DNA of 64,000 nucleotides, from contig NZ_CP136600.1 in assembly GCF_032911225.1 (NCBI RefSeq), forward strand, positions 2,418,001-2,482,000. Direction: 5' to 3'. Under the pieces are notes generated by a model that was not told where the DNA came from, searched no databases, and was given only the letters and a program-made list of their open reading frames with translations. Within the stretch, counting starts at the first letter, position 1. Every line of letters begins with the position of its first letter. This document shows, piece after piece, positions 1-64,000 of the stretch. The position numbers and the translations under genes were made by a program. Source of the DNA: Thalassotalea fonticola (GTDB taxonomy: Bacteria; Pseudomonadota; Gammaproteobacteria; Enterobacterales; Alteromonadaceae).

Positions 1-1517
1 TTATCTCCAGTATTATCGCATTAAGCGTAATTTCATCATCCTCAATTGCAAACGTTGAGCAAGTAACTTCACCGGCAATTAGCGACTCTTCTTATCAAGA
101 GAATTGGGATTCTTTAGCCACTCATGAAGCCTCTCCACAATGGTATCAAGACGCCAAACTCGGTATTTACCTACACTGGGGTGTATATTCAGTACCTGAA
201 TTTGCGAGTGAGTGGTACCCAAGGTGGATGCACTTTAAAGGTCGCAAAGAGTACAAGCATCATCTTGAAACGTATGGAGAGTTGAATGAGTTTGGCTACC
301 ATGACTTTGTTCCTATGTTTAAAGGTGAGCACTTCGATGCGAAAGCATGGGCAACACTATTTAAAAAAGCAGGGGCTAAATTTGCCGGTCCGGTAACGGA
401 ACATCACGATGGTTTTGCCATGTGGGACAGTGAATTAACCCCGTGGAACGCTATGGATAAAGGGCCAAAAGTTGATGTAACGGGTGAACTGAAAGAAGCT
501 ATTACTGGCGAAGGCATGAAGTTTATTACCACCTTCCATCATTCAAGAAACTTACAACGTTATAACAAAAAAGAAAACAAGCCGGGCGAACGTTTCGGTG
601 GCAGCCACTACCCTTACTTTGAAGGCACACCGCCAACCAGTACTGATCCAGAGTTGGCGTTATTGTATGGCAATATTCCTGAAGACGAGTGGAATGAGAA
701 AATTTGGTTTGGTAAATTAAAAGAAGTTATCGATAACTATCAACCGGACATTGTTTGGTTTGACTCTTGGTTACATTTAGTGCCAGAAAATTACCGAAAA
801 AAATTCTCTGCCTATTATTTAAATGAGGCAAAAAAGTTAAATAAAGAAGTGGTTATTATCCGCAAGCAAAACGACTTACCGTTATCGTTTAGTGTTGACG
901 ATTTAGAAAAATCACGAAAGAACCATATTGGTCAACAACCTTGGATGACCGACGAAACCATCAGTAAAGGCAGCTGGTCTTACACTGAAAATTTACGAGT
1001 AAAAGAAGCACAAGATGTGTTGCATGTATTGATTGATGTGGTTAGTAAAAATGGCACTATGCTACTCAACGTGTCGCCAAAAGCCAACGGTATCATTCCT
1101 GATAATCAACAAACCGTGCTATTAAAAATGGGTGCCTGGTTAGAAAAATACGGTGAAGCCATTTATGCCACCAGACCTTGGTACACCTTTGGTGAAGGAC
1201 CAACAAAAGAGCCAGAAGGTCATTTTAAAAACCACCGTGAATTTGCCAAGGTTAAATATAACGCGCAGGACATTCGTTATACCACCAAAGGCAATAGCAT
1301 TTATGCTACTTTTTTAGGCACCCCGACAGGTAAGCAAACGTTAAGTGCTTTTGCTAAAAGTAAGTTAACGAAAAATATCGACATCGCAACTATTTCCGTT
1401 CTAGGCTCTGATGAAACAATAGCGTGGACCCATACCGATAGTGGCTTGACTATTACAGCTCCAACACAGCCAAGCGACACGATGGCAACTGTTTTGAAAA
1501 TTGAGCTAGCTGATTAG
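1..1517 (+). CDS. GH29 alpha-L-fucosidase, 5' end outside window
   Basis: This is a secreted alpha-L-fucosidase-type glycosidase, predicted to remove L-fucose from oligosaccharides in the periplasm. The frame is open from base 3 with no in-frame ATG until 228, and the residues read before that (a hydrophobic ISSIIALSV stretch, then polar sequence) look like the end of a signal peptide, so the true start lies upstream. GH29 landmarks are HWGVYSVP near the start, EHHDGF, and WFDSW, where the Asp encoded at 762-764 aligns with the family nucleophile. It belongs with the two divergent GH29 copies at 30172 and 41870 (shared LHWGVYSVP/THWG, HHDGF..WDS, GEAIY.TR) rather than the canonical copy at 56649. 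It is followed 9 bp later by the ThuA-like gene, so they are probably co-transcribed. Confidence in the family is high; the exact linkage is unknown. Confidence 0.9.
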   Translation, partial: ISSIIALSVISSSSIANVEQVTSPAISDSSYQENWDSLATHEASPQWYQDAKLGIYLHWGVYSVPEFASEWYPRWMHFKGRKEYKHHLETYGELNEFGYHDFVPMFKGEHFDAKAWATLFKKAGAKFAGPVTEHHDGFAMWDSELTPWNAMDKGPKVDVTGELKEAITGEGMKFITTFHHSRNLQRYNKKENKPGERFGGSHYPYFEGTPPTSTDPELALLYGNIPEDEWNEKIWFGKLKEVIDNYQPDIVWFDSWLHLVPENYRKKFSAYYLNEAKKLNKEVVIIRKQNDLPLSFSVDDLEKSRKNHIGQQPWMTDETISKGSWSYTENLRVKEAQDVLHVLIDVVSKNGTMLLNVSPKANGIIPDNQQTVLLKMGAWLEKYGEAIYATRPWYTFGEGPTKEPEGHFKNHREFAKVKYNAQDIRYTTKGNSIYATFLGTPTGKQTLSAFAKSKLTKNIDIATISVLGSDETIAWTHTDSGLTITAPTQPSDTMATVLKIELAD

Positions 1518-1526
1518 TAAAATATT

Positions 1527-2321
1527 ATGAAGTTATTGATAACCCTGTGTCGTGTTTTGATCGCAATAGTACTCATTTCGGCAAGCAGCCACAATGCTGC
1601 CGCAGATTCAGTACAAGGGTCTTCAACAGCATTAGTCAAGCAAGCTAAAACACCTAAAATAAGGGTACTGGTTTTTGCTAAAACCGCTAGTTTTCGCCAT
1701 AAATCAATCGCCGCAGGTAAACTTGCGATTAAAAAGTTGGGGCTGAGTCATGGCTTTGAGGTTGAGATATCGGAAAACGCGGCTCAGTTTACTTATGAAG
1801 CACTTCAGCAATTCAATGTAGTAGTTTTTCTCAACACCACCGGCGATATACTAACGCCCAAACAACAATCGGCGTTTGAACGTTATATACAAGCTGGTGG
1901 CGGTTTTGTTGGCATTCATGCCGCAACCGATACCGAATATGATTGGTCATGGTACGGTAAGCTTGTAGGTGCCTACTTCGCTTCCCACCCTAAGCAGCAG
2001 ATAGCCACGATACTGGTTGATGATAACAGTCATCAATCGACTGTGCACCTCAACAGTCAGTGGCAACGATTTGACGAATGGTATAACTTTCGCTCGTTAA
2101 ATCCTGAGGTAAAAGTATTGCTCAGCCTTGATGAAAGCAGTTATCAAGGTGGCAAAAACGGTCAGCATCACCCTATTGCCTGGTATCACGAATACGACGG
2201 TGGTCGCGCCTTTTACACGGGGGGCGGCCACACCACATCAAGCTACGCTGAGCCGCAATTTCTTCAGCATTTACTCGGCGGTATTTTATACAGCGCCAGC
2301 GCACAATTAACAGATAAGTAA
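1527..2321 (+). CDS. Secreted ThuA-like domain protein
   Basis: The protein has 264 residues with an N-terminal signal peptide (about 1-26, ending AAA|DS). The rest matches the ThuA-like fold (type 1 glutamine-amidotransferase-like): VLVFAKTASFRH at the first strand, VVFLNTTGDILT, a GGGFVGIHAATDT turn, and the YFASHP and DEWYNFRS segments typical of this family. ThuA domains occur beside sugar oxidoreductases and in sulfatase-rich loci; their biochemical role is not settled. It sits between a GH29 and the two dehydrogenase subunits, with gaps of 9 and 18 bp, so it probably works with them. A catalytic role on a sugar or keto-sugar is only inference. Confidence 0.85.
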   Translation: MKLLITLCRVLIAIVLISASSHNAAADSVQGSSTALVKQAKTPKIRVLVFAKTASFRHKSIAAGKLAIKKLGLSHGFEVEISENAAQFTYEALQQFNVVVFLNTTGDILTPKQQSAFERYIQAGGGFVGIHAATDTEYDWSWYGKLVGAYFASHPKQQIATILVDDNSHQSTVHLNSQWQRFDEWYNFRSLNPEVKVLLSLDESSYQGGKNGQHHPIAWYHEYDGGRAFYTGGGHTTSSYAEPQFLQHLLGGILYSASAQLTDK

Positions 2322-2339
2322 ATACTGGAGGTATAACTT

Positions 2340-2888
2340 GTGGGAAATTTAAATCGTCGTGAATTTATCGCCGGATTAGCTGCCATGTTAGGCACGGCGG
2401 CGATGACGCCGGGCTTAGCGAATGCGGTGAACATAGGTTTAACTTTTAAACCATCAGGCAGCAATATCATTTTTAGCGAGCAGCAGATGATGTTGGTTGC
2501 CCGTATTGCTGACATCATCATTCCAGCAACGGATACTCCGGGAGCAATTGATGCTGGTGTGCATTTGTATATTGATCATATCGCGGCTAACTGGATGAAT
2601 AAACAAGAATCTAATCGCTTATTGGCCGGTATTGATAAAATAGATGCGGATGCAAAGGCTAAATACGATAGCGGTTTTCTTGCGCTTGATAACAAAATAC
2701 AAATCGCTATTGTGCAAGCACTTGATGATAACCTTGCACAAGAACCTGCCTATAAAATGCTGAAAACTTATACCGTAACAGGTTATTACACGTCTAAAAT
2801 TGGCATGACGGTAGAGCTTAATTATGATCCTATCCCTGGGCCGTATAAAGAAATTCCGCTTAGTGACGTTGGTAAAGCTTGGTCATAA
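2340..2888 (+). CDS. Gluconate 2-dehydrogenase subunit 3 family protein, Tat-exported
   Basis: This 182-residue protein opens with a twin-arginine signal (NRREFIAGLAAM, cleavage after LANA). The body (MMLVARIADIIIPATDTPGA and following) is the usual start of the gluconate 2-dehydrogenase subunit 3 family, the small partner of a GMC flavoprotein. The start is GTG at 2340, supported by a GGAGG at 2327-2331 with ordinary spacing. The next gene (34 bp on) encodes the GMC subunit, which has no signal of its own, so this subunit probably carries it through the Tat system; that is inferred from the known behaviour of such pairs. The third, multihaem cytochrome subunit of the classic enzyme is not next to it. 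Confidence 0.88.
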   Translation: MGNLNRREFIAGLAAMLGTAAMTPGLANAVNIGLTFKPSGSNIIFSEQQMMLVARIADIIIPATDTPGAIDAGVHLYIDHIAANWMNKQESNRLLAGIDKIDADAKAKYDSGFLALDNKIQIAIVQALDDNLAQEPAYKMLKTYTVTGYYTSKIGMTVELNYDPIPGPYKEIPLSDVGKAWS

Positions 2889-2921
2889 CACTGAGTTACC
2901 TAATAGGAAAAGGTAGTAGAA

Positions 2922-4628
2922 ATGATCAAAACAAAAAACTATGACTTTGATGCCATTGTTGTTGGCTCAGGCATGTCGGGCGGTTATGCCGCAAAAGAAT
3001 TCTGTGAAAAAGGTTATAAAACCCTGGTGCTTGATCGCGGTAAACCGATTGAACATGGTAACTATGAAACCGAATTTAAACCGCCATGGGAGATGGAATT
3101 TCGTGGCAAAATGCACAGTGAAGAAATTAAAGAAAAGTATTTTATTCAGAAAAAGGGTCATGGAGTTTCTGACTATACCAAACATCATTTTATTAATGAT
3201 CTAGAAAACCCTTATATTCAGGGTAAACCTTACTTGTGGACCAGAAGTTCAAAAGTTGGAGGTAAATCGGTGATCTGGTCGCGTCAAAGTTATCGTTGGA
3301 ATAAGCTGGATTTTGAAGCCAACCAAAAAGATGGCCATGGTATTGATTGGCCTATTCGCTATGACGACCTTGCCCCCTGGTATGATTACGTTGAGCCTTT
3401 TATTGGTATATCCGGTAGTTATGAAAACCTTGACGAACTACCTGACGGCCAATTTCTGCCACCTATACCACTTAATGTGGTTGAGCGACAAGTCAAGGCG
3501 TCGATAGAAACAAATTTTCCGGGGCGAAAAATGATTCCCGCCCGGGTTGCCCATTTAACTGAGCCGCAACCGATCCATTTAGAGCTTGGCCGAGGCCAGT
3601 GTCAAAGTAGAAACCAATGCGGTCGAGGCTGTTCTTGGGGCGGCTATTACTCTTCTGTTTCAGGAGCGCTGCCGGCAGCAAAACGTACCGGTAATTTAAC
3701 CTTAACCGCCAATGCGCAGGTACAGGAAGTTTTATATGACAGTAAAACAGGTAAAGCCTCAGGGATCCGTTATGTTGATACGGTTAGCGGAGAAACCAAT
3801 ATAGTAACTGCCCGTGTTGTTTTTATGTGCGCATCGACGCTTGGCACATTGCAAATTCTAATGAACTCTACTTCAGATAAATACCCAGATGGCATCGGTA
3901 ATACCAGTGGTGTACTTGGCCGTTATATTATGGACCACGTGCATGGCGCGGGCGCGAACGGCATAATGCCTGGCCACCGTGACAGTTATTACAAAGGCCG
4001 TAACCCGGGAGGTATTTATATACCACGCTTTCAAAACATCAAAGAGCAACAGTCTGATTATCTACGTGGTTATGGCTATCAAGGCGGTGCTAGCCGAAGT
4101 ACGCGAGTAAATGCACAACGAGCGAATCAAACTGGCATTGGTAAAAGCTTTAAAGAGGCGAATCGTGAACCCGGTAGCTGGAAGTTTAAAGTCACCTCTT
4201 TTGGTGAAGTATTACCTGATTTTAATAATCGAGTGTTTTTGCATGCCAGTAACAAAGACCAATGGGGCATGCCGTTATTGATTACCAATGTTGCTTATGG
4301 TGAAAATGAAGCAAAGATGAAGCAAGATATGATGGATAGTGCGGTTGCAATGCTAAAAGCCGCGGGCCTAAAAAACGTGCGTGGCTATAACAAACCAATG
4401 GCACCAGGAAGGTCTATTCATGAAATGGGCGGCGCCTGCATGGGCCGCGATCCTAAAACATCATACCTTAATCAATGGAACCAAAGTCATGAAGTAGCGA
4501 ACTTGTTTGTTACCGATGGCGCGGCATTTTCTTCGGTTTCGTGCGTTAACCCCTCGATCACCTTTATGGCGTTAACAGCAAGGGCGGTTGATTATGCAGA
4601 CAAGCAGCTTAAATCAGGTATTATTTAG
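2922..4628 (+). CDS. GMC-family FAD oxidoreductase (sugar/alcohol dehydrogenase large subunit)
   Basis: This 568-residue flavoprotein probably oxidises a sugar or sugar acid in the periplasm together with the preceding small subunit. It has an N-terminal FAD-binding Rossmann motif (VVGSGMSGGYAAKE, residues about 12-25) and the C-terminal GMC signature region: HEMGGACMG, then FVTDGAAFSS and NPSITFMALTARA, which supply the conserved His and Asn of the active site. It has no export signal of its own. A ribosome site (AGGAAAAGG, about 2905-2913) precedes the ATG. It is the last gene of the unit, followed at once by a strong hairpin terminator. The substrate is not visible from sequence; its place after a fucosidase suggests fucose or a fucose-derived sugar, as inference. 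Confidence 0.9.
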   Translation: MIKTKNYDFDAIVVGSGMSGGYAAKEFCEKGYKTLVLDRGKPIEHGNYETEFKPPWEMEFRGKMHSEEIKEKYFIQKKGHGVSDYTKHHFINDLENPYIQGKPYLWTRSSKVGGKSVIWSRQSYRWNKLDFEANQKDGHGIDWPIRYDDLAPWYDYVEPFIGISGSYENLDELPDGQFLPPIPLNVVERQVKASIETNFPGRKMIPARVAHLTEPQPIHLELGRGQCQSRNQCGRGCSWGGYYSSVSGALPAAKRTGNLTLTANAQVQEVLYDSKTGKASGIRYVDTVSGETNIVTARVVFMCASTLGTLQILMNSTSDKYPDGIGNTSGVLGRYIMDHVHGAGANGIMPGHRDSYYKGRNPGGIYIPRFQNIKEQQSDYLRGYGYQGGASRSTRVNAQRANQTGIGKSFKEANREPGSWKFKVTSFGEVLPDFNNRVFLHASNKDQWGMPLLITNVAYGENEAKMKQDMMDSAVAMLKAAGLKNVRGYNKPMAPGRSIHEMGGACMGRDPKTSYLNQWNQSHEVANLFVTDGAAFSSVSCVNPSITFMALTARAVDYADKQLKSGII

Positions 4629-4629
4629 C

Positions 4630-4669
4630 AATGATTAAACCAAGTTAAACTACTTGGCTTAATCATTTT
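4630..4669. terminator. Bidirectional rho-independent terminator
   Basis: A near-perfect inverted repeat, AATGATTAA-a-CCAAGT at 4630-4645 and ACTTGG-c-TTAATCATT at 4652-4667, has a 6-base loop and is flanked by A and T runs. It lies between the convergent GMC gene and the sulfatase at 4719 and can end transcription from either side. Confidence 0.85.
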
Positions 4670-4718
4670 AAAAGTTTGGTTTAACCTTAATGCAAAGTTA
4701 AACGATATAGTTTATTTG

Positions 4719-6203
4719 CTAATCGTTATCAGTGTAAGTTTCATCATAACGTTTATAATCTTTGTGATTATAAAGGTGCTTTTCAATAACGGCAGGTTTT
4801 GCCAAATTCTTTAATACTTTTTTACCGGCTTTGGTTTTCCAGTGCGGATGCTCTTTCGTTATTGCCGGTAATTGCTGCATAAAGCCATCAAATTCAGCGC
4901 GAGCTTTGGCGTGCTCAGGGTTACCATCGGCAAGTACATAACCATGACCAAAACGGTTATCGGCAGTGTAATAAAAACGGCCGTTCGGCATATTCATTAC
5001 CGGGTTGACCACTTCTAACATATAGTTTTTGGTTCTAAATATTTGTGACGTAGCAGCATAGCCATATACCCAATCACGATGGACGTCGGTTTCACCTGCA
5101 TAAAAAGACTGTAAGCTGGTGCCATCAAATTTATGCCCTTCAGGAACAAAGTCCCATGCTTGTGCCAAGTCAATTAACGTTGGGGTAATATCTGATAAAT
5201 CAGTTAACTCATCGGTAGCACCACGTTTTTTAACTCCGGCGCCAGCGGCAATATGAACAACATGCGAGCCGCGCTCTACGCCACGAGTTTTCGCTGTAAC
5301 CGCGGTGCCATTATCTGAGGTGAAAATAATTACAGTGTTATCACTAATGCCTAATGATTCTACTTTCGCCACAACTTCTCCCACTTTTAAATCTAAGTAT
5401 TCAATTAACGATTTAAAACGTGCTGTGTCTTCACCTGTTGCATCACTCGATTTTTTACCAAGTATCCCAGGTGTACCTCGCAATGGATTGGTTGGCATGC
5501 CAGTACGAGTACCATGTGGTGCAACGGTTGGCCAATAAGCTAAAAATGGCTTCTTTGCTTTTACGCTTTTTTCCATAAACTCCATAATAAATTCAGCTTC
5601 AATATCTACGCCATAATCCGTTGGTTTGGTGTCCATCAATTTACCATTTTTAACAAAGCCAGGATGCCAATAACGTGAGGTTGTTTTATGATCTTCCATT
5701 AAACCGGTAAACGTTGGCGAACCAGTTAACTTAGAAATTTCTTTGGTGCTTTCCCATAATGCATATTCATCAAAGGCAAGTACGTCATCATGCGGCATTT
5801 GTACGCCAGCGTGCCATTTACCGGTAATTGCCGTTGCATACCCGGCATCTTTTAACACTCGGCTAAATGGGATATTGTCACTATAAACATTATGGCGAGA
5901 ATCTCCCATCCAAATTTCATTAACATACACACCGGTGGTGTCTGCATAACGACCAGTCATAATTTCTACTCGGCTAGAGGCACATTTCGCCGTGGCATAA
6001 GCGGTTTTAAACATTACGCCTTGGGCAGCGAGCTTGTCGATATTTGGGGTACTGGCTGAACCTTCCTGGCCAAACGCACTAAACATATCAGGGCTAACAT
6101 CATCCGCTAATATCAACACGATATTCGGTCGAGTTTCTGCCGCCTGGGCAAACATACTGGTGGTAAATACGGCTATTGCCATCAAACGTTTTAAATAATT
6201 CAT
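4719..6203 (-). CDS. Secreted S1-family sulfatase (CASSR motif)
   Basis: This type-I sulfatase, predicted periplasmic, hydrolyses sulfate esters from carbohydrate. Cys74 lies in CASSR, the C-x-S-x-R form of the site converted to formylglycine. Metal-binding ADD (about 33-35), GKWH, and SDNGT are all present. I chose ATG at 6203 (MNYLKRLM) over a GTG at 6221, because a TAGGA lies just upstream and a clean signal peptide (about 1-22, ending QAA) follows. It is most like the sulfatase at 18576: both share a SRYW.PG..NGK segment, KAKKPFLAY and a similar C-terminal half ending in KDY(K)..YDE. It is convergent with the GMC gene and shares its upstream region (6204-6576) with the divergent moxR operon. 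Confidence 0.92.
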   Translation of the reverse strand: MNYLKRLMAIAVFTTSMFAQAAETRPNIVLILADDVSPDMFSAFGQEGSASTPNIDKLAAQGVMFKTAYATAKCASSRVEIMTGRYADTTGVYVNEIWMGDSRHNVYSDNIPFSRVLKDAGYATAITGKWHAGVQMPHDDVLAFDEYALWESTKEISKLTGSPTFTGLMEDHKTTSRYWHPGFVKNGKLMDTKPTDYGVDIEAEFIMEFMEKSVKAKKPFLAYWPTVAPHGTRTGMPTNPLRGTPGILGKKSSDATGEDTARFKSLIEYLDLKVGEVVAKVESLGISDNTVIIFTSDNGTAVTAKTRGVERGSHVVHIAAGAGVKKRGATDELTDLSDITPTLIDLAQAWDFVPEGHKFDGTSLQSFYAGETDVHRDWVYGYAATSQIFRTKNYMLEVVNPVMNMPNGRFYYTADNRFGHGYVLADGNPEHAKARAEFDGFMQQLPAITKEHPHWKTKAGKKVLKNLAKPAVIEKHLYNHKDYKRYDETYTDND

Positions 6204-6400
6204 TTTTATTCCTACTCGCACTTAACAATTTACATTGCTTCATCAACAGCTAAAGTGCACTTTAAATATAAGGTACACTAGAAATCTAGCAAAAAGAATA
6301 TTGATGGTCAATATCACGCCAAAAAACAAAACAAACAACACCCACGTAACAAGTTGTTTTAAAAAGATATTAATTAAAAGTTATTAAGTTATAGCTGTAA

Positions 6401-6423
6401 GTTTTACACAATTTTACACAACA
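6401..6423. promoter_or_regulatory. TTTTACACA direct repeat between sulfatase and moxR (operator candidate a)
   Basis: Two copies of TTTTACACA (6402-6410 and 6412-6420) lie 10 bp apart in the 373-base gap 6204-6576 between a minus-strand sulfatase and the plus-strand moxR operon. The same kind of repeat occurs upstream of five other hydrolase or transport units in this window. The rest of the gap is AT-rich with no gene or clear hairpin. Function as an activator or repressor site is inference. Confidence 0.5.
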
Positions 6424-6576
6424 GGCCCTTAACAAGTAACATTAGCAACTGTGAAACCAAGGTGTTTTTCCGTGCTTTACCCAACTTTACAGTATTGCCA
6501 CTTCCTAAATGAAATTATACCAATTAAAGTAGCAATACTATTATCAATAATAAACTCAATTACTAAGCACCAAATC

Positions 6577-7575
6577 ATGAGCTCCAGCATAAATTCATCA
6601 CAAACCTCTCAATTAAAGTTATCAGACAGCATTCATAATCTGCGCCAGGAAATTGCCAAGGTTATTGTTGGTCAAGAAGCGCTAGTTGAACGATTGATCA
6701 TCACCTTAATGTGTCAAAGCCACGTATTGATTGAGGGCATACCAGGGCTCGCGAAAACCTTAACAGTGAACACACTGGCGCAAGCTTTGGGGTTGAAGTT
6801 TAGCAGAGTACAATTTACCCCGGATTTATTGCCTGGCGATTTAACCGGAACGCAAATATATAATCCAAGTAGTGGTGAATTTGATACGCAAAAGGGGCCT
6901 ATTTTTGCCAATATTGTGCTCGCCGATGAAATCAACCGTTCGCCAGCAAAAGTACAATCAGCTTTATTGGAGGCGATGCAAGAAAAGCAAGTGACCTTAG
7001 GTAAAACCATTCACTCACTACCGCAACCTTTTTTAGTATTAGCGACACAAAATCCGATCGAACAGGAAGGTACTTACCCGTTACCAGAAGCTCAAGTTGA
7101 CCGCTTTATGTTTAAATTAAAAGTCGACTATCCAAGTTTTGATGATGAATTAGAAGTACTGCGCCGTATGTCTGCGCCGGGTCAGACTAAAACAAGCATT
7201 AATTGCGTCTTGAGTATTGAAGATTTAAATTTGCTATGCCAACAAGTTAGCACTGTTTACCTTGATCCGAACTTAGAAAAATACATATTGCATTTGATCA
7301 CAGCCACCCGCCACCCAGAGCAATATGATTTACCCTTATCAGACATGATACGTTTTGGTGCATCTCCACGTGCCACCATCAATCTGGCCATGGCAGCACG
7401 CGCCGAAGCAATATTGCAAGGGCGAGATCATGTACAACCTGCAGATATTCGCACCTTAGCTCCTGATATATTACGCCATCGTATTGCCTTAAGTTACAAG
7501 GCAGAAGCACAAAATATCAGCTCCGAGCAGTTGATTGAACAAATATTGGCGCAAGTGGCCATTCCTCATGATTAA
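6577..7575 (+). CDS. moxR: MoxR-family AAA+ ATPase
   Basis: This cytoplasmic AAA+ ATPase of the MoxR family acts, in studied cases, as a chaperone that activates or inserts cofactors into partner proteins together with VWA-domain proteins. The Walker A motif GIPGLAKT is at about residues 54-61, Walker B LADEINRS follows, and sensor ATQNP and the arginine-finger region are present. The frame is open back to 6451, but MSSSINSS at 6577 gives the normal family length (332 residues) and start; no strong ribosome site is visible. It is the first gene of a five-gene operon (moxR, DUF58, membrane protein, batA, batB, batD) with short gaps and overlaps. Confidence 0.93.
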   Translation: MSSSINSSQTSQLKLSDSIHNLRQEIAKVIVGQEALVERLIITLMCQSHVLIEGIPGLAKTLTVNTLAQALGLKFSRVQFTPDLLPGDLTGTQIYNPSSGEFDTQKGPIFANIVLADEINRSPAKVQSALLEAMQEKQVTLGKTIHSLPQPFLVLATQNPIEQEGTYPLPEAQVDRFMFKLKVDYPSFDDELEVLRRMSAPGQTKTSINCVLSIEDLNLLCQQVSTVYLDPNLEKYILHLITATRHPEQYDLPLSDMIRFGASPRATINLAMAARAEAILQGRDHVQPADIRTLAPDILRHRIALSYKAEAQNISSEQLIEQILAQVAIPHD

Positions 7576-7601
7576 TCAAACTGTTTTAACGAGATAGCAC
7601 T

Positions 7602-8495
7602 ATGAACGATCAGTTTGAGCTGCGCCTACAGCAATTACAGCTGTATTGTCGCCATAAAACTAATCACCTGTTATGTGGCCATTATCACAGTGCATTCAAA
7701 GGCCAGGGGATTGAATTTGATGAAGTACGCCCGTATGCCTTGGGTGATGATGTTCGCACCATAGACTGGAATGTTACCGCTCGAACTGGTGAAGTGCACA
7801 TTAAGCGCTTCCATGAAGAACGTGAGCTCAACCTTATTTTTATTGTAGATCAATCACCCTCTTTTGCATTTTCAAGTACCGAGGTTAGCCGTCCTTATGT
7901 GGCTGCGCAGTTTTGTGGCTTACTTGGCTCTGCCGCTCTGGCAAATAATGACCACATTGGTTTACTGCAGTTTAGTGATGATATTAATGAATATTTACCA
8001 CCCTCTCGTGGTAAAAGTCAGTTAATGCGCTGTTTGAGTAAATTACTGCTATCAGCCCAACAAGTTGAATATACCAGCGTAAATCAAGTATTAAAGCATT
8101 TAGGCGAGTTAAGCTTAAAACGTTCGATTATCGTTTTAGTTTCTGATTTTTTCAGTGATGATAATTATTTGGAAAGTTTAGCCACTTTAGCAAGGCAACA
8201 CGAAATACTCGCCATCGCCTTAGATGATCCAAGAGAGTTAACTTTACCTGATCGCGGTTTATTGCAAGTTACTGACAGTGAAAATAAGCAGCAACAAACG
8301 ATTGACTTTAATCACACTGAGGTACGCCAACAGTTTAGCAATAAAATGCAAAAACGAATAAAACAACGAAACGAGACATTTTCAAAAATTGGTGTCGATT
8401 TGTTAGGGCACACGCTAGGCGATGATCCTATTGAAACCCTATTGGCATTTTTCCATACTAAGCGGCAACGCATAGAAGGAGAAACCGGTGGTTAA
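7602..8495 (+). CDS. DUF58 domain protein of the moxR-bat operon
   Basis: This soluble 297-residue protein carries the DUF58 signature: GQGIEFDEVRPYALGDDVRTIDWNVTART, split here as GIEFDEVRPY and DDVRTIDWN, then VHIKRFHEERE. A following VWA-like half has DQSPSF in place of a full MIDAS motif. DUF58 proteins are standard partners of MoxR ATPases. The gene starts 26 bp after moxR and overlaps the next gene by 8 bp, which indicates translational coupling. Its molecular action is unknown. Confidence 0.9.
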   Translation: MNDQFELRLQQLQLYCRHKTNHLLCGHYHSAFKGQGIEFDEVRPYALGDDVRTIDWNVTARTGEVHIKRFHEERELNLIFIVDQSPSFAFSSTEVSRPYVAAQFCGLLGSAALANNDHIGLLQFSDDINEYLPPSRGKSQLMRCLSKLLLSAQQVEYTSVNQVLKHLGELSLKRSIIVLVSDFFSDDNYLESLATLARQHEILAIALDDPRELTLPDRGLLQVTDSENKQQQTIDFNHTEVRQQFSNKMQKRIKQRNETFSKIGVDLLGHTLGDDPIETLLAFFHTKRQRIEGETGG

Positions 8496-9456
8496 GGTTA
8501 TCTCTATTTATGTAAGTAGACTGTTCAGCGTTAGCCGTTTACTGTTATTGTTGGTATTAATAATTAACAGTAGAGTTAACGCTGAAGTACTTCAGCAAAC
8601 ATTGAATCCCGCAAACGATGTTAACTCGAATGCCAATTTGAATGCCAATGAACAACTCAAAGCGACTGTCCACTTAAGTAAAAAGAGTTTAACACCAGGG
8701 CAACAATTATCTCTTACAATCGATATCTATTACCGTGAAGGTACAGATATATTTTTTGATCCTACTCAATATGATTGGCAACCGTTTAGCCTAGTACAGC
8801 ACAGGAAAAATGCGCCACAATGGCTAGATAAAAACCAGCAAAGTACTGACATAGAGAACTATCAATGGCAAATAAATCATGTGATTGACTTAATTGCCCC
8901 CATAGCAGGAAATTATCAACTTCCTACCATCACCTTAAATAGTTATTGGCAACATCAACATCAAGCTTTAAAGGTTGGCTTGGAAGAAGTAAGCGTGCTA
9001 TCAAGTTTTTCCAATGTAAAGACTGACGTTAAGCTACAACCAATACAGAGCTTCGTTTCGCCAGCAAACAAAGTTAATAGTTCAGCGATGTTTATTACCT
9101 ATTTTGCAATTACTACCATATTGTCTCTTGCCATATTTACTATTTTCCTAAAACAGCGCCGTAGCCGTTTTAAAGTTCAGCAGCAATTCAACAATCATCC
9201 GCGAGTACTTTTACCTGAAGAGCTCATCGCTAAAGTCAATAATATAAATAAACAAGGCCGCGGTGAATATGACTGGCAAGGCCTACGTCAATGCATACAG
9301 CAACAACTAGGGTTTGATCCTATGGCCGAGCAGGACAACCAGCAAAATTTAGCGCTAAGTAAGCAATATATGTCGGCACGATTTAGCAGTGATCATAAGG
9401 CAAGTTATATAAACATATGTGAGCAAATTGCTATTACAAAAGGCAGTCAGTATTAA
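8488..9456 (+). CDS. Signal-anchored periplasmic protein with one C-terminal membrane segment (Bat operon)
   Basis: The 322-residue product has an N-terminal signal (LLLLLVLIINSRVNA, cleavage near residue 32), a periplasmic beta-rich part (KATVHLSKKSLTPGQQLSLTID is a start like that of BatD repeats), one transmembrane helix at about 200-220 (MFITYFAITTILSLAIFTIFL) and a basic cytoplasmic tail. The GTG start at 8488 has AAGGAGA just upstream inside the DUF58 gene. Its place between DUF58 and batA matches the small membrane proteins usual in these operons (DUF4381-like). I do not recognise it more exactly. Confidence 0.75.
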   Translation: MVKVISIYVSRLFSVSRLLLLLVLIINSRVNAEVLQQTLNPANDVNSNANLNANEQLKATVHLSKKSLTPGQQLSLTIDIYYREGTDIFFDPTQYDWQPFSLVQHRKNAPQWLDKNQQSTDIENYQWQINHVIDLIAPIAGNYQLPTITLNSYWQHQHQALKVGLEEVSVLSSFSNVKTDVKLQPIQSFVSPANKVNSSAMFITYFAITTILSLAIFTIFLKQRRSRFKVQQQFNNHPRVLLPEELIAKVNNINKQGRGEYDWQGLRQCIQQQLGFDPMAEQDNQQNLALSKQYMSARFSSDHKASYINICEQIAITKGSQY

Positions 9457-10499
9457 TGCCAAATTTTGAATACCCTATCGTATTATGTTTATTGTTACTG
9501 TTACCTGTGGTTTGGCTAATTGGCAGTGCTCGGTCAGCGTTGAGCCAGCATCAATACTCTAACATTGCTTTATTATCTAATTTGCCGACAAGCTCTCGTC
9601 AAAAGTATCACAATATTGTGCCTTTATTATATTTGCTAGCATTAGCCGGAATAATTATCGCCTGTGCTCAACCCTTTACCAAAACCCAACATGTTGCAGA
9701 GCAAAGCCAAGGAATTGCAATATCCATTGTCGTTGATGTCTCCAGCTCAATGGATTTTCAAATGAACATTGCCGATCAGCGCAAGCCGAGGATGGAAATA
9801 GCCAAAAAAGCGTTAAGGCAATTTGTCCTTGGCGATGAGAAGAACTTATCCGGACGCCCCAATGATCTAATATCGGTGATCACCTTTGCCCGTTACCCAG
9901 ATACATTGGTACCGTTAACCAATGCCCATCAGGCACTGGTAAGTATGACCGATGAAATTACCACGTCGTCTCGACCAAATGAAGATGGCACCGCATTTGG
10001 TGATGCAACAGCTCTGGCTGCTGCGCAACTGCATCATTATGAAACTACTCTGGGGTTAGAGAATGACAGCATAAAAAGCAAGGTGGTGATCTTGCTCACC
10101 GACGGTGAAAATAACACCGGTAAATACGATCCGTTAATGGCGGCTGCCATGGCAAAAAAATGGGGAATAAAAATTTATACCATCAGCATTGCCGATGTTG
10201 AAACAAAGTCATTTACTGCTGATAGCGGGAACACCTTGCAACTTGAACAAACCATGGTGTCGGGCGACTGGGTACTCCAAACTATGGCGCAAAGTACTGG
10301 CGGCACATTCCAGCGCGCACACGATTTTCAGTCATTGCAAAGCGTATATGAAGAAATTAATGCCTTAGAAACATCAAGCTTATTACGAGTAACGTTTCAA
10401 GACAGACAAGCGATTTTTAAGCTGCCGGTACTGTTCTCGCTAATGTGCTTTTTATTAGCGAATATTCTCAATGCTAGCTGGTTAAGGAAGCAAGTATGA
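9456..10499 (+). CDS. batA: BatA-like VWA-domain membrane protein
   Basis: The protein has 347 residues with two N-terminal membrane helices (about 5-25 and 53-71), a periplasmic-facing VWA domain and a C-terminal helix (about 325-342). The metal-ion site is complete: DVSSS with Asp94, a later Thr in the DGTAFGDA region, and LLTDGENN. The start codon overlaps the stop of the preceding gene (TAATG), and the end overlaps batB by four bases. VWA proteins of this type are the usual partners of MoxR; they are thought to hold or present client proteins at the membrane. The name follows the Bacteroides aerotolerance operon and does not prove that role here. Confidence 0.88.
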   Translation: MPNFEYPIVLCLLLLLPVVWLIGSARSALSQHQYSNIALLSNLPTSSRQKYHNIVPLLYLLALAGIIIACAQPFTKTQHVAEQSQGIAISIVVDVSSSMDFQMNIADQRKPRMEIAKKALRQFVLGDEKNLSGRPNDLISVITFARYPDTLVPLTNAHQALVSMTDEITTSSRPNEDGTAFGDATALAAAQLHHYETTLGLENDSIKSKVVILLTDGENNTGKYDPLMAAAMAKKWGIKIYTISIADVETKSFTADSGNTLQLEQTMVSGDWVLQTMAQSTGGTFQRAHDFQSLQSVYEEINALETSSLLRVTFQDRQAIFKLPVLFSLMCFLLANILNASWLRKQV

Positions 10500-12319
10500 A
10501 TAACTTTACCTTTCTTGCAGTCCATTGGCTTTGGCTATTACTACTTATTCCATTATGGTTAATGATCAGTGTTTATCAGCAAAAGCAAAGCTTGCTTGAT
10601 TTAAAAGAGTATCGAAAAACCAAGCTGGAACAACAAAAGCAATTTGTGCAACAAATATTAATGCTGCTCACCATCACCGCATTAGTTCTCGCACTGGCTC
10701 GGCCAGGCTGGGATCCTCAACCTCAAGGTGGAAAAACTCATGGCCGAGATATGGTGTTTTTGCTGGATGTATCACGATCAATGCTGGTCGATGATGCTAG
10801 GCCAAACCGCTTAGAAGTCGCACGTCAAGCAATACAAAATAGCATTAGTAACAACTCAATTGATCGTTTTGGCTTAGTTGTGTTTGCTGGCTCTACATCG
10901 ATTGTTGCTCCGTTAACCAACGATAAAACGTTTTTCAATTATGCACTTGAGCAAGTCCATAACGACTCAGTTGCACAAGGTGGAACACGTATTGAAGACG
11001 CCTTGTTTAAAGTGTTGGATAAATTGGCTGAAACAGATCAAGAAAATACCATGGATATAATTTTGATCAGCGACGGTGAAGACTTAGGTGGTCAACCTGA
11101 GCGAGCGTTAACGAAACTCAATGAACTAGGCGCTAGATTAATTGTAATTGGTTTGGGCGACAGTGAGTTTGGTGGTCGAGTGCCTGATCATCAAGGTAAT
11201 AGTTGGCAATCTTATCATGGTAAAGAAGTTTGGAGTAAAATGGATACCTTGCGGTTACGAAATTTAGCCCAAGAAGCTGAGCAAGGAATGTTTATTCCTG
11301 TTGGTACGGCTACATTTGATTTGGCCAAAATAATCGAGAAATTAAGACAAGTTTGGCCAAGCAGTACACATAAAAAGGGGCAAGTATTAAGCTATCATCA
11401 AGGCTACCCTTATTGCTTATTTATTGCCTTGTTAGCGCAAATTATTTGTTGGTTACGTGGGCGAAACGCCTGGTTAACTGGTTTAGTATTGTTTTCATTT
11501 AATAGCCAGGCATTAGATCAACAAGCGCCTAATAACCAAACGAGTAACACAACAGAGATCAGCATAAATAATACACAAAACAAGGATGAAACAGCTGTTA
11601 CAGAACTACAGGTAAGCGTCTCAGCCGATGCGTTATCGCAACTAACAACCACTGCACAATTTTCATTAGCCGAATCAATTTTGCAAGACTCACCTGAGCA
11701 AGCAGCAGATATATACAGATACATTGCCAGCCAAACCCAACAATCAAGTACGGCGATTTTGGCAAATTATAATTTAGCAACCAGTTTAATTATGCTTGCC
11801 GAACAAATCAGTCAAAGCCACACGATGACGGACGATGTTGAACAGCAGTTCAACGATGATTTTGAGATGTTTGATGATGATGATGATTATATTGACCCTG
11901 AAATATACTTTGATGAAGCAGGTGATATTTTACGAACCTTGTTATTACATGCCCCAAACCATAAAGCCAGCCAAAAAAACTTAGAATGGTTGATGGTACG
12001 AGCGCATGCTCAACAAAATACGAACCTACAATCTCCCGAGGCGCAATCAGCAGATAAGTCACAACAAAGCAAGCAAGAACAAACATCTGAGGATGGGCAG
12101 CAACCAGCTGAGCATGAAAACAAACAAGCCAATGAACAGCAATCAAGCGAGTCTCAGCAAGCTCAACAAACCGATGCAAGTGCAATGCAAATGACGGATA
12201 CTCAACTTCCTACTCCGCAAGATAGTGCAACAGACATACTGCAGCAATCACAAGAGCGTAACTTAAGAGAACGAGCGCCTAAAAGTAAAAAACAAATCGC
12301 TGTCGAGCGCAACTGGTAA
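10496..12319 (+). CDS. batB: BatB-like VWA protein with TPR-like region and Gln-rich tail
   Basis: The 607-residue protein has two N-terminal helices, then a VWA domain with an intact metal site (DVSRSM, Asp91; VFAGS; GGTRIED; LISDGED). A further helix (about 300-320) is followed by a TPR-like region (SILQDSPEQAADIYRYIAS). The C-terminus is low in complexity: an acidic FDDDDDY stretch and a long Gln/Ser/Glu-rich tail. The organisation matches BatB fused to BatC, a known arrangement in proteobacteria. It overlaps batA by ATGA and is 13 bp before batD. The Gln-rich tail differs from family norms and is probably disordered. Confidence 0.88.
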   Translation: MNNFTFLAVHWLWLLLLIPLWLMISVYQQKQSLLDLKEYRKTKLEQQKQFVQQILMLLTITALVLALARPGWDPQPQGGKTHGRDMVFLLDVSRSMLVDDARPNRLEVARQAIQNSISNNSIDRFGLVVFAGSTSIVAPLTNDKTFFNYALEQVHNDSVAQGGTRIEDALFKVLDKLAETDQENTMDIILISDGEDLGGQPERALTKLNELGARLIVIGLGDSEFGGRVPDHQGNSWQSYHGKEVWSKMDTLRLRNLAQEAEQGMFIPVGTATFDLAKIIEKLRQVWPSSTHKKGQVLSYHQGYPYCLFIALLAQIICWLRGRNAWLTGLVLFSFNSQALDQQAPNNQTSNTTEISINNTQNKDETAVTELQVSVSADALSQLTTTAQFSLAESILQDSPEQAADIYRYIASQTQQSSTAILANYNLATSLIMLAEQISQSHTMTDDVEQQFNDDFEMFDDDDDYIDPEIYFDEAGDILRTLLLHAPNHKASQKNLEWLMVRAHAQQNTNLQSPEAQSADKSQQSKQEQTSEDGQQPAEHENKQANEQQSSESQQAQQTDASAMQMTDTQLPTPQDSATDILQQSQERNLRERAPKSKKQIAVERNW

Positions 12320-12332
12320 AGGCCATAAAACA

Positions 12333-15131
12333 ATGAATTTCTCCAACCCCGCAATCATTTTATCCATATTAAAGCGCTTTAGTTTAGTAAGCTGTTTAGT
12401 TCTCCTATGTATTATTAATAGCACTATGACTGTGCTGGCCGCAGAGGCAAAGAATACGAATAAAGTAGACACTATTAGTGAACAGCCAAAGTTAGATCAA
12501 TGGCAGGTATATTTACAATCACCAACACAAAATCAGGAGCAAAGCTTGTGGCAAGGTCAAGCGAACCAGTGGTTAATTGTTTCGTTAAACCCACCAAATA
12601 ATGTTTCTGTTGAATTACCCCTTAGCAGTGACTTTTCTTTAATGGCAAGTAGCAAAATTGTAGTCAATGAAGATGGAAAAACTGGTTGGGCCTATCCGCT
12701 GAGAATCATCGCAAATAAGTCTGGCCATTTAACCATTCCAGAAATTACTCTTATTAGCACAACAGCAACAAAGCAGACAGCCAGTAAAAAAGTACTGGTT
12801 AAAACACCTCAATCTACCAACAAGATACAATTAGAAGTAAGTACTAACAAACAAGAGATGTTTATTGGCCAAAGCATTCGTTTAACTACCTCAATAACCA
12901 TAGATTATCCCATCGCTGCACTGTCTGCGGTAAACTTACATCTGCCAATTTTGTTAGATGACGCGTTCACTATTGCAGAGCCATGGAATAAAGCCGATGA
13001 AAATAATAAAAAAAGCATTGGTTTACCGGTTAACGGCGACAGACAAATTGCCCACTGGCAGAGCTTAGCTAATAACCAAACTCGTATTTATTTTGACACA
13101 GTGCTCAAACCAAACGCAGTAGGTCAATATCAATTACCCGCAGCAACGATGCTGGCAAGTATTGAAAACAAACTAGCAACAGCGACCAAGAAAGCTTTTA
13201 AGGGTACTCAATACCTTGCTTATTACAACAATAAGTTTTTTGAACCGGCAAATAACCAAGCTAAGTCGTATCGTATTTTAGAACAGAGTTCTGCTCTAAC
13301 GATTACCGTGAACGCCTTACCAAGTAACGCACCAGAGTATTTTTCAGGGATAGTCGGTCGCCCAGTTGTTGCAGTAACGGCTCAGCCAAGCGAAGTAAAA
13401 ACAGGAGAACCTATTCAATATACAATGAATATTATTCATCCTGATATTGAAACCTTAGCGTTACCAGCACTAGACCTTAACCCAAGCTTTACTCAGTCAT
13501 TTAACTTACCTGCTAAAGCGAGTACTTCAATCTCCAAAACAGGAAGTAAAATCATCAAGCAAAGCATATTTCCCCGCCGTGCTGATATTGCAGCCATACC
13601 GGCAATTACGGTCAATTACTTTGAACCTGAGAGCGGTATTTATCGTGATTTTATCATCGAGAGCTTGCCAGTTTCTGTGACTGAGAACGATAAGTTTATT
13701 TTTTCTGATATTGAAGGCAATGAAAATATCGTCCTTAAAAATACGCTGGTAAAAGATAATGAAGGCATTTGGGCACTTCGCTGGCAAAAAACAACTGATC
13801 ATAACTCAACGCTGATAACATCTTTGAAAAACTCGCCTTGGTCTGCTTTATTTCTATTGCTATGTCCGCCATTGGTGGTCGCTTTAATGCTATTAAAACC
13901 TATGCAGAAGCGCCTAAGTTTCCGTCGTTCACTGCAACCGATATACCGCTTAAAACAAGCATTAGAGAAAAACGATGATCCCCTGTTGCACCTGAGCCGC
14001 TATTTTTACCAACGCCTTGATTTAGCGCCGTCACAATTTAATGCCGAAAACGTTAAGCAATGCTTAACCTCATGCTCGAATACAAACACCAGCAAAGAAT
14101 ATGCTTTTTTAAGCAATGAATTAGTAATATGGGTCAGCAAGTACCAAGCGCGCTATGCCCAACATAAATCTAAGTTGAGCCAAGAAGAAAACAAGAAATT
14201 GTTTGAACTGGTTAATAAACTCGACAAAAACTTACCTCGCTCTCAGGATGCGGCGCCTAATAAAGTCGTTCACTCAAACAAATCAAAAGATAGTAAGAAA
14301 TCAGCTCCAGCCTTGCTTAGTCTAATTACCACGATGTTATTCGTACCAGCTTTGTTTTCTTTTTTGGTTCCACAGCAAGCATTTGCCAGTGACTCTTTAA
14401 CTACTGCAAACAAAAAACAGCTAAACATTGAAACACTGCAGTTAGCTCATCATCAAGCTCTGCAACTCGATATAGATGCTCCCCACAAGGGAAATTTAGC
14501 CCATGCTAAAATTGCCCAGCAACTAACCAATTTTATTGATGATCCTGCAATAGAGCAAAGCAGCTTATTGTATGATATTGGCACCAGTTGGTTTCAGGCG
14601 GGTAAATATGGCCAAAGCGTTTTGTGGCTGCGCCGAGCAGAAAATAAGGCCCCTAATGATGACATAATTCGCCATAATTTAGCCAAAGCACGTGAGGAGC
14701 GGTTAGATCAATTACCCGATAACTTTTCACCGCCATGGCTTAATCAGCTTCACCTTATGACTAGTCAGTCATGGTGGCTAGGCTTCTGTTGGGTTACTTA
14801 TTGCGTATTTTGGTTGCTCATTTGGCGCAGGTTTAGCTCTACCAAGGCGAATAATAAAATGTTAGTGCTCGCGATCATTTTTGTGATAATTTCCTGCTTC
14901 AGTCAAATAGCACGTTACCATTTTAAACCTCAGCAAAGTGAGGCGGTAATGACGAGCCAGGAAGTGGTGAGCAGAAAAGGGCCGGGATTGATATTCTCAC
15001 CGGCGTTTACTGCACCTCTGCATGAAGGGGCGGAGCTCATTATACTTAAAAAGGATGGTCAATGGAGCGAAGTGAAACTGACAAATGGTGCTAATTGCTG
15101 GTTGCCAACACGAGCGATTACCGTGATTTAA
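12333..15131 (+). CDS. batD: BatD-like protein fused to a BatE-like TPR/SH3 part
   Basis: This is a 932-residue membrane protein. Residues 1-37 form a signal peptide or anchor (VLLCIINSTMTVLAAEA). Two or more beta-sandwich repeats of the BatD type follow (KQEMFIGQSIRLTTS; PSEVKTGEPIQYTMNI), with a helix at about 505-523 and a cytoplasmic helical part. A second hydrophobic segment at about 667-685 ends in FASDS, like an internal signal. Then come a TPR pair (LLYDIGTSWFQAGKYGQSVLWLRRAE), two helices at about 813-862, and an SH3-like end (SRKGPGLIFSPAFT...GQWSEVKL). The TPR/SH3 part is what BatE usually supplies as a separate gene, so this is a BatD-BatE fusion. It is the last gene of the operon. 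Confidence 0.85.
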   Translation: MNFSNPAIILSILKRFSLVSCLVLLCIINSTMTVLAAEAKNTNKVDTISEQPKLDQWQVYLQSPTQNQEQSLWQGQANQWLIVSLNPPNNVSVELPLSSDFSLMASSKIVVNEDGKTGWAYPLRIIANKSGHLTIPEITLISTTATKQTASKKVLVKTPQSTNKIQLEVSTNKQEMFIGQSIRLTTSITIDYPIAALSAVNLHLPILLDDAFTIAEPWNKADENNKKSIGLPVNGDRQIAHWQSLANNQTRIYFDTVLKPNAVGQYQLPAATMLASIENKLATATKKAFKGTQYLAYYNNKFFEPANNQAKSYRILEQSSALTITVNALPSNAPEYFSGIVGRPVVAVTAQPSEVKTGEPIQYTMNIIHPDIETLALPALDLNPSFTQSFNLPAKASTSISKTGSKIIKQSIFPRRADIAAIPAITVNYFEPESGIYRDFIIESLPVSVTENDKFIFSDIEGNENIVLKNTLVKDNEGIWALRWQKTTDHNSTLITSLKNSPWSALFLLLCPPLVVALMLLKPMQKRLSFRRSLQPIYRLKQALEKNDDPLLHLSRYFYQRLDLAPSQFNAENVKQCLTSCSNTNTSKEYAFLSNELVIWVSKYQARYAQHKSKLSQEENKKLFELVNKLDKNLPRSQDAAPNKVVHSNKSKDSKKSAPALLSLITTMLFVPALFSFLVPQQAFASDSLTTANKKQLNIETLQLAHHQALQLDIDAPHKGNLAHAKIAQQLTNFIDDPAIEQSSLLYDIGTSWFQAGKYGQSVLWLRRAENKAPNDDIIRHNLAKAREERLDQLPDNFSPPWLNQLHLMTSQSWWLGFCWVTYCVFWLLIWRRFSSTKANNKMLVLAIIFVIISCFSQIARYHFKPQQSEAVMTSQEVVSRKGPGLIFSPAFTAPLHEGAELIILKKDGQWSEVKLTNGANCWLPTRAITVI

Positions 15132-15173
15132 GTTAGTTGAATATTGAGATGCAAGTTGATTGTTGCCAATCAA

Positions 15174-15203
15174 AAAAGCTCAGTAAACAATCACCGAGCT
15201 TTT
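15174..15203. terminator. Bidirectional terminator between bat operon and sulfatase
   Basis: The inverted repeat AAAAGCTC-a-GT / AC-c-GAGCTTTT (15174-15184 with 15193-15203) has an 8-base loop and is followed by T runs on both strands. It lies just past the end of the bat operon, before the convergent sulfatase at 15396. The remaining bases to 15395 are AT-rich with no gene. Confidence 0.75.
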
Positions 15204-15395
15204 ATATTGTTTTCGCAATACAAGTCACAAAATAATATTTAAGTCTAGAACATCAAAACTTTAAAAATAAAAAACAACACAAAAAAGTATCAATTTTTCT
15301 AACCAAATAGAGCCAAATACTAAATTATTGGCTTTGTCACTCGGCAATGGCTACCAGCCAGTTATAGTCGTCTCGCTCATTTTAGTCGCTGTTAT

Positions 15396-16892
15396 TTACA
15401 ACAACTCTGGATAAATTGGCGCCAGATCTAGTTTGTCTGCTAGCATTTCTTGCTCATGGCGAAGCGCTTTAAATAGCCTTTTTATCAAGGCAGACATCCT
15501 CGCTTGTTTAGCCAGATTATGCAACTCATTTGGATCCGCCGCTAAATCGTACAGTTCAATAGACTTAGCTTTCGGATACAGCACTAGTTTATAGTTATTT
15601 ACAATAATTGCTCTTTGAGAATTTAAGTAAGCGCCATAAACTCGCTCATAACTAATGGCTTTATTATTATCTATCAGTGGTAAAACACTTTTAAACTCAA
15701 CGTCTTTAGTATTTGCACCAGCGATATTAAGGGATGTAGCCATAGCATCTTGCAGGTAAATTGCGGCATCTCTGCGCAGGCCTTTAGGCACTCCTTTACC
15801 GTGGATGAAAAACGGTGCGCGCATACTGTGCTCGTACAAATTTTGCTTACCTAATAGGCCATGTTCACCAATGGCTAAACCATGATCGGCAGTAAAGATG
15901 ATGACGGTATTATCCATTTGTTTGTTGGCTTTTAGTTGCGCCAGAATACGGCCAATTTGACTGTCTAAATGGCTGATTGATGCGTAGTATTCTTGACGGT
16001 TTACTAAAGTAGAATACTTGGTTCTTGGCAATGGTCCTAATTTTTCATCTCGTAATACTTTTATCTTTTGATTTTTAGACGATAGTAAGCTCATTTCTGC
16101 CATAGACGGATGAAGTGTTTGATAACTTTCCGGCAGGTTAATATCCTTTAACGGATACATATCAACAAACTCTTTAGGAGCTTGCCTTGGGTCATGTGGT
16201 GCGTTAAAGGCAACATACATAAAGAACGGTTGCTGAGAAGTTTTTTTGCTGTTTAAATAGTTTATCGCTTCATCGGCTAAGCCTTCGCTCCAATGTTGGC
16301 CACCTGCCCAAAAACCGCCCATGGTTTTATCGTATGGACTCCAACTATCAGATTTTTGCTCAAATGTTCTTTGGTAACGCTGCTCAGTTTGTTTTGGCAT
16401 ACCCGGTCTAACCGTGCCCTGCTTAACAAAACTTGCATGTGTTGGCGACTTAACATGCCATTTACCACTGAAGTATGTATCATAACCAGCGTCGCTCATG
16501 CGAGTAGCCCAAAAGCTATCGTTAACTGCTTTCTGCTTAGAATTAAACACTTCACTTTTAGTGGGAGTTGCTGTTTTTTTCTTATTTTTATTATTGCTAA
16601 ACGCTTTATCAACATCGTGCGCTCGCCACAATGACAAGCCAGAATTAAGCATAGTGCGCGAAGATAAGCATACCGCGCCTGTCCATGCCCCCATGTTATA
16701 GGCACGTTCAAATATCACCCCATCATTGGCAAGTTTATCCAAGTTCGGAGTTTTAACTACTTCATGTCCCATAAACCCAGCTGTTTTGTAGCTCATGTCA
16801 TCAGCAAAAATAAATACTATGTTAGGTTTGACCGCAAACACTAACGAGCTCATCAGGCTTGTTAAAATAAATATTAACGCTCGTAACATCAT
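15396..16892 (-). CDS. Secreted S1-family sulfatase (CLSSR motif)
   Basis: This 498-residue carbohydrate sulfatase has a signal peptide (1-20, ending VFA). Formylglycine-site Cys75 lies in CLSSR, with FADD (about 29-32), GKWH, HDPRQAP and TADHG. The last of these replaces the more common SDNG and is typical of the iduronate-sulfatase/choline-sulfatase side of the family. Two adjacent ATG codons (16892 and 16889) are both possible starts, with TAGGA upstream. It is the last gene of a minus-strand run (24709 to 15396), 25 bp after its upstream neighbour. It is not a close copy of the other sulfatases here, so it probably has its own positional specificity. Confidence 0.92.
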   Translation of the reverse strand: MMLRALIFILTSLMSSLVFAVKPNIVFIFADDMSYKTAGFMGHEVVKTPNLDKLANDGVIFERAYNMGAWTGAVCLSSRTMLNSGLSLWRAHDVDKAFSNNKNKKKTATPTKSEVFNSKQKAVNDSFWATRMSDAGYDTYFSGKWHVKSPTHASFVKQGTVRPGMPKQTEQRYQRTFEQKSDSWSPYDKTMGGFWAGGQHWSEGLADEAINYLNSKKTSQQPFFMYVAFNAPHDPRQAPKEFVDMYPLKDINLPESYQTLHPSMAEMSLLSSKNQKIKVLRDEKLGPLPRTKYSTLVNRQEYYASISHLDSQIGRILAQLKANKQMDNTVIIFTADHGLAIGEHGLLGKQNLYEHSMRAPFFIHGKGVPKGLRRDAAIYLQDAMATSLNIAGANTKDVEFKSVLPLIDNNKAISYERVYGAYLNSQRAIIVNNYKLVLYPKAKSIELYDLAADPNELHNLAKQARMSALIKRLFKALRHEQEMLADKLDLAPIYPELL

Positions 16893-16917
16893 TGTTTGTT
16901 CCTAAAAGGCAATAAAT

Positions 16918-18543
16918 TTACTCGTCGTGCCAGTACTGTTCACGTACCGCCATCAAGTGAGGGTTGTTTTCATCAGAGTCGCCAAGCTCATCTTTGAGTG
17001 CCAGTAATTGTGTTTTTAATTGCTCACGTTTTGCGTGGTATTTTTTATCATGATAAATATTGTTCATTTCTAACGGGTCATTTTTCATGTCATACATCTC
17101 CCAGTAAGGAGGCGTTGCCTTATTACCGCCCTTTTCTTTACTTGGTAAGCCATAAAAGAACACCAACTTAAACTCTTTCGTGCGAATGCCATAATGTGCA
17201 GGGTTATGGTGATGAGCCATATGCAACCAGTAACGATAGTATATGGCGTCGTGTCCATCAGCTTGCTCTGGTTCGCGTAGTCCTTTTGCAAAGCTTTGCC
17301 CTTGCATGTATTTAGGCGTCTGTTTACCGGCAAACTCTAACAATGTAGGTGCAATATCGGCGTTGGTATACAGTTTGTCGATTACCCCACCTTGCTTTAT
17401 GACACCAGGATAACTGACAATAAATGGCATACGGCTAGACTCTTCGTAAATCCAGCGCTTATCGACATAGTCATGTTCGCCAAGCATCATACCTTGATCT
17501 GATGTATACACTATGATGGTATTTTCACTAAGCTTGTGCTGCTTAACATAATCAAGCACCCGGCCAACATTTTCATCAACTGCGCTGACCGTACTTAAGT
17601 AATCCTTTAAATACATTTGATATGCGAGTTTGGTTTCTTTGAGCAATTCATCACCTGCAAGCGTAGGCAAAGGCTTAAGCACTTTACTGACGCTGCCATC
17701 GCCGTTAGTAACTTTAGTAAACTTTTTCTTATGAAGGTTTTTACGGGTATAGCTTCTAGCGTTATAGCGCCTGGAAAGCGATGAACCAAACTGCGCTCCG
17801 GCAACACCATTAACAACTACCTCTTTACCAGGGCCGTGGTTGCCACGTTCAAGTAAACTTTTCGGCTCTGGAATTTTAACACCTGAAAATTGTTCTTGGT
17901 GTCGTTTCGCTGTCTCCCAAGGACCATGTGGTGCCTTGTTATTAATCATCAGCATAAATGGCTTGTTTTTATCACGCTTATTAAGCCAAGCTAGGCTTAA
18001 ATCGGTAGTAATGTCGGTAACATAGCCTTTAATAGTTTTGCCACCACCTTTAGCTTCAACCCAAGGCGTGCCTTTTTCTTTAAATTTTGGATCATAATAC
18101 TTACCTTGCCCAGGTAATACATTGTAGTAGTCAAATCCAAAAGGCTCGGTTTTAATGTGCCATTTACCAATTACGGCGGTTTGATAACCTAAGCTTTGCA
18201 TTTCGTAAGGCAGTGTAGGTGTATCTTCACTAATTTTACCACCTAATGTTTTCACGCCATTTAAGTGAGAATATTGGCCGGTTAAAATTGTAGCTCTGCT
18301 TGGCGTACAAATAGAATTACTGGCATATAAGCCATCGAGTCGAACACCATTTTTTGCCAGTTTATCAATATTGGGCGTAGCAAATACACTATTTAAGCGA
18401 CCGCCATAAGCCGATATCGCATTGGTGGCATGGTCATCAGACATAATGACAATAATATTGGGCAAATCGACTTTTTTAGCTGAAACGGTGGTTGCTTGCA
18501 TTGTTAATACAAGCAACGTTAGTAAAGTAAAGAATTTGTTCAT
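16918..18543 (-). CDS. Secreted S1-family sulfatase (CTPSR motif)
   Basis: This 541-residue sulfatase has a signal peptide (1-22, ending VSA), MSDD (about 34-37), Cys79 in the canonical CTPSR, GKWH, KAPHGPW and TSDQGMMLGEHD. The C-terminal YRYWLHMAHH...HYGIRT segment is shared with the lipoprotein sulfatase at 34767 (YRYWMHRAHH...HFGLRT), so these two are paralogues, one soluble in the periplasm and one lipid-anchored. It lies 32 bp after the sulfatase at 18576 and 25 bp before that at 15396, forming an operon with them. Confidence 0.93.
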   Translation of the reverse strand: MNKFFTLLTLLVLTMQATTVSAKKVDLPNIIVIMSDDHATNAISAYGGRLNSVFATPNIDKLAKNGVRLDGLYASNSICTPSRATILTGQYSHLNGVKTLGGKISEDTPTLPYEMQSLGYQTAVIGKWHIKTEPFGFDYYNVLPGQGKYYDPKFKEKGTPWVEAKGGGKTIKGYVTDITTDLSLAWLNKRDKNKPFMLMINNKAPHGPWETAKRHQEQFSGVKIPEPKSLLERGNHGPGKEVVVNGVAGAQFGSSLSRRYNARSYTRKNLHKKKFTKVTNGDGSVSKVLKPLPTLAGDELLKETKLAYQMYLKDYLSTVSAVDENVGRVLDYVKQHKLSENTIIVYTSDQGMMLGEHDYVDKRWIYEESSRMPFIVSYPGVIKQGGVIDKLYTNADIAPTLLEFAGKQTPKYMQGQSFAKGLREPEQADGHDAIYYRYWLHMAHHHNPAHYGIRTKEFKLVFFYGLPSKEKGGNKATPPYWEMYDMKNDPLEMNNIYHDKKYHAKREQLKTQLLALKDELGDSDENNPHLMAVREQYWHDE

Positions 18544-18575
18544 AAGCTATGTATTCTTAATATACCGAATGAGCC

Positions 18576-20087
18576 TTAAAAGCTTTCATCGTAAAACTTA
18601 TAATCTTTAGGAAGCTCTAAATGCTTCTTCGCTCTTTTCTTGTTATCAAAGAACTTTTTGCCCTTGATCATCTTCTTCGAATTTACCCAGATAGGATCAT
18701 CAAAACTGGTTGGCAAAGGGTTTTCCATCGCCACCAAATGTGCCAGCATTTTCTTTTTAATGTTGGCGTATTCAATATTGTGGGTAATGTTTTCATAACC
18801 TCTGCCATCATAGCTGCCGTTGGTTTTATATAATCGACCTTCTGGCTGGCCATAAATAGGCGCGACCGCTTCAAGTAAATAATCTTTAGTACGAACTAAA
18901 CTGCCAGGGCCTGGAAAAGAATAAATAACGTCTTTAGTACTATCACTCTTGCCCTTTAAAAACGCCGCCATACTTTGGCCATCAACATTAAAATGGCCGG
19001 GAATTTTTGTGTCAGCAAGTTCAGCAAATGTTGGTAACACATCGGTAAAATCCATGAGTTCATCGGTCATGCCACGTTGTTTAACGTCAGCGCCGGCTAC
19101 CACAAATGGCACATGCACGCCGTATTCAACCGCTTTACCTTTAGCCGAAGACGTTGTGCCATTATCTGAGGCATAAACAATGTAGGTATCTTCAGTAATA
19201 CCAAGCTGTTCTATTTTATTGACGATTTTTCCTACCAATTTATCTGCGTAATTCATTTGCGATAAAAAGTTTTTTGCTCCTTGCTCTGTACCTTTTGGTA
19301 CAGTTTTATTCGACGCAACAGCCCCCTTAGCAACATCATCAGGTGTCGGCGTGTGCGCACCATGCGGTAGAACCATAGTGTAATAGGCTAAAAATGGTTT
19401 CTTCGCTTTTGCTTGTTCATCGATAAAGTCGACAATGGCATCGGAAAAAATATCCGGGCCATAATCTTTCATCGTTGTTGTTAGCACTTTACCATTTTCG
19501 ATAATACCCGGTTTCCAGTAACGAGAAATTTTTGGTGCACCGGTTATCGCAGATGCTTCCCAGGTACTATCCGGCACTAATTTTTTACCTAATATTTCTT
19601 CAAACGGTTTTGGGTCAGCATTCCAAACAGTATAACTATCAACGCCAAGATCTTTGCTGTTTGTAAGGATGTCAAAACCTGCGGGGTTATGCCATTTACC
19701 TGCAACGGCAACGGCATAGCCAGCGTCTTTTAATACTTTCGTAAACGACGGTAATCGGTCTTTACGCTTATAATCTTCAGGGTTTTTAAGGTAGTAAATT
19801 TTGTTGTCATAAGCGCCGTTATGCACTGCATAATTGCCACTTAACACCATAGAACGCGAAGGACCACAAATGGCTTGAGTCCAGGCTTGTTTAAACACCA
19901 CGCCACGTTCGGCTAGAGCATCAATATTCGGCGTATTTGAAGCAATGCCTTTTTTCACCTTATAAACACCAAATTCTTCAAAGCCAGCATCATCAGATAA
20001 AATAAAAACAATATTCGGTTGTTTAGCCGCTAGAGTAAAAGGTAACAGTAAAAGTGTTAGTACTATTTTGGATAGGAAATTTTTCAT
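18576..20087 (-). CDS. Secreted S1-family sulfatase (CGPSR motif)
   Basis: The 503-residue product has a signal peptide (1-21, ending LAA), LSDD (about 30-33), Cys74 in CGPSR, GKWHNPAG and SDNGT. I prefer the ATG at 20087 (MKNFLSK) to the one at 20123, because the latter lies inside a hairpin downstream of the receptor gene and adds a charged stretch before the signal peptide. It belongs to the same subgroup as the sulfatase at 4719 (SRYW.PG..NGK, KAKKPFLAY, MTDELMDFTD.LPT). The hairpin at 20106-20142 separates it from the TonB-dependent receptor upstream, so it may be expressed by partial read-through. Confidence 0.92.
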   Translation of the reverse strand: MKNFLSKIVLTLLLLPFTLAAKQPNIVFILSDDAGFEEFGVYKVKKGIASNTPNIDALAERGVVFKQAWTQAICGPSRSMVLSGNYAVHNGAYDNKIYYLKNPEDYKRKDRLPSFTKVLKDAGYAVAVAGKWHNPAGFDILTNSKDLGVDSYTVWNADPKPFEEILGKKLVPDSTWEASAITGAPKISRYWKPGIIENGKVLTTTMKDYGPDIFSDAIVDFIDEQAKAKKPFLAYYTMVLPHGAHTPTPDDVAKGAVASNKTVPKGTEQGAKNFLSQMNYADKLVGKIVNKIEQLGITEDTYIVYASDNGTTSSAKGKAVEYGVHVPFVVAGADVKQRGMTDELMDFTDVLPTFAELADTKIPGHFNVDGQSMAAFLKGKSDSTKDVIYSFPGPGSLVRTKDYLLEAVAPIYGQPEGRLYKTNGSYDGRGYENITHNIEYANIKKKMLAHLVAMENPLPTSFDDPIWVNSKKMIKGKKFFDNKKRAKKHLELPKDYKFYDESF

Positions 20088-20105
20088 ATTAATTCGCTTG
20101 AGGTA

Positions 20106-20142
20106 AAACCTTCCTCCTCGCATGAACGAGGAGGCTTGGTTT
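20106..20142 (-). terminator. Hairpin between receptor and sulfatase genes (attenuator or 3'-protecting stem)
   Basis: The stem CCTCCTCG/CGAGGAGG (20113-20120 with 20127-20134) is extended by AAACC/GGTTT on the outside. On the minus strand it is followed by only four T residues, so it may terminate weakly or protect the receptor mRNA 3' end, leaving lower expression of the sulfatases downstream. The role is inference; the pairing is seen directly. Confidence 0.55.
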
Positions 20143-20174
20143 AAACAGAAAGGGTTAGATTAATCGCATTTCAT

Positions 20175-23051
20175 TTAGAAGCTGGCTGTTACACCAATTG
20201 AGTATCTGCGACCATTAGTGTTGTAGTATTTTAAACGTTCTGTTGAACCAATTTGTTCCCAATATGGTAACTGGTCAAAGTAGGCAGTTTTTTCTTCATC
20301 AGTTATGTTGACGGCTTTTATTACAACTTTAATGCTGTCATTAATCTTATACGACCCTGACAAATCAAACTGTTGATAATCATCAACATATTGGGCGTTG
20401 TTTTGCGAACCAAACGCCGAATTTAAATACTCCGAACGATAGTTATGCGACAAGCGAATACCAAAATCATGGGTTTCATATGCCAAGGTTGCATTAGTGG
20501 TATGTTCTGATAATCCCTCTAAAGGAAACTCAGTCCCCTCAACCACTTCACCTGTATTCGGGTCAACTATTTCAGCCGTACTATCGTTGTAGGTATAATT
20601 AAACTTAATAGAGAAGTTAGACCAAAAACTCGGTAAAAAATCTAAATCACGATAAACATTTACCTCTGCACCAACCACTTCTGACGATGGACCATTGATA
20701 GGACGTGTTATTTCAAATAGTTTACAACCATCTTCATCAACATCTGAACCATCACCGCCTAAATAACATTCGCCACTACTGTCATAATATGGGGAAACAA
20801 CAGTTGTTTTTAGGATATAATCTTCAATGTCCTTATAGAATAAGCCTAGAGAAACCATACCCGAGTCACCCATATAATACTCTAAGCTAAGATCTACTTG
20901 ATCAGAAAGGTACGGGTCTAAGTAAGGATTACCACCTTTTATTTTACCTGTCGCATCTGAGGAAGAAATGCTTAATCTTGGCGCAATTTCACCAAATGAT
21001 GGACGTGCCATAACACGACCTGCAGCAAACCTTAAAATGGTTTCGTCAGTGAACGAGTAGCGTAAATTTAATGACGGTAATACATTGTCATAATCGTTTT
21101 CAAAGTCGGTAATAACTATTTCATCACCTTCTTTTACACCACCAGTACTTGTAGTGTCAGTGTGAACAAAGCGCACGCCCACATTACCAACTAATGAACC
21201 TGAGTCATTTTCAAAGTTTGCCATGATGTAGGCTGCTTGGGTCTGTTCTTCTATGTTATAGCCATTAAGTTTATTAGGATCTGACAATTCACTATTTTGT
21301 AGCTCTTCTTTCGTTATGCCAAAGCCGGCTAACGAGGCATCTAAATTGGCTATAGGCCAACTATGAATAGTATTTCCTGAAACACCATCATAAAAATCAT
21401 TGACCGGGAAATCTCCTTGAACACCATCATCAGCTAAGGTCATATTCCAATTGTACTGATTAACGCCTTCGGCACTAGAAGTAAAGCGCGGCGCGTCCGA
21501 AATTCGGTCCTTATTGCGTTTTGTTGCCCTAACACCAAATTCAAGCGTTTGAATCCAGTGAAAGTCTAGGTCGTAATCTAAATCAAACTTAGCGGATATT
21601 TCATCATCTTCAGTCATATCTGTCGATGATGTCACAGCTTGTATGGTATAACGTGAAGGTTCCAAATGAGCGTCTTCCTCACCAAATAATATCGATGGCA
21701 TATCCCCTAACCTTGAGTCGAAACTATAAGGGGTACGTACACCTGCATGGCTAGTATTGAAAGAAAGGCGGAATGACTCCGGCGTTTCTAATTCTGTATA
21801 CGAGTAGCCAATGGAGCCTGAGATTGATAACCTATCAAAATTTTTGGAAGCGTCTAAACCAACAATATAGTTTGTTTCTTCTTTAGTCGACCAGGCATTG
21901 TTACTTACCATGTTGCCCATATCATCAGGATTTGGAATTCCATTTTCATCGGTTAAATAACCATCACCGTAAACAACTGTATTGTTATCATTTAAAATCA
22001 TCGTATCTGGGTTAATATAATTAGGCCCTAACGAAAATTGATAACGGTCTTGTTCTACGTCATATGTTGAAGCACCTATATCAAACACAAATTCAGTAGA
22101 ATCATTAGGACGATATTCAAAGCTGGCTGAGCCACCTATGCGCTCACGTTCTTGTTGGTATTGACGAAAGTTAAAGTTATTCGGACGGGCTGCACCAAAT
22201 GGCCCTAAATCTTCGCCATTAAAAAATCTATCTGGATGTCCTTCAGGTAAAGAACGAATCACCCCTTCTTCTGGATCGGTAATAGTACCAGGAGCACCTT
22301 TTTTACCGCCGGTAACTGAAGTTGGCATAATATAACCAAATACTTCCATACCGTCTTGACGATTTCGACGTTTTTCATAGTTTAGATTACCGGCAAAACC
22401 AAACTTATTGTCAAAAAATTGATCGATATAATTAAGTTGTAATTTAGGGTCGACTTCTTCAGATAAATCCGAGTAACCGGCATTAGCACTAACCACTATT
22501 TTGCGTTTTTTAGCATCAAGTGCTCTACGTGTTTTCAAGCTAATAGTTGCTCCTAAAGAGCCTTCAACCATGCTTGCACCTGGGGTTTTAAATACTTCTA
22601 CCCGTTCTAGTAAGCCAGAAGAAAACGCTTCTAAACCAACCGCCTGGTCATCACCAGCAGAGGTTAGGGTTTTACCATTAACGACTATTCTATTTAGGTT
22701 AGGTGCCATACCTCGCACACTCACTTGTGAGCCTTCGCCGTTAGCGCGCGTGATTGAAATACCGGTCACACGTTGTAGTGCTTCAGCGACGTTATCGTCA
22801 GGCATTTTACCGATATCTTCAGCAATAATTGCATCAACCACACCAACCGCTTCTTTTTTAATATCGCGCGATTGTTGCTCAGAAGCTCTAAAGCCCGTCA
22901 CCTCAATTACTTCAACTTCTTCGCTGGCAGCGTCGTTAGCGTTAATTTCTTCTGCGGCAAAAGCGGCATTGCTCAGCATTAACATCGATGATGTACCAAG
23001 TAATGCTATGTGACATGCTTTGGTCAACTTAGCGACTTTAAAAGATTTCAT
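20175..23051 (-). CDS. TonB-dependent outer-membrane receptor for oligosaccharides
   Basis: This 958-residue outer-membrane receptor is predicted to import fucan-derived oligosaccharides using TonB energy. The signal peptide covers 1-32 (ending AFA). The TonB box lies at about 46-55 (EVIEVTGFRAS), and the plug domain follows: GKMPDDNVAEALQRVTGISI, RVVVNG-type turn IVVNGKTLTSAG, and GASMVEGSLGATI. The barrel ends in the family-typical terminal Phe (GVTASF). This matches the large TonB-dependent receptor group common in Gammaproteobacteria and Caulobacter. A strong ribosome site (AGGAGAG) precedes the start. It is the only such receptor in the window, no SusD partner is present, and it is flanked by sulfatases. 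Confidence 0.94.
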   Translation of the reverse strand: MKSFKVAKLTKACHIALLGTSSMLMLSNAAFAAEEINANDAASEEVEVIEVTGFRASEQQSRDIKKEAVGVVDAIIAEDIGKMPDDNVAEALQRVTGISITRANGEGSQVSVRGMAPNLNRIVVNGKTLTSAGDDQAVGLEAFSSGLLERVEVFKTPGASMVEGSLGATISLKTRRALDAKKRKIVVSANAGYSDLSEEVDPKLQLNYIDQFFDNKFGFAGNLNYEKRRNRQDGMEVFGYIMPTSVTGGKKGAPGTITDPEEGVIRSLPEGHPDRFFNGEDLGPFGAARPNNFNFRQYQQERERIGGSASFEYRPNDSTEFVFDIGASTYDVEQDRYQFSLGPNYINPDTMILNDNNTVVYGDGYLTDENGIPNPDDMGNMVSNNAWSTKEETNYIVGLDASKNFDRLSISGSIGYSYTELETPESFRLSFNTSHAGVRTPYSFDSRLGDMPSILFGEEDAHLEPSRYTIQAVTSSTDMTEDDEISAKFDLDYDLDFHWIQTLEFGVRATKRNKDRISDAPRFTSSAEGVNQYNWNMTLADDGVQGDFPVNDFYDGVSGNTIHSWPIANLDASLAGFGITKEELQNSELSDPNKLNGYNIEEQTQAAYIMANFENDSGSLVGNVGVRFVHTDTTSTGGVKEGDEIVITDFENDYDNVLPSLNLRYSFTDETILRFAAGRVMARPSFGEIAPRLSISSSDATGKIKGGNPYLDPYLSDQVDLSLEYYMGDSGMVSLGLFYKDIEDYILKTTVVSPYYDSSGECYLGGDGSDVDEDGCKLFEITRPINGPSSEVVGAEVNVYRDLDFLPSFWSNFSIKFNYTYNDSTAEIVDPNTGEVVEGTEFPLEGLSEHTTNATLAYETHDFGIRLSHNYRSEYLNSAFGSQNNAQYVDDYQQFDLSGSYKINDSIKVVIKAVNITDEEKTAYFDQLPYWEQIGSTERLKYYNTNGRRYSIGVTASF

Positions 23052-23215
23052 TATTTGCTCTCCTAACCTTAGTTATCTTGATAATTCTTCTTGTTTTGTT
23101 AGTGGCTTAGTCAGCATAACAAAAACCTCGATTATTATTGATTTATTTATATAATTTTATACATTCAGACAAAATTCCCGTTGCAACCTTCGCAAATCGT
23201 TTGTCCTTACATGAT

Positions 23216-24709
23216 CTATTCGGTACTAATTTTTTTTTTACTTTCTTTCTTACTTTTTTTGTCTTTCTTGTTCTTTTTAACGTTCACAGTTTTTGCTTTG
23301 TCCTCCGGCCATACATCTACGGGCTGATAACTACTGTTATTTGAGTAGTCACCACCTTGGTGGCTGACACGAAATGATTGTTGAAACTGTTTTAAAATTG
23401 ATGTCATTTGCTGAACAAGCTCAGGCTTGGTAGCGGCAAGGTCTGATTGCTCTTTTACATCATTAGTTAAATGGTAAAGCTCAGCTTGTTCAAAGGACTT
23501 ACTGTTTATAAGGAGTTTGTAACCGTCTTTGATCAGGCCTAACTTGCCTTTATGGTAAAAAGGTATTTCAGCTGACTCTGCCTTTTTATCGGTTAACTCG
23601 GCCAATAAGTTACGGCCATCAAGCGGCCTATCTTGTGGTGCAGTTTGTTTGGTGATAGCCAATATTGTTGGTAAATAATCTAAGGTAGAAGAAGCATTAT
23701 CCAAGCGTTGGCCTGACTTGATATGGTTAGGGTAAAGCATGACAGTAGGCACTCGCACACCGCCTTCATACAATGAGCGTTTACGACCGCGCAATTCACC
23801 TGAAATTCCTGCATGTCTTCCTTTTACAGTTTTTCCTTCTGGACCATTATCACTGGTAAAACTAATAAACGTGTTGTCAGTGACGTCAAGTTTAGCGAGA
23901 AGATCACGTAAACGACCGATTTGTTCATCCATTTCTGTTACCGCCCCATAATAATGAGCTGCATTGCCATGTTCTGGATATAGCGCTAAATAGTCAGGGC
24001 CAGCAATAACCGGCGCATGCGGGGCATGAAACCAAATAACGGTGAAAAATGGTTTGTTGTTTTTCACGCTGTTGTCAATAAAGTCAAGCGCGCGATCCAT
24101 AACCACGCGTGAAGCACCGCCCTTTAAACTTGGATCTTCAGGTGATAATGCGACACCATTATGCCAAAACGGATTATTTTCGGCTCGACTACCTATAGAT
24201 GGGTCCCAAGTTGCTACAGCTGATTCAGTAACAAAACTTTCGTCATAACCATGAAAAGCTGGTGGCGAGTAGTTTTCAACGATCTTACGTTTTTTACCTT
24301 TGGCAGAAAATTCTTTGCTTAATGTACCAAGATGCCATTTGCCAAAATGGCCAGTTGCATAACCAGCACTTTTTAATAATTCAGCTAAGGTAATTTCGTC
24401 TTTTGGTAGATGGCCGATATTGGCGCTAAAAATACCATACCGGTAAGGATGTCTACCAGTTAGTACACTACCCCTTGTTGGCGAACAAACAGGTGCTGCA
24501 GCGTGAAAATTTGTCATCACCGCCCCGTCAATTGCCATTTTGTCTAAGCTTGGAGTTTTAATAATACTATTGCCGTTAAATCCAGTATCACCATAACCTA
24601 AATCATCCGCCATCAATAAAATAACGTTTGGTTGTTTTTGCTCTTCGGCTAAACAAGCTGGCAGAGCAAAACAAGTGATTGCTGTTATAGTTAAAATTTT
24701 ACGTATCAT
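23216..24709 (-). CDS. Secreted S1-family sulfatase (CSPTR motif) with Lys-rich tail
   Basis: This arylsulfatase-A-like carbohydrate sulfatase has 497 residues from ATG 24709 (MIRKILT); an upstream ATG at 24736 would add nine residues before the signal peptide. The signal ends near CLA (residue 21). MADD (33-36), Cys75 in canonical CSPTR, FGKWHLG and SDNGP are present. The C-terminus is a run of Lys with Asp/Ser (KKNKKDKKSKKESKKK), encoded in part by an A10 tract (T10 at 23230-23239 on the plus strand). This tail is not part of the catalytic fold and recurs on two other sulfatases here. It is the first gene of the run leading to the receptor and has repeat site b upstream. Confidence 0.92.
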   Translation of the reverse strand: MIRKILTITAITCFALPACLAEEQKQPNVILLMADDLGYGDTGFNGNSIIKTPSLDKMAIDGAVMTNFHAAAPVCSPTRGSVLTGRHPYRYGIFSANIGHLPKDEITLAELLKSAGYATGHFGKWHLGTLSKEFSAKGKKRKIVENYSPPAFHGYDESFVTESAVATWDPSIGSRAENNPFWHNGVALSPEDPSLKGGASRVVMDRALDFIDNSVKNNKPFFTVIWFHAPHAPVIAGPDYLALYPEHGNAAHYYGAVTEMDEQIGRLRDLLAKLDVTDNTFISFTSDNGPEGKTVKGRHAGISGELRGRKRSLYEGGVRVPTVMLYPNHIKSGQRLDNASSTLDYLPTILAITKQTAPQDRPLDGRNLLAELTDKKAESAEIPFYHKGKLGLIKDGYKLLINSKSFEQAELYHLTNDVKEQSDLAATKPELVQQMTSILKQFQQSFRVSHQGGDYSNNSSYQPVDVWPEDKAKTVNVKKNKKDKKSKKESKKKISTE

Positions 24710-24837
24710 AGTTCTGGTAAATCCACATATGGCCATATTTGCAGTTGTCAGCTAATAAAACATGACCTAATCTAACGCTTAAGATATTAGAACCATAAGA
24801 GCATGATTTTATTTTATAATAAACACCCTCAACAAGT

Positions 24838-24859
24838 CTTTACAAAATCTTTACAATTG
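24838..24859. promoter_or_regulatory. CTTTACAA direct repeat upstream of sulfatase/receptor run (operator candidate b)
   Basis: CTTTACAA occurs at 24838-24845 and 24849-24856, 11 bp apart, 129 bases before the minus-strand start at 24709. A TATTAT/TATAAA-like stretch lies at 24813-24821 on the minus strand, about 17 bases further on, and could be the -10 region. The rest of the gap 24710-25156 holds no gene; GTGGCGC/GCGCCAC at 25111-25117 and 25135-25141 is an inverted repeat just past the end of the next gene, without a T run. Confidence 0.55.
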
Positions 24860-25156
24860 ACAAAAAACCTAAACAAATCCTTTACCTTGCTATACCCCTT
24901 GATATAACAAGGAAAACAGGCAGATGAATAAAATTTATTAAAGACAAAACACAGAAAGTACTAAAATGATGTTTTATTGCCATTTCCTCTGATCTATGAA
25001 AGAAGTATTAAACTTTGAGTTATAAGTCAATTGAGGGGCCAGTAAAATTCAAGCCGCCCTCAATGCTTGTGTGAGATAGAATTGGACTGATGATTGCAGT
25101 AATGGTACCTGTGGCGCTATAGTAATGCCTATTTGCGCCACTCTTTAGTTAATAAT

Positions 25157-28135
25157 TTATTTAACGGTAAATTTCCACACAGCGCCTTTTACCCATATAT
25201 CGTTAACATTCGCGTCAACACGCCAATAGTACGTTACGCCAGGAGTTAACTGAGTTTTAGACTGATAAATATTTGCTTGGTCAGCAATGAAGCTGCCCTT
25301 ATATAAGTTATTGTCCTTATCCCCCGCAGCTAGACTATTCAATGCACTAACATCCGTTGTTAGATACACCATGTGCACTCCACTTCGATATGCTTCTCGC
25401 CACATCAAAGTTACGTTTGGTGGTACATTAAGAGCCAGTTCATCACGATACGCATCACGCGGTATTGGAAAGCTGGCACGTGAACTGCGATAGCCTGGAA
25501 TCCAATAATAGGGCGAATCAAGTTCGTATGCGCCTAAATCAAGTGCTGCGCCTTGCATTGTAGTTTCTTGGTACTGTGGAATTTGTGCTGAACCAGGATA
25601 ATTAGTAAAACTGTTTGGACTGTCGATTACATTACCGGCATCATGCAGTTCACCACCACGCTTTGGTCTGAAATCACGATTATGGATATCGTTTAGTTGT
25701 GTTTCCAATCGCTCTGATAGATCGATAGCTACACTATCAATGACTACACCATTATAGTTTTCTCGACTTGCTTTTAATGGACTACCATCAGCTTTCTGAC
25801 CAAGGTATAAACCTGAGATATCAGTAATACTGTCACGCTCAGATGAGATAGAGTCGCTAGCATTGTTAGCCGCAATTGAACGTTCATGACGATAATAAGG
25901 GTTTGGATCAATAAGCATACGCAAATCAACGTCATCATTGTTCCAGCTAGTGTTATGATATACGCGATGATCGTCACCTTTAACCATGATGCCTTTAGCA
26001 TTCCATACTACGTTATGATGGATCATGCCCCATTGCCCACCTGAGGTTTCATTTGTGGTGTTAAACGGCGCATCAAAACGAATTCCGTACTTTTCAGAAT
26101 CATGAGCCCAATTATAAGCCATATTCACTGCGGCTTGTTGAGCTTTGCGTAATTGAAAGCTGGCGCCATCATTTTGCGCAAAGCCGCCTGTGCCCATGTC
26201 GTTATAGGTAGCATGTAAACTACCTCCTTCTGGGACAAACATGGTTGAATTGCCAATAACATCCATAGTGTTATAGCTAAACTCGACTTTTTGTGCAGCC
26301 ATATCCTTTATCATTACAGTCGCATGCGGACCAATAGTATCAGCACTAGACCAATCGAGGCGTTCGAATAAATTATTGCTGACAATTGCCTGTCCACCAG
26401 AAACAATTAAAGCTTGTACGCCGGAATCAGTTACGGTGTTGTTTTTGAACACAATGCCACTATTGGTACGCTTGTTTGTCGCCGAATAAAGCTCGATATA
26501 TTGATTACGTCCATAACCGGTGTCTTTATTACCATATACCTTTAAAACACGACGATCGGCGGCGCTATATTTAAAACTATTGTCACTAACCGTAATGTCA
26601 TTACAGGGGTTACAGCGAATCGCACTGGCAAGGAAATCAAAACCAGATATTTTTACAAAATTACTATTTTTAAGATCAAAGCTGTAACTCAAGTCACGAA
26701 GCTTGACGTTGCTCTCTGGTAAACCGCCATTGGGGTGCCACAAATAGACAAAATGATTATTGTTTTCTTGTTGATAATGCCATTCGCCTGGTTGATCCAA
26801 TAATTCAAGCTTCGCTTCTAAAAAGTAACTTAGCTTTTTTGCCTTGTAGGCTTGTAAGCTTGGCTCATAAGTGAACACATTGCTGCCAGGAACATGAGCA
26901 ACGTTTTTATTTTCGTAATCATGTAAGGCACCTGTATAGGTATTGTATGCAGTAAAGCTGGCATCCATATCATTAAATGCTTTGACCATACGAGAATAAG
27001 TATAAAAGCTCGCGGTATTGGCAACCACAATAGCGCCACTAACATCGAGTAAATCGCCTTTATAATCTTTTGCGGTTGCTAAGTTATGATAAGTCACCAG
27101 TTCATCAGCGCCAGATGTATCATTAGTCATGATGCCATCTTTTTTACTGCCGCGATTTGTTTCACCGGTACCTTTGCTACCAGAGTCTTGCTCACCTTCC
27201 GCCCAAACAGACGCGGAATAAACCGATGATAAATTTACATTTGCTGGCATGGAAAAATTAGCATTGGGCCAACGGGCTAACATTTGTATTTCATCGTCAA
27301 TGAACAGTTTCCAGATAGGTCTGTCGATTTCTACCTTGTAGATATCACCATGAAATTGTTGCCAATCACCAACTTTAATGTCATTAACCGCTATCGCACC
27401 ACTAAGTGTGACCGACTCACACGGATAGGCTTGAATGGTTAAGTATTCTGAGTCAGTTCCGTTAATTTCAATGTTGCTGATTTCTTCGTGGTATTCACCT
27501 TGGCGCACATAAATTGTTTTACCCGGTGCGTTGACCACATTGTTCACTGCCAAAGAATATAATGCGCCGGTAATGCTAGCAAAAGGTTCGGCAACTGAGC
27601 CACTATTACTATCATCGCCATTGGTTGCCACATAGAGAGCATCATTAGCGACGTCGGTAGGCTTAAAGGTACATTGTTCAGGAACTGGCTCTGGAGCGGG
27701 TTCAGGTAGACTTTCAGAAACATCTTTAACCGTAATATTTACTGGTTTAGTTGCCGAATTATCGCTTGCATCAGTAGCCGTTAAGACAACTTGGTAAATA
27801 TTATCACCATTACTGTCGCTTGGTTGTTCAAAATCCATCGCAGGCAAGGTGAAGGCACCGTTGCTGGCATTGAAACTAAAAAGTGAAGCATCATTACCGC
27901 TTAGGCCCCAAGTCAAGGTGCCTACTGGAGTGTCTCCGCTTAGCGCAGGGCTTGCACTGGTAAAAATCGAATTTTCATTGTGCTCAGTATCACTGATACC
28001 AACAATCGAAAATGAAATACTCACAGGTGTATTGCTGTCAATGTTATCTGCGTCACTGCTGGAACCGCCACCACCACCGCAAGCCGATAACAAGCTGCTC
28101 AGGGTTAATGCCATTAATGATACTTTTGCTTTCAT
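25157..28135 (-). CDS. Lipoprotein with cadherin-like domain and parallel beta-helix, candidate polysaccharide-cleaving enzyme
   Basis: The 992-residue protein has a lipoprotein signal (LLSAC, Cys19), a Gly/Ser linker and a cadherin-like beta-sandwich (about 35-140: FTLPAMDFEQPSDSNGDN, YQVVLTATDASDNS). A Pro/Glu linker leads into a large right-handed parallel beta-helix (about 160-860) that opens with YVATNGDDSNSGS.. PFASI and contains IWKLFIDDEIQMLARWPN. Such an opening plus the LARWPN segment is shared with the GH141-like protein at 43592 and the exoprotein at 58346. The end (TYYWRVDANV...WKFTVK) is a small Fn3-like domain. It is last after a GH29 and an atypical sulfatase. Whether it is a glycosidase or a lyase cannot be told from sequence. 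Confidence 0.8.
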   Translation of the reverse strand: MKAKVSLMALTLSSLLSACGGGGGSSSDADNIDSNTPVSISFSIVGISDTEHNENSIFTSASPALSGDTPVGTLTWGLSGNDASLFSFNASNGAFTLPAMDFEQPSDSNGDNIYQVVLTATDASDNSATKPVNITVKDVSESLPEPAPEPVPEQCTFKPTDVANDALYVATNGDDSNSGSVAEPFASITGALYSLAVNNVVNAPGKTIYVRQGEYHEEISNIEINGTDSEYLTIQAYPCESVTLSGAIAVNDIKVGDWQQFHGDIYKVEIDRPIWKLFIDDEIQMLARWPNANFSMPANVNLSSVYSASVWAEGEQDSGSKGTGETNRGSKKDGIMTNDTSGADELVTYHNLATAKDYKGDLLDVSGAIVVANTASFYTYSRMVKAFNDMDASFTAYNTYTGALHDYENKNVAHVPGSNVFTYEPSLQAYKAKKLSYFLEAKLELLDQPGEWHYQQENNNHFVYLWHPNGGLPESNVKLRDLSYSFDLKNSNFVKISGFDFLASAIRCNPCNDITVSDNSFKYSAADRRVLKVYGNKDTGYGRNQYIELYSATNKRTNSGIVFKNNTVTDSGVQALIVSGGQAIVSNNLFERLDWSSADTIGPHATVMIKDMAAQKVEFSYNTMDVIGNSTMFVPEGGSLHATYNDMGTGGFAQNDGASFQLRKAQQAAVNMAYNWAHDSEKYGIRFDAPFNTTNETSGGQWGMIHHNVVWNAKGIMVKGDDHRVYHNTSWNNDDVDLRMLIDPNPYYRHERSIAANNASDSISSERDSITDISGLYLGQKADGSPLKASRENYNGVVIDSVAIDLSERLETQLNDIHNRDFRPKRGGELHDAGNVIDSPNSFTNYPGSAQIPQYQETTMQGAALDLGAYELDSPYYWIPGYRSSRASFPIPRDAYRDELALNVPPNVTLMWREAYRSGVHMVYLTTDVSALNSLAAGDKDNNLYKGSFIADQANIYQSKTQLTPGVTYYWRVDANVNDIWVKGAVWKFTVK

Positions 28136-28447
28136 AATATAATTCTTTTTCTGTTGATTACTTTAAATAATTGAGTGTTTTTACTAATGGCGTGATAGAG
28201 GCATCAAAACCATCGTGGCGCCGTTCAGCGACGCTTTCAGCATCAATTGTTTGCTAGTTGTTTATTGCTCGCAGTTTGTCAGACAACTTTGTTAGCAGAA
28301 GAAACTTGAGTCAGTGAGATCGTAGGCCAATTTAGTACAGCCATATCCATTCAACACTTTTTCATTCACATTCCCATACTAGCTGCGTTACTAACAGCTG
28401 CGGCTTAAACATTTATTATTATTTTGAAAGGTTAGACGGATACAGCT
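28136..28447. other. Intergenic stretch without recognised feature
   Basis: This 312-base gap separates two minus-strand genes. It has no open frame of note, no TTTACA-type direct repeat and no terminator with a T run. The only local structure seen is AGCTGC occurring twice around 28381-28402. It may hold a promoter for the beta-helix gene. Confidence 0.4.
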
Positions 28448-30046
28448 TTATTCAGTCTTAGCCTTTTTACTATTTTTAATTTTCTTATTCTTTTTATCTT
28501 TTTTAACGGCGCCACCTTTTGAATTAGAGCCAGCACTCATACTCGTAATATCACTAGTACTGTTTTGTTCAAAAGGAATATTTCGATCAGCAAGTCGTAC
28601 ATATTTAGGGTAGCCTCTATCTTTCACGCCTTGCTGTTGCCACATTTGCAGATAATTATCGTAGTGTTGCTGCATTTTTAACAACGTAGGTTGTTGCTCT
28701 TTAGAATGAGCCAAATTGGTTTGTTCATAAGGGTCTTTAGTCAAAGCAAACAATTCTTCTGAGCGTTCAAAACCATTAAGACCACCATAAAACCAATGGA
28801 TGTACTTATGTTCAGGCGTTACCACTGCAAGCGATTGAGCTGTTTTTTCGCCCCACACATGCATAAGCAATACCGAATCATGCAACATGTCGAGCTGCTG
28901 TTGTTCCGGTTTTAGCGCTAATACGGGTAATATAGATTTACCCTGCATAGTGGCTGGTGCTTTAATATTGGCAAGATCTAAAATGGTTGGCGCGATATCA
29001 ATATTGCCACTAAGTACCCTACTGGTTTCAAATTGGCTCTTGTATCGCTTGGGATGGTAAATCATAGTGGGTGAGCGCGTACCTTCTTCATAGGCATAAA
29101 GCTTACCTGACAAGCCTTTACTACCATTAAAAAAACCGTTGTCAGCTGCAAAAATTATTACGGTATTATCGGCTACGCCTTGTTCTTCAAGAGTATCGAT
29201 AATTCGCCCTACCGCTTGGTCTAAGCCGTAAACTAAACCATGATAATTAGCCATGGCTTTATCATGGTTTTTCATCCATTTTTGCCCTTTTGAGGCAGGG
29301 CGACCTGAGAGCGCTTGCTTAGGTGCATTTTTATCTACACCGTAGTTTTCAGGCTTAGGGAATGTTTTACCTGCATAAATTTTTTGGTATCTAGGATCAA
29401 CCGTGTAAGGCCCGTGCGGAGCTTTAAAACTGACCGACAAATTAAACGGTTTTTTAGACTTAACGCCTTGCTTTATAAAGTCGGCCCCCATTAAACCAAG
29501 GGCATGGGTCGTGTGCTCTTTTTTTCCAGCAAAGCGTTCAAACCATGCGCTGGCTTCTGGGTTTGCAGTTATTTCATATTTCCCCTGGCCCATCCATGCC
29601 GCCCAATAATCAAAATCTGGTCGTACGGTATCGGCACTACCTTTTTTGCCATCAGGGGAGCTTACATGAAATCCGAACTTGCCAATAAAGCCGGTATAAT
29701 ATCCGTTGGCTTTTAACTGCGCTGGGTAAGAGTTTTTCCAAGTACTATAATCCATGCCGCCATGAGCAAAATTGGTACCTGTAGAGAATTCATATAAACC
29801 ACTAACATAATTAGCACGGCTGCCTTGGCATATCGCGGTGGTATTGTAACTTTTGCTAAAATTAACACTCTGTTTTGCAAGACGATCTAAATTTGGCGTT
29901 GTTAAACCAAATTTATTCATATAACCAAAAGAATCCCAGCGAAAATCATCGGCCAATAAAAAAATGATATTTGGTCGTTCATCGGTATTTGCAGCCAATG
30001 CATTAACACATAAAATACTGCATAAAAAGGTCAATAATATTTTCAT
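28448..30046 (-). CDS. Atypical S1-family sulfatase (CQGSR, GKFG) with Lys-rich tail
   Basis: The 532-residue protein has a signal peptide (1-19, ending LAA) and the sulfatase fold: ERPNIIFLLADD, SFKAPHGPY and AADNGFF. Two catalytic motifs differ from the norm. The formylglycine site is CQGSR (Cys73) with Gly in the third position instead of Pro, Ala or Ser, and the usual GKWH is GKFG. The paralogue at 40174 has the same GKFG and a CMASR site. The C-terminus is Lys-rich (KKDKKNKKIKNSKKAKTE). It follows the GH29 at 30172 on the minus strand beyond a terminator. It may be a sulfatase of unusual specificity or one with altered maturation; the remaining metal ligands argue against complete loss of function. 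Confidence 0.88.
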   Translation of the reverse strand: MKILLTFLCSILCVNALAANTDERPNIIFLLADDFRWDSFGYMNKFGLTTPNLDRLAKQSVNFSKSYNTTAICQGSRANYVSGLYEFSTGTNFAHGGMDYSTWKNSYPAQLKANGYYTGFIGKFGFHVSSPDGKKGSADTVRPDFDYWAAWMGQGKYEITANPEASAWFERFAGKKEHTTHALGLMGADFIKQGVKSKKPFNLSVSFKAPHGPYTVDPRYQKIYAGKTFPKPENYGVDKNAPKQALSGRPASKGQKWMKNHDKAMANYHGLVYGLDQAVGRIIDTLEEQGVADNTVIIFAADNGFFNGSKGLSGKLYAYEEGTRSPTMIYHPKRYKSQFETSRVLSGNIDIAPTILDLANIKAPATMQGKSILPVLALKPEQQQLDMLHDSVLLMHVWGEKTAQSLAVVTPEHKYIHWFYGGLNGFERSEELFALTKDPYEQTNLAHSKEQQPTLLKMQQHYDNYLQMWQQQGVKDRGYPKYVRLADRNIPFEQNSTSDITSMSAGSNSKGGAVKKDKKNKKIKNSKKAKTE

Positions 30047-30088
30047 GGCTATTTCTCTAAAGTCTGTTCAATGGGCCAGTTATACTTA

Positions 30089-30117
30089 CCGAAACGTATA
30101 CATCCCAATAGTTTCGG
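30089..30117. promoter_or_regulatory. CCGAAAC/GTTTCGG inverted repeat upstream of atypical sulfatase
   Basis: The seven-base arms at 30089-30095 and 30111-30117 are spaced by 15 bases, 43 bases before the start of the sulfatase at 30046. It could be a dimer-binding operator or an mRNA stem after the upstream terminator. Only the symmetry is seen. Confidence 0.3.
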
Positions 30118-30140
30118 AATACCCCACATCGTGTGGCGCA

Positions 30141-30165
30141 AAAAAACGCGGAATAATCCGCGTTT
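30141..30165 (-). terminator. Rho-independent terminator after GH29
   Basis: On the minus strand, the stem AAACGCGGA/TCCGCGTTT (30144-30152 with 30157-30165) has a 4-base loop and is followed by a T run (30146 to 30141), directly after the stop of the GH29 gene. The downstream sulfatase therefore depends on read-through or its own promoter. Confidence 0.85.
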
Positions 30166-30171
30166 ATTTAG

Positions 30172-31770
30172 TTATGATTTTTTAATATGCTCGGCATCAG
30201 GTTCAGTAACGATTAAATCACCCGCTACTTCAATTTTAAATGCATGGGCAAATTCACCTTCTTTTTTCTCAGGATAAACTAAATGTAAACCTTTACTGTC
30301 TCTGTGCCATTTGATCTTTTCATCACTACCTATAAGGCTGATATTTTCTATTTTAGCTTCGCTCGATATTGCGTAGTCACTATTCAACGTTTTAATGGTC
30401 AGTTTGTTATCTTCAGGCCAACCTAACGCAATGGCGTATAAGGTGTTGTCTTTTTGCGTAAAGCGAACATCTTTTGCACCAAGCTTACGATGATCCCATT
30501 TAACTTTCTCTTTGCCTTTAATTTTAACGAATTTGGTTACTTTAGTTGGACCTTCACCGTAAACGCTATAACGACGAGTACCGTATATTGCTTCACCGTT
30601 AACTTTCATCCAACGACCAATGCCCTTCATAATTGCAATTTCTTCATCTGCAATTGAACCATCGCCTTTTGGTGTTAGCGATAAAAACATAATGCCACCA
30701 CGACTAGCGAAATCAATAATACTGTCTACTTGATAATCAGGACCGTCACGGTAAGTTTTATTATTTACATAACTCCAAGGGTAACCGATTGCTCTGTCAG
30801 CTAACCAGTAGCCTGGTTGATGTTCTGGCATATCTCGACCGTTTTCATAACTTTTTAAACCAACATGATCTGGAAAGTTAAAGTTCGCGGCTAACTTATT
30901 AGCAACAACTACATCTTGATCGCGCGCTGCAGATTCGTTGTAATAATACGATATTGCTTTTGTAACATTATCTTCGGTTGGGTGACCACCTTTCATCGAT
31001 GTAGACAAACCGTCAAACCAGATAAAGTCAGGTTTGTAGGTATCTACAACTTCGGTAATTTTCCCGTACCAATCTGAATTGAACTGCTCTTCTGAATCGC
31101 GTCCTTTTTTCCAGAAAAAATCACCTAATTCGGGATCAGAAATCTCCCAGTTTTTATTAATTTTAGATGCATCAGCACCCTTATCTGATAGCTCTCCATA
31201 AGCATAGTTAAAGGTTCTACCATGATGGAAAGTTGCTGCAAGCTTCATATCGGGGTATTTAGCAACTTCTGCTGCTATTTCGCCATAGATGTCTTTTTTC
31301 GGTCCCATATTTTTAGAATTCCAACGACTATATTTAGAATCCCATAATAAAAAACCATCGTGATGTACTAAAGCGATACCACCAAATTTAGCCCCTGCTT
31401 CATTCATTAACCCAACCCACTCACTGGCATTAAATTTTGGTGCGGTAAATTGAGGAATAAAATCGGTATAGCCAAACTCTTCTAAAGAGCCATACTTTTT
31501 AGTGTGGTATTCATATACACCTTTTCGATTTTTTGGCGAATACATTTGACGAACGTAATCTGGACCGCCATGAGCAGGAACTGAATAAATTCCCCAATGA
31601 GTGTAAACACCAAATTTGGCATCTATTAACCATTCTGGAATTTGCTTTGTGGCTATTGAATCCCAATCAGCTTCTATGTTTGCTGTTTTTTCAGCCAGCG
31701 CTGAAGTAGAGCTTAAACTCATTACAGCTATGGCTAAGGTGGTTAGTGGTAACTTTATTGCTTTAATCAT
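30172..31770 (-). CDS. GH29 alpha-L-fucosidase, divergent type
   Basis: This is a secreted GH29 enzyme predicted to release L-fucose by a retaining mechanism. I chose ATG 31770 (MIKAIKLPL), which gives a clean signal peptide (1-26, ending ALA) and 532 residues; the frame extends to 31818. Landmarks are FGVYTHWGIYSVP (about 53-65), ALVHHDGFLLWDS (about 133-145) and the nucleophile Asp253 in WFDG. In place of the usual YYS.W.W segment it has ATFHHGR, like its paralogue at 41870 and the partial gene at 1, so these three form a subgroup. It is the first gene after repeat site c and is followed by a terminator. Confidence 0.92.
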   Translation of the reverse strand: MIKAIKLPLTTLAIAVMSLSSTSALAEKTANIEADWDSIATKQIPEWLIDAKFGVYTHWGIYSVPAHGGPDYVRQMYSPKNRKGVYEYHTKKYGSLEEFGYTDFIPQFTAPKFNASEWVGLMNEAGAKFGGIALVHHDGFLLWDSKYSRWNSKNMGPKKDIYGEIAAEVAKYPDMKLAATFHHGRTFNYAYGELSDKGADASKINKNWEISDPELGDFFWKKGRDSEEQFNSDWYGKITEVVDTYKPDFIWFDGLSTSMKGGHPTEDNVTKAISYYYNESAARDQDVVVANKLAANFNFPDHVGLKSYENGRDMPEHQPGYWLADRAIGYPWSYVNNKTYRDGPDYQVDSIIDFASRGGIMFLSLTPKGDGSIADEEIAIMKGIGRWMKVNGEAIYGTRRYSVYGEGPTKVTKFVKIKGKEKVKWDHRKLGAKDVRFTQKDNTLYAIALGWPEDNKLTIKTLNSDYAISSEAKIENISLIGSDEKIKWHRDSKGLHLVYPEKKEGEFAHAFKIEVAGDLIVTEPDAEHIKKS

Positions 31771-31858
31771 TATTGTTTCACTATAGGTAATTGAAAATTG
31801 CATGTAATTTAAAACCATATTATGTTTTTAACCTATAAAACACACCAAAACAAGATTA

Positions 31859-31880
31859 TTTGCACAACCTTTACAATAAT
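31859..31880. promoter_or_regulatory. TTTGCACAA/TTTACAATA direct repeat upstream of GH29 (operator candidate c)
   Basis: TTTGCACAA at 31859-31867 and TTTACAATA at 31870-31878 lie 11 bp apart, 89 bases before the minus-strand GH29 start at 31770. The first copy has one mismatch to the TTTACA core found at the other sites. The rest of 31771-31932 shows no gene. Confidence 0.45.
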
Positions 31881-31932
31881 AAAGCCCAATAAATGCAAAT
31901 AATTACTATGTTTTTCAGTTTGTTATGGCGTT

Positions 31933-33426
31933 TTACAATTTAGGTGGTTGCCATAATGGTAACGGTCCACCTGCAATGGCTTTCTCATACAATTCTACAA
32001 AAGGCTGATGGTCTAATAGCGGTGCATCTTCATTTACCATTAATGGTACAGTTTGCTGCCACCATGAATCATATTTTGTCCTTAATTGCTGTACAACTTC
32101 AGGGTATTTTTTAGCAACATCAGTATCTTCAAAAGGATCGTTGTTAATATCATATAGCTCGCTATTATTAACTAAACGCCAGCGCTGCGTGCGAACTGCT
32201 GATTTTTTATATTTACTGTGTTCAACATTACTTCCACTAGCCCAACGTCCTTTATGTACAAAGATTTCTCGATCAGGCCAATCAGATTTTGGGTTTTCTA
32301 ACAATGGCAAGAGCGAACGCCCATCGATTTGTTGAATGTTGTTAGGTATTTTAGCGCCTGCAAGTTCAGTAAATGTTTTAAATAAATCAATATGTGCGGT
32401 TAACGCATTAATATCTACATTCTCAGCTAACACACCTGGCCAACGCCAAAATGCAGGTACATGAGTTCCACCTTCATAAGCGCTTCCTTTACCTGTTTTA
32501 AAACCAGCCATATGCATTTTTTTATTTTTACCATTAAGCTTACCGTTACGACCTGCTTGGCCATTATCGGTCATAAAAATGACTAAAGTATCTTCTATTA
32601 ACTGCCACTGCTGTAGCTTTTGCATTAGCAAACCAAAGTTATCATCAATATTTTCTATCATGCCATAGCGGCCCTGCGTTTTATCATCCCAGCCCATGTC
32701 TTTAAATCGTTGCTTATATTTTTCAGGGGCCAACATTGGGCCATGCGGCGCATTGGTAGATATGTATGCAAAAAATGGCTGCTTAGCATCATGTTGTTGT
32801 TTGATCCAGCCTAGCGCGGCCTGAAAAAATACATCGGTACAAAATCCTTTGGTTTGAACTACGGTGTCATTGTGCAAAATAACATTATCAAAGTACTTGT
32901 TCTCTTTATTCTGGTTTGGTGGAAAGTCCGCTCCGCTACCAGGAAATGATTGGCCAATCCCTCCTGCCCCATGCATAAACACTTCACTAAAACCACGATT
33001 TTGCGGCAAGTATTGTTGCTCATCTCCTAAGTGCCACTTACCAAATAAACCAGTTTGATAGCCAGATTGTTGCAATAATTGCGCAAACGTTGTTGTAGAT
33101 AGCGCCATACGCTCTCGTTCACGTATAGTGTGTGTAACACCATTTCTAAATTCATGCCTACCACTCATCAATGCTGCACGGGTAGGTGCGCAGGTTGGGC
33201 TAACGTGAAAGTCATTAAACCGAGTTGAGCGCTGAGAAAATGCATCAATATTGGGTGTTTGCAATACCTGATTGCCCATGACCGATAAGTCCCCCATGCC
33301 CTGATCGTCTGTCATCACTAAAATGATGTTGGGTCGGCTTCCCTTCAATGACTCTGCACTAGCAATATGTGCAAAGTTAACAGCAGCGATTACTGTCATT
33401 AATATCAATATGTTCGAAGTTTTCAT
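31933..33426 (-). CDS. Secreted S1-family sulfatase (CAPTR motif)
   Basis: This 497-residue arylsulfatase-A-like protein has a signal peptide (1-24, ending ASA), MTDDQG (38-43), Cys79 in canonical CAPTR, FGKWHLG and TDNGQ. It shares a PQNRGF...HGAGGIGQ segment with the sulfatase at 62006 (PQDRGF...HGAGGVGQ), so the two are probably paralogues acting on similar sulfates. It lies 48 bp after the GH117-like gene and is last in the run from 39557. Confidence 0.93.
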   Translation of the reverse strand: MKTSNILILMTVIAAVNFAHIASAESLKGSRPNIILVMTDDQGMGDLSVMGNQVLQTPNIDAFSQRSTRFNDFHVSPTCAPTRAALMSGRHEFRNGVTHTIRERERMALSTTTFAQLLQQSGYQTGLFGKWHLGDEQQYLPQNRGFSEVFMHGAGGIGQSFPGSGADFPPNQNKENKYFDNVILHNDTVVQTKGFCTDVFFQAALGWIKQQHDAKQPFFAYISTNAPHGPMLAPEKYKQRFKDMGWDDKTQGRYGMIENIDDNFGLLMQKLQQWQLIEDTLVIFMTDNGQAGRNGKLNGKNKKMHMAGFKTGKGSAYEGGTHVPAFWRWPGVLAENVDINALTAHIDLFKTFTELAGAKIPNNIQQIDGRSLLPLLENPKSDWPDREIFVHKGRWASGSNVEHSKYKKSAVRTQRWRLVNNSELYDINNDPFEDTDVAKKYPEVVQQLRTKYDSWWQQTVPLMVNEDAPLLDHQPFVELYEKAIAGGPLPLWQPPKL

Positions 33427-33474
33427 CTTTTGAGTTCACTTATTATTAATTACTTTAGTTATCTAACCTTTTTA

Positions 33475-34689
33475 TTAACGCTTATCAGATTGCAATAGGG
33501 AATCTTCGTTAAAACGAATATTTTCGCGCTTAAATTTACGTGTTTTTTTACCTGTTAAATTCGCTTCAAAGCGAACTAAATGTGGCCATGGTTTATTTTT
33601 ACGCTGGGCAATATGGGATAACCCCCAAGTAATACCTTCGCCGTTATCAGTGTTGGTATAGGCATCCGGTACATAAGGACCCGCAGCATCTGGCGGCAAG
33701 ACTATGTTTGCCATAATTTCAAAATTCTCACCATCGGGAGACCACTGAACGGTATTTTTCTCTGGTCCATTGGCGGTTACCAGCGCGGCAATACCATTTT
33801 TATAAGGCCATAAAACTACCTCGTGGCCACTATTTAGTACTGGGTTTAATTTTGATTTTACAAATGGTCCTGCAGGATGTTCAGCAATGGCTAAACCGCC
33901 AGAAAAATCCGGGTAAGACAGTTGAGTATCTCCAGCCAAGCCCATAGGGTGAGCTTTGTAGTACATATATATTTTGTTATTTTTTACTAGTAAATATGGG
34001 TCATGTACTTTTAAACTATCAAACGCCCCTTCTTTTTCAATTTTTGAGCGAATAAGTTCTTTACCTTGCCATACACCAGACTTGCCTGGTGTGAGTACTG
34101 GCTCAGGATGACGATGCCATGGGCCATTAGGACTATCAGACCAACTCATTGCTATTACATTCTTAGTGCGTTGATTGAATGGACTTTGCACTGCTTGATA
34201 ATATAAATAGTACTTCCCTTGCCATACTAAAACGCCAGGAGTAAATACGCTGCGATCATCAAACTCGCCTTTGGGACCTAAACCAACTGCTTTTCCTTGC
34301 TCGGTCCAGTTGTAAGTATCTTTTGATGTGGCGTAATATATTGACGCCAAGTCCCAAGTATTAGCCGGAGTGTTGGTGCTAGGGTCCGCTTTTTTGTAGC
34401 CAACAGGTGCTGGGCCTTTTTCAGTTTTGGTATAATACACATAGTAAATATCACCTACTTTGATGATTTGGCTAGGGTCACGTCTACTTACCCCTTCTTC
34501 ATAAGCCAAACCTTTCGCTTTTTGGTAATTAAATGAAGTATAAAACTCGTTATCCGCGGGGTTCTTTGACTTCCACATATCTTGATAGCGCTTCATAGCC
34601 GAGCTAACGAGTTGCTCTTGCGCAACATTGGTATTACTTACTAAAGTAAAAAGTGCACTTGTTAATATTAGTAGTATTTTATTGTTCAT
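33475..34689 (-). CDS. GH117-like five-bladed beta-propeller glycosidase
   Basis: This 404-residue secreted protein has a signal peptide (1-23). Repeated propeller-blade strands (IYYVYYTKT, KYYLYYQAV, KIYMYYKAH) each carry aromatic pairs, as in the GH43/GH117 type of fold. Three landmarks recall GH117: RRDPS with Asp71 as likely base, KVHDPYLL, and GHEVVLWPY, where the family has a catalytic His followed by Glu. Known GH117 enzymes remove terminal 3,6-anhydro-L-galactose or related residues from red-algal oligosaccharides, and homologues are also reported in fucoidan loci. The gene lies between two sulfatases with gaps of 48 and 77 bp. The assignment is from memory of motifs; GH43-like is the alternative. 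Confidence 0.7.
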   Translation of the reverse strand: MNNKILLILTSALFTLVSNTNVAQEQLVSSAMKRYQDMWKSKNPADNEFYTSFNYQKAKGLAYEEGVSRRDPSQIIKVGDIYYVYYTKTEKGPAPVGYKKADPSTNTPANTWDLASIYYATSKDTYNWTEQGKAVGLGPKGEFDDRSVFTPGVLVWQGKYYLYYQAVQSPFNQRTKNVIAMSWSDSPNGPWHRHPEPVLTPGKSGVWQGKELIRSKIEKEGAFDSLKVHDPYLLVKNNKIYMYYKAHPMGLAGDTQLSYPDFSGGLAIAEHPAGPFVKSKLNPVLNSGHEVVLWPYKNGIAALVTANGPEKNTVQWSPDGENFEIMANIVLPPDAAGPYVPDAYTNTDNGEGITWGLSHIAQRKNKPWPHLVRFEANLTGKKTRKFKRENIRFNEDSLLQSDKR

Positions 34690-34766
34690 TAAGATCTCAA
34701 TTATTTAGCAAAAGTTCAAAAACCTAAACTCGGGATAAGTGCTTCTTACCCCGTTAATAGTGTTAC

Positions 34767-36422
34767 TTAATCGTTCCAGTGAGCATCGATTATGGCTTGT
34801 ATGTGTGGATAATTAACATCCGTTTCAGCGTATTGTTGACGTTGTTGCAGCATTTCAACTTTCATAGTGGCAATGATGTCTTTATATTTTGGATCATTGT
34901 ATGCGTTATTATCCTCTTTAGGATCAGCGCTTAAATCATAAAATTCCCATGCTACTGGTGTTGCAACTTTTGAAGGTACTACACCATCTTTTCGGCTCCA
35001 CTTATGCCCGGCGTACTTCAAGTCAGACTGATTGGGAGTAGCGTCATAATGAGCACCGTAAAAGAAAATTAATTTATGCTCTGCGGTTCTTAAGCCAAAA
35101 TGTGCTGGCACATCATGGTGGGCACGATGCATCCAATAACGGTAATAAGATCCTGTGCGCCAATTATCTAATGTTTCGTTATCAAGAGTGCTAGCGAAGC
35201 TTTTTCCATGCATTTTTTCAGGTGTTTCAACACCGGCAAGTTCAAGCATAAAAGGGGCAAAATCAGTATTGTTTATAATATCATCATTAACTTTGGGCGC
35301 ATCAGGCTTACCAGGATGATAAACAATAAATGGCATACGTAATGAGCCTTCATACATCCAACGCTTGTCAATTAAGTCGTGTTCTCCTAACATCATGCCC
35401 TGATCACCGGTATAAATAATTACCGTGTTTTCCCATTGACCATTAGCCTTTAGATGTTCAAATAAACGAGCTAAATTATCATCTACGCCTTTTACCGTAC
35501 GAAGGTAACGCTTCAAGTAACGTTGATATGAATCTGCAGTATAGTCGTGCTCGGATAAATCTTGATCAACGTCCATATGAATACCCATATTTCGACGAGG
35601 ATTGCGTTTTGAAACAGACGTACCTAATTCACTTACCATTGCACCATTTTCGCCACGTGTGGCTACTGAACCAAAGTTTTTGCGGTCATATAAGTTGCCT
35701 GGTTCAGGGATAGTAACGTCAGCTAAGTAATCATCATAGCGCGGCGCATTTTCAAACATATCATGTGGTGCTTTGTAGTGATGCATCAAGAAGAATGGTT
35801 TGTCACTAGTGCGTTTGCTTAACCATTCGATGGTTAAATCGGTAATAACATCAGATGAATGACCTTCTACCTGAACTTTGTTGTTCGGCCACTTACCTTT
35901 GCCATTGATATCACGAAACACAGGGTCAAAGTATTTCCCTTGGTTAGGTAGCACCTTGTAATAATCAAATGCTAATGGTTCTTTTTTAAGGTGCCACTTA
36001 CCAATCATTGCGGTTTCATAACCCGCACCTGACATTAATGTTGGTAAGTATTGCTTTTCAACGCCAATTTTACCGTCGAGATCTAATGCGCCATTTGCTT
36101 GGCTGTATTGACCGGTAATAATTGATGCACGCGAAGGCGTACAGATAGAGTTGGTAACAAATACATTGTCAAAACGAGTGCCTTGTTTGGCAAGCGCATC
36201 AATTGTTGGTGTAGGGTTTAGCGGTGCCAAGTGACCACCATACGCGCCAATAGCCTGACGAGTGTGATCGTCAGACATAATGAACAGTATGTTCGGCTGC
36301 TTAGGTTCAGCAGCAATAGTTGATTTTGCAGCTTGTTCTACATTACTGCATGATGCCAAGCAGGCAATTATAGATGATGCAAGCATCAACTTTTTTACTT
36401 TTGATCTTAATTCTATTTTCAT
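34767..36422 (-). CDS. Lipoprotein S1-family sulfatase (CTPSR motif)
   Basis: This 551-residue sulfatase is made as a lipoprotein: the signal ends in LASC with Cys25 as lipid site, unlike the other sulfatases here. MSDDHT (49-54), formylglycine Cys94 in CTPSR, GKWHLKKE, KAPHDMF and TGDQGMMLGEHD are present. Its closest relative in the window is the soluble sulfatase at 16918. The pair may act on the same group at different sites, for example membrane-bound against free oligosaccharides, which is inference. A strong terminator after the upstream gene means it probably has its own promoter or relies on read-through. Confidence 0.93.
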   Translation of the reverse strand: MKIELRSKVKKLMLASSIIACLASCSNVEQAAKSTIAAEPKQPNILFIMSDDHTRQAIGAYGGHLAPLNPTPTIDALAKQGTRFDNVFVTNSICTPSRASIITGQYSQANGALDLDGKIGVEKQYLPTLMSGAGYETAMIGKWHLKKEPLAFDYYKVLPNQGKYFDPVFRDINGKGKWPNNKVQVEGHSSDVITDLTIEWLSKRTSDKPFFLMHHYKAPHDMFENAPRYDDYLADVTIPEPGNLYDRKNFGSVATRGENGAMVSELGTSVSKRNPRRNMGIHMDVDQDLSEHDYTADSYQRYLKRYLRTVKGVDDNLARLFEHLKANGQWENTVIIYTGDQGMMLGEHDLIDKRWMYEGSLRMPFIVYHPGKPDAPKVNDDIINNTDFAPFMLELAGVETPEKMHGKSFASTLDNETLDNWRTGSYYRYWMHRAHHDVPAHFGLRTAEHKLIFFYGAHYDATPNQSDLKYAGHKWSRKDGVVPSKVATPVAWEFYDLSADPKEDNNAYNDPKYKDIIATMKVEMLQQRQQYAETDVNYPHIQAIIDAHWND

Positions 36423-36494
36423 TATTTTTTAACCGTAGTTTTGAAACATTGCCATTTTTCAGACAATAGGTTGAGACTAGTTAGTGTTTTAGTG

Positions 36495-36522
36495 AAAAAA
36501 AAGCCGAATCAATTGATTCGGC
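36495..36522 (-). terminator. Rho-independent terminator after the repeat exoprotein
   Basis: A perfect 20-base palindrome, GCCGAATCAA/TTGATTCGGC (36503-36522), lies just past the stop at 36546. On the minus strand it is followed by eight T residues (36502-36495), the classic terminator form. Confidence 0.9.
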
Positions 36523-36545
36523 CAATATTTACTGCGTTCATTTTC

Positions 36546-39500
36546 TTATAATTTTCGTCTTATTAACGCAATACCGGCGAGTAACAGACCCCAGATGCCA
36601 AATGAACCACCGTCACTACTATCATCCGCTTTAATAACAGCGTCATTTATGTATGACACTGATTTAGCTCCTTCATGGCTTTGACCGTTGGTAACTGTTA
36701 GTTTAAATGCTATTTTCATCTCGCTGCCAACACTAGGTACAGTGAAGCTAGCATTAGCAGAGTCTGCATTTAACAACTCAATTACCGGGCCTCTTGATTG
36801 TACCCATTTATAGGTTAAGTCTGAATTTTCGGTATCAGTTGAGTTCGACCCTTTAAGTTCAATAACATCACCGGCAAAAAATTCAACATTACCATCACGG
36901 TTATAGTCGTAACTACCCGTCATGCTAGGGCCACCCGCCAACTCTGCAGAAGCGGTCACAAACGCAGGGATAGCAGTTAACATAAAGCTAATTGACTCAG
37001 TTGCCGTATGAACACCGTTAGTAACAGTTAACTCAAGCACAATCTCTTCATCAACTTGAACACTTGGTAACGCGTCAATTTCAATAATAGGTCCATCTGT
37101 AGATATTCCTAAGTCTGGACCTGTTAGCTGTTTCCAGCTGAAGGTTAATTGAGCCCCACCAAGAACCGTAGCACTGGCATCTAGAGTTAACGCTTCGCCT
37201 TCCATTGCATCTTGCGCATCTACTACAAATGCAATACTTGCATTAGCATCAAGTGGAAAGCCATCTTGCTCATTTAATACACCATCGTTATCAGCATCGT
37301 CATCGGCGTTGTCACCAATACCATCGCCATCGGCATCACCGCTTTCAGTGGGGTCGTTAGGGAATACATCGCCGTTGTCACCAACGCCATCACCATCAGT
37401 ATCAATCCACTCAGTTGGGTCGTCCATAAATGCATCTTCATCATTTATTACACCATCTTCATCATTGTCACCAAATGGGTCAAAAGTAACAACACGCACT
37501 AGTAGCGGGCCACTAGCCGTACCTTTAGCGTTTGTTACGCCAGTAGCGACTTGGTTAAAGGCTGTTTCAGATACCAAATATTTGAATACTGCGGCATTCG
37601 TTTCAGACCATAATTCGACATCTTTAGTAATAACTAACCATTTAGGAGACTTACCTGGTCTTGCCCAAGTAGACCATTCGCCATTTAACTCTACGAATGC
37701 ATCGATATTGTCCTGTTGTTCACTGGAATCAAAAAAGGCACGAATCTCAGTAAATTGCTCTGCTGTTGACCACTTCCAATCAGGGTTTTCAGCTAGCCAG
37801 GCATCAATCTCTGCATACTCTGCAGTACCTTTCTCATCACCTTCCGGTAAACCTAAGCTTGCACTTACCGACAAACGCATAATATCGAGGCGTTCACCTA
37901 GAATATCGTATGCAGACCAGTAGTCTCGGCCCGCTTTATAGCCATATGTTCCTGCCTTTGATAGTTTAGACCCTGCTGGCTCTGCTGATTGCTCGGCATC
38001 GTATGGGTAATAATCTAGGTCATTAACTACACCATCGCCATCAATATCAGTATCGGTAACGTCCGAAATAAAATCACCGTCTAAATCAGCTGGTACGTCA
38101 TCAATTAATAGTGGGTCAGTACCTGCAGCTATTTCATCATCGTTAGCAAAACCATCACCATCAATATCAGTGTCAGTAACGTCAGAAATAAAGTCGCCAT
38201 CTAAATCGGCTGGTACGTTAGTATCATCAAGAGGATCTGAGCTTGCAGCTATTTCATCTTCATCAGTGAAGCCATCATTATCATCATCAGTATCTTGCCA
38301 GTCATAGGTGCCATCGGCATCGGTATCTGTTGGAAAACTTGTATCGTCAAACGGGTCTGTTCCGGCAGCAACTTCATCAATATCAGTTACGCCATCATTA
38401 TCATCATCTTCGTCTGTAACATCTGAAAGAAAATCACCATCATTATCTGCAGGTGTATCTAAAGCATCTTCTGGATCTGAGCCTGCTGCGATTTCATCAC
38501 TGTTAGAGTAGCCATCATCATCGCTATCATCTCTACCCACTTCAGGGTCACGAGGGTCAAGATCTTCGTCATTTGGCACACCATCACCGTCAATATCAGG
38601 GTCAGTTGCATCAGAAATAAAATCACCATCTAAATCAGCTGGAATGTCACTATCTAAAAGAGGGTCGGTACCTGCTGCTATTTCATCTTCATCAGTATAG
38701 CCATCATCGTCATCGTCACTATCTTGCCAATTATATGTACCATCAAGATCAGTATCTATTGGGAAAACAGTATCATCAAACGGGTCCGTACCTGCTGCAG
38801 CTTCATCAACATCAGTTACGCCATCATTATCATCATCTTCATCGGTTACATCAGAGACAAAATCACCATCATTATCTGCTGGTGTGTCGCTTACATCTTT
38901 AGGATCAGTACCTGCGGCAATTTCATCTGTATCTAAATACAGATCATTATCATCATCTGTGTCTTCACTGTCAGGTGTACCATCTTCATCGGTATCTTCA
39001 TCAGGGTCTAGTGAAACTACAACAATATCATCTGCCCAAAAATCAGTAGGGCCATCAGCATTACCTTTAACTGTTTTTAACCAAACTTTAAAAGCACCAT
39101 CAGGATTAATGTCATTTCCATCTACCTCAGGTACGGTAAATTCATTATCTAAACTCACCCAGGCGCCATCTGAATGAACAGTAGATAAAGAAGTCGTTTG
39201 ATCTTTATTATCTGATAATTTTTTGTATGAGTAGGCAAAAGCAATACCGCCACTGGTTTTAGCTTGGCCTGAAATTCGATAGGTACCACCGGGCACCAAA
39301 GAAATGGTTTGCTTCATTGTGTGAGCGTGCCCTGTACGCCCCCCTACCTGTACGACATTACTTGTTCCATTATTGGTTGTGTCCTCAACAATGGCAGTGG
39401 TAATTTCTGGCTTAGTCGGTACCCATAGCTCATTTAGGGTACCCGATTCAAAGTCACCTCCCTGGACTAAATTTGTTGCCGCATAGGTTGTTGAACTAGC

Positions 39501-39557
39501 TGCGAAAAGAATTGTACCTATTGATACTGCAAGTTTTTGTTTTTTAAATGTATTCAT
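36546..39557 (-). CDS. Surface-sorted exoprotein: CBM-like domain, calcium-binding TSP3 repeats, PKD-like domains, GlyGly-CTERM
   Basis: This is a 1003-residue secreted protein. ATG 39557 has GGGAG just upstream and gives a signal peptide (about 1-27, ending TYA). Domains in order are: a CBM4/9-like carbohydrate-binding sandwich (about 28-183; NLVQGGDFESG at its start), thrombospondin type-3 repeats (about 185-517) with seven DE(I/V/A)AA(G/S)(T/S)DP units rich in Asp for calcium binding, a unique part (about 520-660; YGYKAGRDYWSAYDILGERLD), more TSP3 units, and two PKD/Ig-like domains. The GlyGly-CTERM tail is GGSF, a hydrophobic helix and RRKL. Such tails are cut by rhombosortase after type II secretion. 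It has no recognised catalytic domain; a role in polymer binding at the surface is inference. Confidence 0.85.
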   Translation of the reverse strand: MNTFKKQKLAVSIGTILFAASSTTYAATNLVQGGDFESGTLNELWVPTKPEITTAIVEDTTNNGTSNVVQVGGRTGHAHTMKQTISLVPGGTYRISGQAKTSGGIAFAYSYKKLSDNKDQTTSLSTVHSDGAWVSLDNEFTVPEVDGNDINPDGAFKVWLKTVKGNADGPTDFWADDIVVVSLDPDEDTDEDGTPDSEDTDDDNDLYLDTDEIAAGTDPKDVSDTPADNDGDFVSDVTDEDDDNDGVTDVDEAAAGTDPFDDTVFPIDTDLDGTYNWQDSDDDDDGYTDEDEIAAGTDPLLDSDIPADLDGDFISDATDPDIDGDGVPNDEDLDPRDPEVGRDDSDDDGYSNSDEIAAGSDPEDALDTPADNDGDFLSDVTDEDDDNDGVTDIDEVAAGTDPFDDTSFPTDTDADGTYDWQDTDDDNDGFTDEDEIAASSDPLDDTNVPADLDGDFISDVTDTDIDGDGFANDDEIAAGTDPLLIDDVPADLDGDFISDVTDTDIDGDGVVNDLDYYPYDAEQSAEPAGSKLSKAGTYGYKAGRDYWSAYDILGERLDIMRLSVSASLGLPEGDEKGTAEYAEIDAWLAENPDWKWSTAEQFTEIRAFFDSSEQQDNIDAFVELNGEWSTWARPGKSPKWLVITKDVELWSETNAAVFKYLVSETAFNQVATGVTNAKGTASGPLLVRVVTFDPFGDNDEDGVINDEDAFMDDPTEWIDTDGDGVGDNGDVFPNDPTESGDADGDGIGDNADDDADNDGVLNEQDGFPLDANASIAFVVDAQDAMEGEALTLDASATVLGGAQLTFSWKQLTGPDLGISTDGPIIEIDALPSVQVDEEIVLELTVTNGVHTATESISFMLTAIPAFVTASAELAGGPSMTGSYDYNRDGNVEFFAGDVIELKGSNSTDTENSDLTYKWVQSRGPVIELLNADSANASFTVPSVGSEMKIAFKLTVTNGQSHEGAKSVSYINDAVIKADDSSDGGSFGIWGLLLAGIALIRRKL
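38010..39005 (-). repeat. TSP3-type coding repeats with a duplicated higher-order block
   Basis: These are seven related Asp-rich units in the exoprotein gene. The order of unit types in the first half (DTPADNDGDF, then DPFDD.. WQD, then PADLDGDFISD) is repeated in the second half, so a three-unit block seems to have been duplicated. The DNA copies have diverged. This is coding sequence, not a CRISPR array. Confidence 0.8.
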
Positions 39558-40049
39558 GGTGCTCCCATAACATCTATGCTTATTTTTGTATTTATTATTA
39601 ATAGCAATCAACGTGTTTGTACTTAAATTTAATGTCTTTACTTAACAATGTCCATAATAATTTATTTGGCTGCTTTGCCTGATAAAATTAAAATTTCAAT
39701 TATAAAAACAAAACCAAATCTACCTTTTATTGCTTAAATACAAGAACTTAACCTTTATCATGTATGTTTGTTGTATTGCCAACCATACTGACTTGGAGAA
39801 AGTCTCATATACTGATTTATATTCTGCATCACTCAAAGTGTTTATTACTAACAAAAACCACAATAGGGTATTAAATAAACTCCGTCAACAGTGCCCGCCT
39901 AGTAAAAACCTATAAGAATAGCCACTATGCAACAGTGAAATATCATTACAACAAACGAGTAAACCAATGAATTAAAAGAAAAAAATAAATATTTACAATG
40001 ATATTAAAATGCATTCATAGCAAAAACTTACTGTAGCCAAGGTAAAAAT

Positions 40050-40098
40050 CTTTACACAATCTTTACAAAGAGGAAATTTACACAACCTTTACTCGGCT
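40050..40098. promoter_or_regulatory. Double CTTTACA direct-repeat array upstream of sulfatase (operator candidate d)
   Basis: Two pairs lie in series: CTTTACACAAT and CTTTACAAAG (40050-40060, 40061-40070), then TTTACACAACC and TTTACTCGG (40077-40087, 40088-40096), each pair with an 11 bp period. TATTAT at 40098-40103 is a possible -10 just after the second pair, 73 bases before the start at 40174. This is the clearest copy in the window. The rest of the 616-base gap 39558-40173 is AT-rich, with no supported gene; the repeat could also serve the divergent exoprotein gene. Confidence 0.6.
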
Positions 40099-40173
40099 AT
40101 TATTTACAAAAGACACCAAAAGTATAAATAATAAGCTTAGTTAATTTGTAAATATTTCAATTTGAGTTTTATT

Positions 40174-41859
40174 ATGAAAAAACAAAATAAGATAATTCCA
40201 TCGTTAGTAATGTTCGCGACTACATCACTAGCGACTATGTCGGCTAATATTCAAGCCGAAGAACAAATAAGCTCAGTAGCTTCTAAACGGCCGAACATAG
40301 TATTGCTGTTAACCGATGATCAAAGCTATCACTCGGTAGGCTACTCAGGTAATAAGCAAGTAAAAACCCCTAACATAGATGCCTTAGCGCAGCGAGGTGT
40401 GATCTTTGATCGCGCTTATGACACAACATCTATTTGTATGGCAAGCCGAGCGCAAGTATTTACCGGTATGTATGAATATAAAACGGGCGCTAACTTTACT
40501 CATGGGCCATTAGCACCTGAAAAGTGGCAGCAGTCGTACCAAGTACTGTTACGTGATGCCGGATACTTTACCGGTTTTGTTGGCAAGTTTGGTTTTGCTG
40601 TAAAAGAGCAAGAAAAAGGTAGCTCTTATAAAAAGGACACTGATTTACCCAGTAATGATTTTGACGTTTGGTATGGCTGGCCATCTCAAGGATATTATGC
40701 AACGGACAAAAATAAATCTATCGCTAAATTTGCCAAGCAATACCCACATACTACAAAAGCTGTTGGCGCAGCTTCGATTGATTTTTTAAAGCAAGCGAAA
40801 CAAGAAGATAAACCTTTTCTATTATCAGTAAGTTTTAAAGCGCCTCACAAAGCATTTACACCTGATCCTGCATATGATGACGTATACGCTGATACCGTGT
40901 GGGAAGAGCCAAAAAACTTTGGCGAGAATGGTGCCAAGCATATTCCAGAGCAAGCTAAAGGTGGGCGTCAATATCGTACAATGCTTGATTTTATTCCTGA
41001 GAAATTTCAGGAAAATATGCGTAAATACCACCAACTAGTATATGGCGTTGATCAGGCTGTAGGTATGATCACACAAGCACTTGAGCAGCAGGGCTTAGCT
41101 GATAATACTGTAATACTATTTTTAAGTGATAATGGTTATAGTCTTGGTGCTCACAATATGAGTGGTAAAGTATTGCCTTATGAAGAGCCTTCTCGTACCC
41201 CTATGGTAGTTTACGATCCACGTTTACCATCATTAGGAAAAAATAATAGAGTTCAAAGTGTTACCAGTAACTTAGACATGGCTCCGACAATCTTTGAGCT
41301 TTCGGGGGTTAAAACGCCGAGTAACGTTGACGGTAAGAGTTTACTCCCTCTGCTTAAAAATCCTGAGCAAAAAGTTCAAGACAATGTAATGCTAATTAAT
41401 GCTTGGGGGAGTTCACCAACCCATTCACTTGCTGTGGTAACTGACAAATATAAATATATTTATTGGCCTTTTTCACACGGTATGCAAGCTGCTGAAGAGT
41501 TATACGACCTCAGTAAAGACAAGCATGAAATGGTCAATCAAATGAAAAACCCAGAGTATGCAAATCAATTAAAAATGATGCGCGAAAAATTTGATGCTGG
41601 AGTTAGTAAGTGGCAGTCAGAAACTGTAAGTACTGGTAACTACCCTGCCTTTGGTAAAGTATTTGATCGAAGCCTTTCATGGGAAGATAAATTAAGCCAA
41701 TTTGATCAACGCATGCAAAGAAAATATGTGGAATGGCAAGCTACAGAAAAATCAGAAAAAGCCAATCGAAAAAAGAATCAGAACAAAAAAGCTAAAAATA
41801 GAAAAGATAAAAACGCACGTAACAAAAACGCTCAGCCAAAGTCTGTAGAATCAATTTAG
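40174..41859 (+). CDS. Atypical S1-family sulfatase (CMASR, GKFG) with basic tail
   Basis: This 561-residue protein starts at ATG 40174 (MKKQNK); a TTG at 40162 is less likely. The signal peptide ends near residue 28 (IQA). LTDDQS (46-51), Cys88 in CMASR (the C-x-A-x-R variant known from S1 sulfatases), SFKAPHKAF and SDNGYS are present. GKWH is replaced by GKFG, as in its paralogue at 28448. The tail is rich in Lys, Asn and Arg (NRKKNQNKKAKNRKDKN). It is followed 10 bp later by a GH29, again as with its paralogue, which suggests that the two enzymes act in succession. Confidence 0.9.
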   Translation: MKKQNKIIPSLVMFATTSLATMSANIQAEEQISSVASKRPNIVLLLTDDQSYHSVGYSGNKQVKTPNIDALAQRGVIFDRAYDTTSICMASRAQVFTGMYEYKTGANFTHGPLAPEKWQQSYQVLLRDAGYFTGFVGKFGFAVKEQEKGSSYKKDTDLPSNDFDVWYGWPSQGYYATDKNKSIAKFAKQYPHTTKAVGAASIDFLKQAKQEDKPFLLSVSFKAPHKAFTPDPAYDDVYADTVWEEPKNFGENGAKHIPEQAKGGRQYRTMLDFIPEKFQENMRKYHQLVYGVDQAVGMITQALEQQGLADNTVILFLSDNGYSLGAHNMSGKVLPYEEPSRTPMVVYDPRLPSLGKNNRVQSVTSNLDMAPTIFELSGVKTPSNVDGKSLLPLLKNPEQKVQDNVMLINAWGSSPTHSLAVVTDKYKYIYWPFSHGMQAAEELYDLSKDKHEMVNQMKNPEYANQLKMMREKFDAGVSKWQSETVSTGNYPAFGKVFDRSLSWEDKLSQFDQRMQRKYVEWQATEKSEKANRKKNQNKKAKNRKDKNARNKNAQPKSVESI

Positions 41860-41869
41860 GACAAACTTG

Positions 41870-43510
41870 ATGAAATTATCTAAATTAACATTGGCGAGTT
41901 TACTCGTGTCAGCCAATTTGGCTTCGTTTAATACCAGCGCAGAAAAATACTCTACTAGCTGGGATTCTTTATCAGAAAAACCATTACCGGAGTGGATAGT
42001 CGATGCTAAGTTTGGTATTTATACTCACTGGGGTGTTTATTCTGTGCCAGCTCACGGTGGCCCTGATTATGCTCCTAATTTATATAGTCATAAAAGAGAC
42101 GTCAAAGGTGCCTACTCTTACCACAAAGAAAAATATGGTGAACTAGATAAAGTAGGTTATACCGACCTTATTAAAAAGTTTACCGCACCAAAGTTTAGCG
42201 CAAAAAACTGGGCTGGCGTTATGCATGATGCTGGAGCGAAGTTTGCCGGAATAAGTATTGTCCACCACGACGGTTTCTTACTTTGGGACTCTAAGGTAAG
42301 CCGTTGGAATTCAAAGCAAATGGGACCAAAACGTGATGTTTATGGCGAAATAGCTGAAGCAGTGCGTGAATACCCCGACATGAAGCTAGTTGCAACTATG
42401 CATCATGGCCGTTCACCTGGTTGGAAAACCAAATTTCTGCCAAAAGATTCTAAAGATGAAGCTGAAAAATGGGATATGTCTAATCCAGAATTTAGTGATT
42501 TTTTCTGGGATAGAAAAGACCCTAAGGTTCTTGCTCAGTTTGATAAAGACTGGGAAAAAAAGGTTCACGAAGTGGTCGACAACTATCAACCAGACTTATT
42601 ATGGTTTGATGGTTTAAGACAAGCAATGAAAAGTGACCACCCTTCTGAAAATACAGTGTTAAATACTATTAGTTATTTTTACAACGAAGCGGATAAAAGA
42701 AAGCAAGAAGTTGTGTTAGCAAATAAACATGCCGGTAAATTTAACTTCCCTGCTAATGTTGGTTTACGCTCTTTTGAAGGTGGTCGTGACATGCCTGAGC
42801 ATGTTGAAGGCTACTATTTAACAGACCGAGCAATAGGTTATCCGTGGTCTTATGTCAACGACAAAACTTATCGAGATGGTGCTAATTTTCATGTTGATTT
42901 CTTAATTGATAATGTTTCTCGTGGTGGTATTTATTTAATGTCATTAACGCCAAAGGGAGATGGTTCAATTCCAGTAGGTGAACTTGAAATTACTCAAGGC
43001 ATTGGCCGTTGGTTATCCGCGAATGGTGAAGCGATTTATGGAACGAGAAGATATTCAGTGTTTGGCGAAGGCAAACACTTAATTTATAAAAAGCTGAAAA
43101 AGGGTAAAACAATTTACGCTTGGGATTACCGTATCTTAGGTGATGAAGATATTCGTTTTACACAAAAGGATAACAACCTTTACACCCTAGTTTTAGGTCT
43201 ACCCAAAAGCCGTACATTAACGGTTAAAAACTTAAATAGCGATTATAAAATATCAACAGAGAACAAAATATCTAACATTAGCTTACTCGATAGCGATCAG
43301 AAAATTGCTTGGAATCGAGATAAAGATGGCTTGCATATTCAGTTCCCTAAAGACTATCAGGGTGAGTTTGCCCATGCTTTTAAAATTGAAGTCGATGGCA
43401 AATTAATCGTAACCAAGCCGGACGAAGAAAATCGCCTCAAACTGGAAAAGCTTAATAAAGTTACTTTAGAGCCAGAAGATGAAATTAAAGTAGTAAATGC
43501 AGACAAATAG
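41870..43510 (+). CDS. GH29 alpha-L-fucosidase, divergent type
   Basis: This 546-residue secreted GH29 enzyme is the closest relative of the one at 30172. ATG 41870 has AGGA upstream and is preferred over the TTG one codon earlier. The signal peptide covers about 1-24. FGIYTHWGVYSVP (about 48-60), VHHDGFLLWDS (about 131-141), ATMHHGR and nucleophile Asp247 in WFDG are present. The C-terminal part (LTVKNLNSDYKIS, ISLLDSDQKIAWNRD) is a beta-domain typical of GH29. It is translated right after the atypical sulfatase and followed by a terminator. Confidence 0.93.
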   Translation: MKLSKLTLASLLVSANLASFNTSAEKYSTSWDSLSEKPLPEWIVDAKFGIYTHWGVYSVPAHGGPDYAPNLYSHKRDVKGAYSYHKEKYGELDKVGYTDLIKKFTAPKFSAKNWAGVMHDAGAKFAGISIVHHDGFLLWDSKVSRWNSKQMGPKRDVYGEIAEAVREYPDMKLVATMHHGRSPGWKTKFLPKDSKDEAEKWDMSNPEFSDFFWDRKDPKVLAQFDKDWEKKVHEVVDNYQPDLLWFDGLRQAMKSDHPSENTVLNTISYFYNEADKRKQEVVLANKHAGKFNFPANVGLRSFEGGRDMPEHVEGYYLTDRAIGYPWSYVNDKTYRDGANFHVDFLIDNVSRGGIYLMSLTPKGDGSIPVGELEITQGIGRWLSANGEAIYGTRRYSVFGEGKHLIYKKLKKGKTIYAWDYRILGDEDIRFTQKDNNLYTLVLGLPKSRTLTVKNLNSDYKISTENKISNISLLDSDQKIAWNRDKDGLHIQFPKDYQGEFAHAFKIEVDGKLIVTKPDEENRLKLEKLNKVTLEPEDEIKVVNADK

Positions 43511-43523
43511 CTGTTCCCACACC

Positions 43524-43560
43524 AAAGGCACAGCGGCGTAAAAACCTTGTGCCTTTTTCT
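43524..43560 (+). terminator. Rho-independent terminator after GH29
   Basis: AAGGCACA (43525-43532) pairs with TGTGCCTT (43548-43555) and is followed by more T residues, 14 bases after the GH29 stop. The GH141-like gene downstream thus probably depends on read-through or a separate promoter in the short gap to 43592. Confidence 0.8.
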
Positions 43561-43591
43561 ATTTAAATAACTTTTTATTCAGGTCCTTTAT

Positions 43592-45826
43592 ATGAGTATA
43601 TTTTTACCGCGCAGTTCATTATTCACTTTTGTTTTAATATTAACGAGTTGCAGTTTAGACACAACAGTTGATGAAAATAACAGCGTGTTAACTCATACGG
43701 TCATTCACATAAGTCCTACAGGCACCTCACGAGGCAATGGTTCAATAAGCAAGCCGTTAAATTCATTACACAATGCCCGAGATAAAATTCGGCAGCTAAA
43801 GCTGCAAGGCGTTAAAGGCAGTTTTGAAGTTAGGGTTGCACAAGGAGATTATCTTCATTTACAGGGGCTAACACTGTATGAACAAGACTCAGGTACCGCC
43901 GAATCACCAATCACTTATCGTGCTGTACCAGGAGCTAAGGCCCGTTTTTTTGGTGGCAAAATACTTGATGCTACGGCATTTTATCCATTAGATAAACAAT
44001 CACAATTTGCACGTCGATTGATTGAACCCGATGCGATAAAACACATTAAAGTTATCGACCTCAAACAACAAGGTATCAATGGCGTAGATGAATTAGGAAA
44101 ACTTATTTCACACGCTTGGGGGCTAGAGCCTAGTAACCGCGTACCTCCTGCCATGATTACTATTGGTGGTGAACGCATGTCGCTAGCTCGCTGGCCGAAT
44201 GCTGATGCACTTAACCCTTATTTTAAGGTAAATCAGCGCATAGAAAAAATAGGCCTTACACATGAAGATTTTCGCGGCTTCACTTCGTTTACTAAAGTCA
44301 TAGACAAAGGTCTTGGAAAACATAAATTGGCCAAAAATCAGCGTAAATATGGTTGGGAGAATTCTGCCGAATTTATGAATGGCGGAGGCACTGTTGAAGT
44401 AGAGTTTGACAGAATGCGTTATTGGCAAAACAGCGGCAACATCTTTATAGATGGCGTCGTGTCTTCAAGTTGGGAATGGACCTACAATCGATTGCGCAAT
44501 ATAGATGTAGAAAAGAAACAATTTACCTTAGAAATGGGCGCAGCCTTAACTGGTGTTGGAGATAAACTTAAAGCCTCGCATTTTTTCTTCGACAATGTTG
44601 CTGAAGAACTTGACCAACCAGGAGAGTATTTTATCAATCGTGAGACTGGATTATTGTATTTGTATCCGCCTGCTGACTTTCAACAAAAGCCCATTGTACT
44701 TTCTGCTTTAAACCAACATGCAATCAGCGCTGCAGGCGTCAATTATGTTCGCTTTGAAAACCTAACCTTTGATACAGGTCGTAATTTATTTGCCGAATTT
44801 ATCAACTCTTCTGGTATTGAGATTGTTAATAATACTTTGGTTAATTTTGTTAAAGGCGGCATCGATATCAAAGGTAGTGATAATCTGATCCAAGGTAACG
44901 AAATATCGGGCATTGGCGGTTATGGTGTCCGTCTTGATGGCGGCAACTTGAAAACTCTTAAGAGTGCCAACAATGTTGTCGAGTATAATCACATCCACAA
45001 TTTTGGTTGGGATCAACGCTCACAAATTCCGGCAATTTACATCAATGGCGTAGGCAATCGTGTTGCCAACAATAAGGTTCATGATGGTCCACATTTCGCC
45101 ATTAGAATTAAAGGCGGCAATGATAATATTGTTGAATATAACGAAATATTTGATGTAGTTAAATATCATAAGTTCGATGGCGGTGCCCTCTACATATACA
45201 ATACTAAGCAACCTGAACAACGTGGCAATATCATTCGCAAAAACTACTTCCACGATATTCCTAATCAGCGTTTTGGGGTTTATATCGATAATCACAGCAT
45301 GGGTATGCGTATAGAAGATAACTTATTTATTAACGTTGAAGCTCCGGTAAATATTAATTCAGGCCACCATAACCAGGTAAACCGAAATATTATGGTTAAT
45401 TGCCCTACGCCTATTCGCATCTCTAAATTTTCGTTTCACAATGCGTATAACAAAGACATGAAACACGCATGGCAAAAGAAAACCAATGCGTATTTAACAA
45501 AGCTTAATCAACTGCCTCATCATAAATACGCGAGCTTTAAAGAGTGGCTAGCCATGACGGATGTGGAAAAACGCAAAGGGGTAAGCTTTGGCCAAGATAA
45601 TATTTTCTATAACCCAGACATCGCCTTAGATAAAAGAGCTAAGCGTGGCATTGAAGATCAAATGAAAACATTTGTTTCAACAAATAACTTAGTACTTCAA
45701 CAAGACCCTGGGTTTACTGATATAAGTGCAGGAGATTACAGTATTAATGCCAATTTAAACCCTGCTGGTTTTAGTTTTGATTTACAAAAAGTTGGTTTGG
45801 CAGGTAGAGAAGCGGGAGCAAGATAA
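43592..45826 (+). CDS. GH141-like parallel beta-helix lipoprotein (candidate alpha-L-fucosidase)
   Basis: The 744-residue protein has a lipoprotein signal (LTSC, Cys20). The mature part begins with the GH141 pattern: ISPTGTSRGNGS..KPLNSLHNARDKIRQLK, QGDYLHLQG, EQDSGTAESPITYRAVPG, then GERMSLARWPNAD. A parallel beta-helix follows with Asn ladders (GIEIVNNTLVNF, DNLIQGNEISGIGGYGV, NVVEYNHIHNF) and FDGGALYIYN.. RGNIIRKNYFHDI, the region that holds acidic active-site residues in GH141. Known GH141 members include an alpha-L-fucosidase acting on pectin and a xylanase. The fucosidase role fits the locus. The gene is convergent with the phosphodiesterase at 46022. Confidence 0.8.
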   Translation: MSIFLPRSSLFTFVLILTSCSLDTTVDENNSVLTHTVIHISPTGTSRGNGSISKPLNSLHNARDKIRQLKLQGVKGSFEVRVAQGDYLHLQGLTLYEQDSGTAESPITYRAVPGAKARFFGGKILDATAFYPLDKQSQFARRLIEPDAIKHIKVIDLKQQGINGVDELGKLISHAWGLEPSNRVPPAMITIGGERMSLARWPNADALNPYFKVNQRIEKIGLTHEDFRGFTSFTKVIDKGLGKHKLAKNQRKYGWENSAEFMNGGGTVEVEFDRMRYWQNSGNIFIDGVVSSSWEWTYNRLRNIDVEKKQFTLEMGAALTGVGDKLKASHFFFDNVAEELDQPGEYFINRETGLLYLYPPADFQQKPIVLSALNQHAISAAGVNYVRFENLTFDTGRNLFAEFINSSGIEIVNNTLVNFVKGGIDIKGSDNLIQGNEISGIGGYGVRLDGGNLKTLKSANNVVEYNHIHNFGWDQRSQIPAIYINGVGNRVANNKVHDGPHFAIRIKGGNDNIVEYNEIFDVVKYHKFDGGALYIYNTKQPEQRGNIIRKNYFHDIPNQRFGVYIDNHSMGMRIEDNLFINVEAPVNINSGHHNQVNRNIMVNCPTPIRISKFSFHNAYNKDMKHAWQKKTNAYLTKLNQLPHHKYASFKEWLAMTDVEKRKGVSFGQDNIFYNPDIALDKRAKRGIEDQMKTFVSTNNLVLQQDPGFTDISAGDYSINANLNPAGFSFDLQKVGLAGREAGAR

Positions 45827-46021
45827 TCAAGTATCCGAATTAATAGATAAAAAAAACTATTGAAGTACGTAAATGAATAGAGAAAAAGTATCGTCACGCC
45901 CAGCTGATTTTTGGTGGAATGACGGTGCTTATTTTGAGAGTATATGAAGCTCTCTTAATTGCACTTTGTTGCCGTTAGATGCCTAATATTACGGTGTGAT
46001 ATTAAACTCTTTCTACTTCCA

Positions 46022-47023
46022 TCAATCATGGTATTTCATTTTTCTCAAATAGGCCAATAAGGCACTGGGCTCGTCGGTTTGTATTATTGAATAGCCATGG
46101 TTAATTAATGTACCCCAAACTCTATCAGGATTTTTCAAGGCACGTTTGTCGGTAAAGTTTGCCGAATGAGATACTTTCAGGGTATTAACCCAGAGCCGAT
46201 GTTTTTGCTTTAGTTGTTTAAATAATTGCGTTTGTAACTCTACCTGATCGAGTGAACTGAACTTAACCTCTGCCATTGCACTTCCCTCAAAAGCTGCGTA
46301 CAAGTTGCCTAATGTTTGTGATGCTAAGGCTGTTGGCTGTTTTTTTTCATTGTCTTTCTTAGCCTTTTTAGGTTTATCTCTAAAATTTAACTTTGGCATA
46401 TAAATGCCCTGGTATGTGCCAAATTGGTTTAGTGTATTTAACGCTTTTGTATAACTCTGCTTACCCTTTAAAATTACTTGCCGCTCTATGCCTGAGCTAC
46501 GTACAACAGCCAATACTTCTGCTAAATTCCACTCGGCCTTATCAAGGTTGATCAACACCTTGTCTTTAACTTTCATTAAGGCATCGCGTAAATGAGGGAT
46601 CGTTTCATTGCTTAAACTACCGTCAGTATTTATTAACTGAAGTTGCTGTAATTCAAGCCAAGTTTTATCAGAAACTTTACCTTTGCCGTTTGTAGTGCGA
46701 TTGAGGGTTTTGTCGTGCATCAATACAAACACACCGTCTTTAGTGCGTTGAATATCCACTTCAATAATATCTACGCCTAAATTAATAGCATGCTCAATTG
46801 ATAATAGAGAGTTCTCGGGAGCCTGTTTCCAGGCTGCGCGGTGAGCAACAACTAAAACCTTTGGGCTATGCACATCCATTAATTGTGTGCGGATCATTTC
46901 AGCTGACGTTTGTGACGCATTAACAGGTACACTAATAAAAACACTCAACAGCGGCACTATTGCTATTTGCACAACATTAAAGCGTATAACGGCTTGTTTT
47001 ATTAATGTTTTCACTAGTGTCAT
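46022..47023 (-). CDS. Glycerophosphodiester phosphodiesterase family protein
   Basis: This 333-residue secreted or membrane-anchored protein has an N-terminal hydrophobic signal (about 15-37). The GDPD active site is complete: AHRAAWKQAPENS (His61, Glu70), EVDIQRTKDG (Glu88, Asp90) and MHDKTLNRTTNGKG (His103). The family hydrolyses glycerophosphodiesters to glycerol 3-phosphate; in catabolic loci its true substrate may differ. It is the last gene of the fucP run and carries a Lys-rich insert (KPKKAKKDNEKKQ, about 217-229) not usual for the family. Why a phosphodiesterase lies in a fucan locus is unclear. Confidence 0.9.
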   Translation of the reverse strand: MTLVKTLIKQAVIRFNVVQIAIVPLLSVFISVPVNASQTSAEMIRTQLMDVHSPKVLVVAHRAAWKQAPENSLLSIEHAINLGVDIIEVDIQRTKDGVFVLMHDKTLNRTTNGKGKVSDKTWLELQQLQLINTDGSLSNETIPHLRDALMKVKDKVLINLDKAEWNLAEVLAVVRSSGIERQVILKGKQSYTKALNTLNQFGTYQGIYMPKLNFRDKPKKAKKDNEKKQPTALASQTLGNLYAAFEGSAMAEVKFSSLDQVELQTQLFKQLKQKHRLWVNTLKVSHSANFTDKRALKNPDRVWGTLINHGYSIIQTDEPSALLAYLRKMKYHD

Positions 47024-47067
47024 TTTACGCTCGCTTTATAAGCACGGAATAGCTATCTAAGATTAAT

Positions 47068-47106
47068 CCCTTTGATTAAGCCCTTTGATTAAGCCCTTTG
47101 ATCAAA
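47068..47106. repeat. 13-bp tandem repeat over the DUF1552 stop codon
   Basis: The unit CCCTTTGATTAAG occurs at 47068-47080 and 47081-47093, with a partial third copy from 47094. The last codons and the stop of the DUF1552 gene (47089) lie inside the repeat, so a slippage duplication created it without changing the protein length much. Confidence 0.8.
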
Positions 47107-48447
47107 GATTGCCGATAATGGTCCGGTGCTATCAGCAAACTTTTGTGTTGGCACATCTACCGCATTAAGCATACTGACAAATAGATTACTCATTGGCTCA
47201 TGTTCATCAAAAACATGATAACCACCATGGTTAACGCCTAAATTGTTGCCACCAGCAAGGATCAGTGGGTAATTTCGTGCATTGTGAGTATTACTTGTGC
47301 CGCTACCGTACAATATTAAACTGTTATCCAATAACGAGCCGTGCTCGTCCTGAGTGTCGCTCATACGCTGCACAAAGTAGCTGAACTGTTTAGCTAACCA
47401 TTGATCGTATCTCCCCCACTCTTCCCAATGACCATTACTTTTATCATGGGTCATTTGGTGATGACCTTTTTTAAGTCCGAGGGCAAGTTTAGGAAAGTTT
47501 TCGCCAAAGCCCATACCATCTTCACGGGCAACCATATAACTCATCACCCGGGTCATATCAGTTTGAAAGCCTAATAACATAAGGTCATACATGGTTCGCA
47601 CATAACCTTCCGGGTCTATGGTTGCATCAACATCTAATGTTAAGTCGGCAATATTGAATTCTTTCATTGGAATATCTAACCACTTTTCGCTGCGCTGGAT
47701 TTGTTCTTCCATATTGTTTAATGAGATTAAATATTCATCCATTTTATGCTTGTCTTGCACGCCTAATTTAGTCATCAATCTTTTTGAGTCTTCTAAGATT
47801 AAATCAACAAGTTTTTTATTTTGTTGTAATGACTTTTTCCGCTCCATCGAGCTTGCTCCACCAGTTGGCGAGAAGTAGCGTTCAAATATTTGCCGATGAC
47901 GATGTTCAGAAGGGATCGGCTTACCAGCATTGTTAAATGATATCGTCGACACTCGAGATTTAAAACCAGTACCGCCATCACTTGATATGGTTAGATTCGG
48001 ATAACGGGTATGCTTTTTCAACGATTCGGCGGCCAACAAATCAACAGAGATAGAGTTTTTATAAGCTGAGCCGCCAATATCACCAGCTGTTAGCCAAGTA
48101 TCGGCAGTCATATGGCCAACTAAGTTACGACTTTTAGGGTGACTTAAGCCACCGATTATCGACATTTTATCGCGAAAAGGCGCTAATGAAGAAAGTGTAT
48201 TCGTTAATTTATAATTACTGCCCTGCTCTTTTGGAAACCAATGCCATTGTTGGTATTTAGTTTCTGACTCATGTGGTAAGCACACGCCATTAGGCACAAA
48301 AACATAACAGAGGCGTTTCGGTACGTTTATCGGATTATTCGGCTTAATAGAGTTGTCTGCCATACACTCTAAATATGGCAGAGCACAAGCAACACCAAGA
48401 CCTTTAAGAAAAGTACGACGATTAATATTTGAAGTGTTTTTAGCCAT
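47089..48447 (-). CDS. DUF1552 protein, Tat signal
   Basis: This 452-residue protein has a twin-arginine signal (NRRTFLKGLG, then ACALPYLECMA) and the DUF1552 pattern of a large secreted domain: CYVFVPNGV, GGLSHPKSRN, GHMTADTWLT, TDMTRVMSYMVARE, GHHQMTHD and LILYGSGTSNTHN. DUF1552 genes occur next to DUF1592 cytochrome proteins, mainly in Planctomycetota and Myxococcota, and their function is unknown. Here the DUF1592 gene is 11 bp upstream, and a clear AAGGAAAGG lies before the ATG, so the pair is translated together. The fold resembles alkaline-phosphatase/sulfatase-like proteins, so a hydrolase role is possible but unproven. Confidence 0.9.
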   Translation of the reverse strand: MAKNTSNINRRTFLKGLGVACALPYLECMADNSIKPNNPINVPKRLCYVFVPNGVCLPHESETKYQQWHWFPKEQGSNYKLTNTLSSLAPFRDKMSIIGGLSHPKSRNLVGHMTADTWLTAGDIGGSAYKNSISVDLLAAESLKKHTRYPNLTISSDGGTGFKSRVSTISFNNAGKPIPSEHRHRQIFERYFSPTGGASSMERKKSLQQNKKLVDLILEDSKRLMTKLGVQDKHKMDEYLISLNNMEEQIQRSEKWLDIPMKEFNIADLTLDVDATIDPEGYVRTMYDLMLLGFQTDMTRVMSYMVAREDGMGFGENFPKLALGLKKGHHQMTHDKSNGHWEEWGRYDQWLAKQFSYFVQRMSDTQDEHGSLLDNSLILYGSGTSNTHNARNYPLILAGGNNLGVNHGGYHVFDEHEPMSNLFVSMLNAVDVPTQKFADSTGPLSAIFDQRA

Positions 48448-48458
48448 AATACCTTTCC

Positions 48459-51400
48459 TTATAACTGCTTGAATGTTGGATGATTGACTATGCTCTTAAG
48501 CATTGCACGCATACTGTAATTATTCTCTTTTACCTGGTCAGCAAGTGTCTGTAATGTTTCTTCATCACTAAAACGTACTTCTCGACCCAAACCGTAGCTG
48601 TATAAGTGCTTAATTAAAGACAGGGTAAACAGTTGTGGCTTTTGGTTGATCACATATTGCTTTAACTCATCAACACCATTTACTTGTGTGCCGTCTGGCA
48701 AGATAGAAACAGCGTCAACTATTTGATCGTTATTAGTGGTTTGATATATGCCAGAGGCATCAAAATTTTCAAACGCAACACCATAAGGATCAATCATGGC
48801 GTGACAATCACGACAAGACTCTTTATTACGATGAGTTTCTAATTGTTGCTTTAATGTTAGTTTGTCAAAGCCTGGAGTATCCGGATCTATCTCAGGCACA
48901 TTTGGCGGTGGCGGAGGTGGCGGTGTACCTAATATTTTTTCTTTAAACCAAACCGCTCTTTTAACTGGGTGCGCTTGTTCACCATTGGAATGGCCGGCCA
49001 AAAAAGCACCTTGTGACAATAAGCCGCCACGATGAAGGTCGGCTGCTACATCTACCGCTCTGAACTCATTGCCAATCACATTATTAATACCGTAGTACTC
49101 TGCCAGATTTTGATTGAGCATCGCAAAATCTGAGTCGATCAAATTAAATATGCTTTTATCTTCTGCCAACAAATGATGAATAAACTGATAGCTTTCTTCC
49201 GCCATATCGGCTTTTACAAAACGAGTAAAATTTGGGTAGCGTTCAACATTTACATTCATTGATTCATGTCGGTCAACACGCAACCACTCATACGTAAATG
49301 GACGAATAAATCGCCATACCTTAGGGTCTTCAATCATACGATCGACTTGAGCAGATAATTGCTCGCTTAATTGACCTTGTTGGGCCAAATCAAGTAGTGC
49401 TTGATCCGGCGCTGAATTCCATAAAAAGTATGATAAACGATTGGCTAAGGCAAACTCAGAAATTGCGCTGTTAGATTGGTTGCTAGCAATAGCTGAATTA
49501 ATGCCGAATAATCGAATGAAATTAGCATAAAATTGGCTACTGTTATCTACTACCGGTTCTTCAGGTAAATAAAGAAAATTTGGTGATGTCAAAATTGCAA
49601 CCATCACTTGTACAACGCCTTCTTCATATTGCTGGTAATCAGCTTTAATCGCTTGCCAGTAATTAATATAAAAAGATAATTCCTCTTTAGTTAGTGGACG
49701 ACGAAACGCTTTTTCTGCAAATCTGTTTAGTACCTCTTCAGTATATAGTTCAGAGTTTGATTTATTGGCAGAGTCAAAGAAAATCGCTTGATGCGTTTTG
49801 GTTGGCCATTGCTCAATATAAGGCGCCTCTATTTCAATCGCTTTCACTTGCAGAGGTGGGCCAATATGATCTGACTCTTTCACTAAAAAGTTATTCCATA
49901 GTCCTAAAATTGCAATACCCGACAAACGCTCATTAACATCACTGGAACTCGGCAACGGTAAGTTTTCTAACCGGCCAGTGAACGTATAACTCGCATCGTT
50001 ATTCGCTAAATTAACGCCAGAGGTTGCAGCAAAGGTTTGATAGTCCATACCATCATCTAAACGTGTGCCGACGAAAGGTTGAATTGAGGGTGAAAAATCA
50101 GCAAACTTTTGTTCATTTTTCTTGTTTTTTGCCGCTGCTTTTGCCAGCAACTCGTCGTTGTTAGGTGCTTTGGTTAAGACAATATCGCTAAAGCCAACAA
50201 AGTTATTTGCCACTAACTTTACTGAATGTGCACCTTTGGTTAAGTAGATAAGCGCTAAAGCTGATACTTGACTATTTTTCCGTTTTACATCAAGAGCTAC
50301 TTTTATCGACTGCTTATCAACATTCATCTTTAATCTATTACTCGGCTGATTAAAATCAATGTGAGTAATTTTAGGGTGGGTCAAATCAATTTGATAAAAA
50401 CCATCTTGGGCAATGTCAAATTTAAGTGTTGCAGTTGATTTTCTAATGTTCGGTTTTTCTGGTACCCAAAAGTCGCCACGTTTAGCTAGGTTTTGTACTT
50501 TTGTTATAGCCGAGTCACTAACAATTAAACTTTCAGCGCTGGCAATTGTTTGCTGCTTGTTAGTATCATATTTCGCCAGTGACTTACTGCTATTAACCTT
50601 TTCAAGTTTACCATTACTGTAACTTCCTAACTCCCCTTTATTAGCGATTACCCGCATTTGGAAACTCCCCTCTTTGGGCAGTATGTCTTTAATTTGAACT
50701 TTTAAGTTAGGTGAAGGCCCCATAGATGAAAAAGGCGGCTTCTCAACATGTGGTAATGCCGAGGCGAGCACAATACCGTTTTTATTGACGCCAAAGCGGC
50801 TATGATCTGAGCCACGTAAACTTATACTGAACTTCGATTTTAACTGGTTAAGTTTGGCTTGCTCTTGCTCATTTTTGAAGTTCACAACATTGCCGCTACC
50901 ATCAAGCATGTCTATTTGAAAATGTTTGTTATCAAGCGGGACTTCTTTATAACCATCTAATTCGGTCGCAAACTTACCATCACTAATATTTTGGCCAAAG
51001 CTAACTCGATAATGGAACACTTCAGGTTTTTCATCTAAATTTACCGCTTTCAATAGTGCTTGCTTGGCTATGTCTTTAAAATAATCACCATGCAGTGATG
51101 TCATTTGCAAAATTTCACCATCATTGGAAAAGCCCATTTCAGACTTGCCATCATCAGGTAAAATGTCACCAAAGTTGATATCTATACCTAATAAATCTTG
51201 CAATGTATTTGTATATTGTTGCTTGGTTAAACGTCTAATAGGAGCAGTTGCATCACTTTTATGTGCCGCTGTTGCAAGCTTTATGTTTTCCGTCATCCAA
51301 CTTACTAGCAATCTTCGTTCATCATCACTGGGTTGTGCTTCTTTGGCTGGCGGCATTTCCGCACTATTAATCATATCTAGTGCTGCATGCCATTTTTCAG

Positions 51401-52133
51401 CATCATGGCCATTGACCATATCTGGATTTAAGGTGTCAAATCTAACATTACCTTTTTGCTTATCAATACCATGACAACTGGCACAGTATTTATCGATAAC
51501 AGGCTGTACTTGTTGAGTATAAATAGGGTCATCAACTGCTGTGATAACAACAGGCTTCTCATCTAAAGCCATCAATGATTTCATCTGCTCAGGTGCGTGT
51601 TGGATCAGGTAAGTATCACCATGAACTAAGTTCCCGCCAGCATGAGCAGCTACCATGATCAGCACCACTAAACCTGAACTTGCCAAACCATAACTGTAAT
51701 ATAACCATGATTTTTTTAATCGAGTACAGGTTTGTTGTAAGCCCAGAGTAAGCAAAGCAACTAACGCAACACTCATGCCGCCGAGTTGATGTGATTGTAC
51801 TTGCGCGGCTTTAAAGCCTTCGTTAGCTGCAAGCATTAAACCTAGAGATACAGTAACAATGGCACTTATTGTCCCTATCAGCCACAACAAAGGAATAACA
51901 GGTTTAAGCGCACTAAAGCGTTTATTCAGTGCGAGTAATTCAAGGCAAGGCGGCAGCATTAACAAGACCACAGGAAAATGCAATACTAAGACATGGAAGC
52001 GTCCTAAGAAACGAAAAATACCGCTCCCCGATACATTATCGATCGGTGCAGAAACGACAATATAAACAATAGCTATTGCACAAAGAACTAACCCCAGCCA
52101 TAGTTTTTTTAATGAAATTCGATCAAAGCCCAT
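48459..52133 (-). CDS. Membrane-anchored planctomycete-type cytochrome protein (DUF1587/1595/1592/1588/1585)
   Basis: This is a large protein of 1224 residues from ATG 52133, which has AGAGGA upstream; the frame extends to an ATG at 52151. Residues 1-170 form about five membrane helices, with a DUF2231-like segment (LGRFHVLVLHFPVVLL). A c-type haem site CASCH (217-221) and MPPAKEAQ follow. DUF1587 (RRLTKQQYTNTLQDLLGIDI), a carbohydrate-binding-like middle part, DUF1595, DUF1592 (ALANRLSYFLWNSAPD), DUF1588 with a second CRDCH near residue 1110, and DUF1585 (YSYGLGREVRFSDEE) complete it. A poly-Pro stretch (GTPPPPPPP) precedes the second haem site. Its function is unknown; redox activity at the periplasmic face is likely. 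It lies between fucP and the DUF1552 gene. Confidence 0.9.
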   Translation of the reverse strand: MGFDRISLKKLWLGLVLCAIAIVYIVVSAPIDNVSGSGIFRFLGRFHVLVLHFPVVLLMLPPCLELLALNKRFSALKPVIPLLWLIGTISAIVTVSLGLMLAANEGFKAAQVQSHQLGGMSVALVALLTLGLQQTCTRLKKSWLYYSYGLASSGLVVLIMVAAHAGGNLVHGDTYLIQHAPEQMKSLMALDEKPVVITAVDDPIYTQQVQPVIDKYCASCHGIDKQKGNVRFDTLNPDMVNGHDAEKWHAALDMINSAEMPPAKEAQPSDDERRLLVSWMTENIKLATAAHKSDATAPIRRLTKQQYTNTLQDLLGIDINFGDILPDDGKSEMGFSNDGEILQMTSLHGDYFKDIAKQALLKAVNLDEKPEVFHYRVSFGQNISDGKFATELDGYKEVPLDNKHFQIDMLDGSGNVVNFKNEQEQAKLNQLKSKFSISLRGSDHSRFGVNKNGIVLASALPHVEKPPFSSMGPSPNLKVQIKDILPKEGSFQMRVIANKGELGSYSNGKLEKVNSSKSLAKYDTNKQQTIASAESLIVSDSAITKVQNLAKRGDFWVPEKPNIRKSTATLKFDIAQDGFYQIDLTHPKITHIDFNQPSNRLKMNVDKQSIKVALDVKRKNSQVSALALIYLTKGAHSVKLVANNFVGFSDIVLTKAPNNDELLAKAAAKNKKNEQKFADFSPSIQPFVGTRLDDGMDYQTFAATSGVNLANNDASYTFTGRLENLPLPSSSDVNERLSGIAILGLWNNFLVKESDHIGPPLQVKAIEIEAPYIEQWPTKTHQAIFFDSANKSNSELYTEEVLNRFAEKAFRRPLTKEELSFYINYWQAIKADYQQYEEGVVQVMVAILTSPNFLYLPEEPVVDNSSQFYANFIRLFGINSAIASNQSNSAISEFALANRLSYFLWNSAPDQALLDLAQQGQLSEQLSAQVDRMIEDPKVWRFIRPFTYEWLRVDRHESMNVNVERYPNFTRFVKADMAEESYQFIHHLLAEDKSIFNLIDSDFAMLNQNLAEYYGINNVIGNEFRAVDVAADLHRGGLLSQGAFLAGHSNGEQAHPVKRAVWFKEKILGTPPPPPPPNVPEIDPDTPGFDKLTLKQQLETHRNKESCRDCHAMIDPYGVAFENFDASGIYQTTNNDQIVDAVSILPDGTQVNGVDELKQYVINQKPQLFTLSLIKHLYSYGLGREVRFSDEETLQTLADQVKENNYSMRAMLKSIVNHPTFKQL

Positions 52134-52234
52134 AAGTCCTCTAGTGATCATTCGACAAATATTTAATTTATTAACGATAGGTAGCTAGTCATTTATAGCA
52201 ACAACTAGCTCCAGTAAATTATTGTTAATTGCAA

Positions 52235-53587
52235 TTAAGCAATTCCAGCTTCTTCTTCTTTTTTATGAGCCACTAAGCCGTAGATGGCTACTATTACAAA
52301 ACTGAATAATGGCATAACATAGCTTAGGTTTACTGAACTAGCATCAACGAGTAAGCCTTGCAGAGGAACCAAAATGGCGCCACCTACTATCGCCATTATG
52401 ATGCCAGAACCACCAAGTTTTCTGTCTTCACCAACCCCGGTTAACCCTAGACCATAGATAGTTGGAAACATTAAAGACATACAGGCAGATATAGCCACCA
52501 AAGCATAACAGCCAACAGTGCCGCCAATAAAAATAACCACACAAGTCAATAACATGGCAATAAAGGCAATCGCTGATAATAAACGGGCTGGGTCAATAAC
52601 TTTCATCAACGCGGTACAAATAAAGCGTGAAGCGATAAACAATACTAAGCCAACGATCATATAATCAGAGGCCGCCGATTCAGTAGTAATGCTTGGGTTG
52701 TTCGCTAAAATATATTTTACTGTGTAAGTCCAAACACCTATTTGACAACCAACAAAAAAGAACTGCGCTACGATTGCAGACAACCAGTTTTTATTTTTAA
52801 TTAAACGTGAAAATGAAGCGCCTAAGCCTTCAAGTTTTTCTGCTGATTGCGCTTTAGGGAATTTTTTAAACAAAATGATTGCCCCTAAAATGAAGCTGAT
52901 CACCCCGACGATTAAATAGGCAGAAACAACATTAGAAAGCTCCTGCGTTTGAATTGCCGCTAAGGCGTCTGAACTCATTGCCGCACGAGCATCGGCATCA
53001 GCACTATTTAGGCCGTCAAGAATAATAAATTTACCAAGAAACAAACCACAAATTGAACCTACCGGGTTAAAAGATTGTGCCAGGTTAATTCTGCGTGTAG
53101 CTGTTGCAGCTGGTCCCATGGTTAATATATATGGCGCTGCTACGGTTTCTAAAATCGCGCAGCCTGCCGCAAAAACGTAAAACGCCAATAAGAAAAAGTT
53201 AAAGCTCATCGCTATACTGGCTGGGTAACACAAAGCCGCACCCGCAGCATAAATAAATAATCCAATAATTACGCCCGTTTTATAACTGTATTTTTGAATT
53301 AGAAAAGCGGCTGGTAAAGCCATTAAAAAGTAAGCACCGTAAAAGGCCATTTGCACTAGCGATGATTGTGCTTGGCTCATACTTAGCACTTTTTGAAAAG
53401 AAGGCACTAATAAATCGGTCATATTATTTGCCGCGCCCCATAAAGCAAAACAAGCAGTGATTAATATAAAAGGGAGCATTAAGCCTTTACCAATAATTGC
53501 GCTAGATCCTTTGGTATCAGCTGAGGGAGTTATTTCATCAGCGGCATCAAAAGTGGAGGCATCAGCAGCCGTAGCTTGTGTATTCAT
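52235..53587 (-). CDS. fucP: L-fucose:proton symporter (FucP-type MFS permease)
   Basis: This 450-residue inner-membrane transporter of the major facilitator superfamily carries L-fucose into the cytoplasm with protons. After a polar N-terminus (about 1-33) come twelve predicted helices. Two acidic residues known to be essential in the E. coli permease are in place: Asp58 in NNMTDLLVPSF and Glu147 in AILETVAAPY. Their separation of 89 residues equals that of Asp46 and Glu135 in E. coli. Its presence is the strongest single sign that free fucose is a product of the locus. It is the first gene of the unit that also holds DUF1592, DUF1552 and GDPD; an inverted repeat AGCTAGT/ACTAGCT at 52183-52210 lies after it. 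Confidence 0.93.
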   Translation of the reverse strand: MNTQATAADASTFDAADEITPSADTKGSSAIIGKGLMLPFILITACFALWGAANNMTDLLVPSFQKVLSMSQAQSSLVQMAFYGAYFLMALPAAFLIQKYSYKTGVIIGLFIYAAGAALCYPASIAMSFNFFLLAFYVFAAGCAILETVAAPYILTMGPAATATRRINLAQSFNPVGSICGLFLGKFIILDGLNSADADARAAMSSDALAAIQTQELSNVVSAYLIVGVISFILGAIILFKKFPKAQSAEKLEGLGASFSRLIKNKNWLSAIVAQFFFVGCQIGVWTYTVKYILANNPSITTESAASDYMIVGLVLFIASRFICTALMKVIDPARLLSAIAFIAMLLTCVVIFIGGTVGCYALVAISACMSLMFPTIYGLGLTGVGEDRKLGGSGIIMAIVGGAILVPLQGLLVDASSVNLSYVMPLFSFVIVAIYGLVAHKKEEEAGIA

Positions 53588-53811
53588 TGTTTTTACCTTT
53601 TGTTAGTGTCATCGGTATTAATAAGCATCGGTGATTGTTAAACGACGCAACACAATTGTGACTTTTATTTATTTTAATCACAACACTACAATGTACTCAT
53701 TATAATTGAAAGACACCACTACTCCAGATCTGGGGACATCCAAAACCGCACACTCACAAAAACAACGTAACCAATTGTTAATTAATGATTTATATGAAAA
53801 ACAACAGTTAT

Positions 53812-53827
53812 GTAAATTAACGTAAAT
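53812..53827. promoter_or_regulatory. GTAAAT direct repeat between fucP and PQQ-like gene (operator candidate f)
   Basis: GTAAAT occurs at 53812-53817 and 53822-53827, exactly 10 bp apart; read on the minus strand it is ATTTACG and ATTTACA, matching the TTTACA core of the other sites. It lies in the 373-base divergent gap 53588-53960 between fucP and the PQQ-like lipoprotein gene. Nothing else is clear in the gap apart from AT-rich promoter-like sequence and AGAGGAAA before 53961. Confidence 0.45.
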
Positions 53828-53960
53828 GTGTATATACCAATGAGATTAAAGGTTAAATCTCTATTTTTCTTGTTTTTAATGCTTTCCCTGTGTTTATATA
53901 TGTACATTATAAATAAAGAGTTAAGAATTCTAAATAAAACAATTTAAGCCAGAGGAAATA

Positions 53961-55877
53961 ATGAAGCTAAAAGTCAGTAATATTGCCACATTGATAACTG
54001 TTACTTTACTTGGCGCTTGCCAGGAAAGTAGCAACGCTTTGCTGTCTACAGCGCAGGAAAAACCTAAATTTATTGACAGTGCAAAGCAATGGCCGATGTT
54101 TTCAGGACCAAATGGTACAGGACACATAAGTGGCGAATTTATCGCACCAATAAACTGGTCAGTAAGACAAGATCAAAACATTTTATGGAAAACAGAGTTA
54201 CCAGCAGGTGGGCAAAGTGGTATTGCAGTTTGGGGCGACGATGTATTTTTCACTATTAATAAGCCATTAGATACACCCAAACATGCTCAACTGGTTGCTA
54301 ATAATGAAGCAGCTGAAATAACTTATAAAAGCCAGTATCAGGAAGTAACTAACGCCATCAAAGCAGATAAAAGTTTACTGACTTTACTTGCTAAGCTAGC
54401 TGCAGCAGAGGAAATGTGGTCAGCAGCTATCGAACGGCTGAAATCAAAAAACAGCGATAATGTAAAACAGCAACGAGCCATTAAAAAACTAAAACGGGAT
54501 AGTCCATTGTGGCAATCGGTTGCTGCTGCTGAAAAATCACGTGATGATTTTATTCATCAACAATCACCAGCATTATTAACCGCTTACAAACAATACCAAA
54601 CGAGTCAAAAACAGCTAAAAGCGAAAGGATTAGGGAAAGATATTATCTTGTATTGCTTAAGTGCAAGCACAGGAACAGTAAAGTGGCAGCGCACTATTTC
54701 TGGTGTTATTGACACTATGTATAACTACTCATTTAGCGATGCGACTTCACCTACACCAATCACTGATGGTCAGCAAGTTTGGGTTGTTAATGCAACCGGC
54801 GGTATGGCAAGTTTTTCAATGACAGGTCAACAGCTTTGGTCGAGAAACTGGCAACCTACTACAGGGCGTCCATTTAATAAACAATACGATACTTTGTTAT
54901 CGGGTGACTTGTTATTTAACGTTGAACCGCCGGTAAAAGGTGACACTAGCAGAAATCAACAATGGAATTATATTCACGCCATCAATAAATATACAGGTGA
55001 AACATCATGGGTAAGTAATGAGGCGTTAACACATTACAATACGCCGATGTTGGGTAAAACTAAATCAGGTGAATCTGCGGTTCTTATTGGTCGCGGTGGT
55101 CCACATGGCGTGCCTGAAAAAGCAGAAGGTTTAAGTCTGCTTGACCTTAATGGAAATGCTATTTGGAGTTGGCAAGCAGAGGATGATGGTTTAGTGCCAT
55201 GGGGTGCAACCGACATTCAAATATGGAACAAAGACAAAGCACTATGGATTGCTGGCAAACAAGATTTGATGCTTTATACCATAGATGCTGAAACGGGTAA
55301 GAAGCAAAGTAAATATGACCTAAGTAACGTTGCACGCTACGTTTATGATCAACAAAATCAATCGCATAGATTGCAACCTGCTAAGCAAACCTCATTTGAG
55401 CGCCAACCCTATACAATCGTAATGGTTAATGATGCTGTATATTACATGGTGCGCTACGAGCCCTATATTGGTTATCTAAATTTAACCACTGGTCAGCATC
55501 TGCAATTAGAAGTTCCAACCGAAGTGAGTAGAATTAGTGGACAAGAAGATCAATTTATTTGGCAGAAAGCTCATAAAAATGATCAACTTAATTCAAAAGG
55601 ACAACGTCATAACATTGAATCAAGAGCCCAAGGTGATGGCACTCAAAAAGCATTTTTAGCATCCCCTATTGTTGTTAATAATAAGGTATATTTCACCAAT
55701 GCGCATGGCTTAACCTATGTAATTGATAGCGCTGTAGATTTTAATGAAAATGCATTAACGGCCGTTAATGATTTAGGCCAAACAGGAAAAACCTATTCAT
55801 TAAGTTCAATGGCTCATGCGAACGGCGTGCTTTTTCAGCGTAGTTTGAAAGCGATTTACGCAATTAAAGCACCGTAA
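53961..55877 (+). CDS. Lipoprotein with PQQ-like beta-propeller
   Basis: The 638-residue protein has a lipoprotein signal (LLGAC, Cys20) and a strong ribosome site (AGAGGAAA). The mature part has beta-propeller strands of the PQQ-like/BamB type: ILWKTELPAGGQSGIAVWGDDVFF, LYCLSASTGTVKWQRTISG, VWVVNATGGMASF, YIHAINKYTGETSWVS and LYTIDAETGKKQ, each with the Gly-x-x-x-Trp turn of a blade. A helical insert (about 105-210) interrupts the first blades. Proteins like this are frequent in sulfatase-rich loci of marine bacteria. Without visible catalytic residues it may be a scaffold or binding protein; a true PQQ dehydrogenase would be longer and carry a Cys pair. It is divergent from fucP and convergent with the cytochrome gene. 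Confidence 0.82.
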   Translation: MKLKVSNIATLITVTLLGACQESSNALLSTAQEKPKFIDSAKQWPMFSGPNGTGHISGEFIAPINWSVRQDQNILWKTELPAGGQSGIAVWGDDVFFTINKPLDTPKHAQLVANNEAAEITYKSQYQEVTNAIKADKSLLTLLAKLAAAEEMWSAAIERLKSKNSDNVKQQRAIKKLKRDSPLWQSVAAAEKSRDDFIHQQSPALLTAYKQYQTSQKQLKAKGLGKDIILYCLSASTGTVKWQRTISGVIDTMYNYSFSDATSPTPITDGQQVWVVNATGGMASFSMTGQQLWSRNWQPTTGRPFNKQYDTLLSGDLLFNVEPPVKGDTSRNQQWNYIHAINKYTGETSWVSNEALTHYNTPMLGKTKSGESAVLIGRGGPHGVPEKAEGLSLLDLNGNAIWSWQAEDDGLVPWGATDIQIWNKDKALWIAGKQDLMLYTIDAETGKKQSKYDLSNVARYVYDQQNQSHRLQPAKQTSFERQPYTIVMVNDAVYYMVRYEPYIGYLNLTTGQHLQLEVPTEVSRISGQEDQFIWQKAHKNDQLNSKGQRHNIESRAQGDGTQKAFLASPIVVNNKVYFTNAHGLTYVIDSAVDFNENALTAVNDLGQTGKTYSLSSMAHANGVLFQRSLKAIYAIKAP

Positions 55878-55923
55878 TACCAATGTCTATAATGATCTAA
55901 ACATTACGCAAACTGGTATAGGT

Positions 55924-56574
55924 TTATTTAAGTGAGGTAATATGGTGCGAAATAGCTTCGATATCTTGATCGGTTAATCGAATGGCTATTTTTTGCATCA
56001 TCTGATTTTTGTCATTGCTGCGAATACCCGCTCTAAAATCTATTAATTGCTTAATAATATATTCATGCGTTTGCCCACTTAAGGCTGGAATATCTGCTGA
56101 ATCGATACCTTTGCCATTTTTAACATGACAAGACATACATGCAGGTATTTGTCGTGCATCATCGCCTTTTTCGTAAAGTAACTTCCCAGAGATAGAGCCT
56201 TCACTTACATTAGCAAAGCGGCTTTGGTTGGAGAAATTTTCTGCATAGTTTTCAATCTCTAGCGTTGATAATTTATGGTTAACAATATTAACGTTTTCGA
56301 TGATACGAGCGCCTATTGCTAAATCGTTTATTTGTTTTGTTATATACGAACGACCTTGCCCAGCAAGAAATCCGTTACTTGCGATAAAGTCTTCACCATT
56401 TGGGGTATGGCAACTGTTACAATTTTGATGAGTAACTGAACTGATTTGAACCGTTTTATCATTCAAATCAGGACTATATTTTTTCAGTAGAGAGCTTTGT
56501 TCGGCCGAAAAAGTGATATAACCATAAACAGCTAAGATACCTATTAAAGCCACGAAAGTTAGCTGCTTATTCAT
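55924..56574 (-). CDS. Dihaem cytochrome c (c4-like), membrane-anchored
   Basis: This 216-residue protein has an N-terminal signal or anchor (about 7-24) and two cytochrome c folds, each with a haem site: CNSCH (52-56) and CMSCH (146-150). The second is followed by VKNGKGIDSADIPALSGQ and SNDKNQMMQ, which offers the axial Met seen in c4 cytochromes. It is likely to carry electrons from periplasmic dehydrogenases to a terminal oxidase. It follows the canonical GH29 across a strong hairpin (56597-56629). In this locus it is the best candidate electron acceptor for the GMC dehydrogenase pair at 2340-4628; this link is inference. Confidence 0.9.
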   Translation of the reverse strand: MNKQLTFVALIGILAVYGYITFSAEQSSLLKKYSPDLNDKTVQISSVTHQNCNSCHTPNGEDFIASNGFLAGQGRSYITKQINDLAIGARIIENVNIVNHKLSTLEIENYAENFSNQSRFANVSEGSISGKLLYEKGDDARQIPACMSCHVKNGKGIDSADIPALSGQTHEYIIKQLIDFRAGIRSNDKNQMMQKIAIRLTDQDIEAISHHITSLK

Positions 56575-56596
56575 CTTTGGACCTATATTGTATTTT

Positions 56597-56629
56597 TGCC
56601 ACTACAAGTCATTGGTGACTTTAGTGGCA
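56597..56629. other. Strong intergenic stem-loop between GH29 and cytochrome c genes
   Basis: TGCCACTA (56597-56604) pairs with TAGTGGCA (56622-56629), and inside it AGTCA (56607-56611) pairs with TGACT (56616-56620). The T run follows only in the plus direction, while both flanking genes are on the minus strand, so it is not a normal terminator for GH29. It may protect mRNA or tune cytochrome expression. Confidence 0.6.
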
Positions 56630-56648
56630 TTTTTCAGTTACGTTTAGG

Positions 56649-58229
56649 CTATTTTACTGCTTTGGCCTTGGTGATTTTTAAGGTATTCATGTAAACATTC
56701 GTTACGTCATTAATACCAAAGCTTGATAAATCAACTTCAATATTATTGCCTTTTTGCTGCCAATTAATTGCTTTATCGCTACCCAGCATTGTAATGGTAG
56801 AGCCTTTCGACAACTTAACATTTTTTACGGTAAGTTTGTCACCAGGCCACTTAGGCATAAAGGCAAACAAGGTATCACCTTTACGTGTGAAGTAGAGTTC
56901 TTTAACAGACTGTCCAGGACGAGGCATAATACTCATTTCAAAGATGGGGTCTGGCACACCGTGGTGAAAATCAGCCTTGGTATATTCTATGCGTTTACCA
57001 GCACTCCACTGTGCATCAGTATCCCAACGCTTAGTGCCATAAATAGCTTCGCCATTAACTTCTAACCACTTACCTACTTCAATCAAACGGTCTTCCATGA
57101 TCACCGGAATACGGCCATCAGCAGTTGGGCCAATATCTAGTAGAAAGTTACCACCACGCGATACAATGTCAACTAGCATAAAGGTCAATAACTGGGATGA
57201 ATTGTAGTCATCGTAGGTTTCAATGCGGTTTAAACCAAATGACTTACCAATACCGCGATTTTCTTCCCACAAAATACTTGGATCTTCAAAACCAGAGCCG
57301 TACTCGGTGGTCATATAACCCCCATGTTTACCACGCACTTTGCCCCAACGATCGTTGATAACCACTTCATCTTTGTTCGGTGCATTGTTGTAAAGCCAGG
57401 CCAACATCGGCTTAGTTTGCCACTTATCGTCGTCCATCCACCAATCGCCATCAGAGAAGATTACTGCCGGCTCATAATCGTTAACGATTTGTTTAAACTG
57501 TGGGTACATCACTTCATTAATGTATTTTTCACGACCTTCTTGTGGCAAATTTGCCTTGCGTTTAGGCCCAGTGGTCGGTTGCTCAGCTTCGGGCCAATAA
57601 GGATTAAACCAATCCCAGATAGAGTAGTACAAGCCCATTTTCAAGCCTTCATCGCGCACAGCATTTGTTAAGTCGCCGGTTAAATCGCGCTTAGGACCAG
57701 AATCAACACTATTCCAATGCATACCAAAGCTTTCGCTCGCTTCTTTTGAAGGGAATAAGGTGTAACCGTCGTGATGTTTTGAGGTTAATACCACATATTT
57801 GGCGCCAGAGCGTTTAAATACTTTAGCCCAGTGAGCAGGTTCAAATAACTCAGCCTTAAAATCTTTACGAAAATCAGCATATTCGACATCTTTACCGTAA
57901 TGCTTGTTGTGAAACTCATTCACATCAGTGGAGCGACTAGTGGCAGCTGCATGCTTACCACTTTGATCGCCATCTTTGGCATGCCAGTACCATTCAGAGT
58001 AACTGCCGCGAGTTGAAAATGCCGGCACTGAATATAATCCCCAATGAATAAAAATGCCGAATTTTGCCTCACCAAACCATTGTGGGGTTTCTCTGCTATC
58101 TAGCGATTCCCAGGTAGGTTCATATTCTTTAGCTAATGCGCTACTAGACAGCGCACACGTTAGTAAGCTAGTGGTTAAGGCTGTAGCTTTGAACAAACTT
58201 TTAATAGTTTGATTAACAGGATTGATCAT
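56649..58229 (-). CDS. GH29 alpha-L-fucosidase, canonical type
   Basis: This 526-residue secreted alpha-L-fucosidase starts at ATG 58229 (MINPVN), which has GTGAG upstream and gives a signal peptide of about 1-34 (ending ALA). A GTG at 58241 is the longer option. It has the standard GH29 landmarks: FGIFIHWGLYSVPAF (about 57-71), TSKHHDGYTLFPS (about 149-161), MGLYYSIWDWFNPYW (198-212) and the nucleophile Asp260 in VIFSDGDWW. It is closer to characterised plant-type and bacterial alpha-fucosidases than the three divergent GH29 copies here. It lies between the large beta-helix exoprotein and the cytochrome gene. Confidence 0.95.
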   Translation of the reverse strand: MINPVNQTIKSLFKATALTTSLLTCALSSSALAKEYEPTWESLDSRETPQWFGEAKFGIFIHWGLYSVPAFSTRGSYSEWYWHAKDGDQSGKHAAATSRSTDVNEFHNKHYGKDVEYADFRKDFKAELFEPAHWAKVFKRSGAKYVVLTSKHHDGYTLFPSKEASESFGMHWNSVDSGPKRDLTGDLTNAVRDEGLKMGLYYSIWDWFNPYWPEAEQPTTGPKRKANLPQEGREKYINEVMYPQFKQIVNDYEPAVIFSDGDWWMDDDKWQTKPMLAWLYNNAPNKDEVVINDRWGKVRGKHGGYMTTEYGSGFEDPSILWEENRGIGKSFGLNRIETYDDYNSSQLLTFMLVDIVSRGGNFLLDIGPTADGRIPVIMEDRLIEVGKWLEVNGEAIYGTKRWDTDAQWSAGKRIEYTKADFHHGVPDPIFEMSIMPRPGQSVKELYFTRKGDTLFAFMPKWPGDKLTVKNVKLSKGSTITMLGSDKAINWQQKGNNIEVDLSSFGINDVTNVYMNTLKITKAKAVK

Positions 58230-58345
58230 GTTTTTACTCACAAAATTGGTCTAAGATATTCTCGACACATTAGGTTTTTAGATAATAATTTGTTCGTTCT
58301 CTATTTTAATCGTGACTTATGCCACGCATTGTCCCATAGAGATAT

Positions 58346-61693
<3,348 letters not shown>

Positions 61694-61793
61694 TTATTTT
61701 CACCATCTTTATATTGATCATGCTTTGTCGAAAATACCTTGGTGATTAATTCACCAACCGTTAAGTTCCTCCACAATACAATAGTGAACATTA

Positions 61794-61846
61794 TTTACAA
61801 AGGTTAACAATCGTAAAGTTATGTAAAGAATCATCTTTACATAAAA
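61794..61846. promoter_or_regulatory. TTTACA/GTAAAG repeat cluster between beta-helix and sulfatase genes (operator candidate e)
   Basis: GTAAAG occurs at 61813-61818 and 61823-61828, 10 bp apart (CTTTAC on the minus strand). TTTACAA at 61794 and CTTTAC at 61835 flank it. It lies in the 312-base divergent gap 61694-62005. The same gap contains a run of nine C (61866-61874), unusual in this AT-rich DNA. No gene is visible in the gap. Confidence 0.5.
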
Positions 61847-62005
61847 ACAACATCCCCATCATCAGCCCCCCCCCAGCAAAGGTTCATGATTAAATGCTTT
61901 TTTTTATTACCTAGTCATCTGCCATTCACTTACTTGACCATAACGAATTTACAACTTAATGTTGATGACTATAATTTATACTAAACACACCCTGAGTTTA
62001 TACAG

Positions 62006-63835
62006 TTGAAAATATCAGCACACTTTTATATCTTCATTGCGTTAACAGCATTGCTGTTGAATATAGAACAAGCTTATGCAACCCCTCTCGAGCAAGTTGT
62101 TACAAAACAACCCAACATAGTACTCGTGTTAACTGATGATCAAGGCTACGGTGATTTGTCGATTCATGGCAACCCGATAGTCAAGACTCCTGCAATAGAT
62201 GCACTTGCCATCGAGAGCGTTAGTTTAACCAATTATCATGTTGCACCAACATGTTCACCAACCCGAGCGGGTTTGTTAACCGGTAAGTGGAATAATAGAG
62301 TCGGTGTTTGGCACACTATTATGGGCCGATCTTTATTAAGCACCAGTGAAAAGACCTTAGCAAACCTGCTGCAAGAAAATGGTTATCAAACTGCTATGTT
62401 TGGCAAGTGGCATTTAGGTGATAATTTCCCATACCGTCCACAAGATAGAGGCTTTGACTTGGCGTATTATCACGGCGCAGGCGGTGTAGGACAAACTCCT
62501 GATCACTGGGATAATGCCTATTTTAATGATGTATTTTCAAGAAACGGGGTAAAAGAACAAGCTAAAGGCTTTGTTACTGATGCATTGTTTAAAGAAGCCA
62601 TCGAATATATTGATTCAGCCAAGCGCAGCGACAAACCATTCTTTACTTATATTAGTGCCAATGCACCTCATGGGCCAATGCACTCTCCGCAAGAGTATGC
62701 AGATATGTATGCCGATAAAAACATACCGGTTAAAGTACAGCACTTCTTTGGCATGATCAGTAATATTGATGATAATGTGGCAAAATTGCGTCGTTATTTA
62801 GATAAAGAAAACCTCGCCGACAATACCATCTTTATTTTTACCACAGATAATGGCACATCCACCGGTAGTACCGTATTTAATGCCAACATGCGTGGCCGTA
62901 AAAACAGTGAATATGATGGTGGCCACCGTGTACCGTTTTTCTTGCATTGGCCAAATGGTGATCTAGCACACAACAATAAGATAGACAGAATCACGTCCAT
63001 GGTAGACGTTGTACCAACACTGCTCAACTTAGTTAATTCAAAACCTTTAACCGTTGAGTTTGACGGTACTGTGCTTACGCCATTACTTAAGGAGCCTGAA
63101 TTACAAGAATGGCCTGCCCGCACCTTATTTACTGACTCACAACGAATACTTAATCCAATTAAGTGGCGTAAAAGTGCGGTAATGACAGACAAATGGCGTT
63201 TAATAAATGGTAAAGAGTTATATGACATTAAAGCAGATCCAAGCCAGTCAAATGACATATCAGCAAGCAATATTGAAACAGTTAACCTATTAAGAGCAGC
63301 TTATGATAATTGGTGGCAAGATATTAGCCTTAATTTTGACTCTCCTGCCGCAATTCCCGTAGGTAACCCTCTCGCCAATCCTGTGCAATTAACTAGCCAT
63401 GACTGGTTAGGTGATAATGCGCAAGTACCATGGCAACAAAGCCAAATAAGACAAGCTATTCGTGAAAAAGACGGTAAGCACAAAGGCTATTGGTATATAG
63501 ACATTGAAACTGCAGGTATGTATAGCTTTGAGCTTCGTCGCTGGCCTAAAGAAGTTGACCTAGAAATTGCTAAAGGTATGCCTGCAGCCCCAGCATCTAC
63601 CGGGCAAAAAGCCTTTCGAGAAACTAAAGGGCAAGCATTTCATGCTATTAAAGCCAGGATGAAGATAGGTGATAAATCTTATCAAACAGATGTTAACTCA
63701 ACAGATAAACATGCCCTATTCACCCTTAAACTGAACAAGGGAAAAAATAAACTGTTTGCTAGTTTTATTAATAAAGAAAGCGAAGAACTAGGTGCATATT
63801 ACTTAATAATTTCAAAATTAAAGGAACAGCTATGA
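62006..63835 (+). CDS. Secreted S1-family sulfatase (CSPTR motif) with C-terminal beta-domain
   Basis: This 609-residue arylsulfatase-A-like protein starts at TTG 62006. This is the only start-type codon that leaves a full signal peptide (1-25, ending AYA), as a stop lies in frame at 61982-61984. LTDDQG (42-47), Cys83 in CSPTR, FGKWHLG, APHGPMHSP and TTDNGT are present. It is about 110 residues longer than most others here because of a C-terminal domain (about 470-609; YWYIDIETAGMYSFELRRWP, KLNKGKNKLFASF) of beta-sandwich type, found in some arylsulfatases of marine bacteria. It is related to the sulfatase at 31933. The next gene overlaps its stop codon. Confidence 0.92.
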   Translation: MKISAHFYIFIALTALLLNIEQAYATPLEQVVTKQPNIVLVLTDDQGYGDLSIHGNPIVKTPAIDALAIESVSLTNYHVAPTCSPTRAGLLTGKWNNRVGVWHTIMGRSLLSTSEKTLANLLQENGYQTAMFGKWHLGDNFPYRPQDRGFDLAYYHGAGGVGQTPDHWDNAYFNDVFSRNGVKEQAKGFVTDALFKEAIEYIDSAKRSDKPFFTYISANAPHGPMHSPQEYADMYADKNIPVKVQHFFGMISNIDDNVAKLRRYLDKENLADNTIFIFTTDNGTSTGSTVFNANMRGRKNSEYDGGHRVPFFLHWPNGDLAHNNKIDRITSMVDVVPTLLNLVNSKPLTVEFDGTVLTPLLKEPELQEWPARTLFTDSQRILNPIKWRKSAVMTDKWRLINGKELYDIKADPSQSNDISASNIETVNLLRAAYDNWWQDISLNFDSPAAIPVGNPLANPVQLTSHDWLGDNAQVPWQQSQIRQAIREKDGKHKGYWYIDIETAGMYSFELRRWPKEVDLEIAKGMPAAPASTGQKAFRETKGQAFHAIKARMKIGDKSYQTDVNSTDKHALFTLKLNKGKNKLFASFINKESEELGAYYLIISKLKEQL

Positions 63836-64000
63836 TGAAAGTAAAATTACTATTTTTAATAATGTGTGCGCTGTCTAGTATTAACGTACAGGCAGCAAAG
63901 GATGACTCATTACCCATTGTTGCATTTTGGTTTAACGGTGGATGGGGTCATTATGATCCGCAAGCAATAGCATACCTCGATGAAGTCATTATTTTTGCTG
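63832..64000 (+). CDS. Start of a secreted protein, cut by window end
   Basis: The start is ATG at 63832, or the next codon at 63835; the first overlaps the stop of the sulfatase, with AAGGA at 63821-63825. Fifty-six residues are visible: a signal peptide (about 1-22, LLFLIMCALSSINVQA) and a mature start IVAFWFNGGWGHYDPQ followed by LDEVIIFA. The strand-then-helix pattern recalls the first strands of GH18-type barrels, but too little is present to assign it. Translational coupling suggests that it acts with the sulfatase. Confidence 0.7.
   Translation, partial: MMKVKLLFLIMCALSSINVQAAKDDSLPIVAFWFNGGWGHYDPQAIAYLDEVIIFA

What the first reader, a model, noticed from the sequence alone, without database searches (positions are those of the whole stretch)
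40050..40098. A shared 10-11 bp direct repeat (TTTACA core) marks the transcription units of the locus
Seen directly: CTTTACA-like half-sites in direct repeat, 10 or 11 bp apart, at 6402-6420, 24838-24856, 31859-31878, 40050-40096 (two pairs), 53812-53827 and 61813-61828. These precede the sulfatase at 6203 and/or moxR, the sulfatase/receptor run, a GH29, a sulfatase-GH29 pair, fucP and/or the PQQ-like gene, and the beta-helix and/or sulfatase pair. Known: one-turn direct repeats are the binding form of OmpR/PhoB-type regulators (Pho box: 7 bp + 4 bp, repeated). Inference: one regulator controls the whole locus, including the non-hydrolase genes. No regulator gene is in the window. Some gaps are AT-rich, so chance matches are possible, and the spacing varies between 10 and 11.
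Basis: partly seen in the sequence, partly recalled or inferred. Interest (0 to 1): 0.72.

Follow-up and report, generated by a model that had tools for sequence, protein, structure and literature searches.

The report
CpxR-type boxes in fucan-degradation island
The repeated TTTACA pairs look like binding sites of the envelope-stress regulator CpxR, placed in front of many genes of a large seaweed-sugar degradation island, and a CpxR-type regulator gene sits just outside the stretch that was first read.

Summary
The repeat is real and not chance. In this 4.90 Mb genome exact TTTACA pairs at 10 or 11 bp occur 24 times; 14 lie in one 240 kb sulfatase/fucosidase island holding the window, all intergenic. 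Read backwards the motif is GTAAA-N5/6-GTAAA, the published CpxR box. Such a pair stands upstream of 48 of 60 cpxR-family genes, 59 of them from other genomes. A matrix trained only on foreign boxes finds 17 intergenic sites in the island, 0 in sampled other sulfatase loci. Left of the window (6.5 kb) lies a CpxR/CpxA-like pair (RR1/HK1), probably acquired from a Kangiellaceae-like source and carrying its own box, plus a CpxR duplicate (RR3) that lost its phosphorylation residues. In a same-genus genome without RR1 the homologous locus keeps boxes before 7 of 9 orthologous genes (5 boxes), so the wiring does not need RR1 and was probably read first by the housekeeping CpxR. Binding, sign and signal are untested; which CpxR acts is open. 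Site 53812 is weak here but strong in the relative.

The parts
6403..6418 (+). CpxR-type box, 10 bp period, between a sulfatase (minus) and the moxR operon (plus)
   Evidence: exact pair; matrix score 18.1; box at the orthologous divergent gap in G902
6476..6491 (+). second CpxR-type box before moxR (inside the called ORF; probable true start near 6577)
   Evidence: one mismatch; matrix score 20.2; translation
24839..24855 (+). CpxR-type box, 11 bp, 103 bp before the sulfatase at 23216-24736 (minus), head of a sulfatase/TonB-receptor run
   Evidence: exact pair; score 21.8
31859..31875 (+). CpxR-type box, 11 bp, 41 bp before the GH29 at 30172-31818 (minus)
   Evidence: one mismatch; score 19.2; box in G902 before the 94% identical orthologue
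40051..40067 (+). strongest CpxR-type box of the window, 11 bp, before the sulfatase-GH29 pair at 40162 (plus)
   Evidence: score 26.3, near the median (25.9) of the foreign cpxR boxes; weaker exact pair, score 12.7, before the G902 orthologue
40077..40093 (+). second CpxR-type box of the tandem, 11 bp
   Evidence: score 25.5
53811..53826 (-). weak candidate box between the MFS transporter (minus) and the PQQ-like gene (plus)
   Evidence: below 10.5 here; strong box TTTACACTCCTTTACA, score 25.0, at the same divergent gap in G902
61812..61827 (-). CpxR-type box, 10 bp, between the CBM96 protein (minus) and the sulfatase at 62006 (plus). The regulators themselves (RR1, HK1, RR3) lie left of the window, at G000:C1:2410845-2411540, 2409441-2410814 and 2417087-2417830, all on the minus strand
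   Evidence: one mismatch, score 20.6; no box at the G902 orthologue; regulators

Best explanation
The direct repeats are CpxR boxes (GTAAA-N5/6-GTAAA read on the other strand). A CpxR-family response regulator binds them as a head-to-tail dimer, one half-site per helical turn, and sets the transcription of many units of a large island for a fucose-containing sulfated polysaccharide. The ancestral reader was probably the housekeeping CpxR. In this genome a second, probably horizontally acquired CpxR/CpxA-like pair (RR1/HK1), lying in the island and carrying its own box, most likely shares or has taken over that role. A duplicate with a dead receiver (RR3) may bind the same boxes without phosphorylation. 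Shown by computation: box identity, clustering, conservation, kinship of RR1 and RR3. Inferred: binding, dimer form, sign (activation), signal, and which CpxR acts.
For: [quoted passage not shown] 48 of 60 cpxR-family genes have the TTTAC pair within 400 bp upstream, always on the strand opposite to the gene; shuffles give 0.3 of 60. 11 of 11 further housekeeping cpxR loci given to the script have a box. The E. coli cpxR-cpxP gap has TTTACGTTGTTTTACA. Matrix trained on 42 foreign boxes, threshold 13: island 17 sites in 24.2 kb intergenic, other sulfatase loci 0 in 27.0 kb, flanks 0 in 14.6 kb, neutral 1 in 41.9 kb. RR1, RR3, housekeeping CpxR and E. coli CpxR form one clade (99/94). RR1 has its own box 50 bp upstream. 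G902: 7 of 9 boxed genes keep a box, against 4 of 35 unboxed ones that have one (Fisher p 2.5e-4); reversed matrix 0 of 44. HK1's best NCBIfam model is CpxA.
Against: No binding or expression data. G902, G934, G948, G961 and G1114 have only 38-48% matches to RR1 yet have boxes, so RR1 is not needed for the wiring. In G101 the RR1/HK1 orthologues lie outside any such locus: in 120 kb only the pair itself, other two-component proteins and a pump resemble proteins of the island region. RR1 and HK1 score below NCBIfam's CpxR/CpxA cut-offs (239.9 of 341; 268.5 of 486), though the own housekeeping CpxR fails too (227.8). No cpxP-like gene lies at RR1. A non-CpxR regulator at 3.098 Mb sits beside exact 10 bp pairs, and its 59% relative in G101 among six 11 bp pairs, so TTTACA half-sites are not exclusive to CpxR. 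Island boxes score mostly 15-22, training median 25.9. At lower thresholds the neutral stretches also gain hits (7 in 41.9 kb at 11, 8 at 9).
Confidence: 0.78

Rival explanations
1. The boxes are read by the housekeeping CpxR alone; RR1/HK1 and RR3 are passengers or serve another purpose.
For: Boxes stand at orthologous promoters in same-genus genomes that have only CpxR-like proteins of 38-48% identity to RR1. The own housekeeping cpxR has an 11 bp pair, TTTACCCAATATTTAC. In G101 the RR1-type pair lies outside any such locus.
Against: In this genome a second CpxR pair with its own exact box sits inside the box cluster. RR1 keeps the receiver residues and sits on a short branch.
Confidence: 0.3
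2. Another OmpR/PhoB-family regulator with a TTTACA half-site, not of the CpxR clade (for example RR2 at 2414952 or the 3.098 Mb regulator), reads the island sites.
For: The 3.098 Mb regulator has two identical TTTACAAAAGTTTACA sites nearby, and its 59% relative in G101 lies among six exact 11 bp pairs. RR2/HK2 lies in the island.
Against: The 3.098 Mb sites carry G before the second half; 12 of 14 exact island sites carry C, as most cpxR boxes do. RR2 has no box within 261 bp upstream and shares a different palindrome with RR3. The 160 kb of G902 hold no match (E 1e-20) to any OmpR-type regulator of this genome.
Confidence: 0.12
3. Chance matches in AT-rich intergenic DNA.
For: Single TTTACA is common; gaps are AT-rich. 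Exact pairs also occur in relatives at background level, for example 5 in G139 against 6 for the reversed pattern.
Against: Single TTTACA is below expectation in the window; the 10/11 period is at chance elsewhere (4 of 81) and far over chance in the island (14 of 20); 0 sites in the sampled intergenic DNA of other sulfatase loci; conservation in G902.
Confidence: 0.02
4. The hexamers are promoter -35 elements rather than operator half-sites.
For: TTTACA resembles TTGACA.
Against: The pair is most often on the strand opposite to the gene (12 of 16 sites with one possible target, my count; divergent gaps, 40051 included, set aside). The doubled 10/11 spacing is unexplained by promoters. Separate -10-like hexamers 25-30 bp beyond the box are seen at 4 of 12 sites, against a mean of 0.9 and a maximum of 3 at other offsets (weak).
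Confidence: 0.03

Closest known systems
CpxR box / Cpx regulon of E. coli and Pseudomonas aeruginosa
   Same: Direct repeat GTAAA-N5-6-GTAAA (passages of PMC9600279, passages of PMC12802237); box upstream of cpxR; CpxR-CpxA gene pair.
   Different: Here the dense target set is a sulfatase/fucosidase/TonB-receptor island, with an extra, probably acquired CpxRA-like pair and a receiver-dead CpxR; known Cpx targets are mainly envelope-maintenance genes (recalled).
SO2426 of Shewanella oneidensis (CpxR homologue controlling siderophore genes)
   Same: A CpxR-related regulator moved to a nutrient-acquisition regulon with a tandem pentamer site (passages of PMC3127752).
   Different: SO2426 has a CAAAA-type motif and an iron regulon; here the classical GTAAA box is kept and the targets are polysaccharide genes.
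Pho box (PhoB)
   Same: One-turn direct repeats bound by an OmpR/PhoB-family protein.
   Different: Half-site letters differ (Pho box about CTGTCAT, recalled); RR1 is in the CpxR clade.
LacI-type control of carbohydrate loci
   Same: The left sub-cluster (2.30-2.35 Mb) has two LacI genes and CG-centred palindromes beside boxes.
   Different: None of these palindromes occurs in the window.

Membership tests
CpxR binding site | GTAAA-N5-6-GTAAA direct repeat | tested here: met
CpxR binding site | same motif upstream of cpxR genes of the lineage | tested here: met
   48 of 60; 11 of 11 loci given
CpxR binding site | bound by CpxR protein | not testable with these tools
   needs a shift assay or ChIP
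CpxR (RR1) | groups with E. coli CpxR in a tree of the genome's OmpR-type regulators | tested here: met
   99/94, 50% identity to E. coli CpxR
CpxR (RR1) | NCBIfam CpxR equivalog cut-off (341 bits) | tested here: not met
   239.9 bits, best of all models; the own housekeeping CpxR scores 227.8, so the cut-off does not separate the two
CpxR (RR1) | adjacent CpxA-like kinase | tested here: inconclusive
   HK1 adjacent, best NCBIfam model CpxA at 268.5 of 486 bits; 35% over 334 aa to E. coli CpxA
CpxR (RR1) | divergent cpxP | tested here: not met
   upstream neighbour of RR1 is a TonB receptor on the same strand
CpxR (RR3) | phosphorylatable receiver (Asp, Thr, Lys) | tested here: not met
   aligned Asp51 to Asn, Thr78 to Ile, Lys100 to Met; receiver not found by Pfam at 1e-5
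Pho box / PhoB | CTGTCAT-type half-site (recalled) and PhoB-clade regulator | tested here: not met
   half-site TTTACA; RR1 best model CpxR 239.9 against PhoB 187.6

The most novel reading that the evidence does not exclude
An envelope-stress signalling module has been rewired across a genus into the master switch of a sulfated-fucan utilisation island: CpxR boxes sit at many promoters of the island, the housekeeping CpxR read them first, and in this species the island gained its own foreign CpxRA pair plus a phosphorylation-blind CpxR duplicate that competes for, or constitutively occupies, the same boxes. The cell would then sense its food polymer through envelope load rather than through a sugar ligand.
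Probability: 0.33. Interest if true: 0.8.

Novelty: new variant of a known kind. Interest (0 to 1): 0.63.

Why it matters
How marine Gammaproteobacteria switch on very large sulfated-polysaccharide loci is, to my knowledge, poorly known. This names the operator, candidate regulators with a kinase, and a matched negative control (other sulfatase loci of the same genome without boxes), so the question can be tested directly. It also suggests a box that stays in place across a genus while a second, foreign regulator of matching clade joins the island. No report of such a link was seen in these listings of one open library: CpxR with polysaccharide utilization and Alteromonas, 0 papers; CpxR with polysaccharide utilization, 3, off topic by title and abstract start; CpxR with TonB-dependent, polysaccharide and sulfatase, 0; Cpx with alginate lyase and marine terms, 10 of 54 seen; fucoidan with two-component terms, 12.

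Tried and rejected
Chance and the -35 reading: rejected. Pho box: rejected on half-site and clade. AraC-family reader: 23 matches genome-wide, none between 2.28 and 2.60 Mb. The 3.098 Mb regulator was first thought to be a CpxR paralogue because exact sites lie beside it; the tree put it outside the CpxR clade. The idea that RR1 alone explains the boxes was dropped when genomes without RR1 had them. The genome-contig scan with the RR1 alignment returned CpxR-like and other regulators of 36-51% identity, none a close orthologue. Whether the RR1-clade proteins from metagenomes lie in similar islands could not be seen. -10 spacing gave only a weak signal. Relatives of RR3: 6 proteins at E 1e-30 including itself; the other 5 carry the receiver domain in the precomputed Pfam column.

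Caveats on my own counts: the 60 cpxR loci are the best hits of three searches and are related, not independent; 12 of 60 have no exact TTTAC pair. In one search I gave 11 of the 20 loci (the best per genome, leaving out G884 at 38% and the second matches). The 7 conserved genes rest on 5 G902 boxes, since divergent genes share one, so its p value is optimistic. Half-site identity in the eight promoter sets is partly by construction, because sets were chosen for having boxes; the less biased test is the G902 160 kb, chosen by a sulfatase orthologue. The island-to-control ratio rests on one control hit. ORFs were called mechanically, so some sites counted as genic may be promoters.

Full report
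OBSERVATION. The hexamer alone is not over-represented in the window (51 against 77.8 expected). What is unusual is the pairing. Genome-wide the exact 10 bp pair occurs 12 times and the 11 bp pair 12 times (8 with C before the second half and 4 others). Of these 24, 14 lie between 2.304 and 2.540 Mb, the island that contains the window (2.418-2.482 Mb), and all 14 are intergenic. The binomial probability of 14 or more of 24 in 240 kb is 5.6e-13, with the limits drawn after the fact. With gaps of 0-25 the pair occurs 107 times, 100 of them listed. Within the island 14 of 20 have the 10/11 period; outside it, leaving out 2 sites at 3.09 Mb and 4 at 3.586-3.638 Mb, 4 of 81 do, where 6.2 are expected.

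IDENTITY OF THE BOX. On the other strand the motif reads TGTAAA-N4/5-TGTAAA. As an independent test I took 60 cpxR-family genes (RR1 itself, its G101 orthologue, 28 more family genomes, one class genome and 29 genomes of family f188) and read 400 bp upstream. 48 of 60 hold an exact TTTAC-N5/6-TTTAC pair, 26 of 60 an exact TTTACA pair, always on the strand opposite to the gene; shuffling gives 0.3 of 60. 11 of 11 further housekeeping cpxR loci given also have a box. The E. coli K-12 cpxR-cpxP gap holds TTTACGTTGTTTTACA.

TRANSFER TEST. A matrix built from 42 distinct foreign boxes (45 of 59 loci gave one), none from this genome, was run on fetched stretches. At threshold 13 the intergenic hits are 17 in 24.2 kb for the island, 4 in 9.3 kb for a second sulfatase region at 3.578-3.657 Mb, 0 in 27.0 kb for other sulfatase loci of the same genome (11 stretches), 0 in 14.6 kb for the island's flanks, 0 in 2.7 kb for 3.560-3.578 Mb and 1 in 41.9 kb for 19 neutral stretches. 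At threshold 11 the figures are 18, 4, 0, 1, 0 and 7; at 9 they are 22, 5, 0, 1, 0 and 8. Island against other sulfatase loci, flanks and neutral stretches at 13 is a 59-fold rate ratio. One search lists 81 sulfatase matches; the sulfatase clusters at 0.61-0.72, 1.38-1.42, 2.87-2.89 and 3.14-3.22 Mb have no exact 10/11 pair. The window's best sites are 40051 (26.3) and 40077 (25.5), close to the training median of 25.9; most other island sites score 15-22, and 53811 falls below 10.5.

TARGETS. Genes next to boxes include sulfatases, GH29 fucosidases, a TonB receptor, the moxR operon and CBM-bearing proteins. Most boxes stand 40-240 bp before a start codon. GH29, many sulfatases and an MFS transporter point to a fucose-containing sulfated polysaccharide; the substrate is inferred, not shown.

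THE REGULATORS. Trans_reg_C finds 30 matches genome-wide, three of them just left of the window. RR1 (G000:C1:2410845-2411540, minus) stands next to HK1 (2409441-2410814, minus). In a tree of 19 of the genome's regulators with E. coli CpxR, RR1, RR3 (2417087-2417830, minus), the housekeeping CpxR (3690839) and E. coli CpxR form one clade, 99/94. RR1 is 50% identical to E. coli CpxR; its best NCBIfam model is CpxR and HK1's is CpxA, both below the curated cut-offs, as is the housekeeping CpxR. RR1 has an exact 10 bp box 50 bp upstream; its 67% G101 orthologue has an exact 11 bp box in a similar position, though an overlapping ORF was called there. In G101 the pair is not in such an island, and among 147 family genomes only own and G101 have RR1-type proteins above 60%. 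In a wider tree RR1 nests with Aliikangiella-type CpxR proteins (100/98) and not with its own housekeeping CpxR, so it was probably acquired horizontally (family names rest on protein names). RR3 falls with RR1 but has lost the aligned phospho-Asp, Thr and Lys while keeping much of the recognition helix (14 of 18 residues identical to RR1); identity to RR1 is 57 of 99 in the DNA-binding domain against 50 of 112 in the receiver. Pfam at 1e-5 sees only its DNA-binding domain. Its long branch also fits a decaying gene. RR2 is OmpR-like with an EnvZ-like kinase and has no box.

CONSERVATION. The sulfatase at 40162 has matches at E 1e-100 in 5 of 395 family genomes, own included. G902 (same genus) carries the homologous locus at 1.517-1.605 Mb, with no match to an OmpR-type regulator of this genome in 160 kb; its best RR1 match is a 46% CpxR. 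Among 44 reciprocal orthologue pairs of at least 50% identity, 7 have boxes in both genomes, 2 only here, 4 only in G902 and 31 in neither (Fisher p 2.5e-4; the 7 genes share 5 G902 boxes); the reversed matrix gives none. The weak 53811 site corresponds to a strong G902 box in the same divergent gap. G934 and G948, also without RR1, have boxes at orthologous promoters of the left part of the island (stretches fetched because they held pairs). In eight promoter sets half-sites agree at 281 of 288 compared positions, spacers at 68 of 104 and ungapped flanks at 953 of 1920 (sets chosen for having boxes). Exact pairs are not confined to such loci: the 15 relatives searched have 1 to 21 each, and the reversed pattern gives 1 to 7; in G902 5 of 13 lie in this locus.

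MECHANISM. Most likely a CpxR-type protein binds the direct repeat and activates. Support for activation is weak: -10-like hexamers 25-30 bp beyond the box at 4 of 12 sites (mean 0.9, maximum 3 at other offsets), as in several cpxR promoters. In the left sub-cluster CG-centred palindromes lie near boxes (6 in 320 kb, none in the window), and two LacI genes lie there, which suggests an activator box plus a sugar-sensing repressor.

VERDICT. New variant of a known kind. Nothing on binding or expression has been tested.

Noticed in passing
L009:14839-14882 and L009:17824-17866 (G000:C1:2414839-2414882, 2417824-2417866; just left of the window): The same long inverted repeat (arms GTATCAAGTTGTCGCAA) stands upstream of RR2 and of RR3; no exact arm in the other 223 loci held. 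Possibly one operator shared by both regulators.
   Followed up: partly
G000:C1:2304663, 2308890, 2320033, 2321964, 2325859, 2347527: LacI-type palindromes TGAYAnCGnTRTCA; similar palindromes lie beside the boxes of the orthologous promoters in G934, G902 and G948; none in the window.
   Followed up: partly
G000:C1:3093670, 3097321 with regulator 3097422-3098117; G101:C64:164537-183770: A non-CpxR OmpR-type regulator with TTTACAAAAGTTTACA sites; its 59% relative in G101 lies among six exact 11 bp pairs. Probably a separate regulon with a similar half-site.
   Followed up: partly
G000:C1:3586493-3627503: A second sulfatase region over 1 Mb away carries 4 intergenic CpxR-type boxes, so the boxes are not confined to the island.
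   Followed up: partly
G000 whole genome: 81 sulfatase (PF00884) matches in 4.9 Mb (some genes split in two rows), in about six clusters.
   Followed up: no
window 6451-6577: The called moxR start (GTG 6451) is probably too early; ATG near 6577 fits the shorter G902 orthologue.
   Followed up: partly
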